A DNA stretch of 64,000 nt from Desulfocapsa sp. (lineage in GTDB: Bacteria > Desulfobacterota > Desulfobulbia > Desulfobulbales > Desulfocapsaceae): the NCBI GenBank assembly GCA_030145625.1, contig JAQYVF010000017.1:1-64000 (forward strand), in the 5' to 3' direction. This document shows positions 1 to 64,000 of the stretch, one piece after another. A model generated the notes under the pieces. It did not search any database. It was not told the DNA's origin and saw nothing but the letters and a program-made list of their open reading frames with translations. The stretch's first letter is position 1. Every line of letters starts with the position of its first letter. A program made the position numbers and the translations under genes.

Positions 1-1
1 A

Positions 2-169
2 GCCCCCATGTGTCTTCAATATTATCTAAGAATAATCAATTCACTTCCCTATTTGAAATTGCCCCTTTCTGGTATTGAGATACCGAACCAGAATGAATTT
101 GACCTCCTGAGCAATATACGCGATAATCATATTGTTCAAGATAGTTCGACAAGGGTTTTGTCTCTTTAA
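2..169 (+). CDS. C-terminal part of an ORF entering from the left window edge, unknown product
   Basis: Open frame from base 2 to TAA at 167-169 (..LPLSGIEIPNQNEFDLLSNIRDNHIVQDSSTRVLSL*); no recognised domain. Confidence 0.3.
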   Translation, partial: APMCLQYYLRIINSLPYLKLPLSGIEIPNQNEFDLLSNIRDNHIVQDSSTRVLSL

Positions 170-423
170 AAAGTACTACTGACTGAGGGGGAAGGAGAAA
201 AATATATCATTATACCAATCTCTTTCCTAATGTGATCACAACCATTGTCCTCGCCCACTATAAACATACACTTACTACTGATTTCCCCTATGAACTGAAA
301 GGAACAGTACACCACATAATCCCCACCTATGATTATGAACGTTCATCCGGAGATATGGCACCTTCCATTGGACAGACAAATCAAAAGAACTGCAAGTGTT
401 TGCTATGTAAGGGATAAAATATT

Positions 424-2406
424 ATGTCATTAAAAAAGAAGATCTTACTCTTTGCCAGCACATTTTTATTTCTCATTAGCACTGGAATTATTACATCCTT
501 CAAAAACCATCAATTTATTCAACAATTTCATGAGGAAATCGAAGCAATAGCAACCATTCAAGAGCAATACATCAACATAAAATATAATATTGAAGATTCT
601 ATAATGATCCCCCACGACTATCTTATTCGTGGGAATCAAAAAGAAAAAGAAAACTTTTCCAAGTCACTTCACAGTATCAAACAAAATATACAATATCTTG
701 AACAACTACTCCTTTTTTATTCAAAAGAACACCCCTTTGGTATTTTTAAATCTTTGCCAGATAGTCATCAACGACTGCAGAAACTTAAAAAAGAACTTCC
801 AATATTTGAACAGATTGTTGCTGGTATTTTTGCACTGAACCATATCCAGGATAATCAAGCCGCTGGAAAATTAATGGAAGAAATGGATACATTCAGCAAA
901 GGATTTAGAGACAAAATCACCAGTGAGAATGATTACTTCATTTCTCTTTTACATCAAAACCTGAATACTCTCAGCGCAAGAGAACATTTGCTCTACGTAA
1001 AAGTTCAGATAGTTGAAAGTATTGTCCTTCTCATCGGTTTTTTTCTGAGCTTCTATCTTTATCTGAGTATTATCAAACCGGTAAATCATCTACTTAAAGT
1101 TACTAGGGCAATAGGTGAAGGAAACATGTCGTCCAGAGTAGATCTTAAGAATGCAGATGAATTTGGCGAATTGGGACGGTCCTTTAATAATATGCTCCAG
1201 GAATTAACAATCACCTATGAACGGTTGAACTCCATTTTTCAAGGATCAGGAGACGCCATGCGGGTCATTGATAAAGATTTCACTGTGCTTCAGGTGAATA
1301 ACGAGATGGCCAATTTTTGCACTATCCCACTTGCTGAGAATAAAGGTATGAAATGTTATGATCAGTTTAACAGTGTACACTGCCATTCTGAAACCTGCAC
1401 CCTCCAGCAAATGCTTGGTGGCAAAAAAAGACTACAAAGCGAAACAATAAAACAAACCACAACCGGAGAGTCAATTCCAGTCGAAATGATCGCCACTCCC
1501 CTACTGGTTGAAGGAAAAATTGCCGGCGTCATTGAATCCTTCCGAGACATCAGTGAACGCAAAAAAGCAGAAAAAGACAAGGAACTCCTCCAGTCACAAT
1601 TACTCCATGCCCAAAAACTAGAGTCTGTGGGCCAACTGGCAGCGGGTATTGCTCATGAGATCAATACCCCCACACAATATATCGGTACCAACATTGATTT
1701 CATGGAAGAGGCCACTCAAGATATCAATGAGTTGATGACTCAGATACAGGAAATAGGCAAAACAGCACCCAAAGAGGTCAAGGAGGCCATAGACAAAGCT
1801 TTAGAGAAAGCTGACTGGGAATACTTGTCCGAAGAATTACCCCAGGCTATCACTCAATCCCGAAACGGGATCAAACGAGTCAGTTCTCTTGTCCTGGCAA
1901 TGAAAGAGTTCTCTCATCCGGGAAGCAAGGAAAAAGAATCACGGAATCTCAACCAGATCATCAACACCGCAGTAACGGTGGCTCGTAACGAGTGGAAATA
2001 CGTATCCGATATGAAACTGGACTTAGCCCCACAGCTTCCCGACATCCCGCTGCTTGCTGATGAGATTGGACAGGTTATTCTCAACATGCTCGTCAATGCA
2101 AGCCATGCCATCGATGAGAAACTCACCAATAACCCAGGTGGTGGTGAGAAAGGGAGCATCACTATCCAAACAAGACAGCTTGACAACAGAATAGAAATCC
2201 ACATCAGTGACACCGGCAACGGTATCCCGAAAAACATTCAGGATCGAATATTTGATCCTTTCTACACCACTAAAAAAATTGGCAAAGGAAGCGGTCAGGG
2301 CCTAGCTATCTGCCACGATGTGATTGTAAAAAAACACGGCGGGAGTATCGATCTTGAGACAGAACCAGGTAAAGGAACCACCTTTATTATTGGCTTACCT
2401 TTATGA
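424..2406 (+). CDS. Membrane sensor histidine kinase (HAMP, PAS, HisKA, HATPase_c)
   Basis: N-terminal TM plus periplasmic segment, HAMP region, PAS-like block, H-box 'GQLAAGIAHEINTPTQYIGTN', N/G boxes 'MLVNASHAI', 'ISDTGNGIP', 'GKGSGQGLAICHDVI'. Confidence 0.93.
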   Translation: MSLKKKILLFASTFLFLISTGIITSFKNHQFIQQFHEEIEAIATIQEQYINIKYNIEDSIMIPHDYLIRGNQKEKENFSKSLHSIKQNIQYLEQLLLFYSKEHPFGIFKSLPDSHQRLQKLKKELPIFEQIVAGIFALNHIQDNQAAGKLMEEMDTFSKGFRDKITSENDYFISLLHQNLNTLSAREHLLYVKVQIVESIVLLIGFFLSFYLYLSIIKPVNHLLKVTRAIGEGNMSSRVDLKNADEFGELGRSFNNMLQELTITYERLNSIFQGSGDAMRVIDKDFTVLQVNNEMANFCTIPLAENKGMKCYDQFNSVHCHSETCTLQQMLGGKKRLQSETIKQTTTGESIPVEMIATPLLVEGKIAGVIESFRDISERKKAEKDKELLQSQLLHAQKLESVGQLAAGIAHEINTPTQYIGTNIDFMEEATQDINELMTQIQEIGKTAPKEVKEAIDKALEKADWEYLSEELPQAITQSRNGIKRVSSLVLAMKEFSHPGSKEKESRNLNQIINTAVTVARNEWKYVSDMKLDLAPQLPDIPLLADEIGQVILNMLVNASHAIDEKLTNNPGGGEKGSITIQTRQLDNRIEIHISDTGNGIPKNIQDRIFDPFYTTKKIGKGSGQGLAICHDVIVKKHGGSIDLETEPGKGTTFIIGLPL

Positions 2407-2972
2407 GACTATGTCTTGAAACAACAATTCTCAACCATTGTATAAGGTTAGAAAATCCGACTCGTTGTAGCATCATGCCTGCCCTCCTACAACTTGACAA
2501 CCACGTTATCCTAGCCTAATGGGAATTTTTTTCAGGTATATAATATTAAAAAACACATCTTGAAATTTCTGATGAGTATTACAGATTCAATCAGCAAAGC
2601 CATTGAATTTTGCTGCCCACAAAAAAATAGTTTTTTACCATAAAACAAATTCTGATTACGATGAATCCTGAGCTCAACTTGGTGTCATTTCCGCGTAAGC
2701 GGGAATAATGTTACGGCAAGAAAATAAAGCTTAAATATCAACACAATACCTAATTTTTTTCTTATTTAGCTGAGTTTATTTGGTAATCACAAAACAAATA
2801 ATGTTTGCTTCTTACTTGAATATGGTATTTTATCTTAATACTTGAAGCACCTGCAATGCTCTGATCAAAAGCCTGCAACCAAAACAACCTTTCAATGCCG
2901 CCCCAACATTTTGTGAAAGATAAGTACTAATTGGATCATACTGTCAAGCCCTGATCATCCGAGCCCAGAGGC

Positions 2973-3048
2973 CCTTTACGGATACTCTTATTGGAACAAA
3001 CCATCCTTTACGGATATTCCTGTCGGGACAAACCATCATTTATCGGAT
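2973..3048 (+). repeat. 32-bp tandem repeat, two full units plus a partial
   Basis: CCTTTACGGATACTCTTATTGGAACAAACCAT / CCTTTACGGATATTCCTGTCGGGACAAACCAT / CATTTATCGGAT read directly. Confidence 0.7.
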
Positions 3049-3087
3049 AAAAAATCAGCTTAAAAGTAGTAGGTAGCATGCAGAAAC

Positions 3088-3603
3088 TTAGTGATGTTCA
3101 TCACCAAAAAGGAGATAACCATCACCGTTAAGGAAAGATTTCGGCCCCTTGCTTTTGGTGTAATCAGCAAAATGCAAACTGAACTGCGTATCGGTTACCA
3201 CCAGTGAAATTTCAGGATACTCCAGACGAAGGAACTCACTGAGTTCAAATGTCTGCAGGTTATTGCGGTCAGGAAAGACTTTTGCTTGGGGATAGCTGTG
3301 GGTGAGAAAAAAAGTAAACTCACGCGGTTTTTTGAAACCTTCAACAATCAATCCACGGAGAGTAACTGATAACCTCTCTTCACATTCCAAAATCTGCTGA
3401 GAACATATTTCAGCCAAGAAGATGTTGGTCTGTAACGGTGTAGCCTTGCGCCAGTCATTGACATAATCAACAGGTGTAGCAACAATGGCTGGAGGCATGA
3501 AAAACGAACCAATCTCTACTAGAGACTCGACAAAATCATCGGTGATCAGCTGCGACTGCCTACCCGCTACTGCTCCGGGATCAAAGCTTGACCCTGTTTT
3601 CAA
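3088..3603 (-). CDS. Hypothetical protein (171 aa)
   Basis: Intact ORF with plausible composition; no recognised family. Confidence 0.6.
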   Translation of the reverse strand: MKTGSSFDPGAVAGRQSQLITDDFVESLVEIGSFFMPPAIVATPVDYVNDWRKATPLQTNIFLAEICSQQILECEERLSVTLRGLIVEGFKKPREFTFFLTHSYPQAKVFPDRNNLQTFELSEFLRLEYPEISLVVTDTQFSLHFADYTKSKGPKSFLNGDGYLLFGDEHH

Positions 3604-3778
3604 ACCATGCTCCTTTTAGTCACCTAAGTCATCACTAGGATCAATCCTTGAGAGAAAACTAATCTGTCAATCTCAGGCTGACCCAAAACAAAAACTTTAT
3701 CTGATAGACATCGAAACATTCTTTCCACTTCATACATTCATGCTAGTATAGCATGGATATAGAAAAAACAGAAACCAT

Positions 3779-4810
3779 ATGCACGTTCACACGCTTATAA
3801 TCGGTGCCGGGCCAGGAGGCCTTGCCTGTGCCAGAACTCTTGCTCAACAAGGAATAACAGCTCTCGTCCTTGAACGCAAAAAGAGTATCGGACCTAAAGT
3901 CTGCGCCGGCGGGATCACCTGGAGCGGTCTAATCAGCCGGGTCCCTGAAGAACTTGCCGAGAAATCATTTCCGACACAACATATTCACACGCCCTGGCAA
4001 AAGGTACGTATAGAAGAAAAGACACCTATCATCGCTACAGTGAATCGTGAAAAGCTGGGTCAACAGATGGCACAACAGGCCATAGAAGCAGGGGCGATTA
4101 TACGAACCGGAACCATAGTACGCACAATCAAAGAGAAAAAAGTGATTGTTCAAGACAGAGCCAGTGAGCAAAAAGAGGAGATCTCTTTCGACTATCTGGT
4201 AGGAGCGGACGGTTCAAGTTCCCTTGTCCGAAGGCACTTGGGACTACGCAGCAGGCGTTTAGGAATAGGCATTAACTACCAGATCCCCGGTAATCTGCAA
4301 CAGATGGAGTGGCACCTGAATAATCGCCTCTTTGGGAATGGATATGCTTGGATATTCCCCCACTCCGACACAGTTTCCATCGGTGCTTATGCTGACAAAG
4401 AGACCATGGGGCCGACTCAATTAAAAACAAGCCTTCTTCACTGGGCTGGTAAGCAGGGATTTCAGTTAGGCAATCATCGGGCACGGGCTGAATACATCAA
4501 CTATGATTTTCAGGGCTGGAACTTTGGACACACTTTTCTCATCGGTGATGCCGCAGGTCTGGCCTCCGGTCTCACCGGCGAAGGTATCTATCCGGCCATC
4601 ATCTCCGGAGAAGAGACAGCTCTGACCATTGCCAACCCAAAACACTGCAGTAACAGTATGGATACACTCATAAATAAACATGATCAGCACAGTCGGATGG
4701 TAAGACTGAGCGCCAAAAACGGATTTCTTAATTCCCTGCTGGCAGAACTGATGACACTTGGTCTGCGAACAGGTATGGTCAAGTTCCACAAACTGGAAAT
4801 GGCGGTATAA
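3779..4810 (+). CDS. Geranylgeranyl reductase-family FAD-dependent oxidoreductase
   Basis: N-terminal Rossmann 'IIGAGPGGLACARTLA', 'KVCAGGIT', 'LVGADGSSSLVRR', 'LIGDAAGLASGLTGEGIYPAIISG' typical of the GGR family. Confidence 0.92.
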   Translation: MHVHTLIIGAGPGGLACARTLAQQGITALVLERKKSIGPKVCAGGITWSGLISRVPEELAEKSFPTQHIHTPWQKVRIEEKTPIIATVNREKLGQQMAQQAIEAGAIIRTGTIVRTIKEKKVIVQDRASEQKEEISFDYLVGADGSSSLVRRHLGLRSRRLGIGINYQIPGNLQQMEWHLNNRLFGNGYAWIFPHSDTVSIGAYADKETMGPTQLKTSLLHWAGKQGFQLGNHRARAEYINYDFQGWNFGHTFLIGDAAGLASGLTGEGIYPAIISGEETALTIANPKHCSNSMDTLINKHDQHSRMVRLSAKNGFLNSLLAELMTLGLRTGMVKFHKLEMAV

Positions 4811-4919
4811 ATACAAACACTACACGGAAAAAAGATTACCTGATGCCTGAGCGATACAATTCCATAAGACTCAGGTATAAATCCTTTCATCCCTCACTAT
4901 TAAAAATAACGGTATAATT

Positions 4920-5192
4920 ATGGCTCTCTCCCCCCCAAAAAAACCCAAAAGCATTCTTATAAATATCGCATTCCTCATCGTATCTGCCGGCATTCTCACC
5001 TTTCTCCTCAATGCCCCGGAAGAAACCACGGCCAAACTTCCCCTTGATGAAGACCACAGCCGCTTTGTCGATATGAAGAAAAAAGAGGCAGAAGTTTTCT
5101 GTAAAGATTGCCATATTGCAGAAGGGGTCTCTCCCCTGCCCGAAGACCACCCCCCCAAATACCGCTGCCTCTTTTGTCATAAAAGAGATTAG
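4920..5192 (+). CDS. Small membrane-anchored c-type cytochrome-like protein with two CxxCH motifs
   Basis: N-terminal TM helix followed by 'FCKDCHIAEG...YRCLFCHKRD': two CxxCH haem-binding motifs. Confidence 0.75.
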   Translation: MALSPPKKPKSILINIAFLIVSAGILTFLLNAPEETTAKLPLDEDHSRFVDMKKKEAEVFCKDCHIAEGVSPLPEDHPPKYRCLFCHKRD

Positions 5193-5261
5193 ATGGTCGA
5201 ATTAAATTTTCTCCATCATCAACCAGGATAACTGAAAACAGTTGTCTAGAAATGCAACCAG

Positions 5262-6824
5262 TCAAAATGAGGATTCTTTATCGGCCTGCCATATATTTTT
5301 CTTTTCTGTAATACCAGCCCTGATGTTTTCAACTGCAGTCATGGCTGTCAGCATTGAATGATCTGTATTATTGTATTTATGCATACCATTTCTTCCTATG
5401 AGAAACAGGTTTTCTATATTATCAGTATATTCCCTGATAACATGAAATTCATCATAAGTACCAAAATATGCGGGATATGCTTTCTTCATCCTGACAACGG
5501 TTGAATCCAGGACATCTTCCTTCTCAATAATATCAATTTGTGCCAATTCATTGATGGCAAAACTTGAGAGTTCATCATCCGTTTTGCTCCACAATTCATC
5601 CCCCTCTGTACAAAAATATTCCAGGCCAATCCACACGGTATCAGGATCTTTCACCATATACGGACTCCAGTTGTTGAATATTTGTATCCTTCCAATCTTT
5701 ATATCTCTTTCCTGAATATATATCCAAGTATCCGGCACAATATTATTTATTGATGGTATTGCTGTTTCATTTCCTATCTTCATCTTTTTCAAAAGCACTC
5801 CCACCGTCATAAAATCACGATATATCAGGCCATCAGCAACTTTTTTGACTTTATCCGGCGGATCAGGGGACATCACCTGAACAAGCTCTTTCACCGGCAT
5901 AGTTGAAAATGCATAATCGCAGGTGTAATCAGTTATCGTACTTGTTTTATTATGTTGTACTCTAACCGTTGCTACCTGCCCTCCTGATACGTCAATGCCC
6001 ACAACTTTGCTGCCCAAATGAATTTCTCCGCCCTTTTCAACTACCCTTCCGGCAACCTCCTCCCAGAGTTGACCTGCTCCCAATTTAGGATACAAAAACT
6101 GTTCAATTAAAGTCCGTTCGCTCTTTTTCGGTTCAACTGCATTGTCCTTTCCAAGAATATTTTTGGCAGCATGAATGAGAGTTTTTGTGACCGTTAATCC
6201 TTTTATCCGTTGAGCACCCCATTCAGGCTTGATTTTGTTACATGGGATCCCCCATACTTTTTCAGTATAATCTTTAAAAAAGATGAGGTAGAGTTCCTTG
6301 CCGAACCTGTTGATAAAAAAATCTTTGAGTGACTTTTCATTTTTGATCGGAAACAATTTACTTACAACATAACTCGTCCCGATTCTTAAAATCCTCATCA
6401 GGCCCAAGATTTTAAATGTGTGCCATTTTAAAGAAATCGGATAGTCAAAAAAAGTACGTAAAAATAAAATCCGTGAAAGTCGCCGCCGAATTAACATTAC
6501 AATATCTGTTCGTTCCGGATCAGGTGCCCCATCCTCTTCTGACACCGACAAATCCCTATTCAAGAGACGATCATCGGAAGATGGTTTCCCCTGTAGAGGC
6601 AATATATTCAGCCACCAGTTCATCACCCTATCAGACTTGGTGAAGAATCTGTGGCCACCGATATCCATACGATTCCCTCTATAGATAACTGTTTTTGAAA
6701 TACCACCAATATCTTCCGACATCTCAAAAATTATCGGCTTAATATCCGTCTTCTCAAGAAGTTCATATGCGGCAGTGAGTCCGGCAGGACCGGCACCAAC
6801 AATGACTGCTATTTTCTTTTCCAT
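5262..6824 (-). CDS. NAD(P)/FAD-dependent oxidoreductase (UDP-galactopyranose mutase/amine oxidase-like)
   Basis: '[19 protein letters not shown]', '[34 protein letters not shown]', C-terminal '[30 protein letters not shown]'. Confidence 0.88.
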
Positions 6825-7247
6825 GAGTTCTTATTCTATTACGGAATAGCCTTATTTTTTTCTGCTTACGTACAAAGCTCAGCCCCCCCATACATACAAG
6901 CATATCCTACTGATAAAGACATAAAAAAACGATTACACCCAGAATGTCAATCCCGCCTTGCGGGAATGACGAAAAAAGTGGCTGATCTTCATACGTAATC
7001 AGATATTTTTTTACTCGTTACATCTGTAATTTACAGCAGTGGAAAAGCAGAACTTTGCATTGCTTATAATCACTTTCCAATACAGAATTCACCCTTAAGC
7101 CATGTGGTATAGAAAGCAATGGCCGGTAATACTCATAGGGCTATACTTGCAGTGCTTATGTGTCGGAGACAGAGGGAAGGAGGCGGAAAAAAGAAATGTC
7201 CTCCCTTAGGAGTTTTCCCATGGGAGGACATCTTCAGCTATGTTGAA

Positions 7248-8615
7248 TTATTGCTGACCGTTTTTCTGGATGGCAGGCATGATCATATGCCAGGAAAAGG
7301 GTGTGTTACCTCCATAGTTCCCGATCAGATTCAGAAGAAGGATATCTCCCCGATCAACACAACCGGAGCCACAGTCATCCTCCCGGGAAACTTGCATAAA
7401 CTCAGATTGAAAGACAATCTGTAACCCGCCTGGTGCCCAGACAGGAAAGTAGTCATTGTATCCGGTCGTCAGCTGAGAAGGTGTCACCACACTCTCTTCA
7501 GTATTAACGATAAAAATTGACTTGTAAGATGGATCGGCTGGAGCACCGGCACCTTTGTAGCTTTTACCATAGGCAAGCCACATGGAATCTGGACTCCAGG
7601 AAGCAGGGGCAGTTAGCTTGCTCCAGCCTGTTGTTACAGCATCATTTGCCGCATCAAGGGTCTTCAGGGCAGTGCCGTCAGAGGAACTTATGGTCCTCAG
7701 TTCGTAGTAGTATTTGTAATTTGGCACAATAACAGTGCTGGTATACTGTTTCCACAGATAGACAATCTTATTGCCATCCGGACTCCAGGATGGCCAGTAA
7801 TGATAGATAGTTGCCAGATCACTACCTCTTGTTGTCAACTGGGTATGCATGGTGCTGTCCGGCTTCACCTTATAAACCCAATTGCCAGTCCCGTCAGAAC
7901 CAGTGTAAGCCAGCCACTGCGAGTCCGGACTCCATGAATAATGTCCTGCTTGTACACTTATGTTATTGGAACCTGCATTGTAGGTACCAGACACCCGGAC
8001 TGGGGATGTGCCGTCATTTGGAGCAACCATCAATAGATTGTTTACCTGGTATGCGATCATGGATCCGTCAGGACTGACCACTACGGCCCTATCTTCTTCA
8101 CTATCAAGAACAGAGTGAGCCGCACTTAGATCTGTCTGGCCCGTACCATCCTCGTTCATCCGCCAGACTCGATCTCTATAATTTGGAAGAACAGCACCCA
8201 GCGTATCAATATTATAATACACCTTATTATCAGTTGAAAAACTGGCGTTACTGTCTTTAACCGTGTTAGTTGTCAGTTGCGTAAAAGAACTGCCATCCGG
8301 TTTAATTTTGCACACCTCATAATAGGCATCAAATGTTCCACCAACCTCAGCGGTGAAGGCGATCCATTCCCCGTCCTTACGCCATGGTTGAACATTATCA
8401 TAGTGATAATCGGGGGACGAGGTACCTCCCATAATAAAACTTTGCCCAAGACCTGTGAAGGTTGCATCAGTTGTCAGCTGGACTACATTGCTTACCTTGG
8501 AGGTGTCTGAGACTCCTGTGGTTCCCCAGTCAGTTGCAGCACCGGCAAACGAGCAGGTAATTAACAGAATGACAAGACTTGTGAATGACACATTTAATCG
8601 TTGGCGACTCGACAT
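7248..8615 (-). CDS. Secreted TolB-like / PD40 beta-propeller protein
   Basis: Signal peptide; repeated 'SWSPDSQWLAYTGSDGTG', 'SWSPDGNKIVYLW', 'SWSPDSMWLAYGKS', 'VWAPGGLQIVFQS' motifs. Start moved to the internal Met (MSSRQRLNV). Confidence 0.88.
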   Translation of the reverse strand: MSSRQRLNVSFTSLVILLITCSFAGAATDWGTTGVSDTSKVSNVVQLTTDATFTGLGQSFIMGGTSSPDYHYDNVQPWRKDGEWIAFTAEVGGTFDAYYEVCKIKPDGSSFTQLTTNTVKDSNASFSTDNKVYYNIDTLGAVLPNYRDRVWRMNEDGTGQTDLSAAHSVLDSEEDRAVVVSPDGSMIAYQVNNLLMVAPNDGTSPVRVSGTYNAGSNNISVQAGHYSWSPDSQWLAYTGSDGTGNWVYKVKPDSTMHTQLTTRGSDLATIYHYWPSWSPDGNKIVYLWKQYTSTVIVPNYKYYYELRTISSSDGTALKTLDAANDAVTTGWSKLTAPASWSPDSMWLAYGKSYKGAGAPADPSYKSIFIVNTEESVVTPSQLTTGYNDYFPVWAPGGLQIVFQSEFMQVSREDDCGSGCVDRGDILLLNLIGNYGGNTPFSWHMIMPAIQKNGQQ

Positions 8616-8874
8616 TGTTCCCCCCTCTTTCTGACTCAACAAATTATATAAGCATACACTGTAAATTATCTTTTTAATTTACTATGCTATTTATATCACG
8701 ATATCCCCATAGCAACAAGCAGTTAGTACCTGTTCGCAACGGATTATTTCCTCATGATTTTTCCTTACTCTCAAAAATAACTCTAAATGTCGACCAGATG
8801 CCTACTACTCAATTCATCGAGCACCTCGATTTAGAAAAAAATTTCTCGTGAATGAACAGCCATTCGTTATCGGG

Positions 8875-10833
8875 TTATTGTTTTTTCTGTTCAACAAGAG
8901 ACTTGATCCGCGCTAGATTGATTCCGGCTCCTGGAAAGCCCGGATCAAGTTCAACCGCCTGTTGAAAATGCATGGCCGCCTGTTCATACTCTCCACGTTC
9001 TGCAAAGAGGATACCCAGATTATTGTGGGCACCGGCAAAGGCCGGGTTGTTGCGCAGAGCTTCCAGGAAGTGAAACTTGGCTTTCTCTGCATCTCCACCC
9101 TCACGGTACAGCAGCCCCAGATTGTTCTGCAGCCCGGCATCATTAGGATGCGTTTCAAGTTGCTTCTGCAAGATGGCTATTCTCTCCTCAAGCTCCCGGA
9201 GCAGACCGGACAGATCACGCATGTTTTGCTTTGCATCTTCAAACTCAGGCCTAATGGCCAAGGCCTTGGCGAAATGCACCTTTGCTTCCAGATACCGTTT
9301 ATCCTGAGCCAGTAGCACCCCAGCATTACTGTGCGCCTCAGCAAAATCCGGATAGAGTTCAAGGGCCACCAGAAATTGATGCAAGGCTTCATTCCGCCTG
9401 CCCAGGGAAGCAAGACTATTCCCCAGGTTATAGTTGGCCTCGGCATAATCAGGTTTGAGCTGCAAGGCGATCAGGTAATGCTCTATTGCCTCATTCTCTC
9501 TGCCGTTGCGAGCGAATGCGTCGCCAAGATTGTTATGGGCAATCCAGTTATTCGGATAAATATTGACTGCATGTATAAAAAGGGTGCTACTGGATCGCCA
9601 GCGGGTAGCCTGGCTGTAACTGAGAAAGGAAAAAACAGCCAACAATGTAATGGCTGCAACCGATATTGACCAAGCCCAGCGCCTACTGCGTCTGCTCAAT
9701 GTCACCCCAACCCAGGTCAATCCAATGATTAAACCGATAATGGGGATATAGGTGTAACGATCTGCCACTCGGTGCGGTCCGTCATGAATGAGCCCCGCAA
9801 CAGGGAGCAAGGTAATGACAAACCACAGCCATCCCACGAGCAGGAAAGGGAATTTTTCACGAAGCAGGAATACAAAACCAGTTACACCTGCGAAGATCAA
9901 GGCTGCTACAATAAGAAGATTAAGCTCAGGCGTTTCGTTATATGGATAGAGAACAGTCAAATGAACCGGCCAGAAAAATTTCTCCAGGTAATGCTGGAAA
10001 AACAGGAGAAAATCATACTGCCAGTAAGGGGAAAGGGTCTTTGACTCTATGTGCAGATCCTGCATGGCGCCGGTACTGATCAGAACAAAAAGACCGGCTA
10101 TCAACAACAGCCCTGTTTTTTCAAGGAGGATCCGGATTAGAGATGTGTTCGGAAATCCCGGCCGCCCGGAAGTGTGACCAGCAGTACTGAACCGACGTAA
10201 AGGCCAGAAGTCGAGGAGCAGCAGGACCAGAGGCAGAGTGATCATCATCGTTTTAGAGAGCAGCCCCAGGAAATAGACCAGTATAAGCAGAAGAAAATAC
10301 CAGAACCACTGCCTTTCAACCGCCTTGCTGTACACCCAGAGAGACAAGATCCAGAAAAATCCGCACAGCAGATCCTTTCGATCAGACACCCAGGCAACAG
10401 ACTCGACATGCAGTGGATGCACAGCAAAAAGAGCAGCGGCAAATCCGCTTGCCCAAGTCGCTCCCGTCAATTTCCTGAGGACAAGAAAGAGAAACAAGGT
10501 GTTCATGAGATGGAGAAGAAAACTGCTGAAATGGTGCCCGACAGGATCAAGCCCGAAAAACTGATAATCTGTGGCATGACTCAGCCATGTAAGAGGATGG
10601 AAGTGGCCATGCAGATGGGTGGTAAAGGCCCAACGCATGGTATCCAGAGTCACTCCCTGCTGGATATGTTTGTTTTCCGTAATGTAGATTGGATCATCGA
10701 AATTGATGAACTCAAAACTTGTCACCTGCAGAAAAACGGCTGTAATCAGGATGGCAAGAAGAGAGCAAACCAAAAAGATGATTCGTGGACGATCTGCATC
10801 CATACTGCTCTGTTGTATTCCGTTCATATTCAC
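8875..10833 (-). CDS. Polytopic membrane protein with C-terminal TPR array (TMTC-like architecture)
   Basis: N-terminal multi-TM half with 'FINFDDPIYITENKHIQQG' and 'HPLHVESVAWVSDRKDLLCGFFW'; C-terminal TPRs ('NYPNNWIAHNNLGDAFARNGRENEAIEHYLIALQLKPDYAEA'). Confidence 0.9.
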   Translation of the reverse strand: MNMNGIQQSSMDADRPRIIFLVCSLLAILITAVFLQVTSFEFINFDDPIYITENKHIQQGVTLDTMRWAFTTHLHGHFHPLTWLSHATDYQFFGLDPVGHHFSSFLLHLMNTLFLFLVLRKLTGATWASGFAAALFAVHPLHVESVAWVSDRKDLLCGFFWILSLWVYSKAVERQWFWYFLLLILVYFLGLLSKTMMITLPLVLLLLDFWPLRRFSTAGHTSGRPGFPNTSLIRILLEKTGLLLIAGLFVLISTGAMQDLHIESKTLSPYWQYDFLLFFQHYLEKFFWPVHLTVLYPYNETPELNLLIVAALIFAGVTGFVFLLREKFPFLLVGWLWFVITLLPVAGLIHDGPHRVADRYTYIPIIGLIIGLTWVGVTLSRRSRRWAWSISVAAITLLAVFSFLSYSQATRWRSSSTLFIHAVNIYPNNWIAHNNLGDAFARNGRENEAIEHYLIALQLKPDYAEANYNLGNSLASLGRRNEALHQFLVALELYPDFAEAHSNAGVLLAQDKRYLEAKVHFAKALAIRPEFEDAKQNMRDLSGLLRELEERIAILQKQLETHPNDAGLQNNLGLLYREGGDAEKAKFHFLEALRNNPAFAGAHNNLGILFAERGEYEQAAMHFQQAVELDPGFPGAGINLARIKSLVEQKKQ

Positions 10834-12014
10834 AGACTGTGTATTCGGGCGGAAAGGTTAAGTGAATCCAGACAGTCTTGAATTTCCCGCCTGTACATAT
10901 CATTCATGATCAACACCGTATCCGGATGAAAGGTATCCAGAAACTCCGGTGACACCACCAGCTGCCCGGAACCGGGTATGTATTTCCCCTGTTTCCCCGG
11001 ATTGATGTCGACAACATATTGAATTATGCCAGGATCAGGTAATTGATTGAGGAGCGTTACCCCTTTTGATCCTGCCCCCCACAAGACAATTTTTCTACCG
11101 CATTGCAGTTCAGTCCCTATCAGTTCCTCAACTTTTTCATATCTTTTCCCGCTACAGAGAGCAAACTCTTCTGCCATCCTGAAAATTGCATTTTCAGCCA
11201 TTTCCTCCCCGGAAGAAATGGCCACATTCCCCTCTGCCTGGGGAAATGCGTCAACGAACAAATACTGTCCACCAAATCCGGATTGTATCTCTCCACAATG
11301 AAATCCTGTATGTTCAAGGAGATACCGGAGGGATAATGGAGTAAAATATGTATAATGCTCATAGATAACATCCCATATCGAACACTGTTCCAGCATATAT
11401 GCTCCATCTGGAATTTCCAGAAAAAGGAGTGCATCTTTGCCATTCATGGCCTGGCGTATGGTTTTGAGGAAAGGAACAGGATCCGACAAATGTTCCAACA
11501 CATGTCGCGAGGCGTAGCACTTTGCCGGGATGTCAAAATAGTGTTCGGTAAAGGTGTCGGAAACAATAATAATATCTGAGAGATCACGTTCTTCAAGAGG
11601 ATCAGCAGTCGGTTCAAATCCGGTCCCCGTGCAGTTTCCCAGGCGGGTGAAGAGCTGCAGGAACTCTCCTTTGCCGCAGCCTATATCGATGATCCCCTGC
11701 CCAGAAAGATTGTAAGTATCCAGGAGTCTTTCCACCTGCTGTGCAGCATAACTCCGGTAACGTTTCGAGAAATGAAGGGAATTCTCATATCCCGGCTGAT
11801 AGCGGACAATGGCCGGATTGAACTGACGGTTATAGATATGAGAGCAGTGGTCGCAGAGAACCAGTTCAATATCTCCCCTGATGACAGCCTGGGCCTCCTC
11901 AACAGATTGACGGAGAACATTGCAGAATACCGGCATATTTTGCATCCGTACAAGAACCTTGCTCTCTGCGTTCTTGCACACCGGACATGGCATATTTGCC
12001 TGCAACTCTTTCAT
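10830..12014 (-). CDS. Class I SAM-dependent methyltransferase, zinc-ribbon C-methyltransferase family
   Basis: N-terminal 'CPVCKN...CDHC', 'IIDIGCGKGEFLQLF', C-terminal 'IVLWGAGSKGVTLLNQL..YVVDINPGKQGKYIPGSG'. Confidence 0.88.
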   Translation of the reverse strand: MKELQANMPCPVCKNAESKVLVRMQNMPVFCNVLRQSVEEAQAVIRGDIELVLCDHCSHIYNRQFNPAIVRYQPGYENSLHFSKRYRSYAAQQVERLLDTYNLSGQGIIDIGCGKGEFLQLFTRLGNCTGTGFEPTADPLEERDLSDIIIVSDTFTEHYFDIPAKCYASRHVLEHLSDPVPFLKTIRQAMNGKDALLFLEIPDGAYMLEQCSIWDVIYEHYTYFTPLSLRYLLEHTGFHCGEIQSGFGGQYLFVDAFPQAEGNVAISSGEEMAENAIFRMAEEFALCSGKRYEKVEELIGTELQCGRKIVLWGAGSKGVTLLNQLPDPGIIQYVVDINPGKQGKYIPGSGQLVVSPEFLDTFHPDTVLIMNDMYRREIQDCLDSLNLSARIHSL

Positions 12015-12020
12015 GTTTTG

Positions 12021-13235
12021 CTATTTTTTACTGAGACTCTTAATTTCATTGGATAAGGGGATAAGTTCACACTTGATATCCAACAAGGTTAACTGATTTC
12101 TTATTTCTTCCATATAGACGGGGTTCATTGCAAGGACGATATCCGGTTGAGCACTGACAAGACTTTCGGGTGCGACCACTCGATGCCCACTGCCCGGAAG
12201 GTACCAGCCCTGTTTATGAGGATTGATATCCACCACAAAATCCACTGTTGAAGGACATTTCAATGTCGCAAGAAAGGCAACCGCTTTTGAGCCCCCTCCC
12301 CAGAGAACGACTTTCTTGTTCTGTGCATGCCATGCCTGCAGCAACTGTTGCCATCTCCGGATATGTTGCCTGACAGCTACAGAAAATAAGTCAACAAGAT
12401 GGCCGACATTATAGCCCTGACCGATTTCAATCAGTTCTGCTGCCGGGGTATCTATGGGCAAGGCCTCGATCATCAGATATTGCTGATCGTATCCGTTCAT
12501 AACAGCAAGAACCTTGAAGCCACATTGCTGAAAAAGAATAACAAGTGACTCACGGGTAAAATAAGAGCAGTGTTCATAATAGATATCCCAAAATCTCGAT
12601 TCCTCAAGAATCGGGCTGGTATTCGGTACCTGGAAGAAGACAGTCGGCCTATTGCCCGGAGCAATCGACTTACGGATACACCCGAGAAAATGACGTACAT
12701 CGGTTATGTGTTCAAGGGTCATTTTGCAGATAATACAATCCGCTTGTTCCCCCTCATACTTCTCTGGGAAAAGACGTTTATGAATGATCACCTTTTCAGA
12801 AAGATCAGCAAATGACCTTTCGGGAACATACGACGGATCATACCCGATTCCCCTGTTGCTCCCCATACTGCACAAGAGATTGAGAAAATCACCTTTGCCG
12901 CAGCCGATCTCAAGGATGATTTTGTTACGAAGATGATAACTCTTGAACAGACGGGATGCCAGTTCATGATTAAAGGTGTTGAAAACATCAGAATGCGCCT
13001 GATTTTCTTCATACTTCCGGTCGTAAATGCAGATCTGCGGATCGTATGCTGCATTAAATACAAACCCGCAGGCAGGACAATAGACCAGTAAGACATCTCC
13101 CCTGTTGATGCCTGTGGCCTCTTCAAGGCTTTGACAAAGTATAACACTGTTAGCAGGCTGTGCTGTACAGCAGTAAAAAGGATCGTTTTCCACTGCCTGT
13201 TGGCATGAAGGACAGATGCTGGCTAATGCGTTCAT
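12021..13235 (-). CDS. Class I SAM-dependent methyltransferase, zinc-ribbon C-methyltransferase family (paralogue of the adjacent gene)
   Basis: 'CPSCQQ...CPACGFVFN', 'ILEIGCGKGDFLNLL', 'VVLWGGGSKAVAFLATL..FVVDINPHKQGWYLPGSGHRVVAPE'. Confidence 0.88.
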   Translation of the reverse strand: MNALASICPSCQQAVENDPFYCCTAQPANSVILCQSLEEATGINRGDVLLVYCPACGFVFNAAYDPQICIYDRKYEENQAHSDVFNTFNHELASRLFKSYHLRNKIILEIGCGKGDFLNLLCSMGSNRGIGYDPSYVPERSFADLSEKVIIHKRLFPEKYEGEQADCIICKMTLEHITDVRHFLGCIRKSIAPGNRPTVFFQVPNTSPILEESRFWDIYYEHCSYFTRESLVILFQQCGFKVLAVMNGYDQQYLMIEALPIDTPAAELIEIGQGYNVGHLVDLFSVAVRQHIRRWQQLLQAWHAQNKKVVLWGGGSKAVAFLATLKCPSTVDFVVDINPHKQGWYLPGSGHRVVAPESLVSAQPDIVLAMNPVYMEEIRNQLTLLDIKCELIPLSNEIKSLSKK

Positions 13236-14623
13236 ACCGTGGACTCCGGATGTTTTTCACGAAACAGCGTAACGATATGCAGAAGAATTATTATCCAGAT
13301 CATAACCTGCAAGAAAACAAAGCTGACATCATAGCCCAGATAGAGTGCAGCGCTCATTGCGGCAGTAACAGGATAGTGCTGCAGCACCACAGGCAGCAAC
13401 GGTTCCAGATACATCCAGAGTGCAGTTGCCGCAAGTAAAAAAGCAACGATTGACCCCCTGGTTCTGTCCCTGAATTTTCTATTTAGTCCGACGACACAAA
13501 GAAACAGAAAACCTGCCGCCAGGGTCAGCGCCTGCGGCAAAATTGTGAAATACTCGTGGACAGGAACACTCTTGACAGAAGGAATCGGCCTTACCTCGAC
13601 ATTGCCGAACGTCAGGTCGACATGATGAGCAATGAGCAGTACCCCACCGTAACCAGGATTTTTCCGGTCCGCAGTCTGCTGCAAAGACCATTCATCCGGC
13701 TCTTCCTCTCCCTGCGGCCATGCTTTGAGAAAATAGCGGGTCTTAAAGGCGAAGGTCTGCACCTGGGAGCGTAAGAGATAGGTTTTGCCAACTTCCAGTA
13801 CATAAGGCAAGGCAACGGAAAGATCGTTTATGGGCCTGGTGTTGATATTAAAACCAGCCAACCCGTTTTTGGGGAAAGTGTACCAGTGAATGGCTCCGAC
13901 CGGGAACCAGCCGCAATGAGGCTGACCGCAAGCTATCGGTGAGTCGGTGTGTCCGTTCCAATGCAAGATCAAGCCGAGACCGGGACTGACACTCTCCAGA
14001 GAATCATAAGCGGAATCATCTATACCATTCAGGGTGAAAGGGACTAGAACCTCATAGCTTGCCCAGGTGCCATCACCGAGGGCCAGGGCGCGGTCATAGC
14101 CAATAGAGTCCGATGCCGTGCGAATGCCGGATTCGGTTATTTCCCACATTCCGTCAACCACCTGGACTGCATCTTGAATACTATCCACCTTTGCCCATTC
14201 CACCATGTACGGCAGCGGCCAGAGATGACTCTGGTAGTCAACTGTCACACGCTGAACATCCCTGCTCTTGTCTTTCAGAATCCTGGTAATTTCAATGCTG
14301 TTGCTTCCGCATTGTAAACCGCCTGCATCAATTTCAACGTTAAAATCTCCGGGAGCAGACAAGCGCCTGGAATCAGGTCCACTATGCAGGGCGTGCTCCG
14401 GCCCTTCATTTACCCTGAAAGACAAGGAAGAAACCTGATCATAATTGCTGACACGACCGGGAATATTCACCCGTGGCTGGGTCAGACCGGGGAAGCCAAA
14501 TTGCTGTTCTTCGCCGTACCATACCTGGATGGCTTCCGTTGCCTGAATCTCAGAGAGTAAAGAACAAAAAATGAAAACAAGACAGGCGCCACAACAGCAA
14601 AAAACTGTTCTCCCGCTCACCAT
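13232..14623 (-). CDS. Hypothetical secreted/membrane protein with possible concanavalin-like region and C-terminal TM helices
   Basis: Start at 14623 (MVSGRTVFCCCGACLVF) overlaps the upstream stop region; signal-like N-terminus and hydrophobic helices near the C-terminus. Confidence 0.7.
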   Translation of the reverse strand: MVSGRTVFCCCGACLVFIFCSLLSEIQATEAIQVWYGEEQQFGFPGLTQPRVNIPGRVSNYDQVSSLSFRVNEGPEHALHSGPDSRRLSAPGDFNVEIDAGGLQCGSNSIEITRILKDKSRDVQRVTVDYQSHLWPLPYMVEWAKVDSIQDAVQVVDGMWEITESGIRTASDSIGYDRALALGDGTWASYEVLVPFTLNGIDDSAYDSLESVSPGLGLILHWNGHTDSPIACGQPHCGWFPVGAIHWYTFPKNGLAGFNINTRPINDLSVALPYVLEVGKTYLLRSQVQTFAFKTRYFLKAWPQGEEEPDEWSLQQTADRKNPGYGGVLLIAHHVDLTFGNVEVRPIPSVKSVPVHEYFTILPQALTLAAGFLFLCVVGLNRKFRDRTRGSIVAFLLAATALWMYLEPLLPVVLQHYPVTAAMSAALYLGYDVSFVFLQVMIWIIILLHIVTLFREKHPESTV

Positions 14624-14624
14624 G

Positions 14625-15866
14625 TCAAACGACCTTCGGAAACGGTACGGGGACAATAAACCGGCCGCCGCGGTCATGATAGGTTTGCTGCTGGAGCAGG
14701 ATTTCATCAACCAGATTCCATGAAAGCAGGAGTACATAGTCCGGCTGCTCGGCAAGGAGTTTCTCCACAGGAAAAATGGGCAGATGATTCTCTCCCATAA
14801 ATTTGCCATGTTTGACAGGGTTTTTATCCACGACCCAGAGGAGATCATCATGCCCTATTCCACAGAGATGAAGCAAGGTTGCCGCCTTGGCTGCAGCTCC
14901 ATAGGCAGCAATCGATTTCCCCTTCTTTCGCAGATCTGCGAGCAGTGCCTTCAGCGCAGCACAGAGTAATTTGATCTTGTCGACAAAATCAAGATAAGGA
15001 TGAATAACTGACAATCCCCTCTCTCCTTCGATCCTTACAAGCTCCTTCACTGCAGAGGAAGCATGCTCATATTTATTAATAAACAGACGCAACGAACCGC
15101 CCTGGACATCCTGTTGCTGCACATCATTGATAAAAAGCCCATGGCGACGAAACAGCGTATTAAGGGCCTTGAGGGAGAAGTAGCAATAATGTTGGTGATA
15201 AATGGTATCAAATTCGCCTCTGCCTAGGAGGTCGCCAACCCAGGGAACCTCAACGGTCATCAATCCATCGTCCTTAAGGAGATGAGAGGATGCCCGTATG
15301 ATCTCATTTGGTTCCGGGACATGGGCAATAACATTGTTTGCTATAATGACATCGGCATACCTGTTGTCTTCAGCAAGTTTCTCTGCCATCTGCATGGTAA
15401 AGAAATCCTTGATGACCGGAATATTTTTTTTCTCAGCCACACCTGCCGGTCCTTTTGCCGGATCAACACCAAGAACAGGTATATTTTCTCGGACAAAATT
15501 TGTGAGCATATAGCCATCGTTACAGGCTATCTCAAGAACCATGCTCGAGGAACTAAGCAACTTGCGCTCAAGTATTTCATGGGCATAGCCCGTTGCATGA
15601 CGAAGATACGCTTCTGAAACCGAGGAATAATAGGGATAATCCTGCTGAAAAAGTATTTCAGGAGCAACTGTTTCCTGTATCTGTAGAAGGCTGCAGTCGG
15701 GACACCAGACAAGGCTCAGCGGCACAAGCAGTTCCGGTTCGCCCAGCTGTTTTTCGATTAAAAGACGGTCAGCAATGGGGGGGGTACCAAGGGAAAGAAT
15801 CGCTTGCAAATGTCGGTTCCTGCAAGAGCGGCAGGTCGTTTCAATGATATACCCGTTTTTGCTCAT
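14625..15866 (-). CDS. Class I SAM-dependent methyltransferase, NDP-hexose C-methyltransferase family (TylCIII/NovU-like)
   Basis: '[25 protein letters not shown]', '[14 protein letters not shown]', '[15 protein letters not shown]', 'GSLRLFI', '[33 protein letters not shown]'. Confidence 0.9.
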
Positions 15867-15887
15867 GATTCCATATGAAGGAAAAGA

Positions 15888-16913
15888 TTATTTTATCCAG
15901 CGCAGGTTTTTATCAAGCTGCCCGTTACACATGAGTTCTTGAAGGTGGGCAATACGATTATATTTCGGCCCTTCGAATTCTCCCTGCTTCAAGCCAAGAG
16001 AGGTGTAAAAGGCCAGCAGATCCCGGATGGATCGCTTTACAGTCCATTCAGGAACAAATGATGGAACTATGTTGGCTATTTTATCACTCGACACCTTGTA
16101 ACAGCGTTTATCCGGCCCTCCGTCCGAAGCATATTCCAACTCGCAGTTTGGTACAATCTGATTAACAGATTCGGCAACTTCGCTGATTTGGTAATTTTCA
16201 GAAGTATCTCCGACATTAAAGACCTGATTATGCACAGAGGCAACCGGCACATTCAGGACCGCTATAAAAGCCCGACAGATGTCCGCAATATGAACAAAAG
16301 GACGCCAGGGACTGCCATCACTTTTGATCAGAATTTTTCCTGTGGTATACGCCCAGGCGACAAGATTATTAACAACCAGGTCAAAACGAATTCGAGGGGA
16401 ATAGCCATGTGCGGTGGCACATCTGAAGAAAATGGGACTAAAATTTTCATCCGCCAATTCCGAGAGGCGTTGTTCAGCCAGGATCTTAGAATGGGCATAG
16501 GGGGTAACCGGATTCATAGGGGAGCTTTCATCTATCAAATCTGAACCGGAAGCCCCGTAGATACTGCATGACGAGGCAAAAAGAAAGTATTTAACTCCCG
16601 CTTTTTTGGCCAATTCCGCCAACCGTACCGTGGCCAGATAGTTTATCTCCATGGTCAGCTGTGGATCAAGGTCGCCAAGTGGATCGTTGGAAAGACCAGC
16701 CAGATGAATTACTGCGTCACAGCCTGCCACATCTTCGACAGTGACATCCCTGATATCCTTGTGAAGAGAAGGCACCGGCGCCGGTGCCTGGCCAAAGAGA
16801 GACGATTCATAGAGATCGCTGTCAATCCCTTGGACCTGGTAGCCGTGTACCGTGAGCATGGGAATCAAAAGGGAACCTATATACCCATTATGTCCAGTGA
16901 CAAGGATTTTCAT
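15888..16913 (-). CDS. NAD-dependent epimerase/dehydratase (extended SDR)
   Basis: 'MKILVTGHNGYIGSLLIPML', 'VIHLAGLSNDP', 'SSCSIYGASGSDLIDE', 'PYAHSKILAEQ'. Start chosen at MKILVTG, overlapping the upstream stop. Confidence 0.92.
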   Translation of the reverse strand: MKILVTGHNGYIGSLLIPMLTVHGYQVQGIDSDLYESSLFGQAPAPVPSLHKDIRDVTVEDVAGCDAVIHLAGLSNDPLGDLDPQLTMEINYLATVRLAELAKKAGVKYFLFASSCSIYGASGSDLIDESSPMNPVTPYAHSKILAEQRLSELADENFSPIFFRCATAHGYSPRIRFDLVVNNLVAWAYTTGKILIKSDGSPWRPFVHIADICRAFIAVLNVPVASVHNQVFNVGDTSENYQISEVAESVNQIVPNCELEYASDGGPDKRCYKVSSDKIANIVPSFVPEWTVKRSIRDLLAFYTSLGLKQGEFEGPKYNRIAHLQELMCNGQLDKNLRWIK

Positions 16914-17686
16914 GATTGCAGCTCCGGTATCCAGAAGGCTGAACCGGAGTTCCACAACCCCTTCAGATATTCCCAGTCCCCCACCGTATCCATACACTGC
17001 CACTCCCCTTCATGCTGCCACGCCATAAGCTGATGATCAATTATCAAGCGGTTAATAGGCTCTGCCTCCCACTGTTCATTGTCACTATGAATATAATTGA
17101 GCGCTTCCGGTTCAAGAATGGCATAGCCGCTGTTAACCCACCTATCTGCCATACGTGGTTTTTCCTGAAAACCGGTAACCTCACCATCCGTCAGTTCCAT
17201 AATACCAAAACGTGATCTTGGGTGCACGGCTGCAACAGTTGCCAGGCGACCGTGGTTTTTATGGAAATCAAGCATTGTATCAAGCTGAAGGTCGGACAGC
17301 CCATCACACCAGGCAAGGAAAAAGGGTTGTTCGTCGAGAAAAGGACGAATGCGTCTCAACCGTCCTCCCGTACGTGTATCCAGGCCGGTATCAACCAGCC
17401 GCACACTTAAAGATGCATCTTGAGAACAAAGGCTTATACACTGCGACGATTCACTGATTTGAACAGTTTTGGCAATAGGCTCCAGATATTCCTGCAGCGC
17501 CACAACGACCTGTTTTGACTGATAGCCAACGGCAATAACAATCTCATTAATTCCATATGCCTGAAAATAGTGCATGATATGGCAAATAATGGGGATTCCA
17601 CCGATGGTAACCAGTGGTTTGGGCAAATTTGTGCTCTCAGCGCACATACGACGACCTTTCCCCCCGGCCAGAATAACAGCTTTCAT
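16910..17686 (-). CDS. rfbF: Glucose-1-phosphate cytidylyltransferase-like nucleotidyltransferase
   Basis: 'MKAVILAGGKGRRMCAESTNLPKPLVTIGGIPIICHIMHYF', 'LVDTGLDTRTGGRLRRI', 'GFQEKPRMADRWVNSGYAILEPE' match the RfbF pattern. Confidence 0.8.
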   Translation of the reverse strand: MKAVILAGGKGRRMCAESTNLPKPLVTIGGIPIICHIMHYFQAYGINEIVIAVGYQSKQVVVALQEYLEPIAKTVQISESSQCISLCSQDASLSVRLVDTGLDTRTGGRLRRIRPFLDEQPFFLAWCDGLSDLQLDTMLDFHKNHGRLATVAAVHPRSRFGIMELTDGEVTGFQEKPRMADRWVNSGYAILEPEALNYIHSDNEQWEAEPINRLIIDHQLMAWQHEGEWQCMDTVGDWEYLKGLWNSGSAFWIPELQS

Positions 17687-17725
17687 AATCTATTTAGACA
17701 GACAAACTTGTATTGTTTTCATTGC

Positions 17726-18682
17726 TTATTCCGTACTTCCTTTGCCAGCCAGGTATTTTTCTAATCGGATAAGAGTATTCTCCATTCCCGGGAAAAAAAT
17801 AAGCAGTGGATCAGCAAGAAGCCTGGCCCAGTTTTGGTTCACACCCAGCCATTTCAAGACAGCTACCTGGCAGTCAAATTTTTCTTGAGCAGTCAGTTCA
17901 GGAACACGAGCAATACATTTAAAGTATTCTGATAAAATTCGCCAGTGAGGAAAAACAAACCTTCCTTTAAGTTTCGGATCAAACCATTGTCCACGCATGT
18001 GGTGGGCCGGCATGGCACAGATAGACCGCTCAGGATGATCCCGGCAGAGAAACAACGGATCAGGAAGGATGACAAATTTCCCCTGCAGACCAAGTTCTGC
18101 TCGAAGCGGCCGGTCAGAGGCAATGTAACTTCCAATAAGAGGTGTTCTTTCAAGACTCTTTCTTCGTATCACTCCAAAGACCTCATAGATATCCAGATCT
18201 GTGCGGATAAGAGCATTGAATCGTTCCGAAGCGCTTTCAGACTCAAGGGGGCAAGTATCTATGGGGGTGTGCCGGACGACTGATCCTGTCTCGCTGATCA
18301 CGTTAACTTGAGAATGGCAGAGTACTATATCGTTGTTCTCTTCGAGAATATCGATACATTTTTTCAGATACTCCGGCCCAAGTTCATCATCATGGGCTGC
18401 CCATTTGAAATATTTACTCTTTCCAGCATGAAAAACCCTGTTGAAATTAGCAGCAGCCCCAATATTTTCCACGTTACTGAGATACCGTATACGAGGGTCT
18501 CTTTCGGCAAATTTCAGGCAGACTTCAGCTGTTTCATCGATGGATGCATTGTCACAGATAATGAGTTCAAAGTCTGTATAAGATTGGCAGAGAATGGACT
18601 CTATGGCTTTATCGATGAAATTTGCACCGTTGTAGACGGGCATACCGATACTCAGGAGAGGGGAAAAATGATGTAAAGACAT
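17726..18682 (-). CDS. Glycosyltransferase family 2
   Basis: 'LLSIGMPVYNGANFIDKAIESILCQSYTDFELIICDNASIDET', 'KWAAHDDE'. The annotated 18727 start would lie in the palindromic element; MSLHHF at 18682 is preferred. Confidence 0.9.
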   Translation of the reverse strand: MSLHHFSPLLSIGMPVYNGANFIDKAIESILCQSYTDFELIICDNASIDETAEVCLKFAERDPRIRYLSNVENIGAAANFNRVFHAGKSKYFKWAAHDDELGPEYLKKCIDILEENNDIVLCHSQVNVISETGSVVRHTPIDTCPLESESASERFNALIRTDLDIYEVFGVIRRKSLERTPLIGSYIASDRPLRAELGLQGKFVILPDPLFLCRDHPERSICAMPAHHMRGQWFDPKLKGRFVFPHWRILSEYFKCIARVPELTAQEKFDCQVAVLKWLGVNQNWARLLADPLLIFFPGMENTLIRLEKYLAGKGSTE

Positions 18683-18700
18683 AGAAAACGACACTGGGCT

Positions 18701-18833
18701 ACCTTGCAAAATTGCTTTTTCCCCCAAACTCTTCGTTATGAGGAAAATTTTATCCTCGGAATATCAAATATATGCCTGCGGTAAAATTTTCCTCATGCCT
18801 CGATTTTGAACGAAAATTCTAATTTTTCAAGGT
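18701..18833. repeat. MITE-like imperfectly palindromic element, copy A (133 bp)
   Basis: Bounded by ACCTTG...CAAGGT; the ends are imperfect inverted repeats of each other; reverse complement of the element at 20041-20221. Confidence 0.8.
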
Positions 18834-18842
18834 ACCCACTGA

Positions 18843-19859
18843 TTATTCAGGTGAAACCGCCTCTCTTTTTATCGTCCCCACCTTTTTTCTCACTTGATGC
18901 TGAAAAAAAACGACACAAAAGGCAAGACAGCTCAAAAAGGAATAGAGAAAATGCAGAGGAATTGTCTTCAAAAAAAACAACAGTCCCCTTTTCTTTAAGA
19001 AAAAAAGAAACATATCCCTGTTTACAGTGAGAAACAAAAAGAAAAACAAACCCACTGCAAGAAGAAAAAGAGTGTTGACGAGAGTAAGAGAAAAACAGAA
19101 CAGAGTAAGACAGCAGAGGACAACAGACATCCTGCTCTTCAGGTTGATGTTCATGTCATTGTGCATGGTGCCATACTGGAAAATTAGCCTGCTCCAGGGG
19201 ATAGCTCGCAGAAAAAAATCAGTATGCACCATGTCGACCAGGGTCCATTTTTTCAAATGAGTAACCTGAATGGTTTTATCGAGAAAAATCGTGCCGCCAG
19301 CTTGTTTCAAGCGATAGCCCAACTCGACATCTTCAATAGAGGGTTGCAGATACTCTTCGTCAAAACCATTCAGTTCAACAAATCGACTTCTCAATATTGC
19401 TCCACAGCCAGTCCAAAAAGTGAAGGCTTCGCTCCTGGAATGCTGATGGGTATAGTGGTGCAGCAGATTCTTATACTGCGAAACCGTATTCTGAGCCGGG
19501 GGGGTATCATCATAAGAACCAAATACAGCATCCGGTGTCGGTGTTACCGTAAAGGCTCTCCCGATGCTTAAGCAAATATCTGCAGGAATAAGCACATCGG
19601 CATCTATAAAAAGAAGAATGTCTCCAGTCGCCTCTGCAGCCCCGGCATTTCTGGCTCGGCCAGGCCCTCCACATACCGGAAGACGAATTATTGTAATGTC
19701 AGGCCCTTCAATATGCGACAGCACCTGCCCTGTATCACCATCAACAACAACTATTATTTCCAGAGGGAGAGGAACGCACTTGCCAATACTTTTCAGACAT
19801 TGCTGAAAATGACTATCTACTTTGTCTGTGGGAATTATAAGCGATATAGAACTATGCAT
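18843..19859 (-). CDS. Glycosyltransferase family 2 with C-terminal TM segment
   Basis: 'SLIIPTDKVDSHFQQCLKSIGK', 'GGPGRARNAGAAEATGDILLFIDADVLIP', 'LNGFDEEYLQPSIEDVELGYRLKQAG'. Confidence 0.9.
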   Translation of the reverse strand: MHSSISLIIPTDKVDSHFQQCLKSIGKCVPLPLEIIVVVDGDTGQVLSHIEGPDITIIRLPVCGGPGRARNAGAAEATGDILLFIDADVLIPADICLSIGRAFTVTPTPDAVFGSYDDTPPAQNTVSQYKNLLHHYTHQHSRSEAFTFWTGCGAILRSRFVELNGFDEEYLQPSIEDVELGYRLKQAGGTIFLDKTIQVTHLKKWTLVDMVHTDFFLRAIPWSRLIFQYGTMHNDMNINLKSRMSVVLCCLTLFCFSLTLVNTLFLLAVGLFFFLFLTVNRDMFLFFLKKRGLLFFLKTIPLHFLYSFLSCLAFCVVFFQHQVRKKVGTIKREAVSPE

Positions 19860-20040
19860 TATGAGAACGAAATGAGAGTTAGATGATAAGAAATCGCCTT
19901 ATCGGACAAGCCTGTAAAAAGTCAAAATGTATTCTCAAGCGCTGTTCCGCATCACAATCAATCACGACCAGGTCCCTTTGTTACTCCTGCCAGAAGAAAC
20001 CAGTACCGCCATATGCAGTTACTCCCTATCACAGCAGGGT

Positions 20041-20221
20041 ACCTTGAAAAATTAGAATTTTCGTTCAAAATTGAGGCATGAGAAACATTTTACCGTAGGT
20101 GCCCTGCAAGAATCACCCTAACTACGGGTACAAGTACCCTTGGGGTGCATATATTTGATATTCCAAGGATAAAATTTTTCTCATAACGAAGAGTTTGGGC
20201 GAAAAGGCAATTTCGCAAGGT
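20041..20221. repeat. MITE-like palindromic element, copy B (181 bp, inverted relative to copy A, 48 bp longer)
   Basis: ACCTTGAAAAATTAGAATTTTCGTTCAAAATTGAGG...TAACGAAGAGTTTGGGCGAAAAGGCAATTTCGCAAGGT aligns to the reverse complement of 18701-18833. Confidence 0.8.
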
Positions 20222-20561
20222 GGCCAGCAGTAATCCTCCGACAAAAGCTTCCAATTAAACCCTACAATGCAACAAGTTAAAAGACAACATTGAAAGCAAT
20301 AAACACCTCTACGACCACAAAGGAAAGGCATCTCAGCAAAAACATGATTGTCATATAAGCTTCGGAGGAAGCAGTATCGGGGTAACTTGTTTTTTATTAA
20401 ATGTTTTATGATGATTTCTGTAAAATTCTGGATATCGACCCAATTTTGATATAAACTGACAAAAGATACAGGAAGGGATAAAAGCATTCATTGCTTTCTC
20501 TAAAAGAGTTTCCAAAGCGATTTGAGAAAAATTATCTCTATAATTTTGCAGGTAATTTGAT

Positions 20562-21152
20562 ATGTTAACTACTAAAAAATGGCGACACACACTCATCCTG
20601 AAAACAGTTCTACTTCTTACAGCAATTCACTTACACGTACTCTGCAGCTTGGCCAGTGCAGAACCGGTACCACTTTTCAATGAGAGTGAAATACAAAAAC
20701 TCAATTACTCACAAGATGAATGGGTTATTGAGCTAACTCGCCATCAAAACGACTTGAATTCCATACGGGATATTCAAGCCTATAGCAGCAATTCCAGTCA
20801 ATCTGATACTGGAAAGTCTCCAGGGCCGCTTGTCTCCATAATTGATCCGGAGTCAGAAGGTGATGTTTATAAGTCATCTCTTCCGTTACGACTCCTTATC
20901 TATCTCAAGAGTCGACTGGCACCCATCAACATTGAGACCTTAACCGTCAAAGGAAAGCGTGGCATATTCACCTTAAATATCACAAGTCGCATAAAATCTT
21001 TTATGCGACAACCACAGGGTGATGAAAACGCCGACTACGTTATTGATGCCAACATCCCGAAATTAGGAACAGGACGCTACCTGCTCACCCTATCCCTGGC
21101 TGATATTGACGGTAACCAGGAAGAACACAAAGCATTTTTAGAAGTCAGGTGA
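20562..21152 (+). CDS. Hypothetical secreted protein (196 aa)
   Basis: N-terminal signal-like segment 'ILKTVLLLTAIHLHVLCSLASAEP'; no recognised domain. Confidence 0.65.
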   Translation: MLTTKKWRHTLILKTVLLLTAIHLHVLCSLASAEPVPLFNESEIQKLNYSQDEWVIELTRHQNDLNSIRDIQAYSSNSSQSDTGKSPGPLVSIIDPESEGDVYKSSLPLRLLIYLKSRLAPINIETLTVKGKRGIFTLNITSRIKSFMRQPQGDENADYVIDANIPKLGTGRYLLTLSLADIDGNQEEHKAFLEVR

Positions 21153-21198
21153 TAGAACTTCACCAGAAAGAAAAAAACTGAAAAGGAGTGCATCGACA

Positions 21199-21240
21199 AC
21201 AGCAAAGAGGAGCAGTCTCTCCCCTGCCCCTCTTTGCTGT
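21199..21240. terminator. Hairpin between convergent genes (possible bidirectional terminator)
   Basis: ACAGCAAAGAGG...CCTCTTTGCTGT 12-bp stem between convergent ORFs; no clear adjacent U tract. Confidence 0.5.
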
Positions 21241-21369
21241 CTATTCTCCTGAAACTATATGAATTAATTTTCAAGAACAGGAAAGAGTACTCACTCCTCT
21301 CTGCTCTGAACACTTCCCACTCCCATCTCCACAGTGAAAGCAACCTTGATTACCGACAAAGGGAACAGG

Positions 21370-22887
21370 TTAGTTGTCTATCACACCATCACAGTCATTA
21401 TCTAAACCATCAGCCCACCGTCCTCTTCGATTGTCAGGGTGACCCGGGTAGATAAGGGCGCTATTATTGTCGCAGTCACCTTCACATTCAGACCAACCGT
21501 CACCGTCAAGATCCATATCATCACAGACAGGAGCACACTCCTCATCAATGAAGCCGTCACAATTGTTATCTATGCCATCATCGCAGATTTCAGTACTTCC
21601 TGGATTGATGGTTGAATCATTATCATTGCAATCATTATCACATACTGTCCATCCGTCGCCATCAGTATCAATATCACATGAACCGGTATAGTTCAGGGCA
21701 TCAAAGGCCTGCACAAGCCCACTGCCATACGTACTGTCATAGCCATCTATCCCAAGATCCTTGGCCGAGCCGGTAAGGACTGTGCGTACCATGTCCGGAG
21801 TGATACTTTCATCCTGGGCATAGAGCAGAGCTGCAACAGCGGCGACATGGGGTGTTGCCATGGATGTCCCCTTATACCTGTAGTACCCCCAGCCTGAGGC
21901 TACAGAATAGGTCTCCTGCAATATCCCGCTATCGTTATCTCCTCCTCCCGGTGCAACAAGATCAAGGCCGGTGCCACCATTTGAATAGGATGCTATCGTT
22001 TCATCATCACCCACAGCACCCACTGCAATTGTTGTTGGATAAATTGCCGGGTAAGAAACATTTTTTAGCCAACTGTCATTTCCTGAAGCACAGACAACCG
22101 TCACACCTTTAGCATATGCGTAATCCAATCCCGGGTCCAGAAGAGGGTCAGACGTTATCTTCAACGTTGCCTTTAAACCGAGACTCATATTGATGACTTT
22201 GGCCTCTTCATTAACCGCAAAGTAAAGACCTTCAGCGATGGTTGCTGTGGTACCGCCACCATCGTCATCAAGTACCTTCACCGGCATGATACAGGCATCA
22301 TGGGCCAGTCCGGCAACTCCGGTACCATTATATGTACTCTGGCCGATCGTCCCGGAAACATGGGTGCCATGCCCATCACCATCAACAGGTTCATCATCAT
22401 TGTTATTAATGATATTGCTGCCAGGCATGATATCAACACAAGTAATACCATCAATGGAACCTTCACTTCTTAATCCGGTATCGAGAACTGCCACGGAAAT
22501 GTTCTGACCGGTTGACAATTCCCAGGCCATCCCACTCTGAACCATGGGAAAATTCCACTGCTGACCATAAAAGGCATCGTCAACTAAGACCTCAAAAGCT
22601 TCATAGCGTAGGTTCAGCCCAGCTCTGCGTCCTTGGGCGCGCAGGGATTTGACATGTTCAGCTTCTTTTCCACGCATGACATTAACAACAGTCAAATCGG
22701 CATTGGGATAATACTTAACAACATGATATCCTGCAGGAATTCCCTGCGGATCTCCCGCCAGGATAACCTGACCGGCAACAAAGGACTCTTGATTATTACC
22801 AGCAGCAAAAAGCTGGGTTGCTGCACCGCCTACCAGACATCCAAGTCCCAGACAGATTACCATACGTTGTATGTAGTTTCTCTTCAT
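21370..22887 (-). CDS. Secreted subtilisin-family (S8) serine peptidase with C-terminal putative metal-binding (MopE-type) repeats
   Basis: 'VAVLDTGL', 'GDGHGTHVSGTIGQ', 'GTSMATPHVAAVAALL' catalytic blocks; C-terminal 'DTDGDGWTVCDNDCNDNDSTINPGSTEICDDGIDNNCDGFIDEEC'. Confidence 0.93.
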   Translation of the reverse strand: MKRNYIQRMVICLGLGCLVGGAATQLFAAGNNQESFVAGQVILAGDPQGIPAGYHVVKYYPNADLTVVNVMRGKEAEHVKSLRAQGRRAGLNLRYEAFEVLVDDAFYGQQWNFPMVQSGMAWELSTGQNISVAVLDTGLRSEGSIDGITCVDIMPGSNIINNNDDEPVDGDGHGTHVSGTIGQSTYNGTGVAGLAHDACIMPVKVLDDDGGGTTATIAEGLYFAVNEEAKVINMSLGLKATLKITSDPLLDPGLDYAYAKGVTVVCASGNDSWLKNVSYPAIYPTTIAVGAVGDDETIASYSNGGTGLDLVAPGGGDNDSGILQETYSVASGWGYYRYKGTSMATPHVAAVAALLYAQDESITPDMVRTVLTGSAKDLGIDGYDSTYGSGLVQAFDALNYTGSCDIDTDGDGWTVCDNDCNDNDSTINPGSTEICDDGIDNNCDGFIDEECAPVCDDMDLDGDGWSECEGDCDNNSALIYPGHPDNRRGRWADGLDNDCDGVIDN

Positions 22888-23584
22888 TCCATCTCCTTTA
22901 CTCAAGCTTATGCTGTAGATTAATGAGGTGACAAGAAATCGATTCACCGAGCAGGATTGCCGGAAAGCAAAGACTTATTCTCAGTCTCTGCTTTGCTCCG
23001 CCATACACAGGCGTTCAAAGTCACACCAGCAGCATCCCAACTAAAAATCAATGATTTTACCCTACAATACAACAAGTTGAAAGAGAACATTGAAAAATCG
23101 TCTCCCCTAACAACCACCTACAATATGCTCTTGTTCCCAGTTTCGCATATGTAAAACTCAATCGAATACAGGACCAGAATCACTCCTTACTAGGCGACCC
23201 AAAAAACAGTCACACGAGCACACATGATTTTCATAATTCCACCAACCGCTACCACAGACCTTTTCGTAATACTTAAAGATTTTTCAAAGAACGATTCAAG
23301 ACTTGCAACTTTCTTTCCTTTAATAGTTCAAACAAACCGAAGTGATATAACTTCTTCAATTTTCTTCACTTGATCCATGAAACTGCTAGGACAAGATATG
23401 TGGGCATATAAAACAGTAAAAAGAACAATAGAATTTGACAAACAAATGATATTCCCTGAACATATAAATATGATTAATCTATAAACAGTGAAGATATTTT
23501 ATCACTCCACAAGGGAAAATGCTGAAAAGTGTCACGTTGCTATCAAGGCCAAAATTTCCGTATATGCCATCCACTGGAGATAAA

Positions 23585-24937
23585 ATGAAAAAATCATTTC
23601 CCGGGTTACTGTCGCGAAGGGATTTTTTGCGAAACAGTGCTGTCGGTCTGGCAGGGCTGACGGCTGCAGAGACTTTTTCCCAATTGCATTTCCCCCCCGA
23701 ATCAGCCGCAGCACAAATCTCAGCCCCACAATTCAAAATTGAACCTCGGCCGGTTATCAAAGTGCTCCGCTGGGGAGGCTTCATTACCCAGGAAGAAGAT
23801 ATCTGGCTTGCCAATACCAGACGTTGGGAAAACAAAACCGGCGGGCGGGTTATCACCGATTTTGTCCCTTTTCATGATGTACGTCCCAAATCTTCCCTGG
23901 AAGCAACTCTTGAAACAGGTCATGATATTATTGTCGGCTGGTTTGATGACCCCCATCTCTACCCGGAGAAACTCATTGATCTCTCTGAGATAGCCATCTA
24001 TCTGGCGAGCAAGTACGGCGGCTGGTACCCGGTCTGTGAACAATATGGCCGCCAGAGCGCCAGTGGTCGGTGGATTGCCCTGCCCCTGGGTTGCACCGGA
24101 GGATGCATAAACTACCGAAAGAGTCACCTGCAGGAAGCAGGATTTGCAACCATGCCTAAGGATATTCCAGGCTTTATCAAATGCTGTCAGGCCCTGAAGG
24201 CAAAAGGCTATCCCACCGGTTTTGCCCTGGGTCGAGCCGTAGCTGATGCAAATGCTTGGTGTCACTGGTGGCTCTGGTCTTTCGGCGGCAAAAGTGTCGA
24301 AGAAGACGGCAAGACCATCGCAATCAACAGCCCTGAAACACTTTTCGCACTGGATTCGGTCCGTGAACTTCACGAAACTATGGTGGACGGGGTGGAAAAC
24401 TGGCTCGACCCGGACAATAACAGGGCCTTTCTTTCCGGCAGCATTTCAGTCACCAACAACAGCACAAGTATTCTTGCAGCAGCCAGGAAACAGAATGTAC
24501 CCCTTGCCGCAGATCTGGCTACCATGAATTTCCCCATAGGCCCCTTGGGCCAACCGGCCGAACTCTCCGGCATGACCCAGGCCTATGTCTTCCGACACAG
24601 CCTCGTACCAAACGCTGCTAAAGACTTTCTCCTCTTCATGTTCGAAAAAGAGCAATACGCCAGTTGGATTAACGGCTCCTTCGGCTATATCACTCAAAGC
24701 CTGAAACATTTTCACAAGCTCCCTGTCTGGCATGAAGATCCGCAAATCTTACCCTATGGAAACTGTATGGAACGTATGCTGCCCAACGGCTATGCAGGCC
24801 ACCTTGGAAGAGCATCAGCAGCCGCCATGAGTGACTATGTCGTAGTGGAAATGATCGCCGATGTCTGTCTGGGCAGAAAGAGTCCCAGAGCGGCTGCTTT
24901 AAGAGCAGAAAAAAGGTTGCGGTTGATTTACGACTAA
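23585..24937 (+). CDS. Extracellular solute-binding protein with Tat signal
   Basis: 'LLSRRDFLRNSAVGLAGLTAAE' twin-arginine signal; SBP family 1-like pattern; strongly similar to the next gene. Confidence 0.85.
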   Translation: MKKSFPGLLSRRDFLRNSAVGLAGLTAAETFSQLHFPPESAAAQISAPQFKIEPRPVIKVLRWGGFITQEEDIWLANTRRWENKTGGRVITDFVPFHDVRPKSSLEATLETGHDIIVGWFDDPHLYPEKLIDLSEIAIYLASKYGGWYPVCEQYGRQSASGRWIALPLGCTGGCINYRKSHLQEAGFATMPKDIPGFIKCCQALKAKGYPTGFALGRAVADANAWCHWWLWSFGGKSVEEDGKTIAINSPETLFALDSVRELHETMVDGVENWLDPDNNRAFLSGSISVTNNSTSILAAARKQNVPLAADLATMNFPIGPLGQPAELSGMTQAYVFRHSLVPNAAKDFLLFMFEKEQYASWINGSFGYITQSLKHFHKLPVWHEDPQILPYGNCMERMLPNGYAGHLGRASAAAMSDYVVVEMIADVCLGRKSPRAAALRAEKRLRLIYD

Positions 24938-24964
24938 GCAAAATCAAGCAGCTCAGGTGGAAGA

Positions 24965-26314
24965 ATGAAATATGCAACAAAAAGAGAACTTAGTCGTAGG
25001 GATTTCTGCAGGTTAAGCACTGCAGGCCTGGCTGGCATTGGCATGAACTCACTCTTTCAGTGGGACAAGGGGCTGGCCTCTGAAATCACCCCACCCTCTC
25101 TTATTCTTGAACCCCGTCCCGTCATTCGAGTCTTGCGCTGGATGGGCTTTGTAAAAAGTGATGAAGAAATCTGGCAGATCAATACAAAAAGATGGGAACA
25201 GGAAACTGGCGGCCGGGTGATCACTGACTTTGTCCACTGGGAAGATGTTCGTTCCAGGGCAGCCATGGAATCGGTTCTCGGCTCAGGCCATGACATCGTC
25301 TTCGGTTGGTTCGATGATCCCCATCTCTATCCGGAGAAGCTGCTTGATCTCAGTGATGTGGCCAACTACCTCGGCAAAAAGTATGGCGGCTGGTACCCGG
25401 TCTGCGAAACGTACGGACAAGACGTGCAAAGTAAACGCTGGATTGCTCTGCCGATTGGCAGTGCCGGCGTCTGTCTCAATTACCGCAAGAGTTGGGTAGA
25501 AGATGCAGGCTTTGAAACTGTGCCAAATGATATGGAGGGCTTTCTCGCCTGCTGTAAGGCCCTGAAAGCTAAGGGACATCCGACAGGTTTTGCCCTGGGC
25601 CATGCCGTGGGTGATGCAACTAGCTGGACACACTGGTGGCTTTGGGCTTTCGGAGGCAAGGCAGTTGAAGCGGACAACAGGACCATAGCCATAAACAGTA
25701 AAGAGACCCGCCTGGCTTTGGAAACGGCCCGTGAGCTTTTCGACACCATGGTTCCCGGGGTGGAACACTGGTTGGATCCTCATAACAACAGGGCTTTTCT
25801 CGACGAACAGATCTCCCTTACCGCCAACGGCACCAGCATCTTTTACGCCACCAAGGAGAAATTCCCCGAGATCAACAACGATCTCATGACCATGAATTTC
25901 CCCGTCGGCCCAGTGGGCTATCCAACAGAGCTCTCTATCTTAAGTCTGGCCTTTATTTTTAAGCACTCTGCCATACCGAATGCGGCAAAGCACTATCTCC
26001 AGTTTCTCTTTGAGTTCACTCAATACAGTCAATGGGAAAGCGGAACCTGGGGGTTTATAACGCCGACCCTTAAATCTTACTATGAACTCGCCTCCTGGCA
26101 TAAAGACCCCCGTATTACTCCTTACAGAGAGTGCACCAAAAGAATGCTATGGAACGGTTACGAAGGCCTCTTGGGCCCTGCATCTGCCGCTGCCATGAAT
26201 GAATACATCATTGTCGATATGTTTGCCGATGTCTGCACAGGCCAGAGGACATCACAGGCTGCCATTCTTCATGCTGAAAAAAAACTAAGCATGCTGTACC
26301 GGTCACATAAGTAG
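24965..26314 (+). CDS. Extracellular solute-binding protein with Tat signal (tandem paralogue)
   Basis: 'LSRRDFCRLSTAGLAGIGMNS'; shares 'PRPVIRVLRWMGF', 'HDIVFGWFDDPHLYPEKLLDLSD', 'KYGGWYPVCETYG' with the preceding gene. Confidence 0.85.
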   Translation: MKYATKRELSRRDFCRLSTAGLAGIGMNSLFQWDKGLASEITPPSLILEPRPVIRVLRWMGFVKSDEEIWQINTKRWEQETGGRVITDFVHWEDVRSRAAMESVLGSGHDIVFGWFDDPHLYPEKLLDLSDVANYLGKKYGGWYPVCETYGQDVQSKRWIALPIGSAGVCLNYRKSWVEDAGFETVPNDMEGFLACCKALKAKGHPTGFALGHAVGDATSWTHWWLWAFGGKAVEADNRTIAINSKETRLALETARELFDTMVPGVEHWLDPHNNRAFLDEQISLTANGTSIFYATKEKFPEINNDLMTMNFPVGPVGYPTELSILSLAFIFKHSAIPNAAKHYLQFLFEFTQYSQWESGTWGFITPTLKSYYELASWHKDPRITPYRECTKRMLWNGYEGLLGPASAAAMNEYIIVDMFADVCTGQRTSQAAILHAEKKLSMLYRSHK

Positions 26315-26366
26315 GACAGTACGTTACCAGCAGCACCTGAACGATATGAAAAGAGGATAGAAATTC

Positions 26367-29180
26367 ATGCCCAGAGAAACGAGTATTCAGAGAATAACCT
26401 TTCTCGGTTTTTTGGGGATCATTCTCGTTTTCACCCTCTTCCTGATTGGTGGTTGGATTTTTGAAGAATACCGGCACTTTGATACTGAAGCTGCCAAGTA
26501 TGAAGATGAGTTCCTGCAAGCCAGGCAAGAGGAAATCCACAGAGAAGTGGAAAAACTTGTCCAGCTCATCGACTTCCAGAAGAGAAAGATGGACAAGCAA
26601 GTCCGGGAAGAGCTGCGGGAGCGTGTCATCGATGCCTCAATCCTTGCCCGACAAATTTTTCAGGACAATAAAGACAAACTCCCACTGCAAGAGATAAAAT
26701 CCATAGCCAGAGATCAACTGCGGGAAATCCACTTCGACAACGGCAGAGGCTATTATTTTGCTGGCAGCGGGGAGGCGGGAAGTGAGTATGTTGCAGACAA
26801 TATCGAGTTCAGCGGACAAATACAGGTGGACGAGATCAATCCCACTGCCGAAGATAAAGTGAGAGACATGGTGGCAATGATCAGTGACCACGAGGAAGGT
26901 TATTTTCGTTACCAGGCCCCTAAACCCCAAGCTCCTGGCAGTCTCTTTGAAAAACTTTCTTTTATCAAATATTTTGAACCATTTGAATGGTATATCGGCA
27001 CTGGTGTCTATCTCGGCGATATACAAGGCCGAATTCAGGGAGAAATCCTCGAATTCATGTACCAGATGCACTACGAAAAAGGGAGTATCGCCATCTTCCG
27101 AAATGATGGAACTGCCTTATATCACCAAAGAAAAGAAATTATCGGTCGTAATCTCTTCAATCTGCCCGGACCAGAAGACAGGGAAATATACAGGGAACTG
27201 CTCGCCGCCTCCAAGACACCCGGAGGCGGCTATATCACGTTCAACTGGGAAAAGGAACAAACAGGAAAGACTGCCCCTAAAATTGGTTACGCCATGGCTT
27301 ATCCCGACTGGCAATGGGTTATTACCATGGACATGTACACAGATGATCTCGAGGGATTGCTTCAGCAAAAAAGAGATTCACTGGCAAGTCAATTGAATAG
27401 ACATATCATCAACATCACCTTTCTTTTTTTCATTTTCACCCTTGTTGCCGTTTTTCTATCCCACTATCTTGCCAAACGCCTTGATCGCGAAATTCATGCT
27501 TTCACCTCATTTTTCAAAGGTGCGGCAAGCGGCCATAAGGAGATCGATCAAGTCAAGCTCACTATCAGGGAATTTAAAGAACTGGCCGCATCCGCCAACC
27601 AGATGCTTGAGGAGCGCCATGCAAATGAAGAACAGATGCACAGGCTCCGTATCCTCCTTACCAATATCATCAATTCCATGCCCTCCATTCTCATCGGGGT
27701 GGATAAAGATGGCAAAGTAATTCAATGGAACCGACAGGCGGAAGAGGAAACCGGCCTCTCCTTTTCCCAAGCCAGGGAGGTGGAGCTCGACACTGTTTTT
27801 CCGCAACTGACCGGACAGCTCGATGCCATCAAGAAAGCCATCAACGAATGTGCACCACGGATGAATACCATTGTAGCCCATGAGCAGGATGGAAAGACAA
27901 GATATTCCAATGTAATTATTTATCCCCTTATCGGCGAGAGAATTGAGGGAGCAGTTATCCGCATTGATGACATGACCGAACAGGTCACCGCAGAAAAAGA
28001 AAGAACAAAACTGCTCACCCAGCTTCAACAGGCCCAGAAGATGGAAGCCGTCGGCACCCTGGCAGGAGGAATCGCCCATGATTTCAACAATATACTCACA
28101 CCAATCCTCGGATACACAGAGATGGTCATTGATATGCTTCCCAAGGATAGCCCATCTGTCACCTATCTTGCTGATGTGATAAAGGCAGGAACCAGGGCCA
28201 AGGATTTGGTCAAACAAATTCTCTCTTTCAGCAGACAAACTGAACAGGACAAAAAACCTGTTATGCTGCATCTTGTTATCAAGGAAGCACTCAAGCTTCT
28301 CCGGGCCTCTATCCCTGCTACCATTGAAATCCGTCAGCTCATTTCACCTGACTGCGGAAAAATCCTGGCCGATCCTATTAAGATGCATCAGGTACTAATG
28401 AATCTCTGTACTAATGCCTATCATGCCATGCGCTCCAGAGGAGGCATTTTATCTGTTTCGCTCACCCCGGTGGAGATATGCAAGGACGAATCCGAAATTT
28501 ACGAACGGTATCTCAAGGCAGGTTCTTACATGAAGCTGGAGGTGAGCGATACCGGAGAGGGCATGAATCAACAGACAATGGAGCGAATTTTTGACCCCTA
28601 CTTCACCACAAAGAAAGAATCCGAGGGGACCGGCATGGGACTTGCTGTGGTGCATGGAATCGTTATGAACCATAACGGTCATATCAGAGTGAGCAGTGAA
28701 CCAAAAGCAGGGAGCACCTTTACAATCTTTCTCCCCAGGCTGACAGTCGAGACTGACACCCTTCCGGAAATGCCAGAGGACAATGATGCAATTCCCAGAG
28801 GAAACGAAAGAATTTTGATCGTGGACGATGAAAAGGTCATTGCCATGCTGGAGAAGAAAATGCTCGAAGACCTCGGCTATCAGGTTACTGCAGTTATCAA
28901 CAGCAAGGAAGCCCTGGAACTTTTTCAAGAACAGCCGGAAGATTTCGATCTCATCATCACTGATATGGCCATGCCGCATCTCAGTGGGGTCGAGCTGGCG
29001 CTGAAGGCCTTGAAAATTCGTCCCGCCATTCCCATCATACTCTGTACCGGCTACAGTGAAATGTATGACGAAAAGCAAGTCAAAGCCCTAGGCATCAGCC
29101 ACTATATCATGAAACCCATCCTTAAAAAAGAACTGGGGAAGGGAGTGAGAAAAGTACTGGACGATGCTTTAAGCAATTGA
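26367..29180 (+). CDS. Hybrid sensor histidine kinase (Cache, PAS, HisKA, HATPase_c, REC)
   Basis: Cache-like 'NGRGYYFAGSGE...FEWYIGTGVYL', PAS, 'GTLAGGIAHDFNNILTPILGYTEM', 'GTGMGLAVVHGIV', receiver 'ILIVDDEKVIAMLEKKML...DLIITDMAMPHLSG...KPI'. Confidence 0.95.
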   Translation: MPRETSIQRITFLGFLGIILVFTLFLIGGWIFEEYRHFDTEAAKYEDEFLQARQEEIHREVEKLVQLIDFQKRKMDKQVREELRERVIDASILARQIFQDNKDKLPLQEIKSIARDQLREIHFDNGRGYYFAGSGEAGSEYVADNIEFSGQIQVDEINPTAEDKVRDMVAMISDHEEGYFRYQAPKPQAPGSLFEKLSFIKYFEPFEWYIGTGVYLGDIQGRIQGEILEFMYQMHYEKGSIAIFRNDGTALYHQRKEIIGRNLFNLPGPEDREIYRELLAASKTPGGGYITFNWEKEQTGKTAPKIGYAMAYPDWQWVITMDMYTDDLEGLLQQKRDSLASQLNRHIINITFLFFIFTLVAVFLSHYLAKRLDREIHAFTSFFKGAASGHKEIDQVKLTIREFKELAASANQMLEERHANEEQMHRLRILLTNIINSMPSILIGVDKDGKVIQWNRQAEEETGLSFSQAREVELDTVFPQLTGQLDAIKKAINECAPRMNTIVAHEQDGKTRYSNVIIYPLIGERIEGAVIRIDDMTEQVTAEKERTKLLTQLQQAQKMEAVGTLAGGIAHDFNNILTPILGYTEMVIDMLPKDSPSVTYLADVIKAGTRAKDLVKQILSFSRQTEQDKKPVMLHLVIKEALKLLRASIPATIEIRQLISPDCGKILADPIKMHQVLMNLCTNAYHAMRSRGGILSVSLTPVEICKDESEIYERYLKAGSYMKLEVSDTGEGMNQQTMERIFDPYFTTKKESEGTGMGLAVVHGIVMNHNGHIRVSSEPKAGSTFTIFLPRLTVETDTLPEMPEDNDAIPRGNERILIVDDEKVIAMLEKKMLEDLGYQVTAVINSKEALELFQEQPEDFDLIITDMAMPHLSGVELALKALKIRPAIPIILCTGYSEMYDEKQVKALGISHYIMKPILKKELGKGVRKVLDDALSN

Positions 29181-29559
29181 GAAAATTGCTTAATCGGATG
29201 ACCTGGAGAAGATCAAGAATTCATTCTCTGCGACTGTACCGCAACAAAGTCAAGCTCGATCAGATCTCTTGCCTACTGCTCCCAGAATCAAACGACACCG
29301 CCCCATACGACCGACCCCAAAAGCAAAGAAGAGGTTTTTGAACCATTTTTTTGCTCGCCGTCTCCACTTGTCCCTGCCAGGTCCCGCCTGCCTGCTTACC
29401 GGATATTAACTTGCTATTCCTCTTCTCACCTATATAGTATAATCTGAAAAATAATTTCCTTAATCATAGGAATTTGGTCTTAAAATCTATCCCTATCACA
29501 CTGGTCCGTTTCCTGACATTCCACGGTAAACAAACCTATTACCTACAAAACGTTACGCA

Positions 29560-30369
29560 ATGAAAAAACTTTTAATATTCGTTCTCCTGTTTGCCTTCTC
29601 AGCCTGCGCCACCAGCCCCACTGGACGCTCGCAGTTCATGATTGTTTCCCCCGAACAGGCCATCAGCTCTTCCCGCGAAGCATATGTGCAAACCCTTCTC
29701 CCCCTGCAAAAAGAAGGAAAAATAGACTCCGACGCAATAACCTCCAAACGAATCAGGCTCATCACTGGTCGGATCATTGCCCAGGCAATACAACTCTACC
29801 CACATACCAGAAACTGGGAATGGAGTGTCAAAGTTATTGATGATCCGGAGATGGTCAACGCTTGGTGTATGGCGGGTGGGAAGATGGCCATCTACACCGG
29901 CCTGATCAACAAGCTTGAGGCCACCGATGACGAAATAGCCCAGGTCATGGGACACGAGATTTCCCACGCTCTGGCCAATCATACCGCGGAACGAATGTCC
30001 ATAGCCCTTGCCACGCAACTCGGTCTGGCCGGTGTAGCCGTTGCCGCAAGTGACAATAACTATAAAGGAGCAATCCTGATCGGCAGCTCACTGGCTGCAG
30101 CAACAGCTATAACCCTGCCGAACAGCAGGACTTCCGAAACCGAAGCGGACTTGATGGGTATTGAGCTCGCTGCACGGGCTGGCTATGATCCCCGCTCGGC
30201 TGCAACACTTTGGAGAAAAATGGCCGAAGTAGGTGGCAATGGTCCGCCCCAATTCCTCAGCACCCATCCCTCTCCGGTGAATCGTCAGGAAAAACTTGAA
30301 ATTCTCGCCAAGCAGATGATGGGGTATTATCTTGATACATCCAAACGCCCGGTCTATCAACTGCAATAG
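29560..30369 (+). CDS. M48-family metallopeptidase, lipoprotein
   Basis: Lipobox 'LLFAFSACATSP'; 'VNAWCMAGGKMAIYTGLI'; HExxH 'VMGHEISHALANHTAERMS'; 'ETEADLMGIELAARAGYDP'. Confidence 0.93.
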   Translation: MKKLLIFVLLFAFSACATSPTGRSQFMIVSPEQAISSSREAYVQTLLPLQKEGKIDSDAITSKRIRLITGRIIAQAIQLYPHTRNWEWSVKVIDDPEMVNAWCMAGGKMAIYTGLINKLEATDDEIAQVMGHEISHALANHTAERMSIALATQLGLAGVAVAASDNNYKGAILIGSSLAAATAITLPNSRTSETEADLMGIELAARAGYDPRSAATLWRKMAEVGGNGPPQFLSTHPSPVNRQEKLEILAKQMMGYYLDTSKRPVYQLQ

Positions 30370-30408
30370 CAGATCAGCAGACTTCTTTTTCCTTTCGGTA
30401 CCCCTGTA

Positions 30409-31710
30409 ATGCTTATAGCAACGACCCACAAAAACACCGACTTCGACGGCCTGGCCTCGGTTATTGCAGCAACCCTCCTCTATCCCGGCTGCGTTGGGGT
30501 TATCCCCAAAATGACCAACAAGAATGTCGAACAGTTTCTCTCAACCCATAAGACGGCCTTTAATCTCATCCTGCCCCATGAAGTACCGCACGACGAAGTA
30601 ACAAAATTGATCGTCGTTGATACAGACCAGTGGCAACGATTGGACCGTATGGAAAGACTGGCGGAGCGGAAAAATCTAGAGATTGACCTCTGGGACCACC
30701 ATATGCTGAAAACCGGTGACATCCTGCCAACCTGGTCCTGCAAGGAACAGATCGGTTCAACGGTGACACTTCTTGTTCGCGAAATGCAAAAGCGACGGAT
30801 GAAAATTACCTCTCTCGACTCCACCGTCATGCTGATAGGACTCTATGAAGACACCGGTCATCTCTCCTACCCTTCAACCACCGCCGAAGATGCCCGAGCT
30901 GCAGCCTACCTGCTCGATAACCGCGCAGACCTGAATGTCGCCGGTTTTTTCCTCAATCCACCATATGAAGAGACCCAGAAGGAGATCCTCTTTGAGATGA
31001 TGAAGGAGACAGAAAAATTCACCATCAACGAGTACACCATCGGCTTTAACTGTATCAATCTGGAAAAAAGCGTACCCAATCTGGCGGCAATCGTTAACAT
31101 GTACAGGAAGATTGTCAATGTGGATGCTCTTTTTGTTATTTTTACCAGCAATAACAGAAATACCGTTATTGGCCGTAGCGGAGTGGAAAACATCCATATC
31201 GGCCAGGCAATGGCTAATCTCGGTGGGGGAGGACACGCCGGGGCAGGATCAGCGACAATAAAAAGCAAAGACATATCACCTCAGCAGATCAAAGAACAGA
31301 TCCTCGCCGAGCTGACTTCAAACAAAACAGAGAGCGCCCGTATCTCGGATATCATGTCCTTTCCTGTCATCTCCGTGACACCGACAACGCCCATGCGAGA
31401 TGTCCAGACCTTGATGGCCACAGAAAAAATCAGAGGCATCATGGTCATGGAGGATAACACGATTCATGGTATTATTGTCCTCTGGGACCTCAAACGAGTT
31501 AAAAAAGAAAAGCATTGGGACAGCCCGGTTAAGGCCTTCATGGTCAGAGAGATCATTACCATCGAACCGGACGCCCCCATATCGATTGGAGCCGGGATAA
31601 TGATTGAAAACGATGTCGGCTATCTTCCTGTAGTCGAAGACAGCAAAGTGATAGGCATTGTTACCCGGACAGATATCCTCACCTACTATTACGATTTGCT
31701 GCCGGAATAG
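30409..31710 (+). CDS. DHH/DHHA1 phosphoesterase with two CBS domains
   Basis: 'ATTHKNTDFDGLASVIAA', 'VVDTD', 'DLWDHHM', 'GLYEDTGHLSYPSTTAEDARAAAYLL', 'NLGGGGHAGAGSA', then CBS pair 'ISDIMSFPVISVTPTTPMRDV...VKAFMVREIITIEPDAPI'. Confidence 0.9.
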   Translation: MLIATTHKNTDFDGLASVIAATLLYPGCVGVIPKMTNKNVEQFLSTHKTAFNLILPHEVPHDEVTKLIVVDTDQWQRLDRMERLAERKNLEIDLWDHHMLKTGDILPTWSCKEQIGSTVTLLVREMQKRRMKITSLDSTVMLIGLYEDTGHLSYPSTTAEDARAAAYLLDNRADLNVAGFFLNPPYEETQKEILFEMMKETEKFTINEYTIGFNCINLEKSVPNLAAIVNMYRKIVNVDALFVIFTSNNRNTVIGRSGVENIHIGQAMANLGGGGHAGAGSATIKSKDISPQQIKEQILAELTSNKTESARISDIMSFPVISVTPTTPMRDVQTLMATEKIRGIMVMEDNTIHGIIVLWDLKRVKKEKHWDSPVKAFMVREIITIEPDAPISIGAGIMIENDVGYLPVVEDSKVIGIVTRTDILTYYYDLLPE

Positions 31711-31831
31711 CCAGAACAGCGGCAATCCTCCTGCCGGGACAACGTGTGATACAAACTTACATTTTCAGATATACACCAGAGAGCCTTGCGCGTACAGCCA
31801 ACAAAGCACATTGGCCTCTCACATCAAGGAA

Positions 31832-31855
31832 AAAGCCCTAAGGCTTTGTTTTTTA
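31832..31855 (+). terminator. Intrinsic terminator after the DHH-CBS gene
   Basis: AAAGCC-CTA-AGGCTTT followed by GTTTTTTA. Confidence 0.6.
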
Positions 31856-31946
31856 CCTGGTGGATGATGGAGAAGAACAATCAATAAGCTAAAGGTGCCC
31901 ACAGGTCACCTCTAGCCTAAGATGTAAAAACTTACAACCTGCTACC

Positions 31947-32363
31947 TTACACCAGCAATTCCAGACCAGAGAAAAAATACCCTATTTCAAAGGCTGCAGT
32001 ATCTTCTGCATCTGACCCGTGGGTGGCATTGGCCTCAAGGGAATCTCCGAACTCTTTTCGCAGGGTACCCTCTGCTGCATCTGCCGGGTTTGTCGCTCCC
32101 ATCAAATCGCGCCATTTTTTAATAGCACCTTCAGCCTCAAGAACCATCACTACACAGGCCCCGCTGGACATAAAATCGGTCAATTCGCCGAAAAAAGGAC
32201 GTTCCCGATGTACATGATAGAAACCCTCTGCCTCAAGCTTGCTGAGATAGAGTTTTTTCATACCAACTATTGAGAACCCTTCGCTGTAGATACGGCTGAT
32301 AATTTTACCAGCATTTCCGGCAGCAAAAGCGTTTGGTTTAATGATTGCAAATGTTCTTTCCAT
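31947..32363 (-). CDS. ndk: Nucleoside diphosphate kinase
   Basis: '[41 protein letters not shown]', '[17 protein letters not shown]', '[20 protein letters not shown]'. Confidence 0.95.
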
Positions 32364-32712
32364 GATCAATATTCTCCTTAATTGACAACCCATTGACGGG
32401 TATTATACATTTATCAAAAATGCTCTTATTTGGTTGGAGGAGAGATATAACACGTTCCCATATCTCTGGCAATATAACATCGATTATGAGTGAATAGTCG
32501 CTACAAAGAGGAGATAAAAAAGAGGTACACTTCACCCTAAAAGAAACGGAACGGTATAATTGCAAAAGAAGAGAAGGCACCCATTAAAAAGAGTCTTGTC
32601 AATACCCCAACTAGAGTGGAAATAGTGCGTTAGGATATTAAAGTTACTACTCCTGCAACTCCTTCTAAAGGTAAATGAATCAAATTTTTCTTCTCTCGAC
32701 TCATCTTCTATT

Positions 32713-32970
32713 TTGGAATATTGCTCATTAATGATACCCTATAAAAATATAATCGCCTGCCCCCCCCACAGGTGGCAAAGAGATTTTGCCGCCTCTTTTG
32801 CCAAGATCGGCGCAGTCATGACGGCCTTCCTGTTTCCTTTACTGCTGGCGGATATCGGCACCTCGATTCTCCTCTGTATCCTGGTGAGAACCTCCCTTCT
32901 CGGTGCTTTAGTCACTGTGAAATTCGGGATAGAGACTAAGGGGATTAACCTGGAAGAAATCGGAAGATAG
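32713..32970 (+). pseudogene. C-terminal fragment of an MFS (sugar-porter-like) transporter
   Basis: 'FAASFAKIGAVMTAFLFPLLLADIGTSILLCILVRTSLLGALVTVKFGIETKGINLEEIGR' resembles the last TM helices plus the 'ETKG..LEEI' tail of MFS sugar porters; the rest is absent. Confidence 0.6.
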
Positions 32971-33103
32971 CCTGCCGAAAGAAAACATTAATCACCTCAA
33001 AAAAAATCAGATCCAGCCAGCAACTTAACCATCAATAGGTGCGACAATTTGCCACATTTACAAATTAAATATCGCCTTGTACTAATAGATTAGAATAATA
33101 CCT

Positions 33104-33170
33104 TAAAGCTAAACCCATCGTGAGATGGGGGCAGAAAGCCACGGATCTTCAATAGATAGCCGGGTTGCCT
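33104..33170 (+). ncRNA. GEMM-I cyclic dinucleotide (c-di-GMP-I class) riboswitch aptamer
   Basis: AAAGCTAAACCCATC-GTGA-GATGGGGGCAGAAAGCCACGGATCTTCAATAGATAGCCGGGTTGCC: GNRA-capped stem, conserved AAAGCCACGG block, second stem with AG bulge, GCCGGGTTGCC closing strand. Confidence 0.88.
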
Positions 33171-33198
33171 TGAATGAATGGCAACTCGGCTTTTTTTA
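33158..33198 (+). terminator. Intrinsic terminator sharing its 5' strand with the riboswitch closing strand
   Basis: AGCCGGGTTGCC...GGCAACTCGGCT 12-bp stem (one G-U) followed by TTTTTTT. Confidence 0.88.
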
Positions 33199-33315
33199 TT
33201 TAAACAGGACAAAGAATTTCACCCCACCGTCTTTAGACAGTGGGGATTAAACATCCAGACACCTCAAAAAGGAACCCACTTCCATGAAAGAGGTTATTCT
33301 CAAGATGCCAAAACT

Positions 33316-33364
33316 AGGCTTCCGAAAGGATATACGATCCCTTCGGAGGCCTTTGTCTTTTTAG
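33316..33364 (+). terminator. Second strong terminator-like hairpin in the leader
   Basis: AGGCTTCCGAAAGGAT/ATCCCTTCGGAGGCCT stem (one mismatch, one G-U) followed by TTGTCTTTTT. Confidence 0.65.
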
Positions 33365-33566
33365 CCCCGGGGAAAATTTTATTCGAACGTATCTTTTTTG
33401 TATGGAAAATTCAAATTCTCTGTACGATCAGATAGTGAAATGAACAGACCTAAATTTCTTTTCAAAAGGTGTGGATTGTATTGACAAGGCAATATTTTTT
33501 TTGGCACTGCAACGCACCATGCGGTTTTTTCATACTTAGCAAGAAATCAATTGCTGGAATAACATT

Positions 33567-34079
33567 ATGTTGACCTTGAAAAAGAATTTTTTCTTCATCA
33601 TGGCAATAACCTTTCTTGTTGGAAATATTCCACTATTCTCTGTCTGTGCTGAAATTTCCTCCAATGGTGCTGTCACCGCTTCCACAGACAAGCTTGAGTA
33701 TCACCCAGGGGAAGTAATACGGATATTTTTCACAAACAACTTACATGAAAGCGTCTTCTCCCATATCCGTAGCCTGACCCCTGTATTCTGCATCCAACAT
33801 ATTGAGAAAAAGAACACGAATGAACATTGGGACAAGCTCTCTGCCCAATGCCGCTTTCCCGACTGTACCTATGAAATAGATGCACCGGGAGAAATCAAAC
33901 CAGGAGAAAGTGAAACACTGGAGTGGAAACCGTTGGTGTTTACAGACGGCACAACGACAGCTGTTTTACCGGAGCCTGGTGTATACCGCCTGGTAATTTC
34001 TTATGAAGATTACCAGAAAAGCAAATGGCAATCTGTTTCAACCAACACATTCACAATAAACTCAGGGAGGAAAAAATGA
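33567..34079 (+). CDS. Secreted hypothetical protein (170 aa), beta-rich
   Basis: Signal peptide; 'TASTDKLEYHPGEVIRIFFTNN...PGEIKPGESETLEWKPL...PEPGVYRLVISY' pattern suggests an Ig/BsuPI-like fold; overlaps the next ORF start. Confidence 0.75.
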   Translation: MLTLKKNFFFIMAITFLVGNIPLFSVCAEISSNGAVTASTDKLEYHPGEVIRIFFTNNLHESVFSHIRSLTPVFCIQHIEKKNTNEHWDKLSAQCRFPDCTYEIDAPGEIKPGESETLEWKPLVFTDGTTTAVLPEPGVYRLVISYEDYQKSKWQSVSTNTFTINSGRKK

Positions 34080-37000
34080 AAAAAATATTCATATACATAA
34101 TGTTTACATTATGCCTGGGATTTTTACTCGAATCACCCTGCTCAACAGTCCTGGCAGAAGACACAGACATAGGTCCATCCTTGAGAAAGCTGCCTTCTGT
34201 GGCCCCGCAAGTCAACCTGTTGTCCGTGTCATCAGCACCAGGCTATTGCTCGTCTTCCGGTGGAAGTCATGCATATGAATACATCGAGGATGCGTACTAT
34301 ACCCAAATGACAGATGATACGATTTCAATAACAGTTGAAATCTACATCGCCAATCCGGATGCCTGCGTCACCGGCGAGGAATGTCCACAGTATGACAACA
34401 GTCCGGAGTATATCAACGCCTGGGTAGACTGGAACGGCGACAGTGTCTTTGAGGAAAGTGAAAGGGTTCTGAATGTAGATCTTACCGGTTATCTTGGCAT
34501 CAACTACTATGGAACCATGTCTACTAGCACCATAGTAAGCGTTCCGGAAGATGCCGTTGATATGACCTATATGCGGGTAAATCTCGGCTGGGACTTTGAC
34601 CCCAACGACCCCTGCGAAGTGTCCTGGACATGGGGTGATATCGTGGACAGGGTTGTCTCACCGCGGATCGCTGTCCCGAATATCAGCGAGATACTCGTTA
34701 CCGGAATCCCGGAGGCCTTAAATCCCATGACCAGTGACACTTCTGTGGCCGGCTCCGAGAAAGTGGAACTGGAGGCTGTAGTAGATGAAGCGGTGGGCTA
34801 TACCGTAACCGACATAAGCTGGTCCGGCGATATTGTGGCCGGCACCGGCAATCCATACGAATACATCCCCCCAGCCGGCAGTCACGGCATGAAATATGTC
34901 ATGTGCGCTATCACCTACGAGGACGATACGACGTCTGAGACCTGGACAGATACGAGAGGCCGTAATTTCAAACTCTTTTTCCCAAAAGCAGGAAACGATG
35001 ACGGGGATAGCGAACCTAACTGGTTTGAGTACTGGACGGCTGATGAGGCCGTACCCAATATTGATCTTTTTCTGTATGATCCCACCGCAACCTGGTACGG
35101 CTGCTACTGTTCCGGGAAACTGTACCTTGGCAGCAGTGCCGCAAATCAACACTATGGCAGTGCAATTGTCTTGACCGGCACCTTTTGGGGTACAGAAAGC
35201 TTCGGCGGACCGACTGTCAAAGGAGTAGACAGCGCAGCAGAGATAATTGGCCATGAAATGTATCACCTGTGGGTCAGAGATCAATGGCAAAGCGGCGGAG
35301 AATTCTATGGCGAAGATGATTCCGATGAGGGTGTCCCATGCGATACCTGCGATGATAATCTGTCCGATGACTATGAAGAAAACACGTCACACACAGATGC
35401 TGAAGACATGACCGATACCTATGACCTGGAGCACCTGAAACACTCAACTTACGAGAAATACGGAGACAATGAATACATGGCCATGAGAACCGGAGACGGT
35501 TCCCGGGGCATTGAGATCAGAGACTGGGCCAACCCCGGCAAACAGTCGGACCCGCCTTACGGCTGCCATTCACTGGGCGATTTCGGCCCGGTTCATGCTG
35601 ACCTTACAGGATATGTCACCGATATCGGCGTCGACGAGGATGGTGACGGATTATATGATTATCTGCACGTCAAGGCAGAACTCAATGTAAGCGTGGGGGT
35701 TATCTTTAAAGTTTATGCCCGGCTCATGGATCAGAGTTCAAACGAGATCACCTGGATAAGAAAAGATTTTATCCTCTATCCCGGAACCCACCTCCTCGAC
35801 CTTGATTTTGACGGGGAGGCCATTCGTGAAGCAGGTGTTAACGGACCGTACAAAATCCTTATCGTAGTCAATGATGACGAAGGTATGGATGTCGATGATA
35901 TGCTCGCTTCATACAACACGGCAGCATACGGATATGAGGAGTTTGAAGCCAAAGAGGCATATTTTGCAAGCACTTACACGGATAATGGAGTGGACGATAA
36001 TGCCAATGGGACATTCGACACCCTGAGAATAGGTGCGAATGTACAGGTTAACACTGCAAAGACCTACATGGTCGAAGCCGGACTCTATGACAGTCTTGGC
36101 AAGGCCATAGAAATGGTTAGTACGTCCATGGCCTTAGGTGCAGGTCTGCAAACAATAAACCTTGACTTTGATGGACAGAAAATCAGAAGAAACCGCGTTG
36201 ATGGCCCATATTTCCTCAAGTATTTAAGTCTCAGCGGCAGCCCGCAAATTGACTTTGTCCTTGATGCATATAGCACCAATTCCTACAACTTCACTCAGTT
36301 TGAGCAAACAGATGCAATGTTTACCGGCACCTATTCAGACTGGGGGAAAGACACAGACTCGGACACCTATTACAACTACCTTACCGTGGCAGTCGACCTT
36401 GATGTCCAGGTAGCCGGAAACTACAGCCTGACCGGCTGGCTTTACGACACCAGCGGCAAGATTGTTCAGGTAAGTTCATCCGCTTTACTGGGAACCGGGC
36501 CTCAAACCATGGAGTTGGATTTTGAGGGAACCAGTATTTATCTCAATGGAGTCGACGGACCGTATTATGTGAAGTACCTGACCCTGTACAACAATTCAGG
36601 TACGCTCATGGATACAATTAATGATGCCTACACAACCGCTCCATACAACTATACCGATTTCCAGAGACCGTTAGTCGGCCTGACCGGAATCTATGATGAT
36701 TTTGGTTCAAACGTCGATACAGATGGAAAATTCGGCAGCCTGAGCGTTGAGCTGGGAGTATTCCTGGCCAATTCCGGCTATTGTGTTGCCAAGGCAAGGC
36801 TGACAGACGGTGACCAGAAAGAGATCGTCTGGGCCGAAAAGATAGTCTCATTCACCTCTGCCGGCGCAGGAACCATTCAGCTGGATTTCGACGGCGAGGC
36901 CATCTATGACAATGGTGCTGACGGACCATATTTCCTACGGGATGTCTATATCTATCATACAGGCGACCCGATGCAGCCGGCATATCTGCATGAGGCCTAC

Positions 37001-37675
37001 ACAACCACCGAATACGGGTTCTGTGACTTCGGCCCTTGTCCGCCGGAGGCAGATGCCGGACCCGACCAAACCGTACCTATCGGCCCTGCCTGCCTGGCAT
37101 CGGTTGAACTTGACGGATCCACATCCTCTGACCCTGACGAAGACCAACTGTTGTCTTACAACTGGACCTGGGATGTGCTTGGAGTACCGCAGTCAGCTTC
37201 TGGCGAGAATCCAACCATTGAACTGCCGTTGGGTATTCACACCGTAACCCTGGTTGTCAATAACGGGATCATGGATTCTGAGCCCGATACTGTTATCATA
37301 ACCGTGATTGACAGCACAGCACCGAGTATCAGCGTTACAGCAACTCCGGACAGATTATGGCCGCCAAATCACAAGATGCATTCTGTGTCCATGGCGGTAA
37401 CGGTCCAAGACTCTTGTGATCCGGCGCCTGAAGTACTCCTCACCTCGGTTGTAAGCGACGAACCTGATGAGAATCCTTCAGGAAAGGATGGCAATACCAT
37501 AAATGATATTCAGGATGCCGACATCGGAACTGAGGACTATGAAATTTCCCTCAGATCGGAGCGAGATGAAGAAGAGGACGGCCGCACCTATACCATTACC
37601 TACATGACCATTGACAGCTCCAGCAATACCGCTGCTGCCAGTGCTGTGGTAACGGTACCGCTCCATAACAATTAA
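34076..37675 (+). CDS. Large secreted protein with GEVED-like region, HExxH motif, four ~110-aa internal repeats and a PKD-like domain
   Basis: Signal peptide MKKIFIYIMFTLCLGFLLESP; 'NAWVDWNGDSVFEESERVLN'; 'IIGHEMYHLWV'; repeated 'LDFDGxxI...GVDGPYxxKYL'; 'ADAGPDQTVPIG...LDGSTSSDPDEDQLLSYNWTW'. Confidence 0.88.
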   Translation: MKKIFIYIMFTLCLGFLLESPCSTVLAEDTDIGPSLRKLPSVAPQVNLLSVSSAPGYCSSSGGSHAYEYIEDAYYTQMTDDTISITVEIYIANPDACVTGEECPQYDNSPEYINAWVDWNGDSVFEESERVLNVDLTGYLGINYYGTMSTSTIVSVPEDAVDMTYMRVNLGWDFDPNDPCEVSWTWGDIVDRVVSPRIAVPNISEILVTGIPEALNPMTSDTSVAGSEKVELEAVVDEAVGYTVTDISWSGDIVAGTGNPYEYIPPAGSHGMKYVMCAITYEDDTTSETWTDTRGRNFKLFFPKAGNDDGDSEPNWFEYWTADEAVPNIDLFLYDPTATWYGCYCSGKLYLGSSAANQHYGSAIVLTGTFWGTESFGGPTVKGVDSAAEIIGHEMYHLWVRDQWQSGGEFYGEDDSDEGVPCDTCDDNLSDDYEENTSHTDAEDMTDTYDLEHLKHSTYEKYGDNEYMAMRTGDGSRGIEIRDWANPGKQSDPPYGCHSLGDFGPVHADLTGYVTDIGVDEDGDGLYDYLHVKAELNVSVGVIFKVYARLMDQSSNEITWIRKDFILYPGTHLLDLDFDGEAIREAGVNGPYKILIVVNDDEGMDVDDMLASYNTAAYGYEEFEAKEAYFASTYTDNGVDDNANGTFDTLRIGANVQVNTAKTYMVEAGLYDSLGKAIEMVSTSMALGAGLQTINLDFDGQKIRRNRVDGPYFLKYLSLSGSPQIDFVLDAYSTNSYNFTQFEQTDAMFTGTYSDWGKDTDSDTYYNYLTVAVDLDVQVAGNYSLTGWLYDTSGKIVQVSSSALLGTGPQTMELDFEGTSIYLNGVDGPYYVKYLTLYNNSGTLMDTINDAYTTAPYNYTDFQRPLVGLTGIYDDFGSNVDTDGKFGSLSVELGVFLANSGYCVAKARLTDGDQKEIVWAEKIVSFTSAGAGTIQLDFDGEAIYDNGADGPYFLRDVYIYHTGDPMQPAYLHEAYTTTEYGFCDFGPCPPEADAGPDQTVPIGPACLASVELDGSTSSDPDEDQLLSYNWTWDVLGVPQSASGENPTIELPLGIHTVTLVVNNGIMDSEPDTVIITVIDSTAPSISVTATPDRLWPPNHKMHSVSMAVTVQDSCDPAPEVLLTSVVSDEPDENPSGKDGNTINDIQDADIGTEDYEISLRSERDEEEDGRTYTITYMTIDSSSNTAAASAVVTVPLHNN

Positions 37676-37698
37676 CCTTTTACAAGTCTGGCAGTTTC

Positions 37699-37731
37699 AA
37701 AGGCAGGGTCATAAATGGCCCTGCCTTTTTT
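37699..37731 (+). terminator. Intrinsic terminator after the large secreted protein
   Basis: AAAGGCAGGGTCATAAATGGCCCTGCCTTTTTT. Confidence 0.85.
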
Positions 37732-37739
37732 ATTCAGAC

Positions 37740-38173
37740 GGATAAAAATACCATCCTCGGATAGTGGTGCCGGAGTGGGAAATACAATATTGGCGAGTGG
37801 CTCAAAAGGGATATACATCGGCTTTTCCAGTGACAATAATTCGGTGCAGGAAAACATGATAGGGACAGATGGAACGCATAACTGGGGCAATTCCAATAAC
37901 GGCATATCTCTATGGGACGTGGCAGGTACCGTAATTTATAGAAATGAGATTGCATTTAACAATAGTGGCTCTTCACCCGACTACGGCGGTATCCTCATTC
38001 AGACTGCCGGCTCAATAAGCAATAGAATAAGCGAAAACTCCATTCACGACAATGAAGGCCTGGGCATTACCCTCCTGAGCAGTGCCAATGGATCAATTTC
38101 GCCTCCGGTTCTTTCCATAGTTGGAAAAAATTACGCCTTCAGCAGTAAAGGATTTCTGCCGAAACCGGTCTGA
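37740..38173 (+). pseudogene. Remnant of a right-handed parallel beta-helix repeat protein
   Basis: 'NSVQENMIGTDGTHNWGNSNNGISLWDVAGTVIYRNEIAFNNSG...NRISENSIHDNEGLGI' beta-helix repeats. The only ATG lies inside the preceding terminator. Confidence 0.55.
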
Positions 38174-38361
38174 AGTAGGAGCGGTTTCAACCGCGAACGG
38201 CCACCCCACACTACGCAAACCAACAAGTGATTGTGCCAGCTCCTTGTATTCCAGCTGGTCGCCAGCCCCTGAAGTTAAGGTACTACTCTCTCACATCTTC
38301 AGACTATAGGGAGGATATCACTCTTTCTGAATGAAACGGCAAAAAAACACCCTCTCTTTGC

Positions 38362-38514
38362 TTACCCGTCCTCATCAGCACAACCACAATTTTCACGCTC
38401 CAGGAAACAAGGAGGACATAGCAGCATGCCTGTTTCCTCATCAAAAATGAACTCAGAAGTTACAACCTCCTGGCCACATTGATCACATGTAGTTAGCTCT
38501 TCATCGACGCTCAT
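38362..38514 (-). CDS. Small zinc-ribbon-like protein (50 aa)
   Basis: MSVDEELTTCDQCGQEVVTSEFIFDEETGMLLCPPCFLERENCGCADEDG; two CxxC pairs; start overlaps the stop region of the upstream transporter gene. Confidence 0.65.
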   Translation of the reverse strand: MSVDEELTTCDQCGQEVVTSEFIFDEETGMLLCPPCFLERENCGCADEDG

Positions 38515-39416
38515 GTTTTCCCCCAATTTGCCAGGCGAATACCAAAAAGGGCCACACAAATCCCCACGATCTGAATGATCACCAGGCTCTGCCCCAAAAA
38601 GAGATGCCCCCATATATTGGTCAGTAGTGGCTGGAGGAGTAACATAGTAGAAGCCACAGCCACCGGTACCTTTCTTAAGGCAGTGACAATAACCCACCAA
38701 CCCACCACGGACGAGATCAAGGCATGGATCATGAGTATAATAATAGCCCGGCAATCAGGGAGTATCAAGCCATCCTCTATGAGGGTTGGCCCTAACAGAA
38801 AAAGAGACGTAAAAACGGCCAGCCAAAACAGAGTTTGCTGAGAGGTTATTTTAAACTGCTCCAGATATTTCAGGAGAATAATGAAAACAGAATAGGTTAA
38901 CGCAGTAAAAATGCCGCAGACAACGCCCAACAGGACATTACTCCCCAGGGGGTTTATCAAAGTCAGCATGGCTATGCCGACCAGAGCCAGAACAACCCCG
39001 GGCCAAAACATTTTTTTCAGGCGATCACCAAAGAGAAAAACAGCAAGGAGGGAGACGAAAACCACTTGCAGGTTGCCGATCAGGGTGGCTGGTCCGGCAC
39101 CGATATACATAATAGCCCGGTGCCAGGCCCAAAGATCAATGGCAAAAAAGAGGCCAAGAGCCACCAGGATGATAGGGCCGTTAAGCCTCTGCACAAGAGG
39201 AGTCACCCACCCTACCCGGCAGACAAACTCACCATCTTCTTTCATTGGCATTGGAGCAAAAGGCCGGGTAAAACCGTATGGAATGAGCCAGAACAGAGCA
39301 GCAAAAAAATTACGGTAAAAGGCGGCCTGAGTGGGCGGCACCCCGGCTAGAGTAACAAGAATCGCTGAGGTGGAAATGCAGCAGACACCAAAAATAAGAA
39401 GCAGATACCATTTCAT
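38511..39416 (-). CDS. DMT superfamily (EamA) transporter
   Basis: Ten-TM pattern in two EamA halves: 'FAIDLWAWHRAIMYIGAGPATLIGNLQVVFVSLLAVFLFGDRL', 'VVGWWVIVTALRKVPVAVASTMLLLQPLLTNIWGHLFLGQSL'. Start at MKWYLLLIFG. Confidence 0.88.
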   Translation of the reverse strand: MKWYLLLIFGVCCISTSAILVTLAGVPPTQAAFYRNFFAALFWLIPYGFTRPFAPMPMKEDGEFVCRVGWVTPLVQRLNGPIILVALGLFFAIDLWAWHRAIMYIGAGPATLIGNLQVVFVSLLAVFLFGDRLKKMFWPGVVLALVGIAMLTLINPLGSNVLLGVVCGIFTALTYSVFIILLKYLEQFKITSQQTLFWLAVFTSLFLLGPTLIEDGLILPDCRAIIILMIHALISSVVGWWVIVTALRKVPVAVASTMLLLQPLLTNIWGHLFLGQSLVIIQIVGICVALFGIRLANWGKT

Positions 39417-39503
39417 AAAATGTATTTGTGCAGACCTGGCCTGACACATTTCCCCTTTTACCACTTGTTGCATTTTGAATGTCAGAACGGTCAGTTGCAC
39501 CCA

Positions 39504-40605
39504 TCAAAAACCATCGAGTTTGGCGCAAGCCATACATGCATGAGGTGGTGGATGCATCGACAAATACTGTGTGATCGCTTCTACCGCAGCATCGAGTTCA
39601 GCGCTCCCGTCAAGCGAATAGCTGATTCCTGTAAGCTTGCGGTCATGGTAATCCTTTCTTTTCCTGAATGTATCACGAAATTGACGACATTTCGGATCCT
39701 CCCAGATATCAACCAAACTAAGATTCCGCACATTTCCAAAACTGAGCGGTTTCTGCCGAATCTTCAGATCCTTATGATACCAGGTCACCTCTTGCTCTAT
39801 AGGTGGATAGAGAAATACGCAAGGAGAAACGTCGCCACCAGCACTGATGAACAAGCTATTGAGGGGATTTATATCACAGAACGGAGTAAGTGTTTGATGG
39901 AACGGTTTGAGATCCAGCCGCATTTTACTGAAAAGTGCCCTTACCTGAGTCTGCACTCGTAACAGCTGATACCGTCGAACCTCATGCGTTGACATCATGA
40001 ACTGCAATTTTTGCTGGGAACGGCAACCTGATTGCGTAAGATGTACTGCGACAAAGGCATCAACTCCGTTTTTACGACACCAGGAGACAGCACTCGGTAT
40101 TTCGGATACTGTCTCCGGGGTGAGCAGATAGCTCACAGCAACGCATGGTAAAGGAGTGCCACGGGATATTTTTGCAGCAATAAAAGTACGGATTGCCTTT
40201 TGAAGAAGTGCGAAGCTACCGATTCCACGAAGGCTGTCCTGAGTGGAACCACTGTTTCCCGCAATGGAAAAAGTTAGCCCATCAAGACCTGAGTCGACAA
40301 GAGAGTCAGCCACCGTTTTGTGCATGACAGTACCATTAATGGTGAAACTAACGATAGCGCCAGAGGTCTTCAGTTGTCTTATATGGGAGAGCGTGTCAGG
40401 GTAGAGTAGCGGTTAACCCCATCCCTGCAAATGAACAGATATCTTGGCAGGAAGTTGAGAAAGGATGTGGCTGAAAAGCCGTTTGTTCATATCTCGTTCC
40501 TGCCAAACATTGCCATATGCAGGTTTTAGACAAGTGACACAATCCAAATTGCAGCGACTGGTAGTCTCAATCTGGATGGAGTGCAGTTCGCTTATGCTCT
40601 TTGGC
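39504..40605 (-). pseudogene. Radical SAM/SPASM protein gene interrupted by an in-frame TAA
   Basis: Upstream of the ORF-track start the same frame reads 'IQIETTSRCNLDCVTCLKPAYGNVW...VHLQGWG*PLLYPDTLSHIRQLK', i.e. CxxxCxxC and GWG[E]P with E replaced by stop (TAA at 40415-40413); C-terminal Cys-rich SPASM-like region intact. Confidence 0.8.
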
Positions 40606-40989
40606 TCCAGGGACTATTTGAAACAGAGCGACCTGGATCAACTGACCAGGTGCTCGCCTTTTTCCTCCTTCCTAAACTACCTAGCCTACGATTCGGAAAT
40701 GGAAATATACCTGAATCAGGATTCCACGCTGGGCATGATGTGGGAGTGTTTACCGGTGATTTATGCCCTGGAAGAGGAGAGCAGTTGGAAAATGTACTGG
40801 ATTTCCATGGCCCGGACCTGAGTGGGCCACTCCATTACTTGAGCAAACCCTATCGTGAGGCGTTTTACAGGGTGCGTCATGAGCACGGGTTTACCACCTC
40901 CATTTGATGATTCCTTCTGTCATCAACCGACCCAAGCCGAAGCGGTGCTATAAATTCTGGAAGAAAACTGACCAAGGATTATTGATGAC

Positions 40990-41330
40990 CAACACCCGGC
41001 CCTGGTATCGATTCTGGTGCAAGGAGGCATGGAGGCGGCCGCTCCTGGCAAAAACCACCCGCTGTCAGAAAAACCGATAGATGACTGCGGTAACCGAGCC
41101 CAGAGGAGGGCCACGGGGGTTGAGGAGGAGCGACAGGATGTACATGACCACGTTGACGGTTATGAGCTGCCTGATCAGGGCCTCGGGGTCGCGTCGGACG
41201 ATGCCGATCAGGTTGTTCTTCCATCAGGAACCGAGGGAGCGGATACCGCAATAAGGACAGCTCGGTTCATCTCTGCTGATCAGTCTGCGGCAGTTGAGGC
41301 AGAGGAGGGATTTTTTTTTGCTGTGGACAT
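40990..41330 (-). pseudogene. Remnant of a zinc-ribbon rhomboid-family intramembrane protease
   Basis: Minus frame reads 'LLCLNCRRLISRDEPSCPYCGIRSLGS*WKNNLIGIVRRDPEALIRQLITVNVVMYILSLLLNPRGPPLG', resembling the rhomboid N-terminus, with stops and loss of the catalytic core. Confidence 0.5.
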
Positions 41331-41853
41331 GGGTTGTGCCTCCCGACAGGGGTGATGTGTTCTCTTTTTTCTTCGCTCGCTTTCGTCTCAAGGGAGATAC
41401 CCACGACAACTGGGTCTCGTGCCAGCAGCCTCTGCCGGAGATGGTGCAGCCATGAGTGTTTCTCAACGATGACAAGGTAAGGCATTCGCTCTTCGAACGC
41501 CAGAAAAAGCTGCTTCTTCGGATAGCGCCATTGACTCGTCCGTTATTCAACCGTTCGCAATCGGTCGCGATCACCGTACCGGGCAACGGGTCCTGCGGAG
41601 AGGGGATTCACAGTTGTTTTTTAACTTCTTTTCCTATAGACTTAATTGATCCCATCCGGACCCTGGCTCCCTCCTATACAACAACGGTTTACCCGGTGGA
41701 CATTGATCCCACCACCCCGCTTAACATCCTGATCAGTAACAAATATTTTGGCGTCAGCGATATGTGGGAAGGAGCCGAGTAATAGAAAGCAATTGAATCA
41801 CTCGAGGGCAAGAAATCCGGCCCTTCTTTGCAGCCTCAACAGGAGGAAAAACA

Positions 41854-42570
41854 ATGGAGAAATTCGATAAGGGAACCCTGGTCGACTATGACGGCGCCAA
41901 AGGCGTCTATGTGGCCTACAAGGGGCGAGTCTATGATGTGAGCGGCAGCAAGTTGTGGAAGACGGGGGAACACATGAAGCGCCATCATGCCGGCACCGAC
42001 CTCACCTCGGAATTGGCAGGCGCCCCCCATGGCCCGGAGATGCTGGAACGTTTTCCCCAAGTGGGTGTGCTGCTGGAGACCGGGGAAAGGACAGAGGCGG
42101 AACCCCATCTGCCTGCCTGGTTGGCATGGTTGTTTCAGCGCTTGCCCATGCTGGAGCGCCATCCCCATCCGATGCTGGTCCACTTCCCCATCGCCTTCCT
42201 GTCCGCAGCCCCGATGTTCGCCCTGCTGTTTCTCTTGACCGGCTGGCCGGGTTTTGACGTCACCACCCTCTGTTGCCTGGGGAGTGGTGTCCTGATGATA
42301 CCCTTTGCCGTGGCCACCGGATTTCTGACCTGGTGGGTAAATTATATGGCCCAGCCCATGCTGGCGGTCCGCATCAAGATAGGAGCATCAGCCTGCCTCT
42401 TTCTCCTCGGTTGCGCTGTTTTTTTCTGGCGACTCGCTACACCGGATCTTCTCCTCACTCCGGGCACGACCAGGACCCTGTATCTCCTGCTCCTCTGTTC
42501 TCTCATCCCACTGGTGGCCACCCTCGGCTGGTTCGGCGCCAGCATCACCTTTCCTGTGCGAAAAGATTGA
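41854..42570 (+). CDS. Cytochrome b5-like haem-binding domain fused to a DUF2231-like membrane domain
   Basis: 'VYVAYKGRVYDVSGSKLWKTGEHMKRHHAGTDLTSELAGAPHG' cyt b5-like; 'HPHPMLVHFPIAFLSAAPMFALLFLLTG' DUF2231-like helices. Confidence 0.85.
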   Translation: MEKFDKGTLVDYDGAKGVYVAYKGRVYDVSGSKLWKTGEHMKRHHAGTDLTSELAGAPHGPEMLERFPQVGVLLETGERTEAEPHLPAWLAWLFQRLPMLERHPHPMLVHFPIAFLSAAPMFALLFLLTGWPGFDVTTLCCLGSGVLMIPFAVATGFLTWWVNYMAQPMLAVRIKIGASACLFLLGCAVFFWRLATPDLLLTPGTTRTLYLLLLCSLIPLVATLGWFGASITFPVRKD

Positions 42571-42589
42571 TGATGTTCTGACGGGTCGT

Positions 42590-42874
42590 GGTGCTACCGA
42601 GAACTCCCGAGCCCCTCCCCTTTGCGTCTCCGGAAGTTGCTCCGGGACGCATAAAGGGCCTGGGTCTCATATTTACGATTTGAGGGTACCTTGAATCTAC
42701 CATGGTCGGCAGGAACATGGTCCAGGCAAACTGACCGGGAATCCCGCTGAGCACCCAGATCGTCTTGCCGTAGCTGCCTTCCTCGGCGCTGAAAAACAGC
42801 TTGTTGTTCATGTCTATAGGATAACTCAGGTTACTGGCCCGACTTGCTGCCGGCGAGTCGTACACCTGCGCCAT
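42590..42874 (-). pseudogene. Possible ELWxxDGT/hyalin-type repeat remnant
   Basis: 'NLSYPIDMNNKLFFSAEEGSYGKTIWVLSG' resembles one 'NGTLFFSADDG..G.ELW' repeat; the rest is unrecognisable. Confidence 0.25.
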
Positions 42875-43410
42875 GTTGGCTTCGCGCCCATCACTTGGTG
42901 GAGAAAGACAAGAAGGCTATCTGGCCGCAGCCTCGGAGTCTTTGCTTACCTACTCAGCTTTGAAAGGAGCTTGCGATTATACAAGAAGAATTTACGCGGG
43001 ATTATCGGAATAGTAAAAATTCCTTTTTATTTTTTCCATAAACAAATTTCATTTCCATGAAAAGATAGTTATAGTGTCTTGTTTTTCATTTCAGTCTGTG
43101 ATCACAGGATATTGCTCCTGTTCCATTTCGGGCCTTATTTGCTGAGGGTTTTGCCATGGAAAACCGCTTCCTTCCCTCTCCGATCACCTTCTGATGAACT
43201 GCGGTCGCCCCCGGATAAAGCCAACATGATCAATGACCTACCTGCTTTCTCCTTCCGATATTTTCTCCATAATCCAGGGCATTTCTGGGGCTACTGATAA
43301 GCTGCAGCCGAAATGACGTTGCCGCGGCATTGTTGCTGGCTGTAAGCAGTGATGGCCAGACAAATCGATCCAACCAACTGGAAGAAAGTCATCATTTATT
43401 TGATAAGCGT

Positions 43411-46400
43411 ATGACTGCAAAAAAACTCATTACCAGGACAACGGCAAGTATCATTGCCAGCGCAGCGGTTATCATTGCCATAATCTATGTGTCCTACCTG
43501 TCCCATGAGCATTTCAGGCAAACGGTTGTTTCCCAGATGGAGAAGCAGTTGCAGGCAACCAATGAGGCAACTGCTAGGGGAATGGAAGAATATCTGGCCG
43601 AGCACCTTGAAATTCTCCAGGCCTTTGCCAGGGACCCCTATTTGCTGGAGAGACTTCAGGCACAGTCATGCCCTGAGCAAATATCTGAAGCAGTATATTG
43701 CCCCATCGAAAATTTTTATCAAATTCACAAAAGTGAAATTTATGCGCTTGGCGTTTTTAATGCCAAAGGTGTTCTCCTGCATAGTCATCCGGCCGCAGGC
43801 AATGGCGGAGGCAGCCCTGACGCTATAGGTCAGAACATTACCGTTGGGGTCAATGAGCACAAATCTCATATCAGCCAGACCTTTGTCAACGCGCGAGGCA
43901 ATCTCTCCATTTCCGTCTCAGAGCCGATATTTGCTCATAAGGAATTTATCGGCATTGTCAGGTGGGTGATTGAAGTTGAAAGCCTGGCCCGGCGTTTTAT
44001 CACCCCGATCAAGGTCGGTCACAACGGCTTTGCCTGGATGTTTGATGACAAACATACAATTCTTTCCTATCCGCGAAGAGACTTCATGGGCATCACGGTA
44101 CTTGGTGTCATAAGAAGAATGCATGAAGAAAGAAAGGAATTTTTCAATGAAAAAAGGGTTATCGAGCATATCAAAGAGGAGCATGATTATCTCAACAGGG
44201 TTGAGACAGAGCAGCAGGGAGCCGGCATCTATACCAGCTGTCTCACGAATGAGAGTGATCTGGTATCCTTCTGGCGCATTCCTATTGGCCAGGCATACTG
44301 GCATCTGATATTGACTTTGCCCTATAAGGAAATTGCCGGACCGATCAACCGGCATGCCAGAAATACCACCATGCTGGCAGGTCTGCTGGTTCTGGTGCTG
44401 GGGACCGGCTGTTTGCTGCTTTTCAGGAGTCAGAAACGGCAGGCGGAGCTTGAAATAGAAGCCAAGTATCTGCAGAAGATAGCCAGTGGGGCAGAGGCGC
44501 TGCGGGAGAGTGAACAGAAACTGTCCGGCGTCATCGAGTCGGTGCCTGATTATATGTGCATGGTGGATCAGCAGTTCAACATTGTCTGGGTCAATGAGAA
44601 TTCCAAGTCTGTTTTCGGGACGGATATCATTGGCAGGAAGTGCTTTGCCGTTTTTCAGGACCGGAGCGAGGTGTGTAATTCATGTATCGTCCAGCAATGT
44701 TTCGATGACGGCAAAATCCACGAATTTGAAACGGAAATCAACATCAGCGGCAGGCCGACGAATTGCTTGTGTATCGCCAATGTTGCAGCCGTGGATGAAT
44801 TTGGCAAGCCGAAGATGGTGGTGGAGCTGCTACGGGATGTCACCCACCTTAAGAGGGCTGAGTTGGGACTCAGGGCGAGTGAGGAGCGCTACCGGAAACT
44901 CTTTGAGCAAGCCCGGGACGGCACATTTCTCGCTGACGCTGAAACTGGCGTGCTGGTTGACTGCAACCAGGAGGCCGCCAAGCTGGTCGGCAGGGATAAA
45001 TCCGAATTAATCGGACAACACCATACCATTCTGCACCCTCCCCATCGCATTACGGAGCATTTTTCTGAATCTTTTAAAGAACATCTCAAGGTCGCAGATC
45101 CAGAGATTATGGAAGAGGAGGTTATCACCAGCAGCGGTGCAATTAAGCTCGTTGCCATCAAAGCCAGCCATGTCAATATCGGTGGCAAAAAGTATCTGCA
45201 AGGGATGTTTCGCGACATCACCGAGCTCAAGCGGGCAGAGGAGAAGCTGCGAAAGAGTGAGAAAAATCACCGTGAAATCCTGGATGCCATGGGAGACTGG
45301 ATCCTTATGGTTGACCGGGATTTAAAAATTGTGCTTTTCAACTCCTCTTTTATGAAGATGAACAGGGAGTTGGGGCTAGGTGAGGATGTGATTGGCCGCA
45401 CTCCCATGGAAATCTTCCCCTTTTTGCCGGAAACAATCGTCGATGAATACCGCTGGGTATTTGACCATAAGATGGTTCTTGTCACCCAGGAAACCACAAA
45501 AATCGACAATAAGGAATTTGTCACCGAATCCCGCAAGATACCTCTGGTGGAAGACGGCAGGGTTGTCGGGGTGGTTTCAGTTATCCGTGATATGACAGAG
45601 CAGAAGCGTTTCGAGCTTCAGTTCTATGAGGCTCAAAAAATGGAATCCATCGGCACCCTGGCAGGAGGCGTGGCCCATGACTTTAATAATCTGCTGATGG
45701 GCATCCAGGGAAGAAATTCTCTGATGCTGATGAATATCGATTCTTCCCACCCGAACCATGTCCATTTACAGGAGATTGAAAGCATTGTCTGGCGGGCGGC
45801 GGAACTGACCAAGCAGCTTCTCGGTTTTGCCAGGGGCGGGAAATATGAAGTCAACCCATTCAATTTAAATGAAATTATCAAGGTCCAGAATCATTTGTTC
45901 GGCCGCACCAAGAAAGAAATTACTATTCATGAAAACTATGAAAAGGATCTCTGGACAGTGGAAGCTGATCAGGGACAGATAGAGCAAGTGATATTGAATC
46001 TGTACATTAATGCCTGGCAGGCCATGCCCAAAGGCGGCGAGCTTATTGTGCATACGGAAAATGTTGTTATAGATGAAAATTACCTGCGGCCTAATGACGT
46101 TGAGCCCGGCAATTATGTCAAGATCTCGGTGACCGATACCGGGGTGGGCATCGATAAAACCATCCAGCAGAAGATATTTGATCCGTTTTTCACTACCAAG
46201 GAAATGGGGAGAGGAACAGGTCTGGGATTAGCCTCCGTTTATGGCATTATCAAGAATCATGGCGGTATCATCAATGTTTACAGCGAAAAAGGGCAAGGTG
46301 CCACATTCAACATTTATCTTCCCGCCTCGGAAAAGAGTGTCATTGAAGAAAAGGCTCGGTCAGAAGAGGTGTTGAAAGGCGAAGGTACCGTTCTGCTTGT

Positions 46401-46749
46401 CGATGATGAGCAGTTGATAATCGACGTCAGCACCGAGATCCTCAACAGTCTGGGATATGAGGTATTGACCGCCCGCTGTGGAAAAGAGGCGATAGATGTT
46501 TACGCAAACAACAGGGACAAGATCGTCATTGTCCTGCTGGATCAGGTCATGCCCGGCATGAGTGGCGGTGATACCTACACCAGATTAAAGGAAATCAATC
46601 CTGACATCCTAGTTCTCCTTTCAAGCGGCTACAGCATTGATGGCCAGGCCTCCAGAATCCTGAAAAAGGGCTGTAATGGTTTTATTCAAAAACCTTATAA
46701 CATGATGGATCTGTCCCATAAAATTCATGATATTCTGACAAAGGGGTAA
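43411..46749 (+). CDS. Hybrid sensor histidine kinase (Cache, three PAS, HisKA, HATPase_c, REC)
   Basis: Periplasmic Cache-like domain, three PAS blocks, 'GTLAGGVAHDFNNLLMGIQGRNSLM', 'GRGTGLGLASVYGIIKNHGG', receiver 'VLLVDDEQLIIDVSTEIL...VLLDQVMPGMSGG'. Start at MTAKKLITRTTAS. Confidence 0.94.
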   Translation: MTAKKLITRTTASIIASAAVIIAIIYVSYLSHEHFRQTVVSQMEKQLQATNEATARGMEEYLAEHLEILQAFARDPYLLERLQAQSCPEQISEAVYCPIENFYQIHKSEIYALGVFNAKGVLLHSHPAAGNGGGSPDAIGQNITVGVNEHKSHISQTFVNARGNLSISVSEPIFAHKEFIGIVRWVIEVESLARRFITPIKVGHNGFAWMFDDKHTILSYPRRDFMGITVLGVIRRMHEERKEFFNEKRVIEHIKEEHDYLNRVETEQQGAGIYTSCLTNESDLVSFWRIPIGQAYWHLILTLPYKEIAGPINRHARNTTMLAGLLVLVLGTGCLLLFRSQKRQAELEIEAKYLQKIASGAEALRESEQKLSGVIESVPDYMCMVDQQFNIVWVNENSKSVFGTDIIGRKCFAVFQDRSEVCNSCIVQQCFDDGKIHEFETEINISGRPTNCLCIANVAAVDEFGKPKMVVELLRDVTHLKRAELGLRASEERYRKLFEQARDGTFLADAETGVLVDCNQEAAKLVGRDKSELIGQHHTILHPPHRITEHFSESFKEHLKVADPEIMEEEVITSSGAIKLVAIKASHVNIGGKKYLQGMFRDITELKRAEEKLRKSEKNHREILDAMGDWILMVDRDLKIVLFNSSFMKMNRELGLGEDVIGRTPMEIFPFLPETIVDEYRWVFDHKMVLVTQETTKIDNKEFVTESRKIPLVEDGRVVGVVSVIRDMTEQKRFELQFYEAQKMESIGTLAGGVAHDFNNLLMGIQGRNSLMLMNIDSSHPNHVHLQEIESIVWRAAELTKQLLGFARGGKYEVNPFNLNEIIKVQNHLFGRTKKEITIHENYEKDLWTVEADQGQIEQVILNLYINAWQAMPKGGELIVHTENVVIDENYLRPNDVEPGNYVKISVTDTGVGIDKTIQQKIFDPFFTTKEMGRGTGLGLASVYGIIKNHGGIINVYSEKGQGATFNIYLPASEKSVIEEKARSEEVLKGEGTVLLVDDEQLIIDVSTEILNSLGYEVLTARCGKEAIDVYANNRDKIVIVLLDQVMPGMSGGDTYTRLKEINPDILVLLSSGYSIDGQASRILKKGCNGFIQKPYNMMDLSHKIHDILTKG

Positions 46750-46828
46750 GAGCTTGCCGCAATTTTTGTTGAGCAGGCTGCCGTACTGCCGCACCTGCGG
46801 CAAGCATCATTGATCCTGGTTGCCCCTT

Positions 46829-47124
46829 ATGCCGAACACTACAGTTTTTGAAAGGGCGAACAGGGGGACAATTTTTCTCGATGAAATTGGCGAACTTTCA
46901 CCCCAGGCCCAGGTGCGCCTGCTTCGAGTGATTCAGCACCATGATATTGAGCGAGTAGGTGGAAAAAGCACCATTCCTGTCGATGTAAGGATTTGACAAC
47001 GGGAAAAATTTCCGGAGAAAACGGGACCGCCCAGATCCTTCGAATTAACCCAAACACACTAAGAAGCCTGATGCGAAAGCTGGGAATACCCTTTTCCGTA
47101 CGTCGGGATTCAACTAACCGGTAG
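46829..47124 (+). pseudogene. NtrC-family sigma-54 regulator remnant (internal deletion)
   Basis: 46829-46996 reads '[49 protein letters not shown]'; 46993-47124 reads 'SGENGTAQILRINPNTLRSLMRKLGIPFSVRRDSTNR*' (Fis-type HTH). The middle AAA+ segment is missing. Confidence 0.75.
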
Positions 47125-47268
47125 GTAGTCGAGTTGGGAAATATCGGTTTAACCATGGCGGAAGAGGCCGACCTGGTAGCCTTTCTGTCCACCCTGACCG
47201 ACGGATTTGGAGACAAAACACCTAAGATATTCGTACTCCCTCCATTGACGTCCCTTGTTCAACCGTAG
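47125..47268 (+). pseudogene. C-terminal fragment of a MauG/cytochrome c peroxidase-like protein
   Basis: Reads 'VVELGNIGLTMAEEADLVAFLSTLTDGFGDKTPKIFVLPPLTSLVQP*', resembling the 'LT..E..DLVAFL.TLTD' tail of di-haem peroxidases. Confidence 0.5.
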
Positions 47269-47380
47269 TTAAAATCACATGACAAGGCACCCCTTTGCCA
47301 TGTGAAGATTCGTACTACGAACTTAAAAACATGAATACCACTCAGGCACTCGGCTGACGCTGAGTGCCCGTTTTTCTCTC

Positions 47381-47912
47381 TGAGGACAATCTCAGAAAAA
47401 TGGAGGACAACTGTGTTCTGTTGATTCCCCGCGTCCTGCAGACCAAAAATGGTTCGAACGGTGCAAGTTCAGACGAGAGTGTGTTCCCGTTTCTCAACGC
47501 GCTATGTGGCACCGGGAAAGCCGGTCCCCGGCGCAAAGCCTTTTGGAAAAAGATGCTTGCTGAACAACTCACGCAACTGCGTTTGGCCAAAAAATTGGGC
47601 GTGAAAGTAGCTGTTGGAACCGGAGCCGGTAGTGTTGGCTTACTCCATGGCGAGTCAATGGTCGAGGAGATGAAATTATTTATCAAGGCCGGCTATTCAC
47701 TTGAGGAAACAATTCAGTGCGCATCTGAAAATGGAGCCGGTTTTTTTGGGATGGAGAAGCTGGGAGCGCTTACTCTCGGGCGGAAGGCAACATTCCTGAT
47801 TACCAGGGGCTCGGCGAAACAGCTGCCAAGAAAACTCTTCTATCTGGAAGGCATCTATGTTGACGGTGCACCCAGCGCTGAATATCACAAAAATCCTTCC
47901 AAGTCGGTGTAA
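47381..47912 (+). pseudogene. Truncated amidohydrolase-like gene fragment
   Basis: Protein matches the C-terminal ~170 aa of 51239-52438 (e.g. 'LGVKVAVGTGAGSVGLLHGESMVEEMKLFIKAGYSLEETIQCASENGAGF'); the 5' half is absent. Confidence 0.85.
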
Positions 47913-48175
47913 GAGGTGGGCTTTACACCGACTGTAAAAGATAACCGGTCTTGGAATTCTGGATTATGCCCCCAAAACACACAATTTTGCGGTTTGTCTC
48001 CCAGCATTGCTTTGTTGGAATCGAGAATTTTCCTCAGAATTTACCGGGAATATCTCCTCGGGAGGGTCTTTTGCCCCCCAAAAAGGGCTTCTAAGGGTGA
48101 GAAAGGGAGGTTGCTGACAGCTTTCTCTCATAATAACAAAATGTTGACTTGGTCCGGCCCCGTGTTCCGTGTTCC
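47381..48175 (+). repeat. Direct duplication, copy 1 (~795 bp): 3' part of the amidohydrolase-like gene plus non-coding tail
   Basis: Extensive near-identity to 51904-52703, from TGAGGACAATCTCAGAAAAATGG to TGTTCCGTGTTCC. Confidence 0.9.
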
Positions 48176-48223
48176 ATATACTGTCAGTGCAGGACAGGAT
48201 AGAGGATATTTTTGATTTGTTGC

Positions 48224-50119
48224 TCAAGGGGAAGTTTCGCTTCCCAAGAGCAACATGAGCCATGGCGGAACGCTCGCGGGGTGCATAAATAACTCTCGGT
48301 TGTTCATGATGGTTCCATAGCCCCCAACGGCAAAGACGTTTTTCTCACTGCTTCCCCAAATACTATATATATATCGCCCTATTCCTGACTTCATTGCCAA
48401 CCAGCTATTGCCGTCATAATGGAGGATAGTTCCATACCTCCCAACGGCAAAGACGTTTGTGCCACTGCTCCCCCATACATCAGACAGACGACCGACCATA
48501 CTCCCCGTCTGCATGGTAGTCCAGCGAGACCCATTATAATGGAGGATGGCTACGACATGAGGGCCAAGAAGGAAAGGGCCAAGAGATTTAACCCCCACGG
48601 CAAAGACATCATTACTGCTACTGCCCCATATACCATAAAAGCTGACTGTGCCGCTTGTTGCATCGCTGACTGGGTTGCCTGTTTCCATTGGAGACCATTT
48701 GTTGCCGTCATAGTGGAGGATTGTGTTCCCTCCCACGGCAAAGACATCACTTTTGCTTGCGCCCCAAATTCCTCTTAACCATTGCTGAGTCCCTGAAGCC
48801 ATAGTAATCCAATTATTGCCGTCATAGTGGAGAATTGTTCCCTCTGCTCCCACGGCAAAGATATCATTGCTGCTTGATCCCCAGATACCAGCCAAAGATT
48901 CTTGGGTACCGGAAGCCATAGCGGTCCAGTTGTTGCCATCATAGTGGAGGATGGTCACACCACCTACAGCAAAGACATCATTGTCCCTTGAACCCCAGAC
49001 TCCTTGCAGAGTAGTTTCTGGAGTCCCTGCATGCATTGGGGTCCAGCTGGAGCCGTCATAATGCAAGATTTCCGAGTACCATGCACCTCCCACGGCAAAG
49101 ATATTGTTGGCATTACTGCCCCATACCCCATGAATCCTCTGATTTGGTTTGCCACCAGCGGCCAGAAGAGACCAGGTGCTACCATTATAATGCGTTACAA
49201 CGCCACCTTCACCCGCCACGAATACAGAACTTTCATTGGCACCCCATACAGCGTTGAGCCTTACCTGAGTTCCTGATGCAAGTGCTGACCACTTGCTACC
49301 ATCATAGTGCATAAGAGCGCCTGTTTCTCCCACGGCAAAGACATTTGTTCCACTGCTCCCCCAAACATCTCGTAAGGACGAAACGGCTCCTCCTGAAAAC
49401 GTCCATGTCGAACCATCATAGTGGAGGATGCTGTTCCCTCCTACGACAAAGACATTATTTGCACTGCTCCCCCAAACACCCGTCAAATAAACACCTGTCA
49501 AATAGGATGTATTCCCTGTCATCATGGCAGACCAGCTTGAGCCATTATAATGCAGGATGGTCCCGTTAGCTCCCACGGCAAAAATATTGTTCTCATCACT
49601 ACCCCAGACGGCAAAGAGCGACTCAGTTGTCCCAGATATCATGGGGGACCAGTTTGAACCGTCATAATGGAGGATGGTCCCGCCTGATCCCACAACATAG
49701 ACATCATTACCCCTCGATCCCCAGATGCCGAGGAGCGATTCCTGAGTCCCTGAAGCCATTCCGGACCAGTTTGAACCATTATAATGCTGGATGGTGCCGT
49801 TAACTCCCACGGTATAAACATCATTATCACTGGTGCCCCAGATATCATATAGCGGCAATTTAGTCCCTGCCGTCATGGCATACCAGTCCAAACCATCATA
49901 GTGGAGGATCATTCCATGTTCACCCACGAAAAAAAGATTGCTCTCACTGTTCCCCCAAGCAGCCTGTATATGATTTCCCTGTGGTAAAGGGTTATTCCAA
50001 CACCAATGGTCTTTTGAGCAGATTTCAGCTTGACTAAATGAGGTCAACATCTGGAAAAACAAAAACATCAAGAAAACAGTCTGTATGGCGCGAGGTACCA
50101 ATGCTTTTTGTTTCATCAT
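48224..50119 (-). CDS. Secreted repeat protein, predicted beta-propeller made of ~40-aa 'WGSSxNDVFAVGxxGTILHYDGxxW' units
   Basis: Signal peptide and many tandem copies of 'GIWGSSSNDIFAVGAEGTILHYDGNNWITMASGTQ'-type units. Confidence 0.9.
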   Translation of the reverse strand: MMKQKALVPRAIQTVFLMFLFFQMLTSFSQAEICSKDHWCWNNPLPQGNHIQAAWGNSESNLFFVGEHGMILHYDGLDWYAMTAGTKLPLYDIWGTSDNDVYTVGVNGTIQHYNGSNWSGMASGTQESLLGIWGSRGNDVYVVGSGGTILHYDGSNWSPMISGTTESLFAVWGSDENNIFAVGANGTILHYNGSSWSAMMTGNTSYLTGVYLTGVWGSSANNVFVVGGNSILHYDGSTWTFSGGAVSSLRDVWGSSGTNVFAVGETGALMHYDGSKWSALASGTQVRLNAVWGANESSVFVAGEGGVVTHYNGSTWSLLAAGGKPNQRIHGVWGSNANNIFAVGGAWYSEILHYDGSSWTPMHAGTPETTLQGVWGSRDNDVFAVGGVTILHYDGNNWTAMASGTQESLAGIWGSSSNDIFAVGAEGTILHYDGNNWITMASGTQQWLRGIWGASKSDVFAVGGNTILHYDGNKWSPMETGNPVSDATSGTVSFYGIWGSSSNDVFAVGVKSLGPFLLGPHVVAILHYNGSRWTTMQTGSMVGRLSDVWGSSGTNVFAVGRYGTILHYDGNSWLAMKSGIGRYIYSIWGSSEKNVFAVGGYGTIMNNRELFMHPASVPPWLMLLLGSETSP

Positions 50120-50741
50120 GAGAGAAGACCCCAGTTATTTTTTATTAAATAAATCGAAAGATCAATCAGATACCATTTTGTACAATTTATTGTTTTCTGC
50201 TGTTATTTTTCTGGATAGCAAAAAAGCAAAAGTAACTCGAATATTCTCTTGCTCTGAAATTTTTTTTACAACTCTGTCAAATCACGGTGACAGAGGGATC
50301 GTTTCCTCTCAGGTCCAGACAAAAAAAGAGCGGGCAGGTAGATGCTGATTTATCAAGTGAAGATCATGAGCAGGCCTTGGGAAATAAGCTAATTACCTCC
50401 TGGAGCCCTTGATACCACAAAGACTTCAGGCAGAGATGACCATGGGGAAATTCTAACAGTAAACTCCAAACAATGATTCCACATATAAAACCAAAACATT
50501 TCAATTCGTTAAAGTAGCACACTAGAATATTATATCAACATTTCAACACAATAAAAGGATGGGCGAACGGCAGATCAGCTTTTGGGAATTTGTTTCACCA
50601 CCGGGGCAAGAAAACTCCGTTTGTGCTATTGATGAACCATGCCACGTCAATCACGAATTAACGTGGCTTCATGACCAGCATGTCCACCTGATTGTCGCCC
50701 CCGGTGATGATATTGATGTCCTTGGGTTGCTGATAAAGATG

Positions 50742-50790
50742 AGAAGAAATCGTTTTGCCAAGCAAGCGATCAGGAAAAATAAGAATACTC
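50742..50790 (+). mobile_element. Short fragment matching the 5' end of the ISL3-like transposase remnant at 59065
   Basis: AGAAGAAATCGTTTTGCCAAGCAAGCGATCAGGAAAAATAAG (RNRFAKQAIRKNKNT) versus RNHFAKQAVRKSKST at 59071. Confidence 0.5.
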
Positions 50791-51238
50791 AAAATAGTCC
50801 GTTTTTTTTGCCTCTCGAAGATAAGGTGAGAATCGGGACGCAAATCACAAGGACGAGCCAACCCGTTCTGCTTCACCAAAATGTCAATCATCATAGCTGA
50901 GACTCGACTATTCATACCCAAGCCAGCCATCGTCAAAATGCTCGCAGTGTATCTTTCGGTGATCAGATTTCAACTCAGAGCCGCCAGGACCACACCGGAT
51001 AGAAGAAGCTCTGGTTTGACTCTCCCCCCTCCCCTCAGCCCTCGCCACCAGCACGTACGCCTTGATGGTTGCTTGATAAAGTCAGGATGAGAGGTCTCGA
51101 TAACTTAAGCCTTGTCCTGTTTCCAAAGGATGATAATTGTTGTATTGACTATCGGAGAAACAAATATGACCCGGTATAAATCGCTAAATGCATCAAGAGT
51201 ACGCCCCTAGATCATACCCATAAGGAAACAATAGAGTT

Positions 51239-52438
51239 ATGGACTGCACACGAATCATCATGGCAGGAAGTTTTATTGACGGTAGCGGTGCCGATGTGCG
51301 CAAGAATGTCTTTTTGGCAGTGCAGGATGGATTTATTACCGCCATTGACTCCACTACTGACCTCCCCAGCAATGATGGGGCTGTAATCGATGACTTCTCA
51401 CACTGTACCATTATGCCGGCGCTGGTTGACTGCAGCGTCTCCCTGTCGCGATCGCCTTCTGTCGAGCGGAGGACGCGGTTAGCCGCTGACGAGGCCGGCT
51501 TTGCGAAAAAGGTAACCATGCTTGCCCAGCATATCCGTTACTGTCATGCACATGGAGTGCTGGGAGTGGCAGACAACGATGATATTTTCGATCTGATGGA
51601 AGGTTATCAAGAGGAAATGGCGCAGGAGAACATAATTGACATTCGAACACCCGGTAGCTTCTACCGAAGCAGGCAGGATGATGCAACCGACAACAAGGCA
51701 GACGGTGATTATCTCAAGATCTGTTATTCCCCCAACATCGAAGACGATGAGGCCCTATCTTCTCGGCTTAGCCATGAAGAACTGTGCCATATTCTGCAGC
51801 ACAGAGGCCAAAAAAAGGTGGTAGTAGTGGCCAATGGCCGTCAACAGGTAGAGGAGGCACTTGCGTCGGGATGCGATGCCATCGAACAGGGCTACGCTAT
51901 GGGTGAGGACAATCTCAGAAAAATGGCGGACAAGGATGTGCTGTGGATTCCCAGCATCCTGCGAGCCAAAAACGGTTTGGACGGTGCAAGTTCAGGCGGG
52001 AGTGTGTGTTGCCGTTTCTCAACGCGTTATGTGGCACCGGGAAAGCCGGTCCCCGGCGCAGAGGCCTTCTGGAAAAAAATGCTTGCTGAACAACTCACGC
52101 AACTGCGTTTGGCCAAAACATTGGGCGTGAAAGTAGCTGTGGGAACCGGTGCCGGTAGTGCTGGACTACTCCATGGCGAGTCAATGGTCGAGGAGATGAA
52201 ATTATTCATCAAGGCCGGTTATTCACTTGAGGAGACTCTTCAGTGCGCATCTGAAAATGGAGCCGGTTTTTTGGGGATGGAGAAGCTGGGAGCGCTTACT
52301 CTCGGGCGGAAGGCAACATTCCTGATTACCAGGGGCTCGGCAAAACAGCTGCCAAGAAAACTCTCCTATCTGGAAGGCATCTATGTTGACGGTGCACCCA
52401 GCGTTGCATATCACAAAAATCCTTCCAAGTCGGTGTAA
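51239..52438 (+). CDS. Amidohydrolase-superfamily-like protein lacking canonical metal ligands (probable pseudoenzyme)
   Basis: Amidohydrolase framework ('AGSFIDGSGADVRKNVFLAVQDGFITAI', 'TIMPALVDCSVSLSRSPS', 'VVVVANGRQQVEEALASGCDAIEQGYAMG', 'KVAVGTGAGSAGLLHG') with ligand positions substituted. Confidence 0.85.
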   Translation: MDCTRIIMAGSFIDGSGADVRKNVFLAVQDGFITAIDSTTDLPSNDGAVIDDFSHCTIMPALVDCSVSLSRSPSVERRTRLAADEAGFAKKVTMLAQHIRYCHAHGVLGVADNDDIFDLMEGYQEEMAQENIIDIRTPGSFYRSRQDDATDNKADGDYLKICYSPNIEDDEALSSRLSHEELCHILQHRGQKKVVVVANGRQQVEEALASGCDAIEQGYAMGEDNLRKMADKDVLWIPSILRAKNGLDGASSGGSVCCRFSTRYVAPGKPVPGAEAFWKKMLAEQLTQLRLAKTLGVKVAVGTGAGSAGLLHGESMVEEMKLFIKAGYSLEETLQCASENGAGFLGMEKLGALTLGRKATFLITRGSAKQLPRKLSYLEGIYVDGAPSVAYHKNPSKSV

Positions 52439-52703
52439 GAGGTGGGCTTTACACCGACTGTAAAAGATAACCGGTCTTGGAATTCTGGCTCATGTCCCCA
52501 AAACACACAATTTTGCGGTTTGGGCTCCCAGCATTGCTTTGTTGGAATCGAGATTTCCCCTCAGAATTTATCGGGAATATTTCCTTAGAAGGGTCTTTTG
52601 CCCCCCAAAAAGGGGCTTCTAAGGGTGAGAAAGGGAGGATTTTGACAGCTTTCTCTCATAATAACTGAATGTTGACTTGGTCCGACCCCGTGTTCCGTGT
52701 TCC
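51904..52703 (+). repeat. Direct duplication, copy 2 (~800 bp)
   Basis: Counterpart of 47381-48175. Confidence 0.9.
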
Positions 52704-52763
52704 TTTTTATCATTTCTTTATTACTATTTGTTATCACTTACAATTTCACCATGGAGTGCGGTT

Positions 52764-53648
52764 ATGTCCCCCGGTAAACCAAAAATCATCAGCGTCTTTT
52801 TGATGCCACTCGTTGCCTTGCTTGCAGTGGCTGTAGATATCGGTTTAATCATCGTATCAGTAGTTGTGTTTGGGGGGGACGTTGGTATTGGTGCTCAGCT
52901 GTTGATAAATCTGGGTGCTATTTTCATCGCCATTAGCTGTTACTACTTGTTAAACAAGTACCTGTTACACAATACATTGGAATCCTTGTTGGATGGAGAG
53001 CGCGTACCATCTTTATGGCAGTTTGTTTTTTGGGTTTCAATGAGCGTTGTTATTATTGCAACGGTAATTCTGGTCTATTTCGCTGTGGGCGGTGTAACAG
53101 TTACTACTCTTGGGAGTTCAATCGCTCTTGGCCTTGCAGCCACATTCGTAGCTTCACTTTTCCCGGGTGTGATAGAAGAGCTCTCCTACCGCTATTTTAT
53201 GTACGGCTATTTCCGCACTGTGGTCCCCAAAATTTGGGCAGTTTTAATTTCTGGTTTGATTTTTGGTTCACTCCATCTAAATCAGGTTACTTCTACTATA
53301 GCGGGTATCCAAATTTTAGTTGCAGCTATCTGTGTCAGTTTTCTGTTCACCGCTATCTATGAAGCAACCGGTTCGATCTGGACGAGTGCTGTATTTCATG
53401 TGATTTGGGACATGGCTACGGAGCGTGACGGACTTCATCTTACAAACCTGCTCAATATTGGAGACGAGGTTCGTTATGGTCAACTTGAAGTAACCATTCA
53501 GGCCGACAATATTTTTCTTTCTGGAGGTGAATTTGGGGTGGAAACAGCTATTCCCACGATGTTGGTCTATGTCTGCACGGCCGTATTGATTTGGCGATTC
53601 CGTTCCAAGTTAGCAATAAAGGGTACTTCAGGTTTAGGCGTACTTTAA
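52764..53648 (+). CDS. CPBP-family intramembrane glutamic endopeptidase (CAAX protease-like)
   Basis: Multi-TM; 'PGVIEELSYRYFMYGYF' (EExxxR), 'FGSLHLNQ', 'AVFHVIWDM'. Start at MSPGKPKII. Confidence 0.88.
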   Translation: MSPGKPKIISVFLMPLVALLAVAVDIGLIIVSVVVFGGDVGIGAQLLINLGAIFIAISCYYLLNKYLLHNTLESLLDGERVPSLWQFVFWVSMSVVIIATVILVYFAVGGVTVTTLGSSIALGLAATFVASLFPGVIEELSYRYFMYGYFRTVVPKIWAVLISGLIFGSLHLNQVTSTIAGIQILVAAICVSFLFTAIYEATGSIWTSAVFHVIWDMATERDGLHLTNLLNIGDEVRYGQLEVTIQADNIFLSGGEFGVETAIPTMLVYVCTAVLIWRFRSKLAIKGTSGLGVL

Positions 53649-53751
53649 CTCAAAATTAAATGGAATAAAGTGTGGACATGTAGTCCTTATCAAAGCGACC
53701 AAGCAAAAGATAAGAAGGGTTCTCCATACATGTCCACGAGTTTATTCTGTC

Positions 53752-53918
53752 ATGGGTTTGGTATTGTTGGGTATCGCCATATCAAGACCGTTACGTATAG
53801 AATATCCAGGTGTTTGGTACCATGTGATGAATCGTGGAAGGAGAAGGAAGGATATCTTCCTAGACCCAAAAATTATGAGGCCTTCATGAAGGTCGTGCAA
53901 GAGACCTCATCCTTCTGA
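53752..53918 (+). pseudogene. N-terminal remnant of a REP-associated Y1 (IS200/RAYT-like) transposase, frameshifted
   Basis: 'ISRPLRIEYPGVWYHVMNRGRRRKDIFLD' in one frame, continuing 'PKNYEAFMKVVQETSSF*' in another. Confidence 0.75.
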
Positions 53919-53926
53919 AGGGGCAA

Positions 53927-53949
53927 CAGGGGACACATTGTGTCCCCTG
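53927..53949. repeat. 23-nt perfect palindrome next to the RAYT remnant
   Basis: CAGGGGACACA-T-TGTGTCCCCTG. Confidence 0.7.
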
Positions 53950-53978
53950 ATTTTCACTCAGTTGCCGTTGGATACCTA

Positions 53979-54794
53979 CTATTGAATGAGGAAAAATCCC
54001 GCCTCTGTGATAATAGCATCACCACTTTTACTCTGCATGAATTCTATAAATTTTTTCACATTTCCCTTTGGAGTCCCTTTGGTGTAGAAATACATCGGTT
54101 GCTGGTAGAGGCATTTGCCCGAGCTAACGTTTTCCTGATTGATAGTGACAGGCTCTCCATCAAAGACTATGTCCAATATTTTTACATCCTTTTTATTCGC
54201 CACGTTGGCATGGGAGAGCCAGCCAATGCTAACCGGAAATGACTTTACTTTCTGATAGACATGGGGTGGTACATCGACAGTTATAGAATTTTTTGGAAGT
54301 GTATCAAAACCAATGATTTTTCGCATGTTTTTATAATGGATAGCTTTCACAGGTGGGGATATAATAATAATTTTCTTACCTTCAGGCCCCCCTATCTCGC
54401 CCCATTGACTCAAGGAGCCTTTCAATATTTCAGTTATCTGAGTTAATTCGATCTTTGTGATCGGATTCGATTGATGAACGATAAAGGCACCGGTATCCAG
54501 AAACAATTTTGTTTCAACGAGTCCTTTCTTTTTCTCATCTTCTTTTAGGGGGCGTCCCCCGCCGGCAATATCGCACTCACCGGCCAGTAGTTTATTTATG
54601 CCAAAAGCGGTGTGCTTACCTTTTAAATCAAACTTGATTCCTTCCTTGGCTTCAAATTCCGTTGCTGCCTTATTCATGATCGCTTTTAGAATTGTCGAAG
54701 AGCCGTTATATCTAATCGTTTCTTGCGCTTCGGAAAAAGCGACCGAGTAAAATACAACCAATACAGTTATCGCTACAACCCATCTCTTATTCAT
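53979..54794 (-). CDS. PstS-like phosphate/oxyanion substrate-binding protein
   Basis: Signal peptide; 'IRYNGSSTILKAIMNKAATEFEAKEGIKFDLKGKHTAFGINKLLAGECDIAGGGRPL', 'ITEILKGSLSQWGEIGGPEGKKI'. Confidence 0.85.
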   Translation of the reverse strand: MNKRWVVAITVLVVFYSVAFSEAQETIRYNGSSTILKAIMNKAATEFEAKEGIKFDLKGKHTAFGINKLLAGECDIAGGGRPLKEDEKKKGLVETKLFLDTGAFIVHQSNPITKIELTQITEILKGSLSQWGEIGGPEGKKIIIISPPVKAIHYKNMRKIIGFDTLPKNSITVDVPPHVYQKVKSFPVSIGWLSHANVANKKDVKILDIVFDGEPVTINQENVSSGKCLYQQPMYFYTKGTPKGNVKKFIEFMQSKSGDAIITEAGFFLIQ

Positions 54795-55212
54795 AATTTG
54801 CTCCTTCACTCCATAGTTGTCAGGTAGGAATAACTCGGCTAGCTGTTACAAAAAACCCTTTACATTCAACCCATTATACTTTCCTCCTAAACCTCCTTTT
54901 TCTAGTTACACCTAATAAAGCTGACTTAAATGAATCGGACCCTTTTTCGCTGCTTTTCTGACCTACCTGTTGTTTTCTTGCTACCTATTTTGATAACACC
55001 GGATCCAACTTCAGCAACATTAACGTTTCTAACTATTACACAGAATGGTAACAAAAAAGTCAACATGTTCTCGAAAGTAATAAAAGGGTTCAGATTTAAC
55101 CTCCACCAGTTTAACGGACTTTTTCAATCAAAGGTAAATGCCTCTCAAAGGTGCATCCCAGCAGGTCATGAGGCCTTAAAAAACACCGTTGCTGTGCTAG
55201 GCTCAGCCTATT

Positions 55213-55721
55213 GTGGTCAGACCACTACGACTAGAATTTTCCGGAGCGCTATACCACATAACTTCTCACGACAATGCGCAGCAAGACATTTACATAACTG
55301 ATGAGAACCGCAAAGAATTTTTAATGATTATTGCAGATGTCCTTGATCACTATAAGTGGATTTGTCATGCTTGTTTGATGACCAACCATTACACCTCTTG
55401 AGCGAGACAAACGATCCAAATCGTTCTTTAGGAATGCGTCAACTGAATGGTCGATACACTCAGGTATTTAACCGGACTCACCGACAAGTCGGCCATGTTT
55501 TCCAGGGGCGTTATAAATGCAGGTACTGTTGGAGGAAAAAAAAGGACCTCAAGGAGATTCTCAAGAAGCAGAGATACCCAGGGCGCCAGAGTCTTGAGAA
55601 GATATTCAGGCGGGTTGCTGATAAAAAAGAGAGCATTGCAACGATAGAGAATGCAGTACAATTGAACATTATCCTTGCAAAGAAAAAGATCCTTTTTCTA
55701 ATGGAGAAGTATATACCATGA
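55213..55721 (+). pseudogene. REP-associated Y1 transposase (RAYT-like) pseudogene, frameshifted and internally deleted
   Basis: 'MVRPLRLEFSGALYHITSHDNAQQDIYITDENRKEFLMIIADVLDHYKWICHACLMTNHY' then in another frame 'LLSETNDPNRSLGMRQLNGRYTQVFNRTHRQVGHVFQGRYK'. Confidence 0.85.
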
Positions 55722-55785
55722 CAAGGGGCCTTTTAATGAGTGCCCCCGTATCATCTTTGAGAAATTTCTCAGTATCGATTTTAAA

Positions 55786-56748
55786 TTAAACAGTTACAGG
55801 AGTAAGAGGGGCTTTCCCTTGGAGTACATTAGCAATATTGGTACATGCTAATAATGACATCTCTTCTCTTGCCTTGAGAGTCGCTGAACCTATGTGTGGA
55901 GTAATAACAACATTCTCGAAGTTATAAAGTTCATGGGTTGAAGGAAGTGGTTCTGGAGAAGTTACATCCAGCCCTGCCCCAAAGAGTTTTTGGGATTTAA
56001 TGGCATTGATCAAGGCCTCCTGATCGACAATTTCCCCTCGTGCCGTATTTATAATAATTGCCCCCTCTTTTACATGGGAAAATAATGATTCATTAAAAAG
56101 TTTTGCTGTAGCAGAATTAAGAGGGCAGTGAATAGAAATAACATCACTTTGGGAGACCAGCTCTTGGAGTTGAGATTGTGTTGCATCATAACGTTGTTCA
56201 AAAGCAGGTTTTCTGGAACGTGAATAATACAGGATATCGCTCTTAAAGGCTCCTCTGCACATTCTTGCAAATTCACAACCAATACGGCCAGCACCTATAA
56301 TTCCAACTGTGCTGTTGTGAAGAGATTTACCCAGAAAACCAAGCGGTTCCCATCCTGTCCATTTGCCAATATTTGCATTTTTATGAGCAGGTATAACTTT
56401 TCTCGCCACACAGAGCAAAAGAGAGAAAGCCAGCTCTGCAGTGGCCTCTGTCAGCACATCTGGTGTATTTGTGACGGTTATCCCGTGTGCCTTTGCATGG
56501 GCGATGTCAATATTGTTATAGCCAACAGCAAACTGTGAAATAATTTTCAAGTGATTGCATTGTTCAAGAAAATCGGCGTCAACATCATCAGTTAACATCG
56601 TCAACAACGCTTGGCAGTTCTTAGCTTCTTTAATTAACTGTTGCTTGGAAAGGTCGGAAACCTTGTTAATTGTAACATGATGTCCCGTTTCCTCTAAAAG
56701 CCTTATTCCTGATTGTGGTATCTCTTTTGTACAAAATATCTTTGCCAT
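55786..56748 (-). CDS. D-isomer-specific 2-hydroxyacid dehydrogenase (glyoxylate/phosphoglycerate dehydrogenase-like)
   Basis: 'NSTVGIIGAGRIGCEFARMC', 'DVISIHCPLNSATAKLFNESLFSHVKEGAIIINTARGEIVDQEALI', 'NVVITPHIGSATLKAREEM'. Confidence 0.93.
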   Translation of the reverse strand: MAKIFCTKEIPQSGIRLLEETGHHVTINKVSDLSKQQLIKEAKNCQALLTMLTDDVDADFLEQCNHLKIISQFAVGYNNIDIAHAKAHGITVTNTPDVLTEATAELAFSLLLCVARKVIPAHKNANIGKWTGWEPLGFLGKSLHNSTVGIIGAGRIGCEFARMCRGAFKSDILYYSRSRKPAFEQRYDATQSQLQELVSQSDVISIHCPLNSATAKLFNESLFSHVKEGAIIINTARGEIVDQEALINAIKSQKLFGAGLDVTSPEPLPSTHELYNFENVVITPHIGSATLKAREEMSLLACTNIANVLQGKAPLTPVTV

Positions 56749-57076
56749 TGTTGATCACTTATTCCTGTAAGACACGGTCTCTTTGTATCATATAATATAT
56801 GATATTAGCCAGTTATCCTCACAACCAGTCTTCTAGAGAAGAAAGAAGCCCTGTTGTGAGATCCATTATTACATGACTCGTCTCTTTTGGCTACTCTCTT
56901 GGTGACATAACATTACAAGTATCTTGGGTCACCCATTAAAAGATCCCTTGTCAAGGTATTGAAAAGTGGCGGAGATAAACAGAAAAAAACAAAACTCCTG
57001 GCCGTTTGTCATGCTGTCCAGACGTGCCCACTGAATTATTGAGGAGTCATTCCGTACAAAAGATAGCGTTGCCGAT

Positions 57077-57571
57077 TTACATAGGAACATAGGCATAGCC
57101 TCTGTTTTGATAGGCGGCCATTGAGAGGTAACTATTTTTTACCACGGTGAGCTCAGGAAGAAAATCGTCTCGTTCGATGTCGAATAATTCGGCACTTAGG
57201 CCGCATTGTTCCATGTGTATTCCGAGTGTAACAAGAGTTTGTATTTTTAGTTTAATCTTTGTTTTTATGGGAAGATCCTCTTCGTCGAGATATTCATCGT
57301 CTTTGGTGACGAAAAGACTGGCCTGGCTGCGAAAGCCGACAATGAAGAGTGGCTTGAGACCTTGTTGACGTGCTTGTTCATAGGTGTCTTTAATCCAGAC
57401 GAGTCGTTTTTCCAGCTTGGCAGCCGAATCTGCCTTTATATCGAAATAGACCTTCAGCTCAGATAGGGTGCCAAGTGCTGGCATGGTATTTTGGTCTTGT
57501 GATGAGGCTGTCTGTGGAAGAAGAAAAAGACTAAGAAACAGAGTAATCAGAAGTGAAGTGTAATGAAGCAT
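57077..57571 (-). CDS. Hypothetical secreted protein (164 aa)
   Basis: Signal peptide 'LHYTSLLITLFLSLFLLPQTASSQ'; no recognised domain. Confidence 0.6.
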   Translation of the reverse strand: MLHYTSLLITLFLSLFLLPQTASSQDQNTMPALGTLSELKVYFDIKADSAAKLEKRLVWIKDTYEQARQQGLKPLFIVGFRSQASLFVTKDDEYLDEEDLPIKTKIKLKIQTLVTLGIHMEQCGLSAELFDIERDDFLPELTVVKNSYLSMAAYQNRGYAYVPM

Positions 57572-57845
57572 AATGTGCCTCCTTTTGTATTATATCCGCT
57601 TTGCTGCAGTGAAAGGAAAACCGTACGCCATGTCAAAATGTATTTTGTGCAATAAAGATCTTCTTGTTTTTGCTTGCTCTGGAGTGATGTAAGAGAAATG
57701 ATAAGCATTGGTTTGTGTAATGCAATTTTACTCCTGACATCTTTGTTGGGTTGGCGAAGAGACGCAGGTAGTTGGTAATCATTATTGACTGGTGTTCAAT
57801 TGTCCTTATGGTAGTAAGAATACTTTCAATGTAAGGAGTAGAAAA

Positions 57846-59063
57846 ATGACACATTCCAAAGGTTCAAAAATTCTACTGTTCAGCACCATTGCCGCATACT
57901 GCCTCATAGGCGTTGAGATCATTATTATGATCTCCCCTTTTGCGCTCTATTTCTATTCTGTCTATGCGCCGGTTCTCCAGTATTTGTCATCTTCTTCATA
58001 TCTGAGTTGGACCACTGAGTTTTTTCTTCCCCATATGGTTTTTACCCATGACCCTGTCATCATCGGGATTTCCTACTTCCAGGTCTTCCTCGTTATCGGC
58101 CTGTTGCTCTTTTTTTCTGCCGCCATTCCGCTCTATTATGGGCGTTTTACCAATAAGGGTATTGTAGCGTTCAGTTTTTATGCAAAAACACGGCATCCAC
58201 AGTATCTCTTCCTGGCGATTTCCGGCTTTGGCCTCCTCCTCTACTGGCCACGTTTTCTCATCCTGATCATGTATGTGAACATGCTCTTTGTCTATTATCT
58301 TCTTGCGCGCAATGAAGAGTGGCGGATGAAGCAAGAGGCGCCTGGGGAGTATGAAAAGTACATGCAGACCACTCCCATGTTTCTCCCTGGAGAACCAGGA
58401 GGAAAGATATACAAGCTGCTCTTCTCCTGGATACAACCGAAGTGGCTGGGGTTGTTGGTAACCTATTGTCTGGTCCTGGTACTCTCTGTTTCCCTTGCCA
58501 TGGCAATGAGAAGTTATACGGTGAGCAGGCTTCAGACAGTGTCGTTGGACAGGACCACCTTATTGCCCATCTTTCCTCGTCCAGTTGATGAGGTGAGGGA
58601 GTTGTATCAGGCGGTTGTTGCTTCTGAAGAGTTTCAAAAGGCTGTGGTAGAAGGGGAACGTGCAAATATGGCCTATATCTTTCCAGGGGATTTTTTTCTT
58701 ACCGCCCTTGTCACAGACAGGGATAGACGATTCTCAGATGATATTGTTGAACGGTTTCCAGAGGTCCTGGAGTGGCACAAACATAAATTTAACGGAGGCC
58801 TTGGCAAATTTTTCCGGATTTTTCACAACTATACGAAAACCCTGGGAAGTATGGAGACAGATAGTGAGGTAGATCGATTGGTCTTTGTCCGGGTGGAAGA
58901 CCTACAGGGTAGGTTGTTGCGGCCTGATGAACTTTTTGCCATTGGCGCCAAGAGACGTCCTGTTTTGATTGTGGATGTGGATAGTTTTGATCATACAGTA
59001 CTTTCAGTAATCTATGCCTCTGGTAAGCATAAATGGGGTACAATGACCATGCCCTCATTTTAG
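57846..59063 (+). CDS. Membrane protein with isoprenylcysteine/phospholipid methyltransferase (ICMT/PEMT)-like domain and C-terminal extension
   Basis: 'FYAKTRHPQYLFLAISGFGLLLYWPRFLILIMYVNMLFVYYLLARNEEWRMKQEAPGEYEKYM' matches the ICMT/PEMT signature region. Confidence 0.75.
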   Translation: MTHSKGSKILLFSTIAAYCLIGVEIIIMISPFALYFYSVYAPVLQYLSSSSYLSWTTEFFLPHMVFTHDPVIIGISYFQVFLVIGLLLFFSAAIPLYYGRFTNKGIVAFSFYAKTRHPQYLFLAISGFGLLLYWPRFLILIMYVNMLFVYYLLARNEEWRMKQEAPGEYEKYMQTTPMFLPGEPGGKIYKLLFSWIQPKWLGLLVTYCLVLVLSVSLAMAMRSYTVSRLQTVSLDRTTLLPIFPRPVDEVRELYQAVVASEEFQKAVVEGERANMAYIFPGDFFLTALVTDRDRRFSDDIVERFPEVLEWHKHKFNGGLGKFFRIFHNYTKTLGSMETDSEVDRLVFVRVEDLQGRLLRPDELFAIGAKRRPVLIVDVDSFDHTVLSVIYASGKHKWGTMTMPSF

Positions 59064-59064
59064 C

Positions 59065-59618
59065 TGACAAGAAATCACTTTGCCAAGCAAGCGGTCAGGA
59101 AAAGTAAATCAACACTTCGCTGTCCCTGTTGTAACGGAAGACACGTCAACAGGCGCGGCAGCTTGCTGCGATGGTTCCAGACTCTGCCAATTGGCAGAAA
59201 AACGTTTTATGTCACACTCCATGTTCCAAGACTTGAATGCCATGACTGCGGCATTGTTCAGCAGATTAAAATCGGCTTTGCCAATCCACGCCGGACATAT
59301 ATCAAATCGTTTGAACGATACGCCCTGGAGTTATCACACCATATGACTACCAAAGACACTGCCAGTCACCTTGGTGTCAGCTGGGATGTAGTGAAGGATA
59401 TTCAAAAACGATATCTCTCAAAACGCTACGCCAAGCTCAGACTGACAGATCTGGAACTCATTGCCATTGACGAAATTTCCATCGGTAAAGGGCACCGTTA
59501 CCTTACCGTAGTGCTTGATTTTCTTACAGGTACTTGTTTTTTCGGTGACTATAGTATAGTCACATCTATTTTTCTCTTGGAAAATCCGAAAAATGATTTT
59601 TTACACACGAAACATTGA
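59065..59618 (+). pseudogene. ISL3-family transposase remnant (N-terminal part)
   Basis: 'RNHFAKQAVRKSKSTLRCPCCNGRHVNRRGSLLRWFQTLPIGRKTFYVTLHVPRLECHDCG...DTASHLGVSWDVVKDIQKRYLSKRYAKLRLTDLELIAIDEISIGKGHRYLTVVLDFLTG', then diverges and stops. Confidence 0.85.
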
Positions 59619-59830
59619 AGGCGGTTGAATATTTTTTCAGCCGCCTTTGCTTTTATGGAATTCCTGATTTAATAGAGCCACTTGAAGTTAAAAATAAAAC
59701 GAGGACAGACTACAATATTCGTGAAACTTCTTAAGTTTCAATTAAAAACATGGCCTGTCCCCTGTTATTACGATAAAATTCAAATGCAGCTCGCAAAACA
59801 GAACCATCCACCTTCACAGGGAGGGCAAAA

Positions 59831-60865
59831 ATGGACGTACTTCCAGCTACCTATGCCGGTCGAATTCTCACTGGCGATTACAGCCGCACTTTGCAGGAAC
59901 GAACATTTTCTATTATCAAAGCATCACAACAGTTTGACAATTACAGTTTTCCCCTGATGCCCTATATCACAGCTTGGAACCAGGAGGACAACACCATCTG
60001 GTATGAATTTGTGGGACAACAGCTTATGGATCTACTGGACACAACTCCCGATAACATGTCCAGAGCTTTCAGGAACGCCATTCAGGATCAACGCATATTC
60101 CACTATACCGATGTTTCACAATCCGAAGTGGAAGAAGAGGTCATCACGCGCAACCAGATCTCTGACAAACGTCATAATCTTAGGCAAAATGTTCAGAAAA
60201 ACAAAAAAGTTGAGGCAGTATATCAGATAGCCTTACCCTCGGGGAATACCATATGGCTTAAGGATCGTGGTAAAGTCGAACTCTTCCCTGGTGACAACAT
60301 CACACTGACCCTGGGATGCCTCACCGATGTCTCCAAGGAAATGGAGCAAAAGTTATTTCTTGAGCAGATTGGGTATTTTGACGATCTCACAGGCCTTCCC
60401 AAAAGAAATATTTTGGATAAACTCTTTGAAATTCGCACAGGCGAAAGACAGAGGGGCTATATTAAAGAATTCTCTGTACTCATGATCGATATCGATCATT
60501 TCAAATCAATAAATGACACCTATGGCCACCAGGCAGGAGATTTCATTCTCAAAGAAATGGCGACCCTCATAAGCTCTTTAAAGCGAAAAGAAGAAACTAT
60601 CGGCCGCTATGGCGGAGAAGAATTTTACGGAATATGTCGAGGACCCCTGCAGAGCGGTGTGGAATTAGCGGAACGAATACGTCGCAATATTGAACGTCAT
60701 GTATTTACTCACAACAATAAAGATATCAACATCACCATATCTGCTGGAGTTGCGTCCACCGAGGAAATGGAACAGGGTTCAATGGATACGCTCCTTGCCC
60801 TTGCCGATAAACGCTTATATCAGGCAAAACACCAGGGAAGAAACAAAGTAATAGGAAAAGAATAA
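59831..60865 (+). CDS. Diguanylate cyclase (GGDEF) with N-terminal PAS-like region
   Basis: 'DDLTGLPKRNILDKLFEIRTG', 'FSVLMIDIDHFKSINDTYGHQAGDFILKEMA', 'IGRYGGEEFYGIC' (GGEEF active site). Confidence 0.93.
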   Translation: MDVLPATYAGRILTGDYSRTLQERTFSIIKASQQFDNYSFPLMPYITAWNQEDNTIWYEFVGQQLMDLLDTTPDNMSRAFRNAIQDQRIFHYTDVSQSEVEEEVITRNQISDKRHNLRQNVQKNKKVEAVYQIALPSGNTIWLKDRGKVELFPGDNITLTLGCLTDVSKEMEQKLFLEQIGYFDDLTGLPKRNILDKLFEIRTGERQRGYIKEFSVLMIDIDHFKSINDTYGHQAGDFILKEMATLISSLKRKEETIGRYGGEEFYGICRGPLQSGVELAERIRRNIERHVFTHNNKDINITISAGVASTEEMEQGSMDTLLALADKRLYQAKHQGRNKVIGKE

Positions 60866-60888
60866 TAGCAGCTTCAAATCTGTTTAAG

Positions 60889-61085
60889 TGTAGTAGTTCA
60901 AACTTAATCTGACAGATGCCAGTTTTGATCAGGTGTCTGTCAGGTCAAATTCAGTTCAGGTTTTTATCCTTCCATATGTTCTTTCCATCTTCAAATGTTT
61001 CCTGTGGTGTGCGGCCACAGCACATTTTCCCTTGATGGGTTCTTTCCTCGTTGTAGTACAGCAACCGTTTGTATCCCCAGTTGTA
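60889..61085 (-). mobile_element. IS481/IS3-like element end: transposase C-terminus plus terminal sequence
   Basis: Minus strand reads 'WGYKRLLYYNEERTHQGKMCCGRTPQETFEDGKNIWKDKNLN*' followed by TGTCAGATTAAGTTTGAACTACTACA. Confidence 0.75.
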
Positions 61086-61095
61086 TTGACTTTAC

Positions 61096-61569
61096 TCACC
61101 AGCTGTTCAGGGTGCGTGGTTTATGCCAAATGTACAAGAGCTGGACCTGCATCGGTACCAGGATCCTGTCGCCACTGGGTAGAATGTAATCATTTAGCAC
61201 ATCCACAATGCGGCCCAGCACCTCACCGTCTGTAATCATAGACCTGCAGACAGATTCCTCCTGGCCGTAAAAATCTGTGGTCCCATAAAAATCCATCTCT
61301 GCTACAGAATAGGACCACAGCTCCTGCAACTCCTCTTTCTGCTCGGCATTATCCAGCTGCCAGCGTGGAGAGATATCGGTACCAACCAGGTTGGAAACAA
61401 ATGAGTCTATGCCACCACGGGCAAGGGGATTGTTACGATAAGCGTCACGAGAGCGACCGCGCAGGGTGGTAATGGAGTTGTAGAGGGTGTTGGTGGGACC
61501 GCCAAGATTAAGGCCCCAGTCACCGAGGCGACCGGTGTGGTCGAGGATGATACCTGGGGCAGTCATCAC
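61096..61569 (-). pseudogene. Lambda-type phage portal protein, N-terminal fragment
   Basis: 'LYNSITTLRGRSRDAYRNNPLARGGIDSFVSNLVGTDISPRW...ESVCRSMITDGEVLGRIVDVLND...VPMQVQLL' then junction to IS sequence. Confidence 0.8.
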
Positions 61570-61817
61570 AGCCCCTTACCGGACGTGATCCGGAATGAAG
61601 TAGCATGATCGCCTGGGTAGTCGAGGGTAGAGAGGATGGACTCCAGCTCACCAATACGCCGGCTCAGATAGGGGGTGTTGATGCGATGGTACTCTGCAGA
61701 GTCACCGTCAACAACGACACGAACAGCAAGCGTGCCGGAGAGGAGTTTTGTGCGGGCAGTACGCAGTGCGGCCAGCTCGTCACGGAATGCCTGTATTTCA
61801 GTATCGGTGTATGCCAT
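61566..61817 (-). CDS. gpW-like phage head-tail joining protein
   Basis: Small ORF immediately upstream of the portal: 'MAYTDTEIQAFRDELAALRTARTKLLSGT...YLSRRIGELESIL'. Confidence 0.65.
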   Translation of the reverse strand: MAYTDTEIQAFRDELAALRTARTKLLSGTLAVRVVVDGDSAEYHRINTPYLSRRIGELESILSTLDYPGDHATSFRITSGKGL

Positions 61818-62059
61818 CTGCTCTCAATAACGAAAGAAAATCTCTCAGAAAAAAGACTGGTTCCTTTTAAATATGATGAGAGTATACAGGCAAGTTTTTC
61901 AGGTTTTCTCCTATGAACGTCTATGAACGAGTAAAAGCTATTGACATGTTTTTTGATTGACCTGGAAAACTGGTGGAGAGACTTGGAGGCAGAACAAAAA
62001 AAAAGCCAACCGGAATCGGCTGACCATGACAACTCACTACTTATGAAATATTTCCTTAT

Positions 62060-62086
62060 TGTAGTGGTTCATACTTGATCTGACAG
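62060..62086. repeat. Second copy of the IS-end sequence, direct orientation relative to 60889-60915
   Basis: TGTAGTGGTTCATACTTGATCTGACAG versus TGTAGTAGTTCAAACTTAATCTGACAG. Confidence 0.7.
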
Positions 62087-62243
62087 CCACAAAAACGGGG
62101 CACGATCAAATCTGACATTCACAGTAGACAGCTCAAGTTGAGGGAAGATCAGGGCAGAAAAATCTTAGGTCTGGCAAGCTTAAAAAGTTTGTATCCATTT
62201 TCTTTAACCGTGTCCACATGTTTTGTAAAGGATCTACTCGGAA

Positions 62244-62276
62244 AAACTCTAGCCAGTGCCCCACTGGCTAGAGTTT
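62244..62276. repeat. Perfect 15-bp inverted repeat (hairpin, 3-nt loop)
   Basis: AAACTCTAGCCAGTG-CCC-CACTGGCTAGAGTTT; no following U tract. Confidence 0.75.
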
Positions 62277-62345
62277 GGTGAGGCCGCCGAATGGCGCAAA
62301 GTTGCACTCGATACTAGGGCTATGTATGGTAAAGCTATGTCAAAT

Positions 62346-64000
62346 CTATAGAAGTGAAAAACAGAGCGTCATAACCACTGTAGGTGCAAAAGCATAGGCC
62401 AAAAGAAGAACTGGAGAAACACCGTTATTGAAGTAGTTTTTCAATAACGCCTGTCCGGCAGGATTAGGGGCATTGGCAATCACCGTAAGGCCACCACCGC
62501 TAACAGCACCTGCTACCACCGCATATTTAAGGCCATCTGTGAAACCCGGTACCAAGGTACTCAGGTAAGTAATAGCTGCATTATCGTTAAAGGCAGTAAG
62601 TACCGTGGCACTGAACATAAGAGGCAGCTCACCCAGACTGCCTAATACTGGAGCAATCCACCATCCCTGCAGCCCTCCATGAATTACCAGGCCTCCCAGA
62701 AAAAAGCCGACCAGCATCGGCGGTTTCAAATTGACGTTGTTTTGAAAGGGCCAGGTGACATGTGAAAAGCCGATAAAAAAGAGCATACCAGAGACAAAAA
62801 CGGCTGGGTAATGGGCATTGACAATGGTCCAGATCATAAAGGCCACATGGACGGCCATAATCCAGCCCGGCACATCACCACCGCGAATATCCCAGTTGGG
62901 GTCTGTCAATTTGGGCCGCTTGTCCCGCGGCAGCAGGCCCGGCACCGACACGCTCATCTTCTGGATCTTCAGGTCTTCCAGCTCCTGCTCAAGGGTCTCG
63001 TCCAGAAGCTCCAGGTCGGCATCTTCCCAAGAACCTAGAGTAAGAGCCGATGTCTTGGCCACATCTTTTATACGGTCGAACTCGCGGTGCAGCTCTTCGG
63101 CTATACGCTCCTCAGCGTGGTGAATGCCCCTGTCCATAAATTCCCGGGATATATACTCTTCTTTGATCTCGTCTTTGAGAAGGTTTACCTTGAATTTCTT
63201 TTCCAGGGCGGAAATATCTTTTTTAAACACAAGAAAAACCAAGGCATTTGAGATGATAATGCCGATGACAGCCTTCCAACCAAAGGTGGTAAACATGAAG
63301 GGGAGGTCCCAGTTCCAGGGTGCTGCAACCATGAGGACCGGTGGTGCGGCAAAGTGAGTAAGAGTTCCGCCAACTGAAATATTAACAAAAAGCAGTGCAA
63401 TGGTGGCGTATTTAAATTTATGGCTCGGCTGCAATTCGTAAAATTTCCGAGCTAACAGCATAGCTGAAATGGTCATCGCAGCCGGTTCCGTGATAAAAGA
63501 GCCAAGAATCGGCCCCAGAGTCATGATCGTCAGCCACCATGCTGCTAATGTGCCTTTAAAAACAGCGGCTATGCGACTCATTACATTTTCAGAAAGTTTC
63601 AGAATGGGGCGGGAGGAAGCCAGTGCCATGATAACCACAACAAACATCGGCTCAGTAAAGTTAACCCCGCTGACATAATTGACAAAGGTATGCCAGTCAT
63701 AGAACAAAACGACAGCAGCACAGAGCGCCACAACCCAGAGACCAAAAATAACCTCAACCTCGCCGAGAAAGTGAAATATCTCGGAAAGGAGATGGGTGGA
63801 GTTTTCCGATTCCCGACCTGCTTCTATCTCTTTCTGGTGTTCAGCTTTCCACTTATGGGCATAATAGAGAAATTTACTGCTTAAAAATGTATGGAGGATG
63901 GCAGCCAGAAAAATGAGGCTGGCCACAAGATTGAACGGGGTTTGACTGATGCGGTGTTTAAGAATTGCTCCTACACTTTCAATATCGGCGTCATGATAAC
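62346..64000 (-). CDS. Putative Na+/H+ antiporter family membrane protein (5' end beyond the window)
   Basis: Multi-TM ORF with 'NFTEPMFVVVIMALASSRPILKLSENVMSRIA', 'TLGPILGSFITEPAAMT', 'NISVGGTLTHFAAPPVLMVA', 'NDNAAITYLSTLVPG'. The frame stays open (YHDADIESVGAILKHRISQTPFNLVASL..) through base 64000, so the 63926 start is probably not the real one. Confidence 0.85.
   Translation of the reverse strand, partial: YHDADIESVGAILKHRISQTPFNLVASLIFLAAILHTFLSSKFLYYAHKWKAEHQKEIEAGRESENSTHLLSEIFHFLGEVEVIFGLWVVALCAAVVLFYDWHTFVNYVSGVNFTEPMFVVVIMALASSRPILKLSENVMSRIAAVFKGTLAAWWLTIMTLGPILGSFITEPAAMTISAMLLARKFYELQPSHKFKYATIALLFVNISVGGTLTHFAAPPVLMVAAPWNWDLPFMFTTFGWKAVIGIIISNALVFLVFKKDISALEKKFKVNLLKDEIKEEYISREFMDRGIHHAEERIAEELHREFDRIKDVAKTSALTLGSWEDADLELLDETLEQELEDLKIQKMSVSVPGLLPRDKRPKLTDPNWDIRGGDVPGWIMAVHVAFMIWTIVNAHYPAVFVSGMLFFIGFSHVTWPFQNNVNLKPPMLVGFFLGGLVIHGGLQGWWIAPVLGSLGELPLMFSATVLTAFNDNAAITYLSTLVPGFTDGLKYAVVAGAVSGGGLTVIANAPNPAGQALLKNYFNNGVSPVLLLAYAFAPTVVMTLCFSLL

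Follow-up and report, generated by a model that had tools for sequence, protein, structure and literature searches.

A c-di-GMP-I riboswitch probably arranged in series with a second, recurrent attenuator-like element upstream of an exported-protein operon in Desulfocapsa sp.

The window analyzed here, a stretch of 64,000 nucleotides from a Desulfocapsa sp. contig, carries a likely operon for two exported proteins and a beta-helix protein, preceded by a long structured leader, and a gene for a GGDEF protein further downstream (Table 1). The second gene of the operon overlaps the first by 4 nt, and its product is 91% identical to the orthologue in the relative G002 (MAG Old_saline_glass_biofilm.mb.15). 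An earlier note, made from the sequence of this DNA alone, had placed a secreted-protein operon behind a riboswitch with an overlapping terminator (terminator 1). The exported-protein operon is indeed present downstream, but it does not directly follow this terminator: its first gene starts ~370 nt further on, and a second element (element 2) lies in between. An open reading frame at 33178-33435 was discarded as spurious, as it starts within the terminator and the orthologous locus does not preserve its frame.

Table 1. Positions of the leader features, the downstream genes and the diguanylate cyclase gene in the window
Feature	Position	Strand	Remarks
-10-like hexamer TAGAAT	33091-33096	+	weak; TATAAT in the G002 orthologue; directly before the aptamer
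c-di-GMP-I (GEMM-I) aptamer	33099-33173	+	RF03167, RF01051, covariation over 55 copies
G20-equivalent, ligand contact, G	33108	+	G in 55/55 (alignment A2)
A47-equivalent, A	33135	+	A in 55/55; RF03167 consensus has G (cmscan alignment)
Terminator 1	33158-33197	+	12-bp stem 33158-33169/33180-33191, U tract to 33197
C92-equivalent, C	33168	+	C in 53/55, T in 2; also inside the terminator 5′ arm
Small hairpin H1, CCCCAC...GTGGGG	33222-33245	+	similar hairpin sequence in G002 and G246
Element 2, second attenuator-like element	33257-33362	+	models R1-R3; window match 89.2 bits
Stem H2, ACCTC (33261-33265)/GAGGT (33290-33294)	33261-33294	+	encloses SD-like AAGGA and start codon
Short leader ORF, MKEVILKMPKLGFRKDIRSLRRPLSF	33284-33364	+	stop 33362-33364; family consensus MxEVxxKxPx-stop; usual stop lost
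Terminator 2 (H3)	33316-33362	+	stem 33316-33352, then TTGTCTTTTT; -23.5 kcal/mol, z -5.2
170-aa exported protein	33567-34079	+	signal-peptide-like N-terminus; no Pfam match; orthologues in G002 and G246
1199-aa exported protein	34076-37675	+	HEMYH zinc-protease-like motif; GEVED and DUF4785_3rd domains
152-aa beta-helix protein	37715-38173	+	NosD/Beta_helix; last gene of the likely operon
GGEEF diguanylate cyclase	59831-60865	+	canonical specificity residues; Pfam GGDEF E 1.8e-40

A cmscan search of the whole 64-kb window on both strands against 4227 families returned a single match over threshold, to c-di-GMP-I-GGC (RF03167) at 33099-33173(+), with 63.9 bits (E 9.1e-13) against a gathering score of 59; at the same place, the parent model RF01051 scores 60.1 bits against a gathering score of 35. 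The earlier note had named a GEMM-I aptamer and proposed an Infernal run with RF01051 as a check, and both models bear it out; moreover, every motif that it quoted, from the capped stem and the conserved block to the two arms of the terminator, is exact in sequence and position. These comprise the GNRA-capped P2 (CCCATC-GTGA-GATGGG, 33114-33129), the conserved block AAAGCCACGG (33135-33144) and a second stem with an AG bulge (CGGATCT...AGATAGCCG, 33142-33162). Folded alone, 33108-33168 forms P2 and P3, as expected, and the fold of aptamer plus terminator reaches a z-score of -4.5. P1 consists of three pairs (AAG/CUU or covarying versions) in many copies and retains one of the three in the window copy, whose affinity may be lower owing to this near-absent helix. 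Transcription may, however, begin very close to the aptamer itself. The promoter of the window copy is weak by consensus, and a -10-like match also occurs in about half of the shuffled upstream regions and is not significant alone; near aptamers overall, the -10 scan yielded only slightly more matches than shuffles, and a promoter scan of 32900-33600 found no sigma-70 promoter above chance. A match to psRNA14 on the minus strand, far below its threshold, was set aside as chance.

The sub-type of the aptamer can be read from three canonical contacts, G20, A47 and C92, which we assigned by mapping onto the Vc2 aptamer in what we take to be its numbering. All three are present in the window copy, and we compared them with their equivalents in alignment A2, which holds 55 GEMM-I copies from seven genomes (Table 1). 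At first glance, the higher score of RF03167, which recurs at several other strong copies in the genome, would favor a c-di-GMP-I-GGC variant that senses a different ligand. The consensus of that model, however, has a G at the A47-equivalent (model position 37), where the window and all 55 aligned copies have A. If “GGC” is read as G20-G47-C92, as the RF03167 consensus suggests, the window aptamer would be G-A-C, the canonical c-di-GMP type, and the GGC label, though best-scoring, is probably wrong for it. Since c-di-GMP covariance models tend to recognize the same sequences (PMC9943018), the RF03167 label is no evidence for another ligand, and we regard such a variant as very improbable. More generally, the case illustrates that the best Rfam label can misname a riboswitch sub-type.

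An aptamer selective for cGAMP, or responding to both dinucleotides, has somewhat more to recommend it, as GEMM-Ib switches for cGAMP serve surface proteins in Geobacter (PMC6456294, PMC8835794). The site that sets selectivity is G20 (PMC9262584). The earlier note had considered selectivity impossible to assign by eye, with cGAMP as an alternative; inspection of the specificity purine in the alignment showed that this site is readable and does not favor cGAMP. An A at position 20 marks GEMM-Ib aptamers, and the equivalent position is G in every aligned copy. Likewise, an S instead of the D in GHxxGD marks the Hypr cGAMP synthases, and it was seen in none of the intact GGDEF domains of the genome, the canonical D being found in every one read (about 25 domains). 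The GGEEF gene to which the earlier note pointed as a possible source of c-di-GMP is genuine and canonical, yet the genome has 32 GGDEF matches in all, of which this gene accounts for one. Judged by the aligned aptamers and the intact GGDEF domains, a cGAMP-selective or dual aptamer of the GEMM-Ib kind is improbable in our estimation. Because the G20, A47 and C92 equivalents are canonical and no Hypr-type GGDEF was seen among the intact ones, we infer c-di-GMP as the expected ligand.

Single copies elsewhere deviate at these positions. A low-scoring GEMM-I copy (L048, G000:C143:8486-8560(+), 37.6 bits) carries an A at the position-20 equivalent, as would be expected of a cGAMP-type switch; it is otherwise degenerate and has kept its terminator. 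Two copies in two species, located before similar genes, have T at the C92-equivalent (L040:10447-10561(-) in G000:C95 and L151:1374-1488(-) in G007:C99), and in both the terminator partner has changed to match; their ligand affinity or preference may be altered.

The 3′ strand of P3 is also the 5′ arm of terminator 1: AGCCGGGTTGCC (33158-33169) pairs with GGCAACTCGGCT (33180-33191) over 12 bp, including one G-U, and is followed by T7 (33191-33197), whose first T forms the last stem pair. Terminator 1 alone folds with -21.9 kcal/mol (z -6.2), and in the 100-nt leader the structure of lowest energy (-38.1 kcal/mol) is the one with the terminator; a consensus terminator scanner, which allows loops of up to 8 nt, missed terminator 1 because its loop has 10. 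Both folds have left coevolutionary traces across the 55 copies. In the aptamer helices, 97.4% of the cells are paired and 11 of 18 pairs show two-sided changes, with covariation in P2 and P3 that beats all slid versions and, whichever measure is used, nearly all of the 500 shuffles. In terminator 1, the corresponding values are 98.2% and 6 of 12 pairs, and the number of pair types is the only measure on which it does not surpass the controls. Of 63 copies, 60 have a terminator-like hairpin that begins inside the aptamer. Identity between the window and G002 is 95% for the aptamer core, compared to 77% for the upstream sequence, 77% for the terminator loop and 3′ arm and 74% for the sequence past the terminator.

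Because both folds covary above controls, the strand 33158-33169 is selected for two mutually exclusive partners, as is characteristic of the expression platform of a riboswitch. The aptamer/terminator overlap with its 12-bp stem and T7, as well as the ON logic that the earlier note had predicted from it, thus gain support from a strand on which two folds are conserved. Since the terminator dismantles P3 and the C92-equivalent, ligand binding should block termination, and this supports a transcriptional ON switch in the predicted direction. The aptamer would fold first while RNA polymerase transcribes the leader; bound c-di-GMP would then hold the P3 3′ strand and C92 in the aptamer and block the terminator at 33158-33191, while in the ligand-free RNA the strand would move to the terminator and transcription would stop. 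The same logic has been reported for the pilM riboswitch of Geobacter (PMC9262584).

Taken alone, the riboswitch is another copy of the well-known c-di-GMP-I kind. The 4.98-Mb draft genome holds 19 strong and four weak GEMM-I copies, and copy numbers range from 0 to 21 across the genus; Candidatus Desulfatifera sulfidica (Desulfobulbales) is a member of the family. By eye, 14 of the 16 readable first genes downstream of these copies look exported. In Geobacter, GEMM-I riboswitches likewise stand in many copies before surface proteins, with 17 in G. sulfurreducens (PMC6456294). With the present riboswitch, Desulfobulbales-type bacteria gain a clear regulon of exported proteins, predicted to respond to c-di-GMP through many copies of the switch.

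Several further features of this regulon deserve mention. A mature N-terminus like (A)(D/H)(K/N)VVVIPLN (e.g., ADKVVVIPLN), over which we found no Pfam family, is common to several riboswitch-controlled exported proteins (L037:587-1003(-), L043:2393-3031(-), L040:8372-9304(-), L049:1763-2812(-) and L038:10375-10854(-)), and the sequence behind it is either unrelated or of the beta-helix type. Many group-B GEMM-I copies, such as L041 (G000:C12:28593) and L141 (G002:C11), are preceded at a distance of ~70 bp by a palindrome, AAAATGGGTAAATATACCTATTTT, which is exact in three genomes, degenerate at other copies and looks like a transcription-factor operator. Fifteen near-alike copies of the CAAACTTTGAG type (among them L041, L042, L043, L044, L045 and L046 in G000 and L150, L152, L153, L155, L157 and L160 in G007) have ~110 nt upstream and ~60 nt downstream in common and differ in their genes, a pattern that a regulatory cassette spreading through the genome by copying would leave. 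At L045:5032-5234 (G000:C121), two GEMM-I riboswitches, each with its own terminator, stand in tandem before one exported-protein gene.

The region past terminator 1 was at one point considered a decayed insertion element, an idea that was dropped when conserved stems were found. The segment 33219-33365 folds far better than shuffled versions (-50.7 kcal/mol, z -5.4) and contains, behind a small hairpin (H1), the stem H2, a short ORF and the terminator-like hairpin H3. H3 is paired in G002 and mostly paired in G022 and G072; the G002 hairpin is 58% identical to that of the window, fully paired and carries four two-sided changes. Across 35 copies, two pairs of H2 show two-sided changes, and in its inner hairpin (GGAA/UUCC versus GGAG/CUCC) the pairing register shifts between copies. 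The short ORF has its start within the stem, and its end coincides with the terminator arm or reaches slightly into it. Its peptides fall into two classes, MxEVxxKxPx-stop, to which the window belongs, and M(K/R)xxFxKVPI-stop elsewhere, with MRRSFLKVPI, MKEGVQKVPI and MKRSFQKGPI as examples of the kind seen in distant copies. In the window the usual stop has changed from TAA to CTA, and in G002 to GAA, so that the frame extends into the hairpin or beyond it; because of this loss, element 2 may work differently or be decaying in these two genomes.

To trace element 2 further, we built models of increasing breadth, R1 from two sequences (window and G002), R2 from four and R3 from 35. R1 found two copies in another genus, before an operon whose genes we named by eye as NifX-like and Mrp ATPase; R2, run on 258 genomes of the class, gave 44 places in 20 of them, with up to ten in one genome, and R3, run on 395 genomes of the phylum, gave 65 places in 23; two genomes occur in both sets. 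Together, this amounts to ~100 copies in ~40 genomes of the phylum, counted on rough E-values that stand without a false-positive rate from shuffled genomes. Among 28 phylum matches listed, two (L350 and L356) were not recognizable as members, perhaps because they are offset near contig ends. At L286:4156-4266 and L287:6171-6281(-), element 2 lies directly before an operon of NifX-like and Mrp/NBP35 ATPase genes that resembles the orp (orange protein) operon. No Rfam 15 family reached its gathering score over element 2 in the window or at the other element loci, and we found no description of it in the literature, of which our coverage was incomplete; it is apparently an undescribed leader element.

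Element 2 copies precede unrelated genes and are mostly found with no riboswitch nearby. Three species (G000, G002 and G246) have the riboswitch first, then element 2, then the operon, and the last of them belongs to another family and has the orthologous operon with an intact short ORF (MKEVILKMPI-stop). In G004 the order is reversed, with element 2 directly before a GEMM-I riboswitch. Given the conserved tandem in G246 and the reversed one in G004, element 2 appears to behave as a regulatory unit in its own right, which can be joined to riboswitches.

How element 2 might act depends on whether its short ORF is translated. It could be a plain structured RNA, such as an orphan riboswitch or an sRNA, in which the ORF is incidental: stem H2 dictates part of the ORF sequence (GAG GTN), 16 of 40 copies have no stop by codon 12, and the usual stop is absent from the window copy. 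On the other hand, codon 7 is Lys in 31 of 40 copies (AAG in 10, AAA in 21) and codon 9 is Pro in 21 of 40, with all four codons (CCA/CCG/CCC/CCT) in use. Because these codons lie outside the stems and their third bases are free, they argue for translation, and a ten-residue peptide is encoded in 34 of 71 copies; a plain structured RNA thus seems to us rather unlikely, albeit less so than any other alternative considered here. A classical 1-2-3-4 attenuator was rejected, as the alternative 2:3 pairing is, by eye, absent in several distant copies, and the lack of a run of regulatory codons in the element 2 peptides speaks against an amino-acid biosynthesis attenuator. Most likely, terminator 2 would be kept open by a ribosome that translates the short ORF or pauses on it, as the start codon of this ORF lies in a stem and its end abuts or overlaps the terminator. 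We give roughly even chances to the broader proposal that element 2 is a new, phylum-wide regulatory leader of Desulfobacterota, in which translation or arrest of a peptide of about ten residues by the terminator controls read-through, and which, placed in series with c-di-GMP riboswitches in either order, provides two-input control.

As element 2 lies between terminator 1 and the operon, relief of terminator 1 may not be enough for operon expression. The main rival concerning the effect of the riboswitch on the operon is masking by terminator 2, which would be dominant, leaving the riboswitch with no measurable control over the operon and perhaps only a ~260-nt transcript with a small ORF, the operon promoter lying further down. 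The hairpin at 33316-33352 with its U tract is strong and conserved, the first gene is remote from terminator 1, and in the Bacillus Bc1 riboswitch the second terminator masks the ligand response of the first (PMC11218506). Against this, G246 keeps the riboswitch, element 2 and the same operon in order despite belonging to another family, and most copies of both elements sit close before genes, which is most easily explained if both act on the operon; the promoter scan of 32900-33600 mentioned above adds weak evidence in the same direction. We therefore consider masking unlikely. Taken together, the leader at 33099-33362 probably comprises two attenuators in series before the exported-protein operon, the first of them a c-di-GMP ON switch. 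Element 2 is the part of this leader worth following: if the proposal holds, it is an uncatalogued, widespread attenuator with a conserved peptide, whose signal and mechanism the natural tandem with a riboswitch would make directly testable.

Compared with c-di-GMP-I (GEMM-I, RF01051), the window aptamer has the same fold, conserved core, GNRA-capped P2 and G20, A47 and C92 equivalents, but its P1 is very short or absent, it is one of ~20 copies in the genome and a second attenuator follows it. From c-di-GMP-I-GGC (RF03167), the top-scoring model, it differs in the consensus G at the A47-equivalent. With the cGAMP-responsive GEMM-Ib ON switches of Geobacter (pilM, pgcA) it shares the terminator-aptamer overlap, the ON logic and the many copies before surface or exported proteins, whereas it has G instead of A at the position-20 equivalent and no Hypr cyclase was seen among the intact GGDEF domains. 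Like the dual-terminator c-di-GMP riboswitch Bc1 of Bacillus (PMC11218506), the leader has two serial terminators between aptamer and gene, although here the second is part of an element that recurs elsewhere and brings along a stem and a short ORF. A short ORF beside a leader terminator is also the hallmark of leader-peptide attenuators (trp/his and TnaC-type arrest peptides). Unlike trp/his attenuators, element 2 has no regulatory codon run, and its 2:3 pairing, possible in some copies, is not conserved in the wider set; its conserved peptide, MxEVxxKxPx or M(K/R)xxFxKVPI, could be matched to no known leader peptide.
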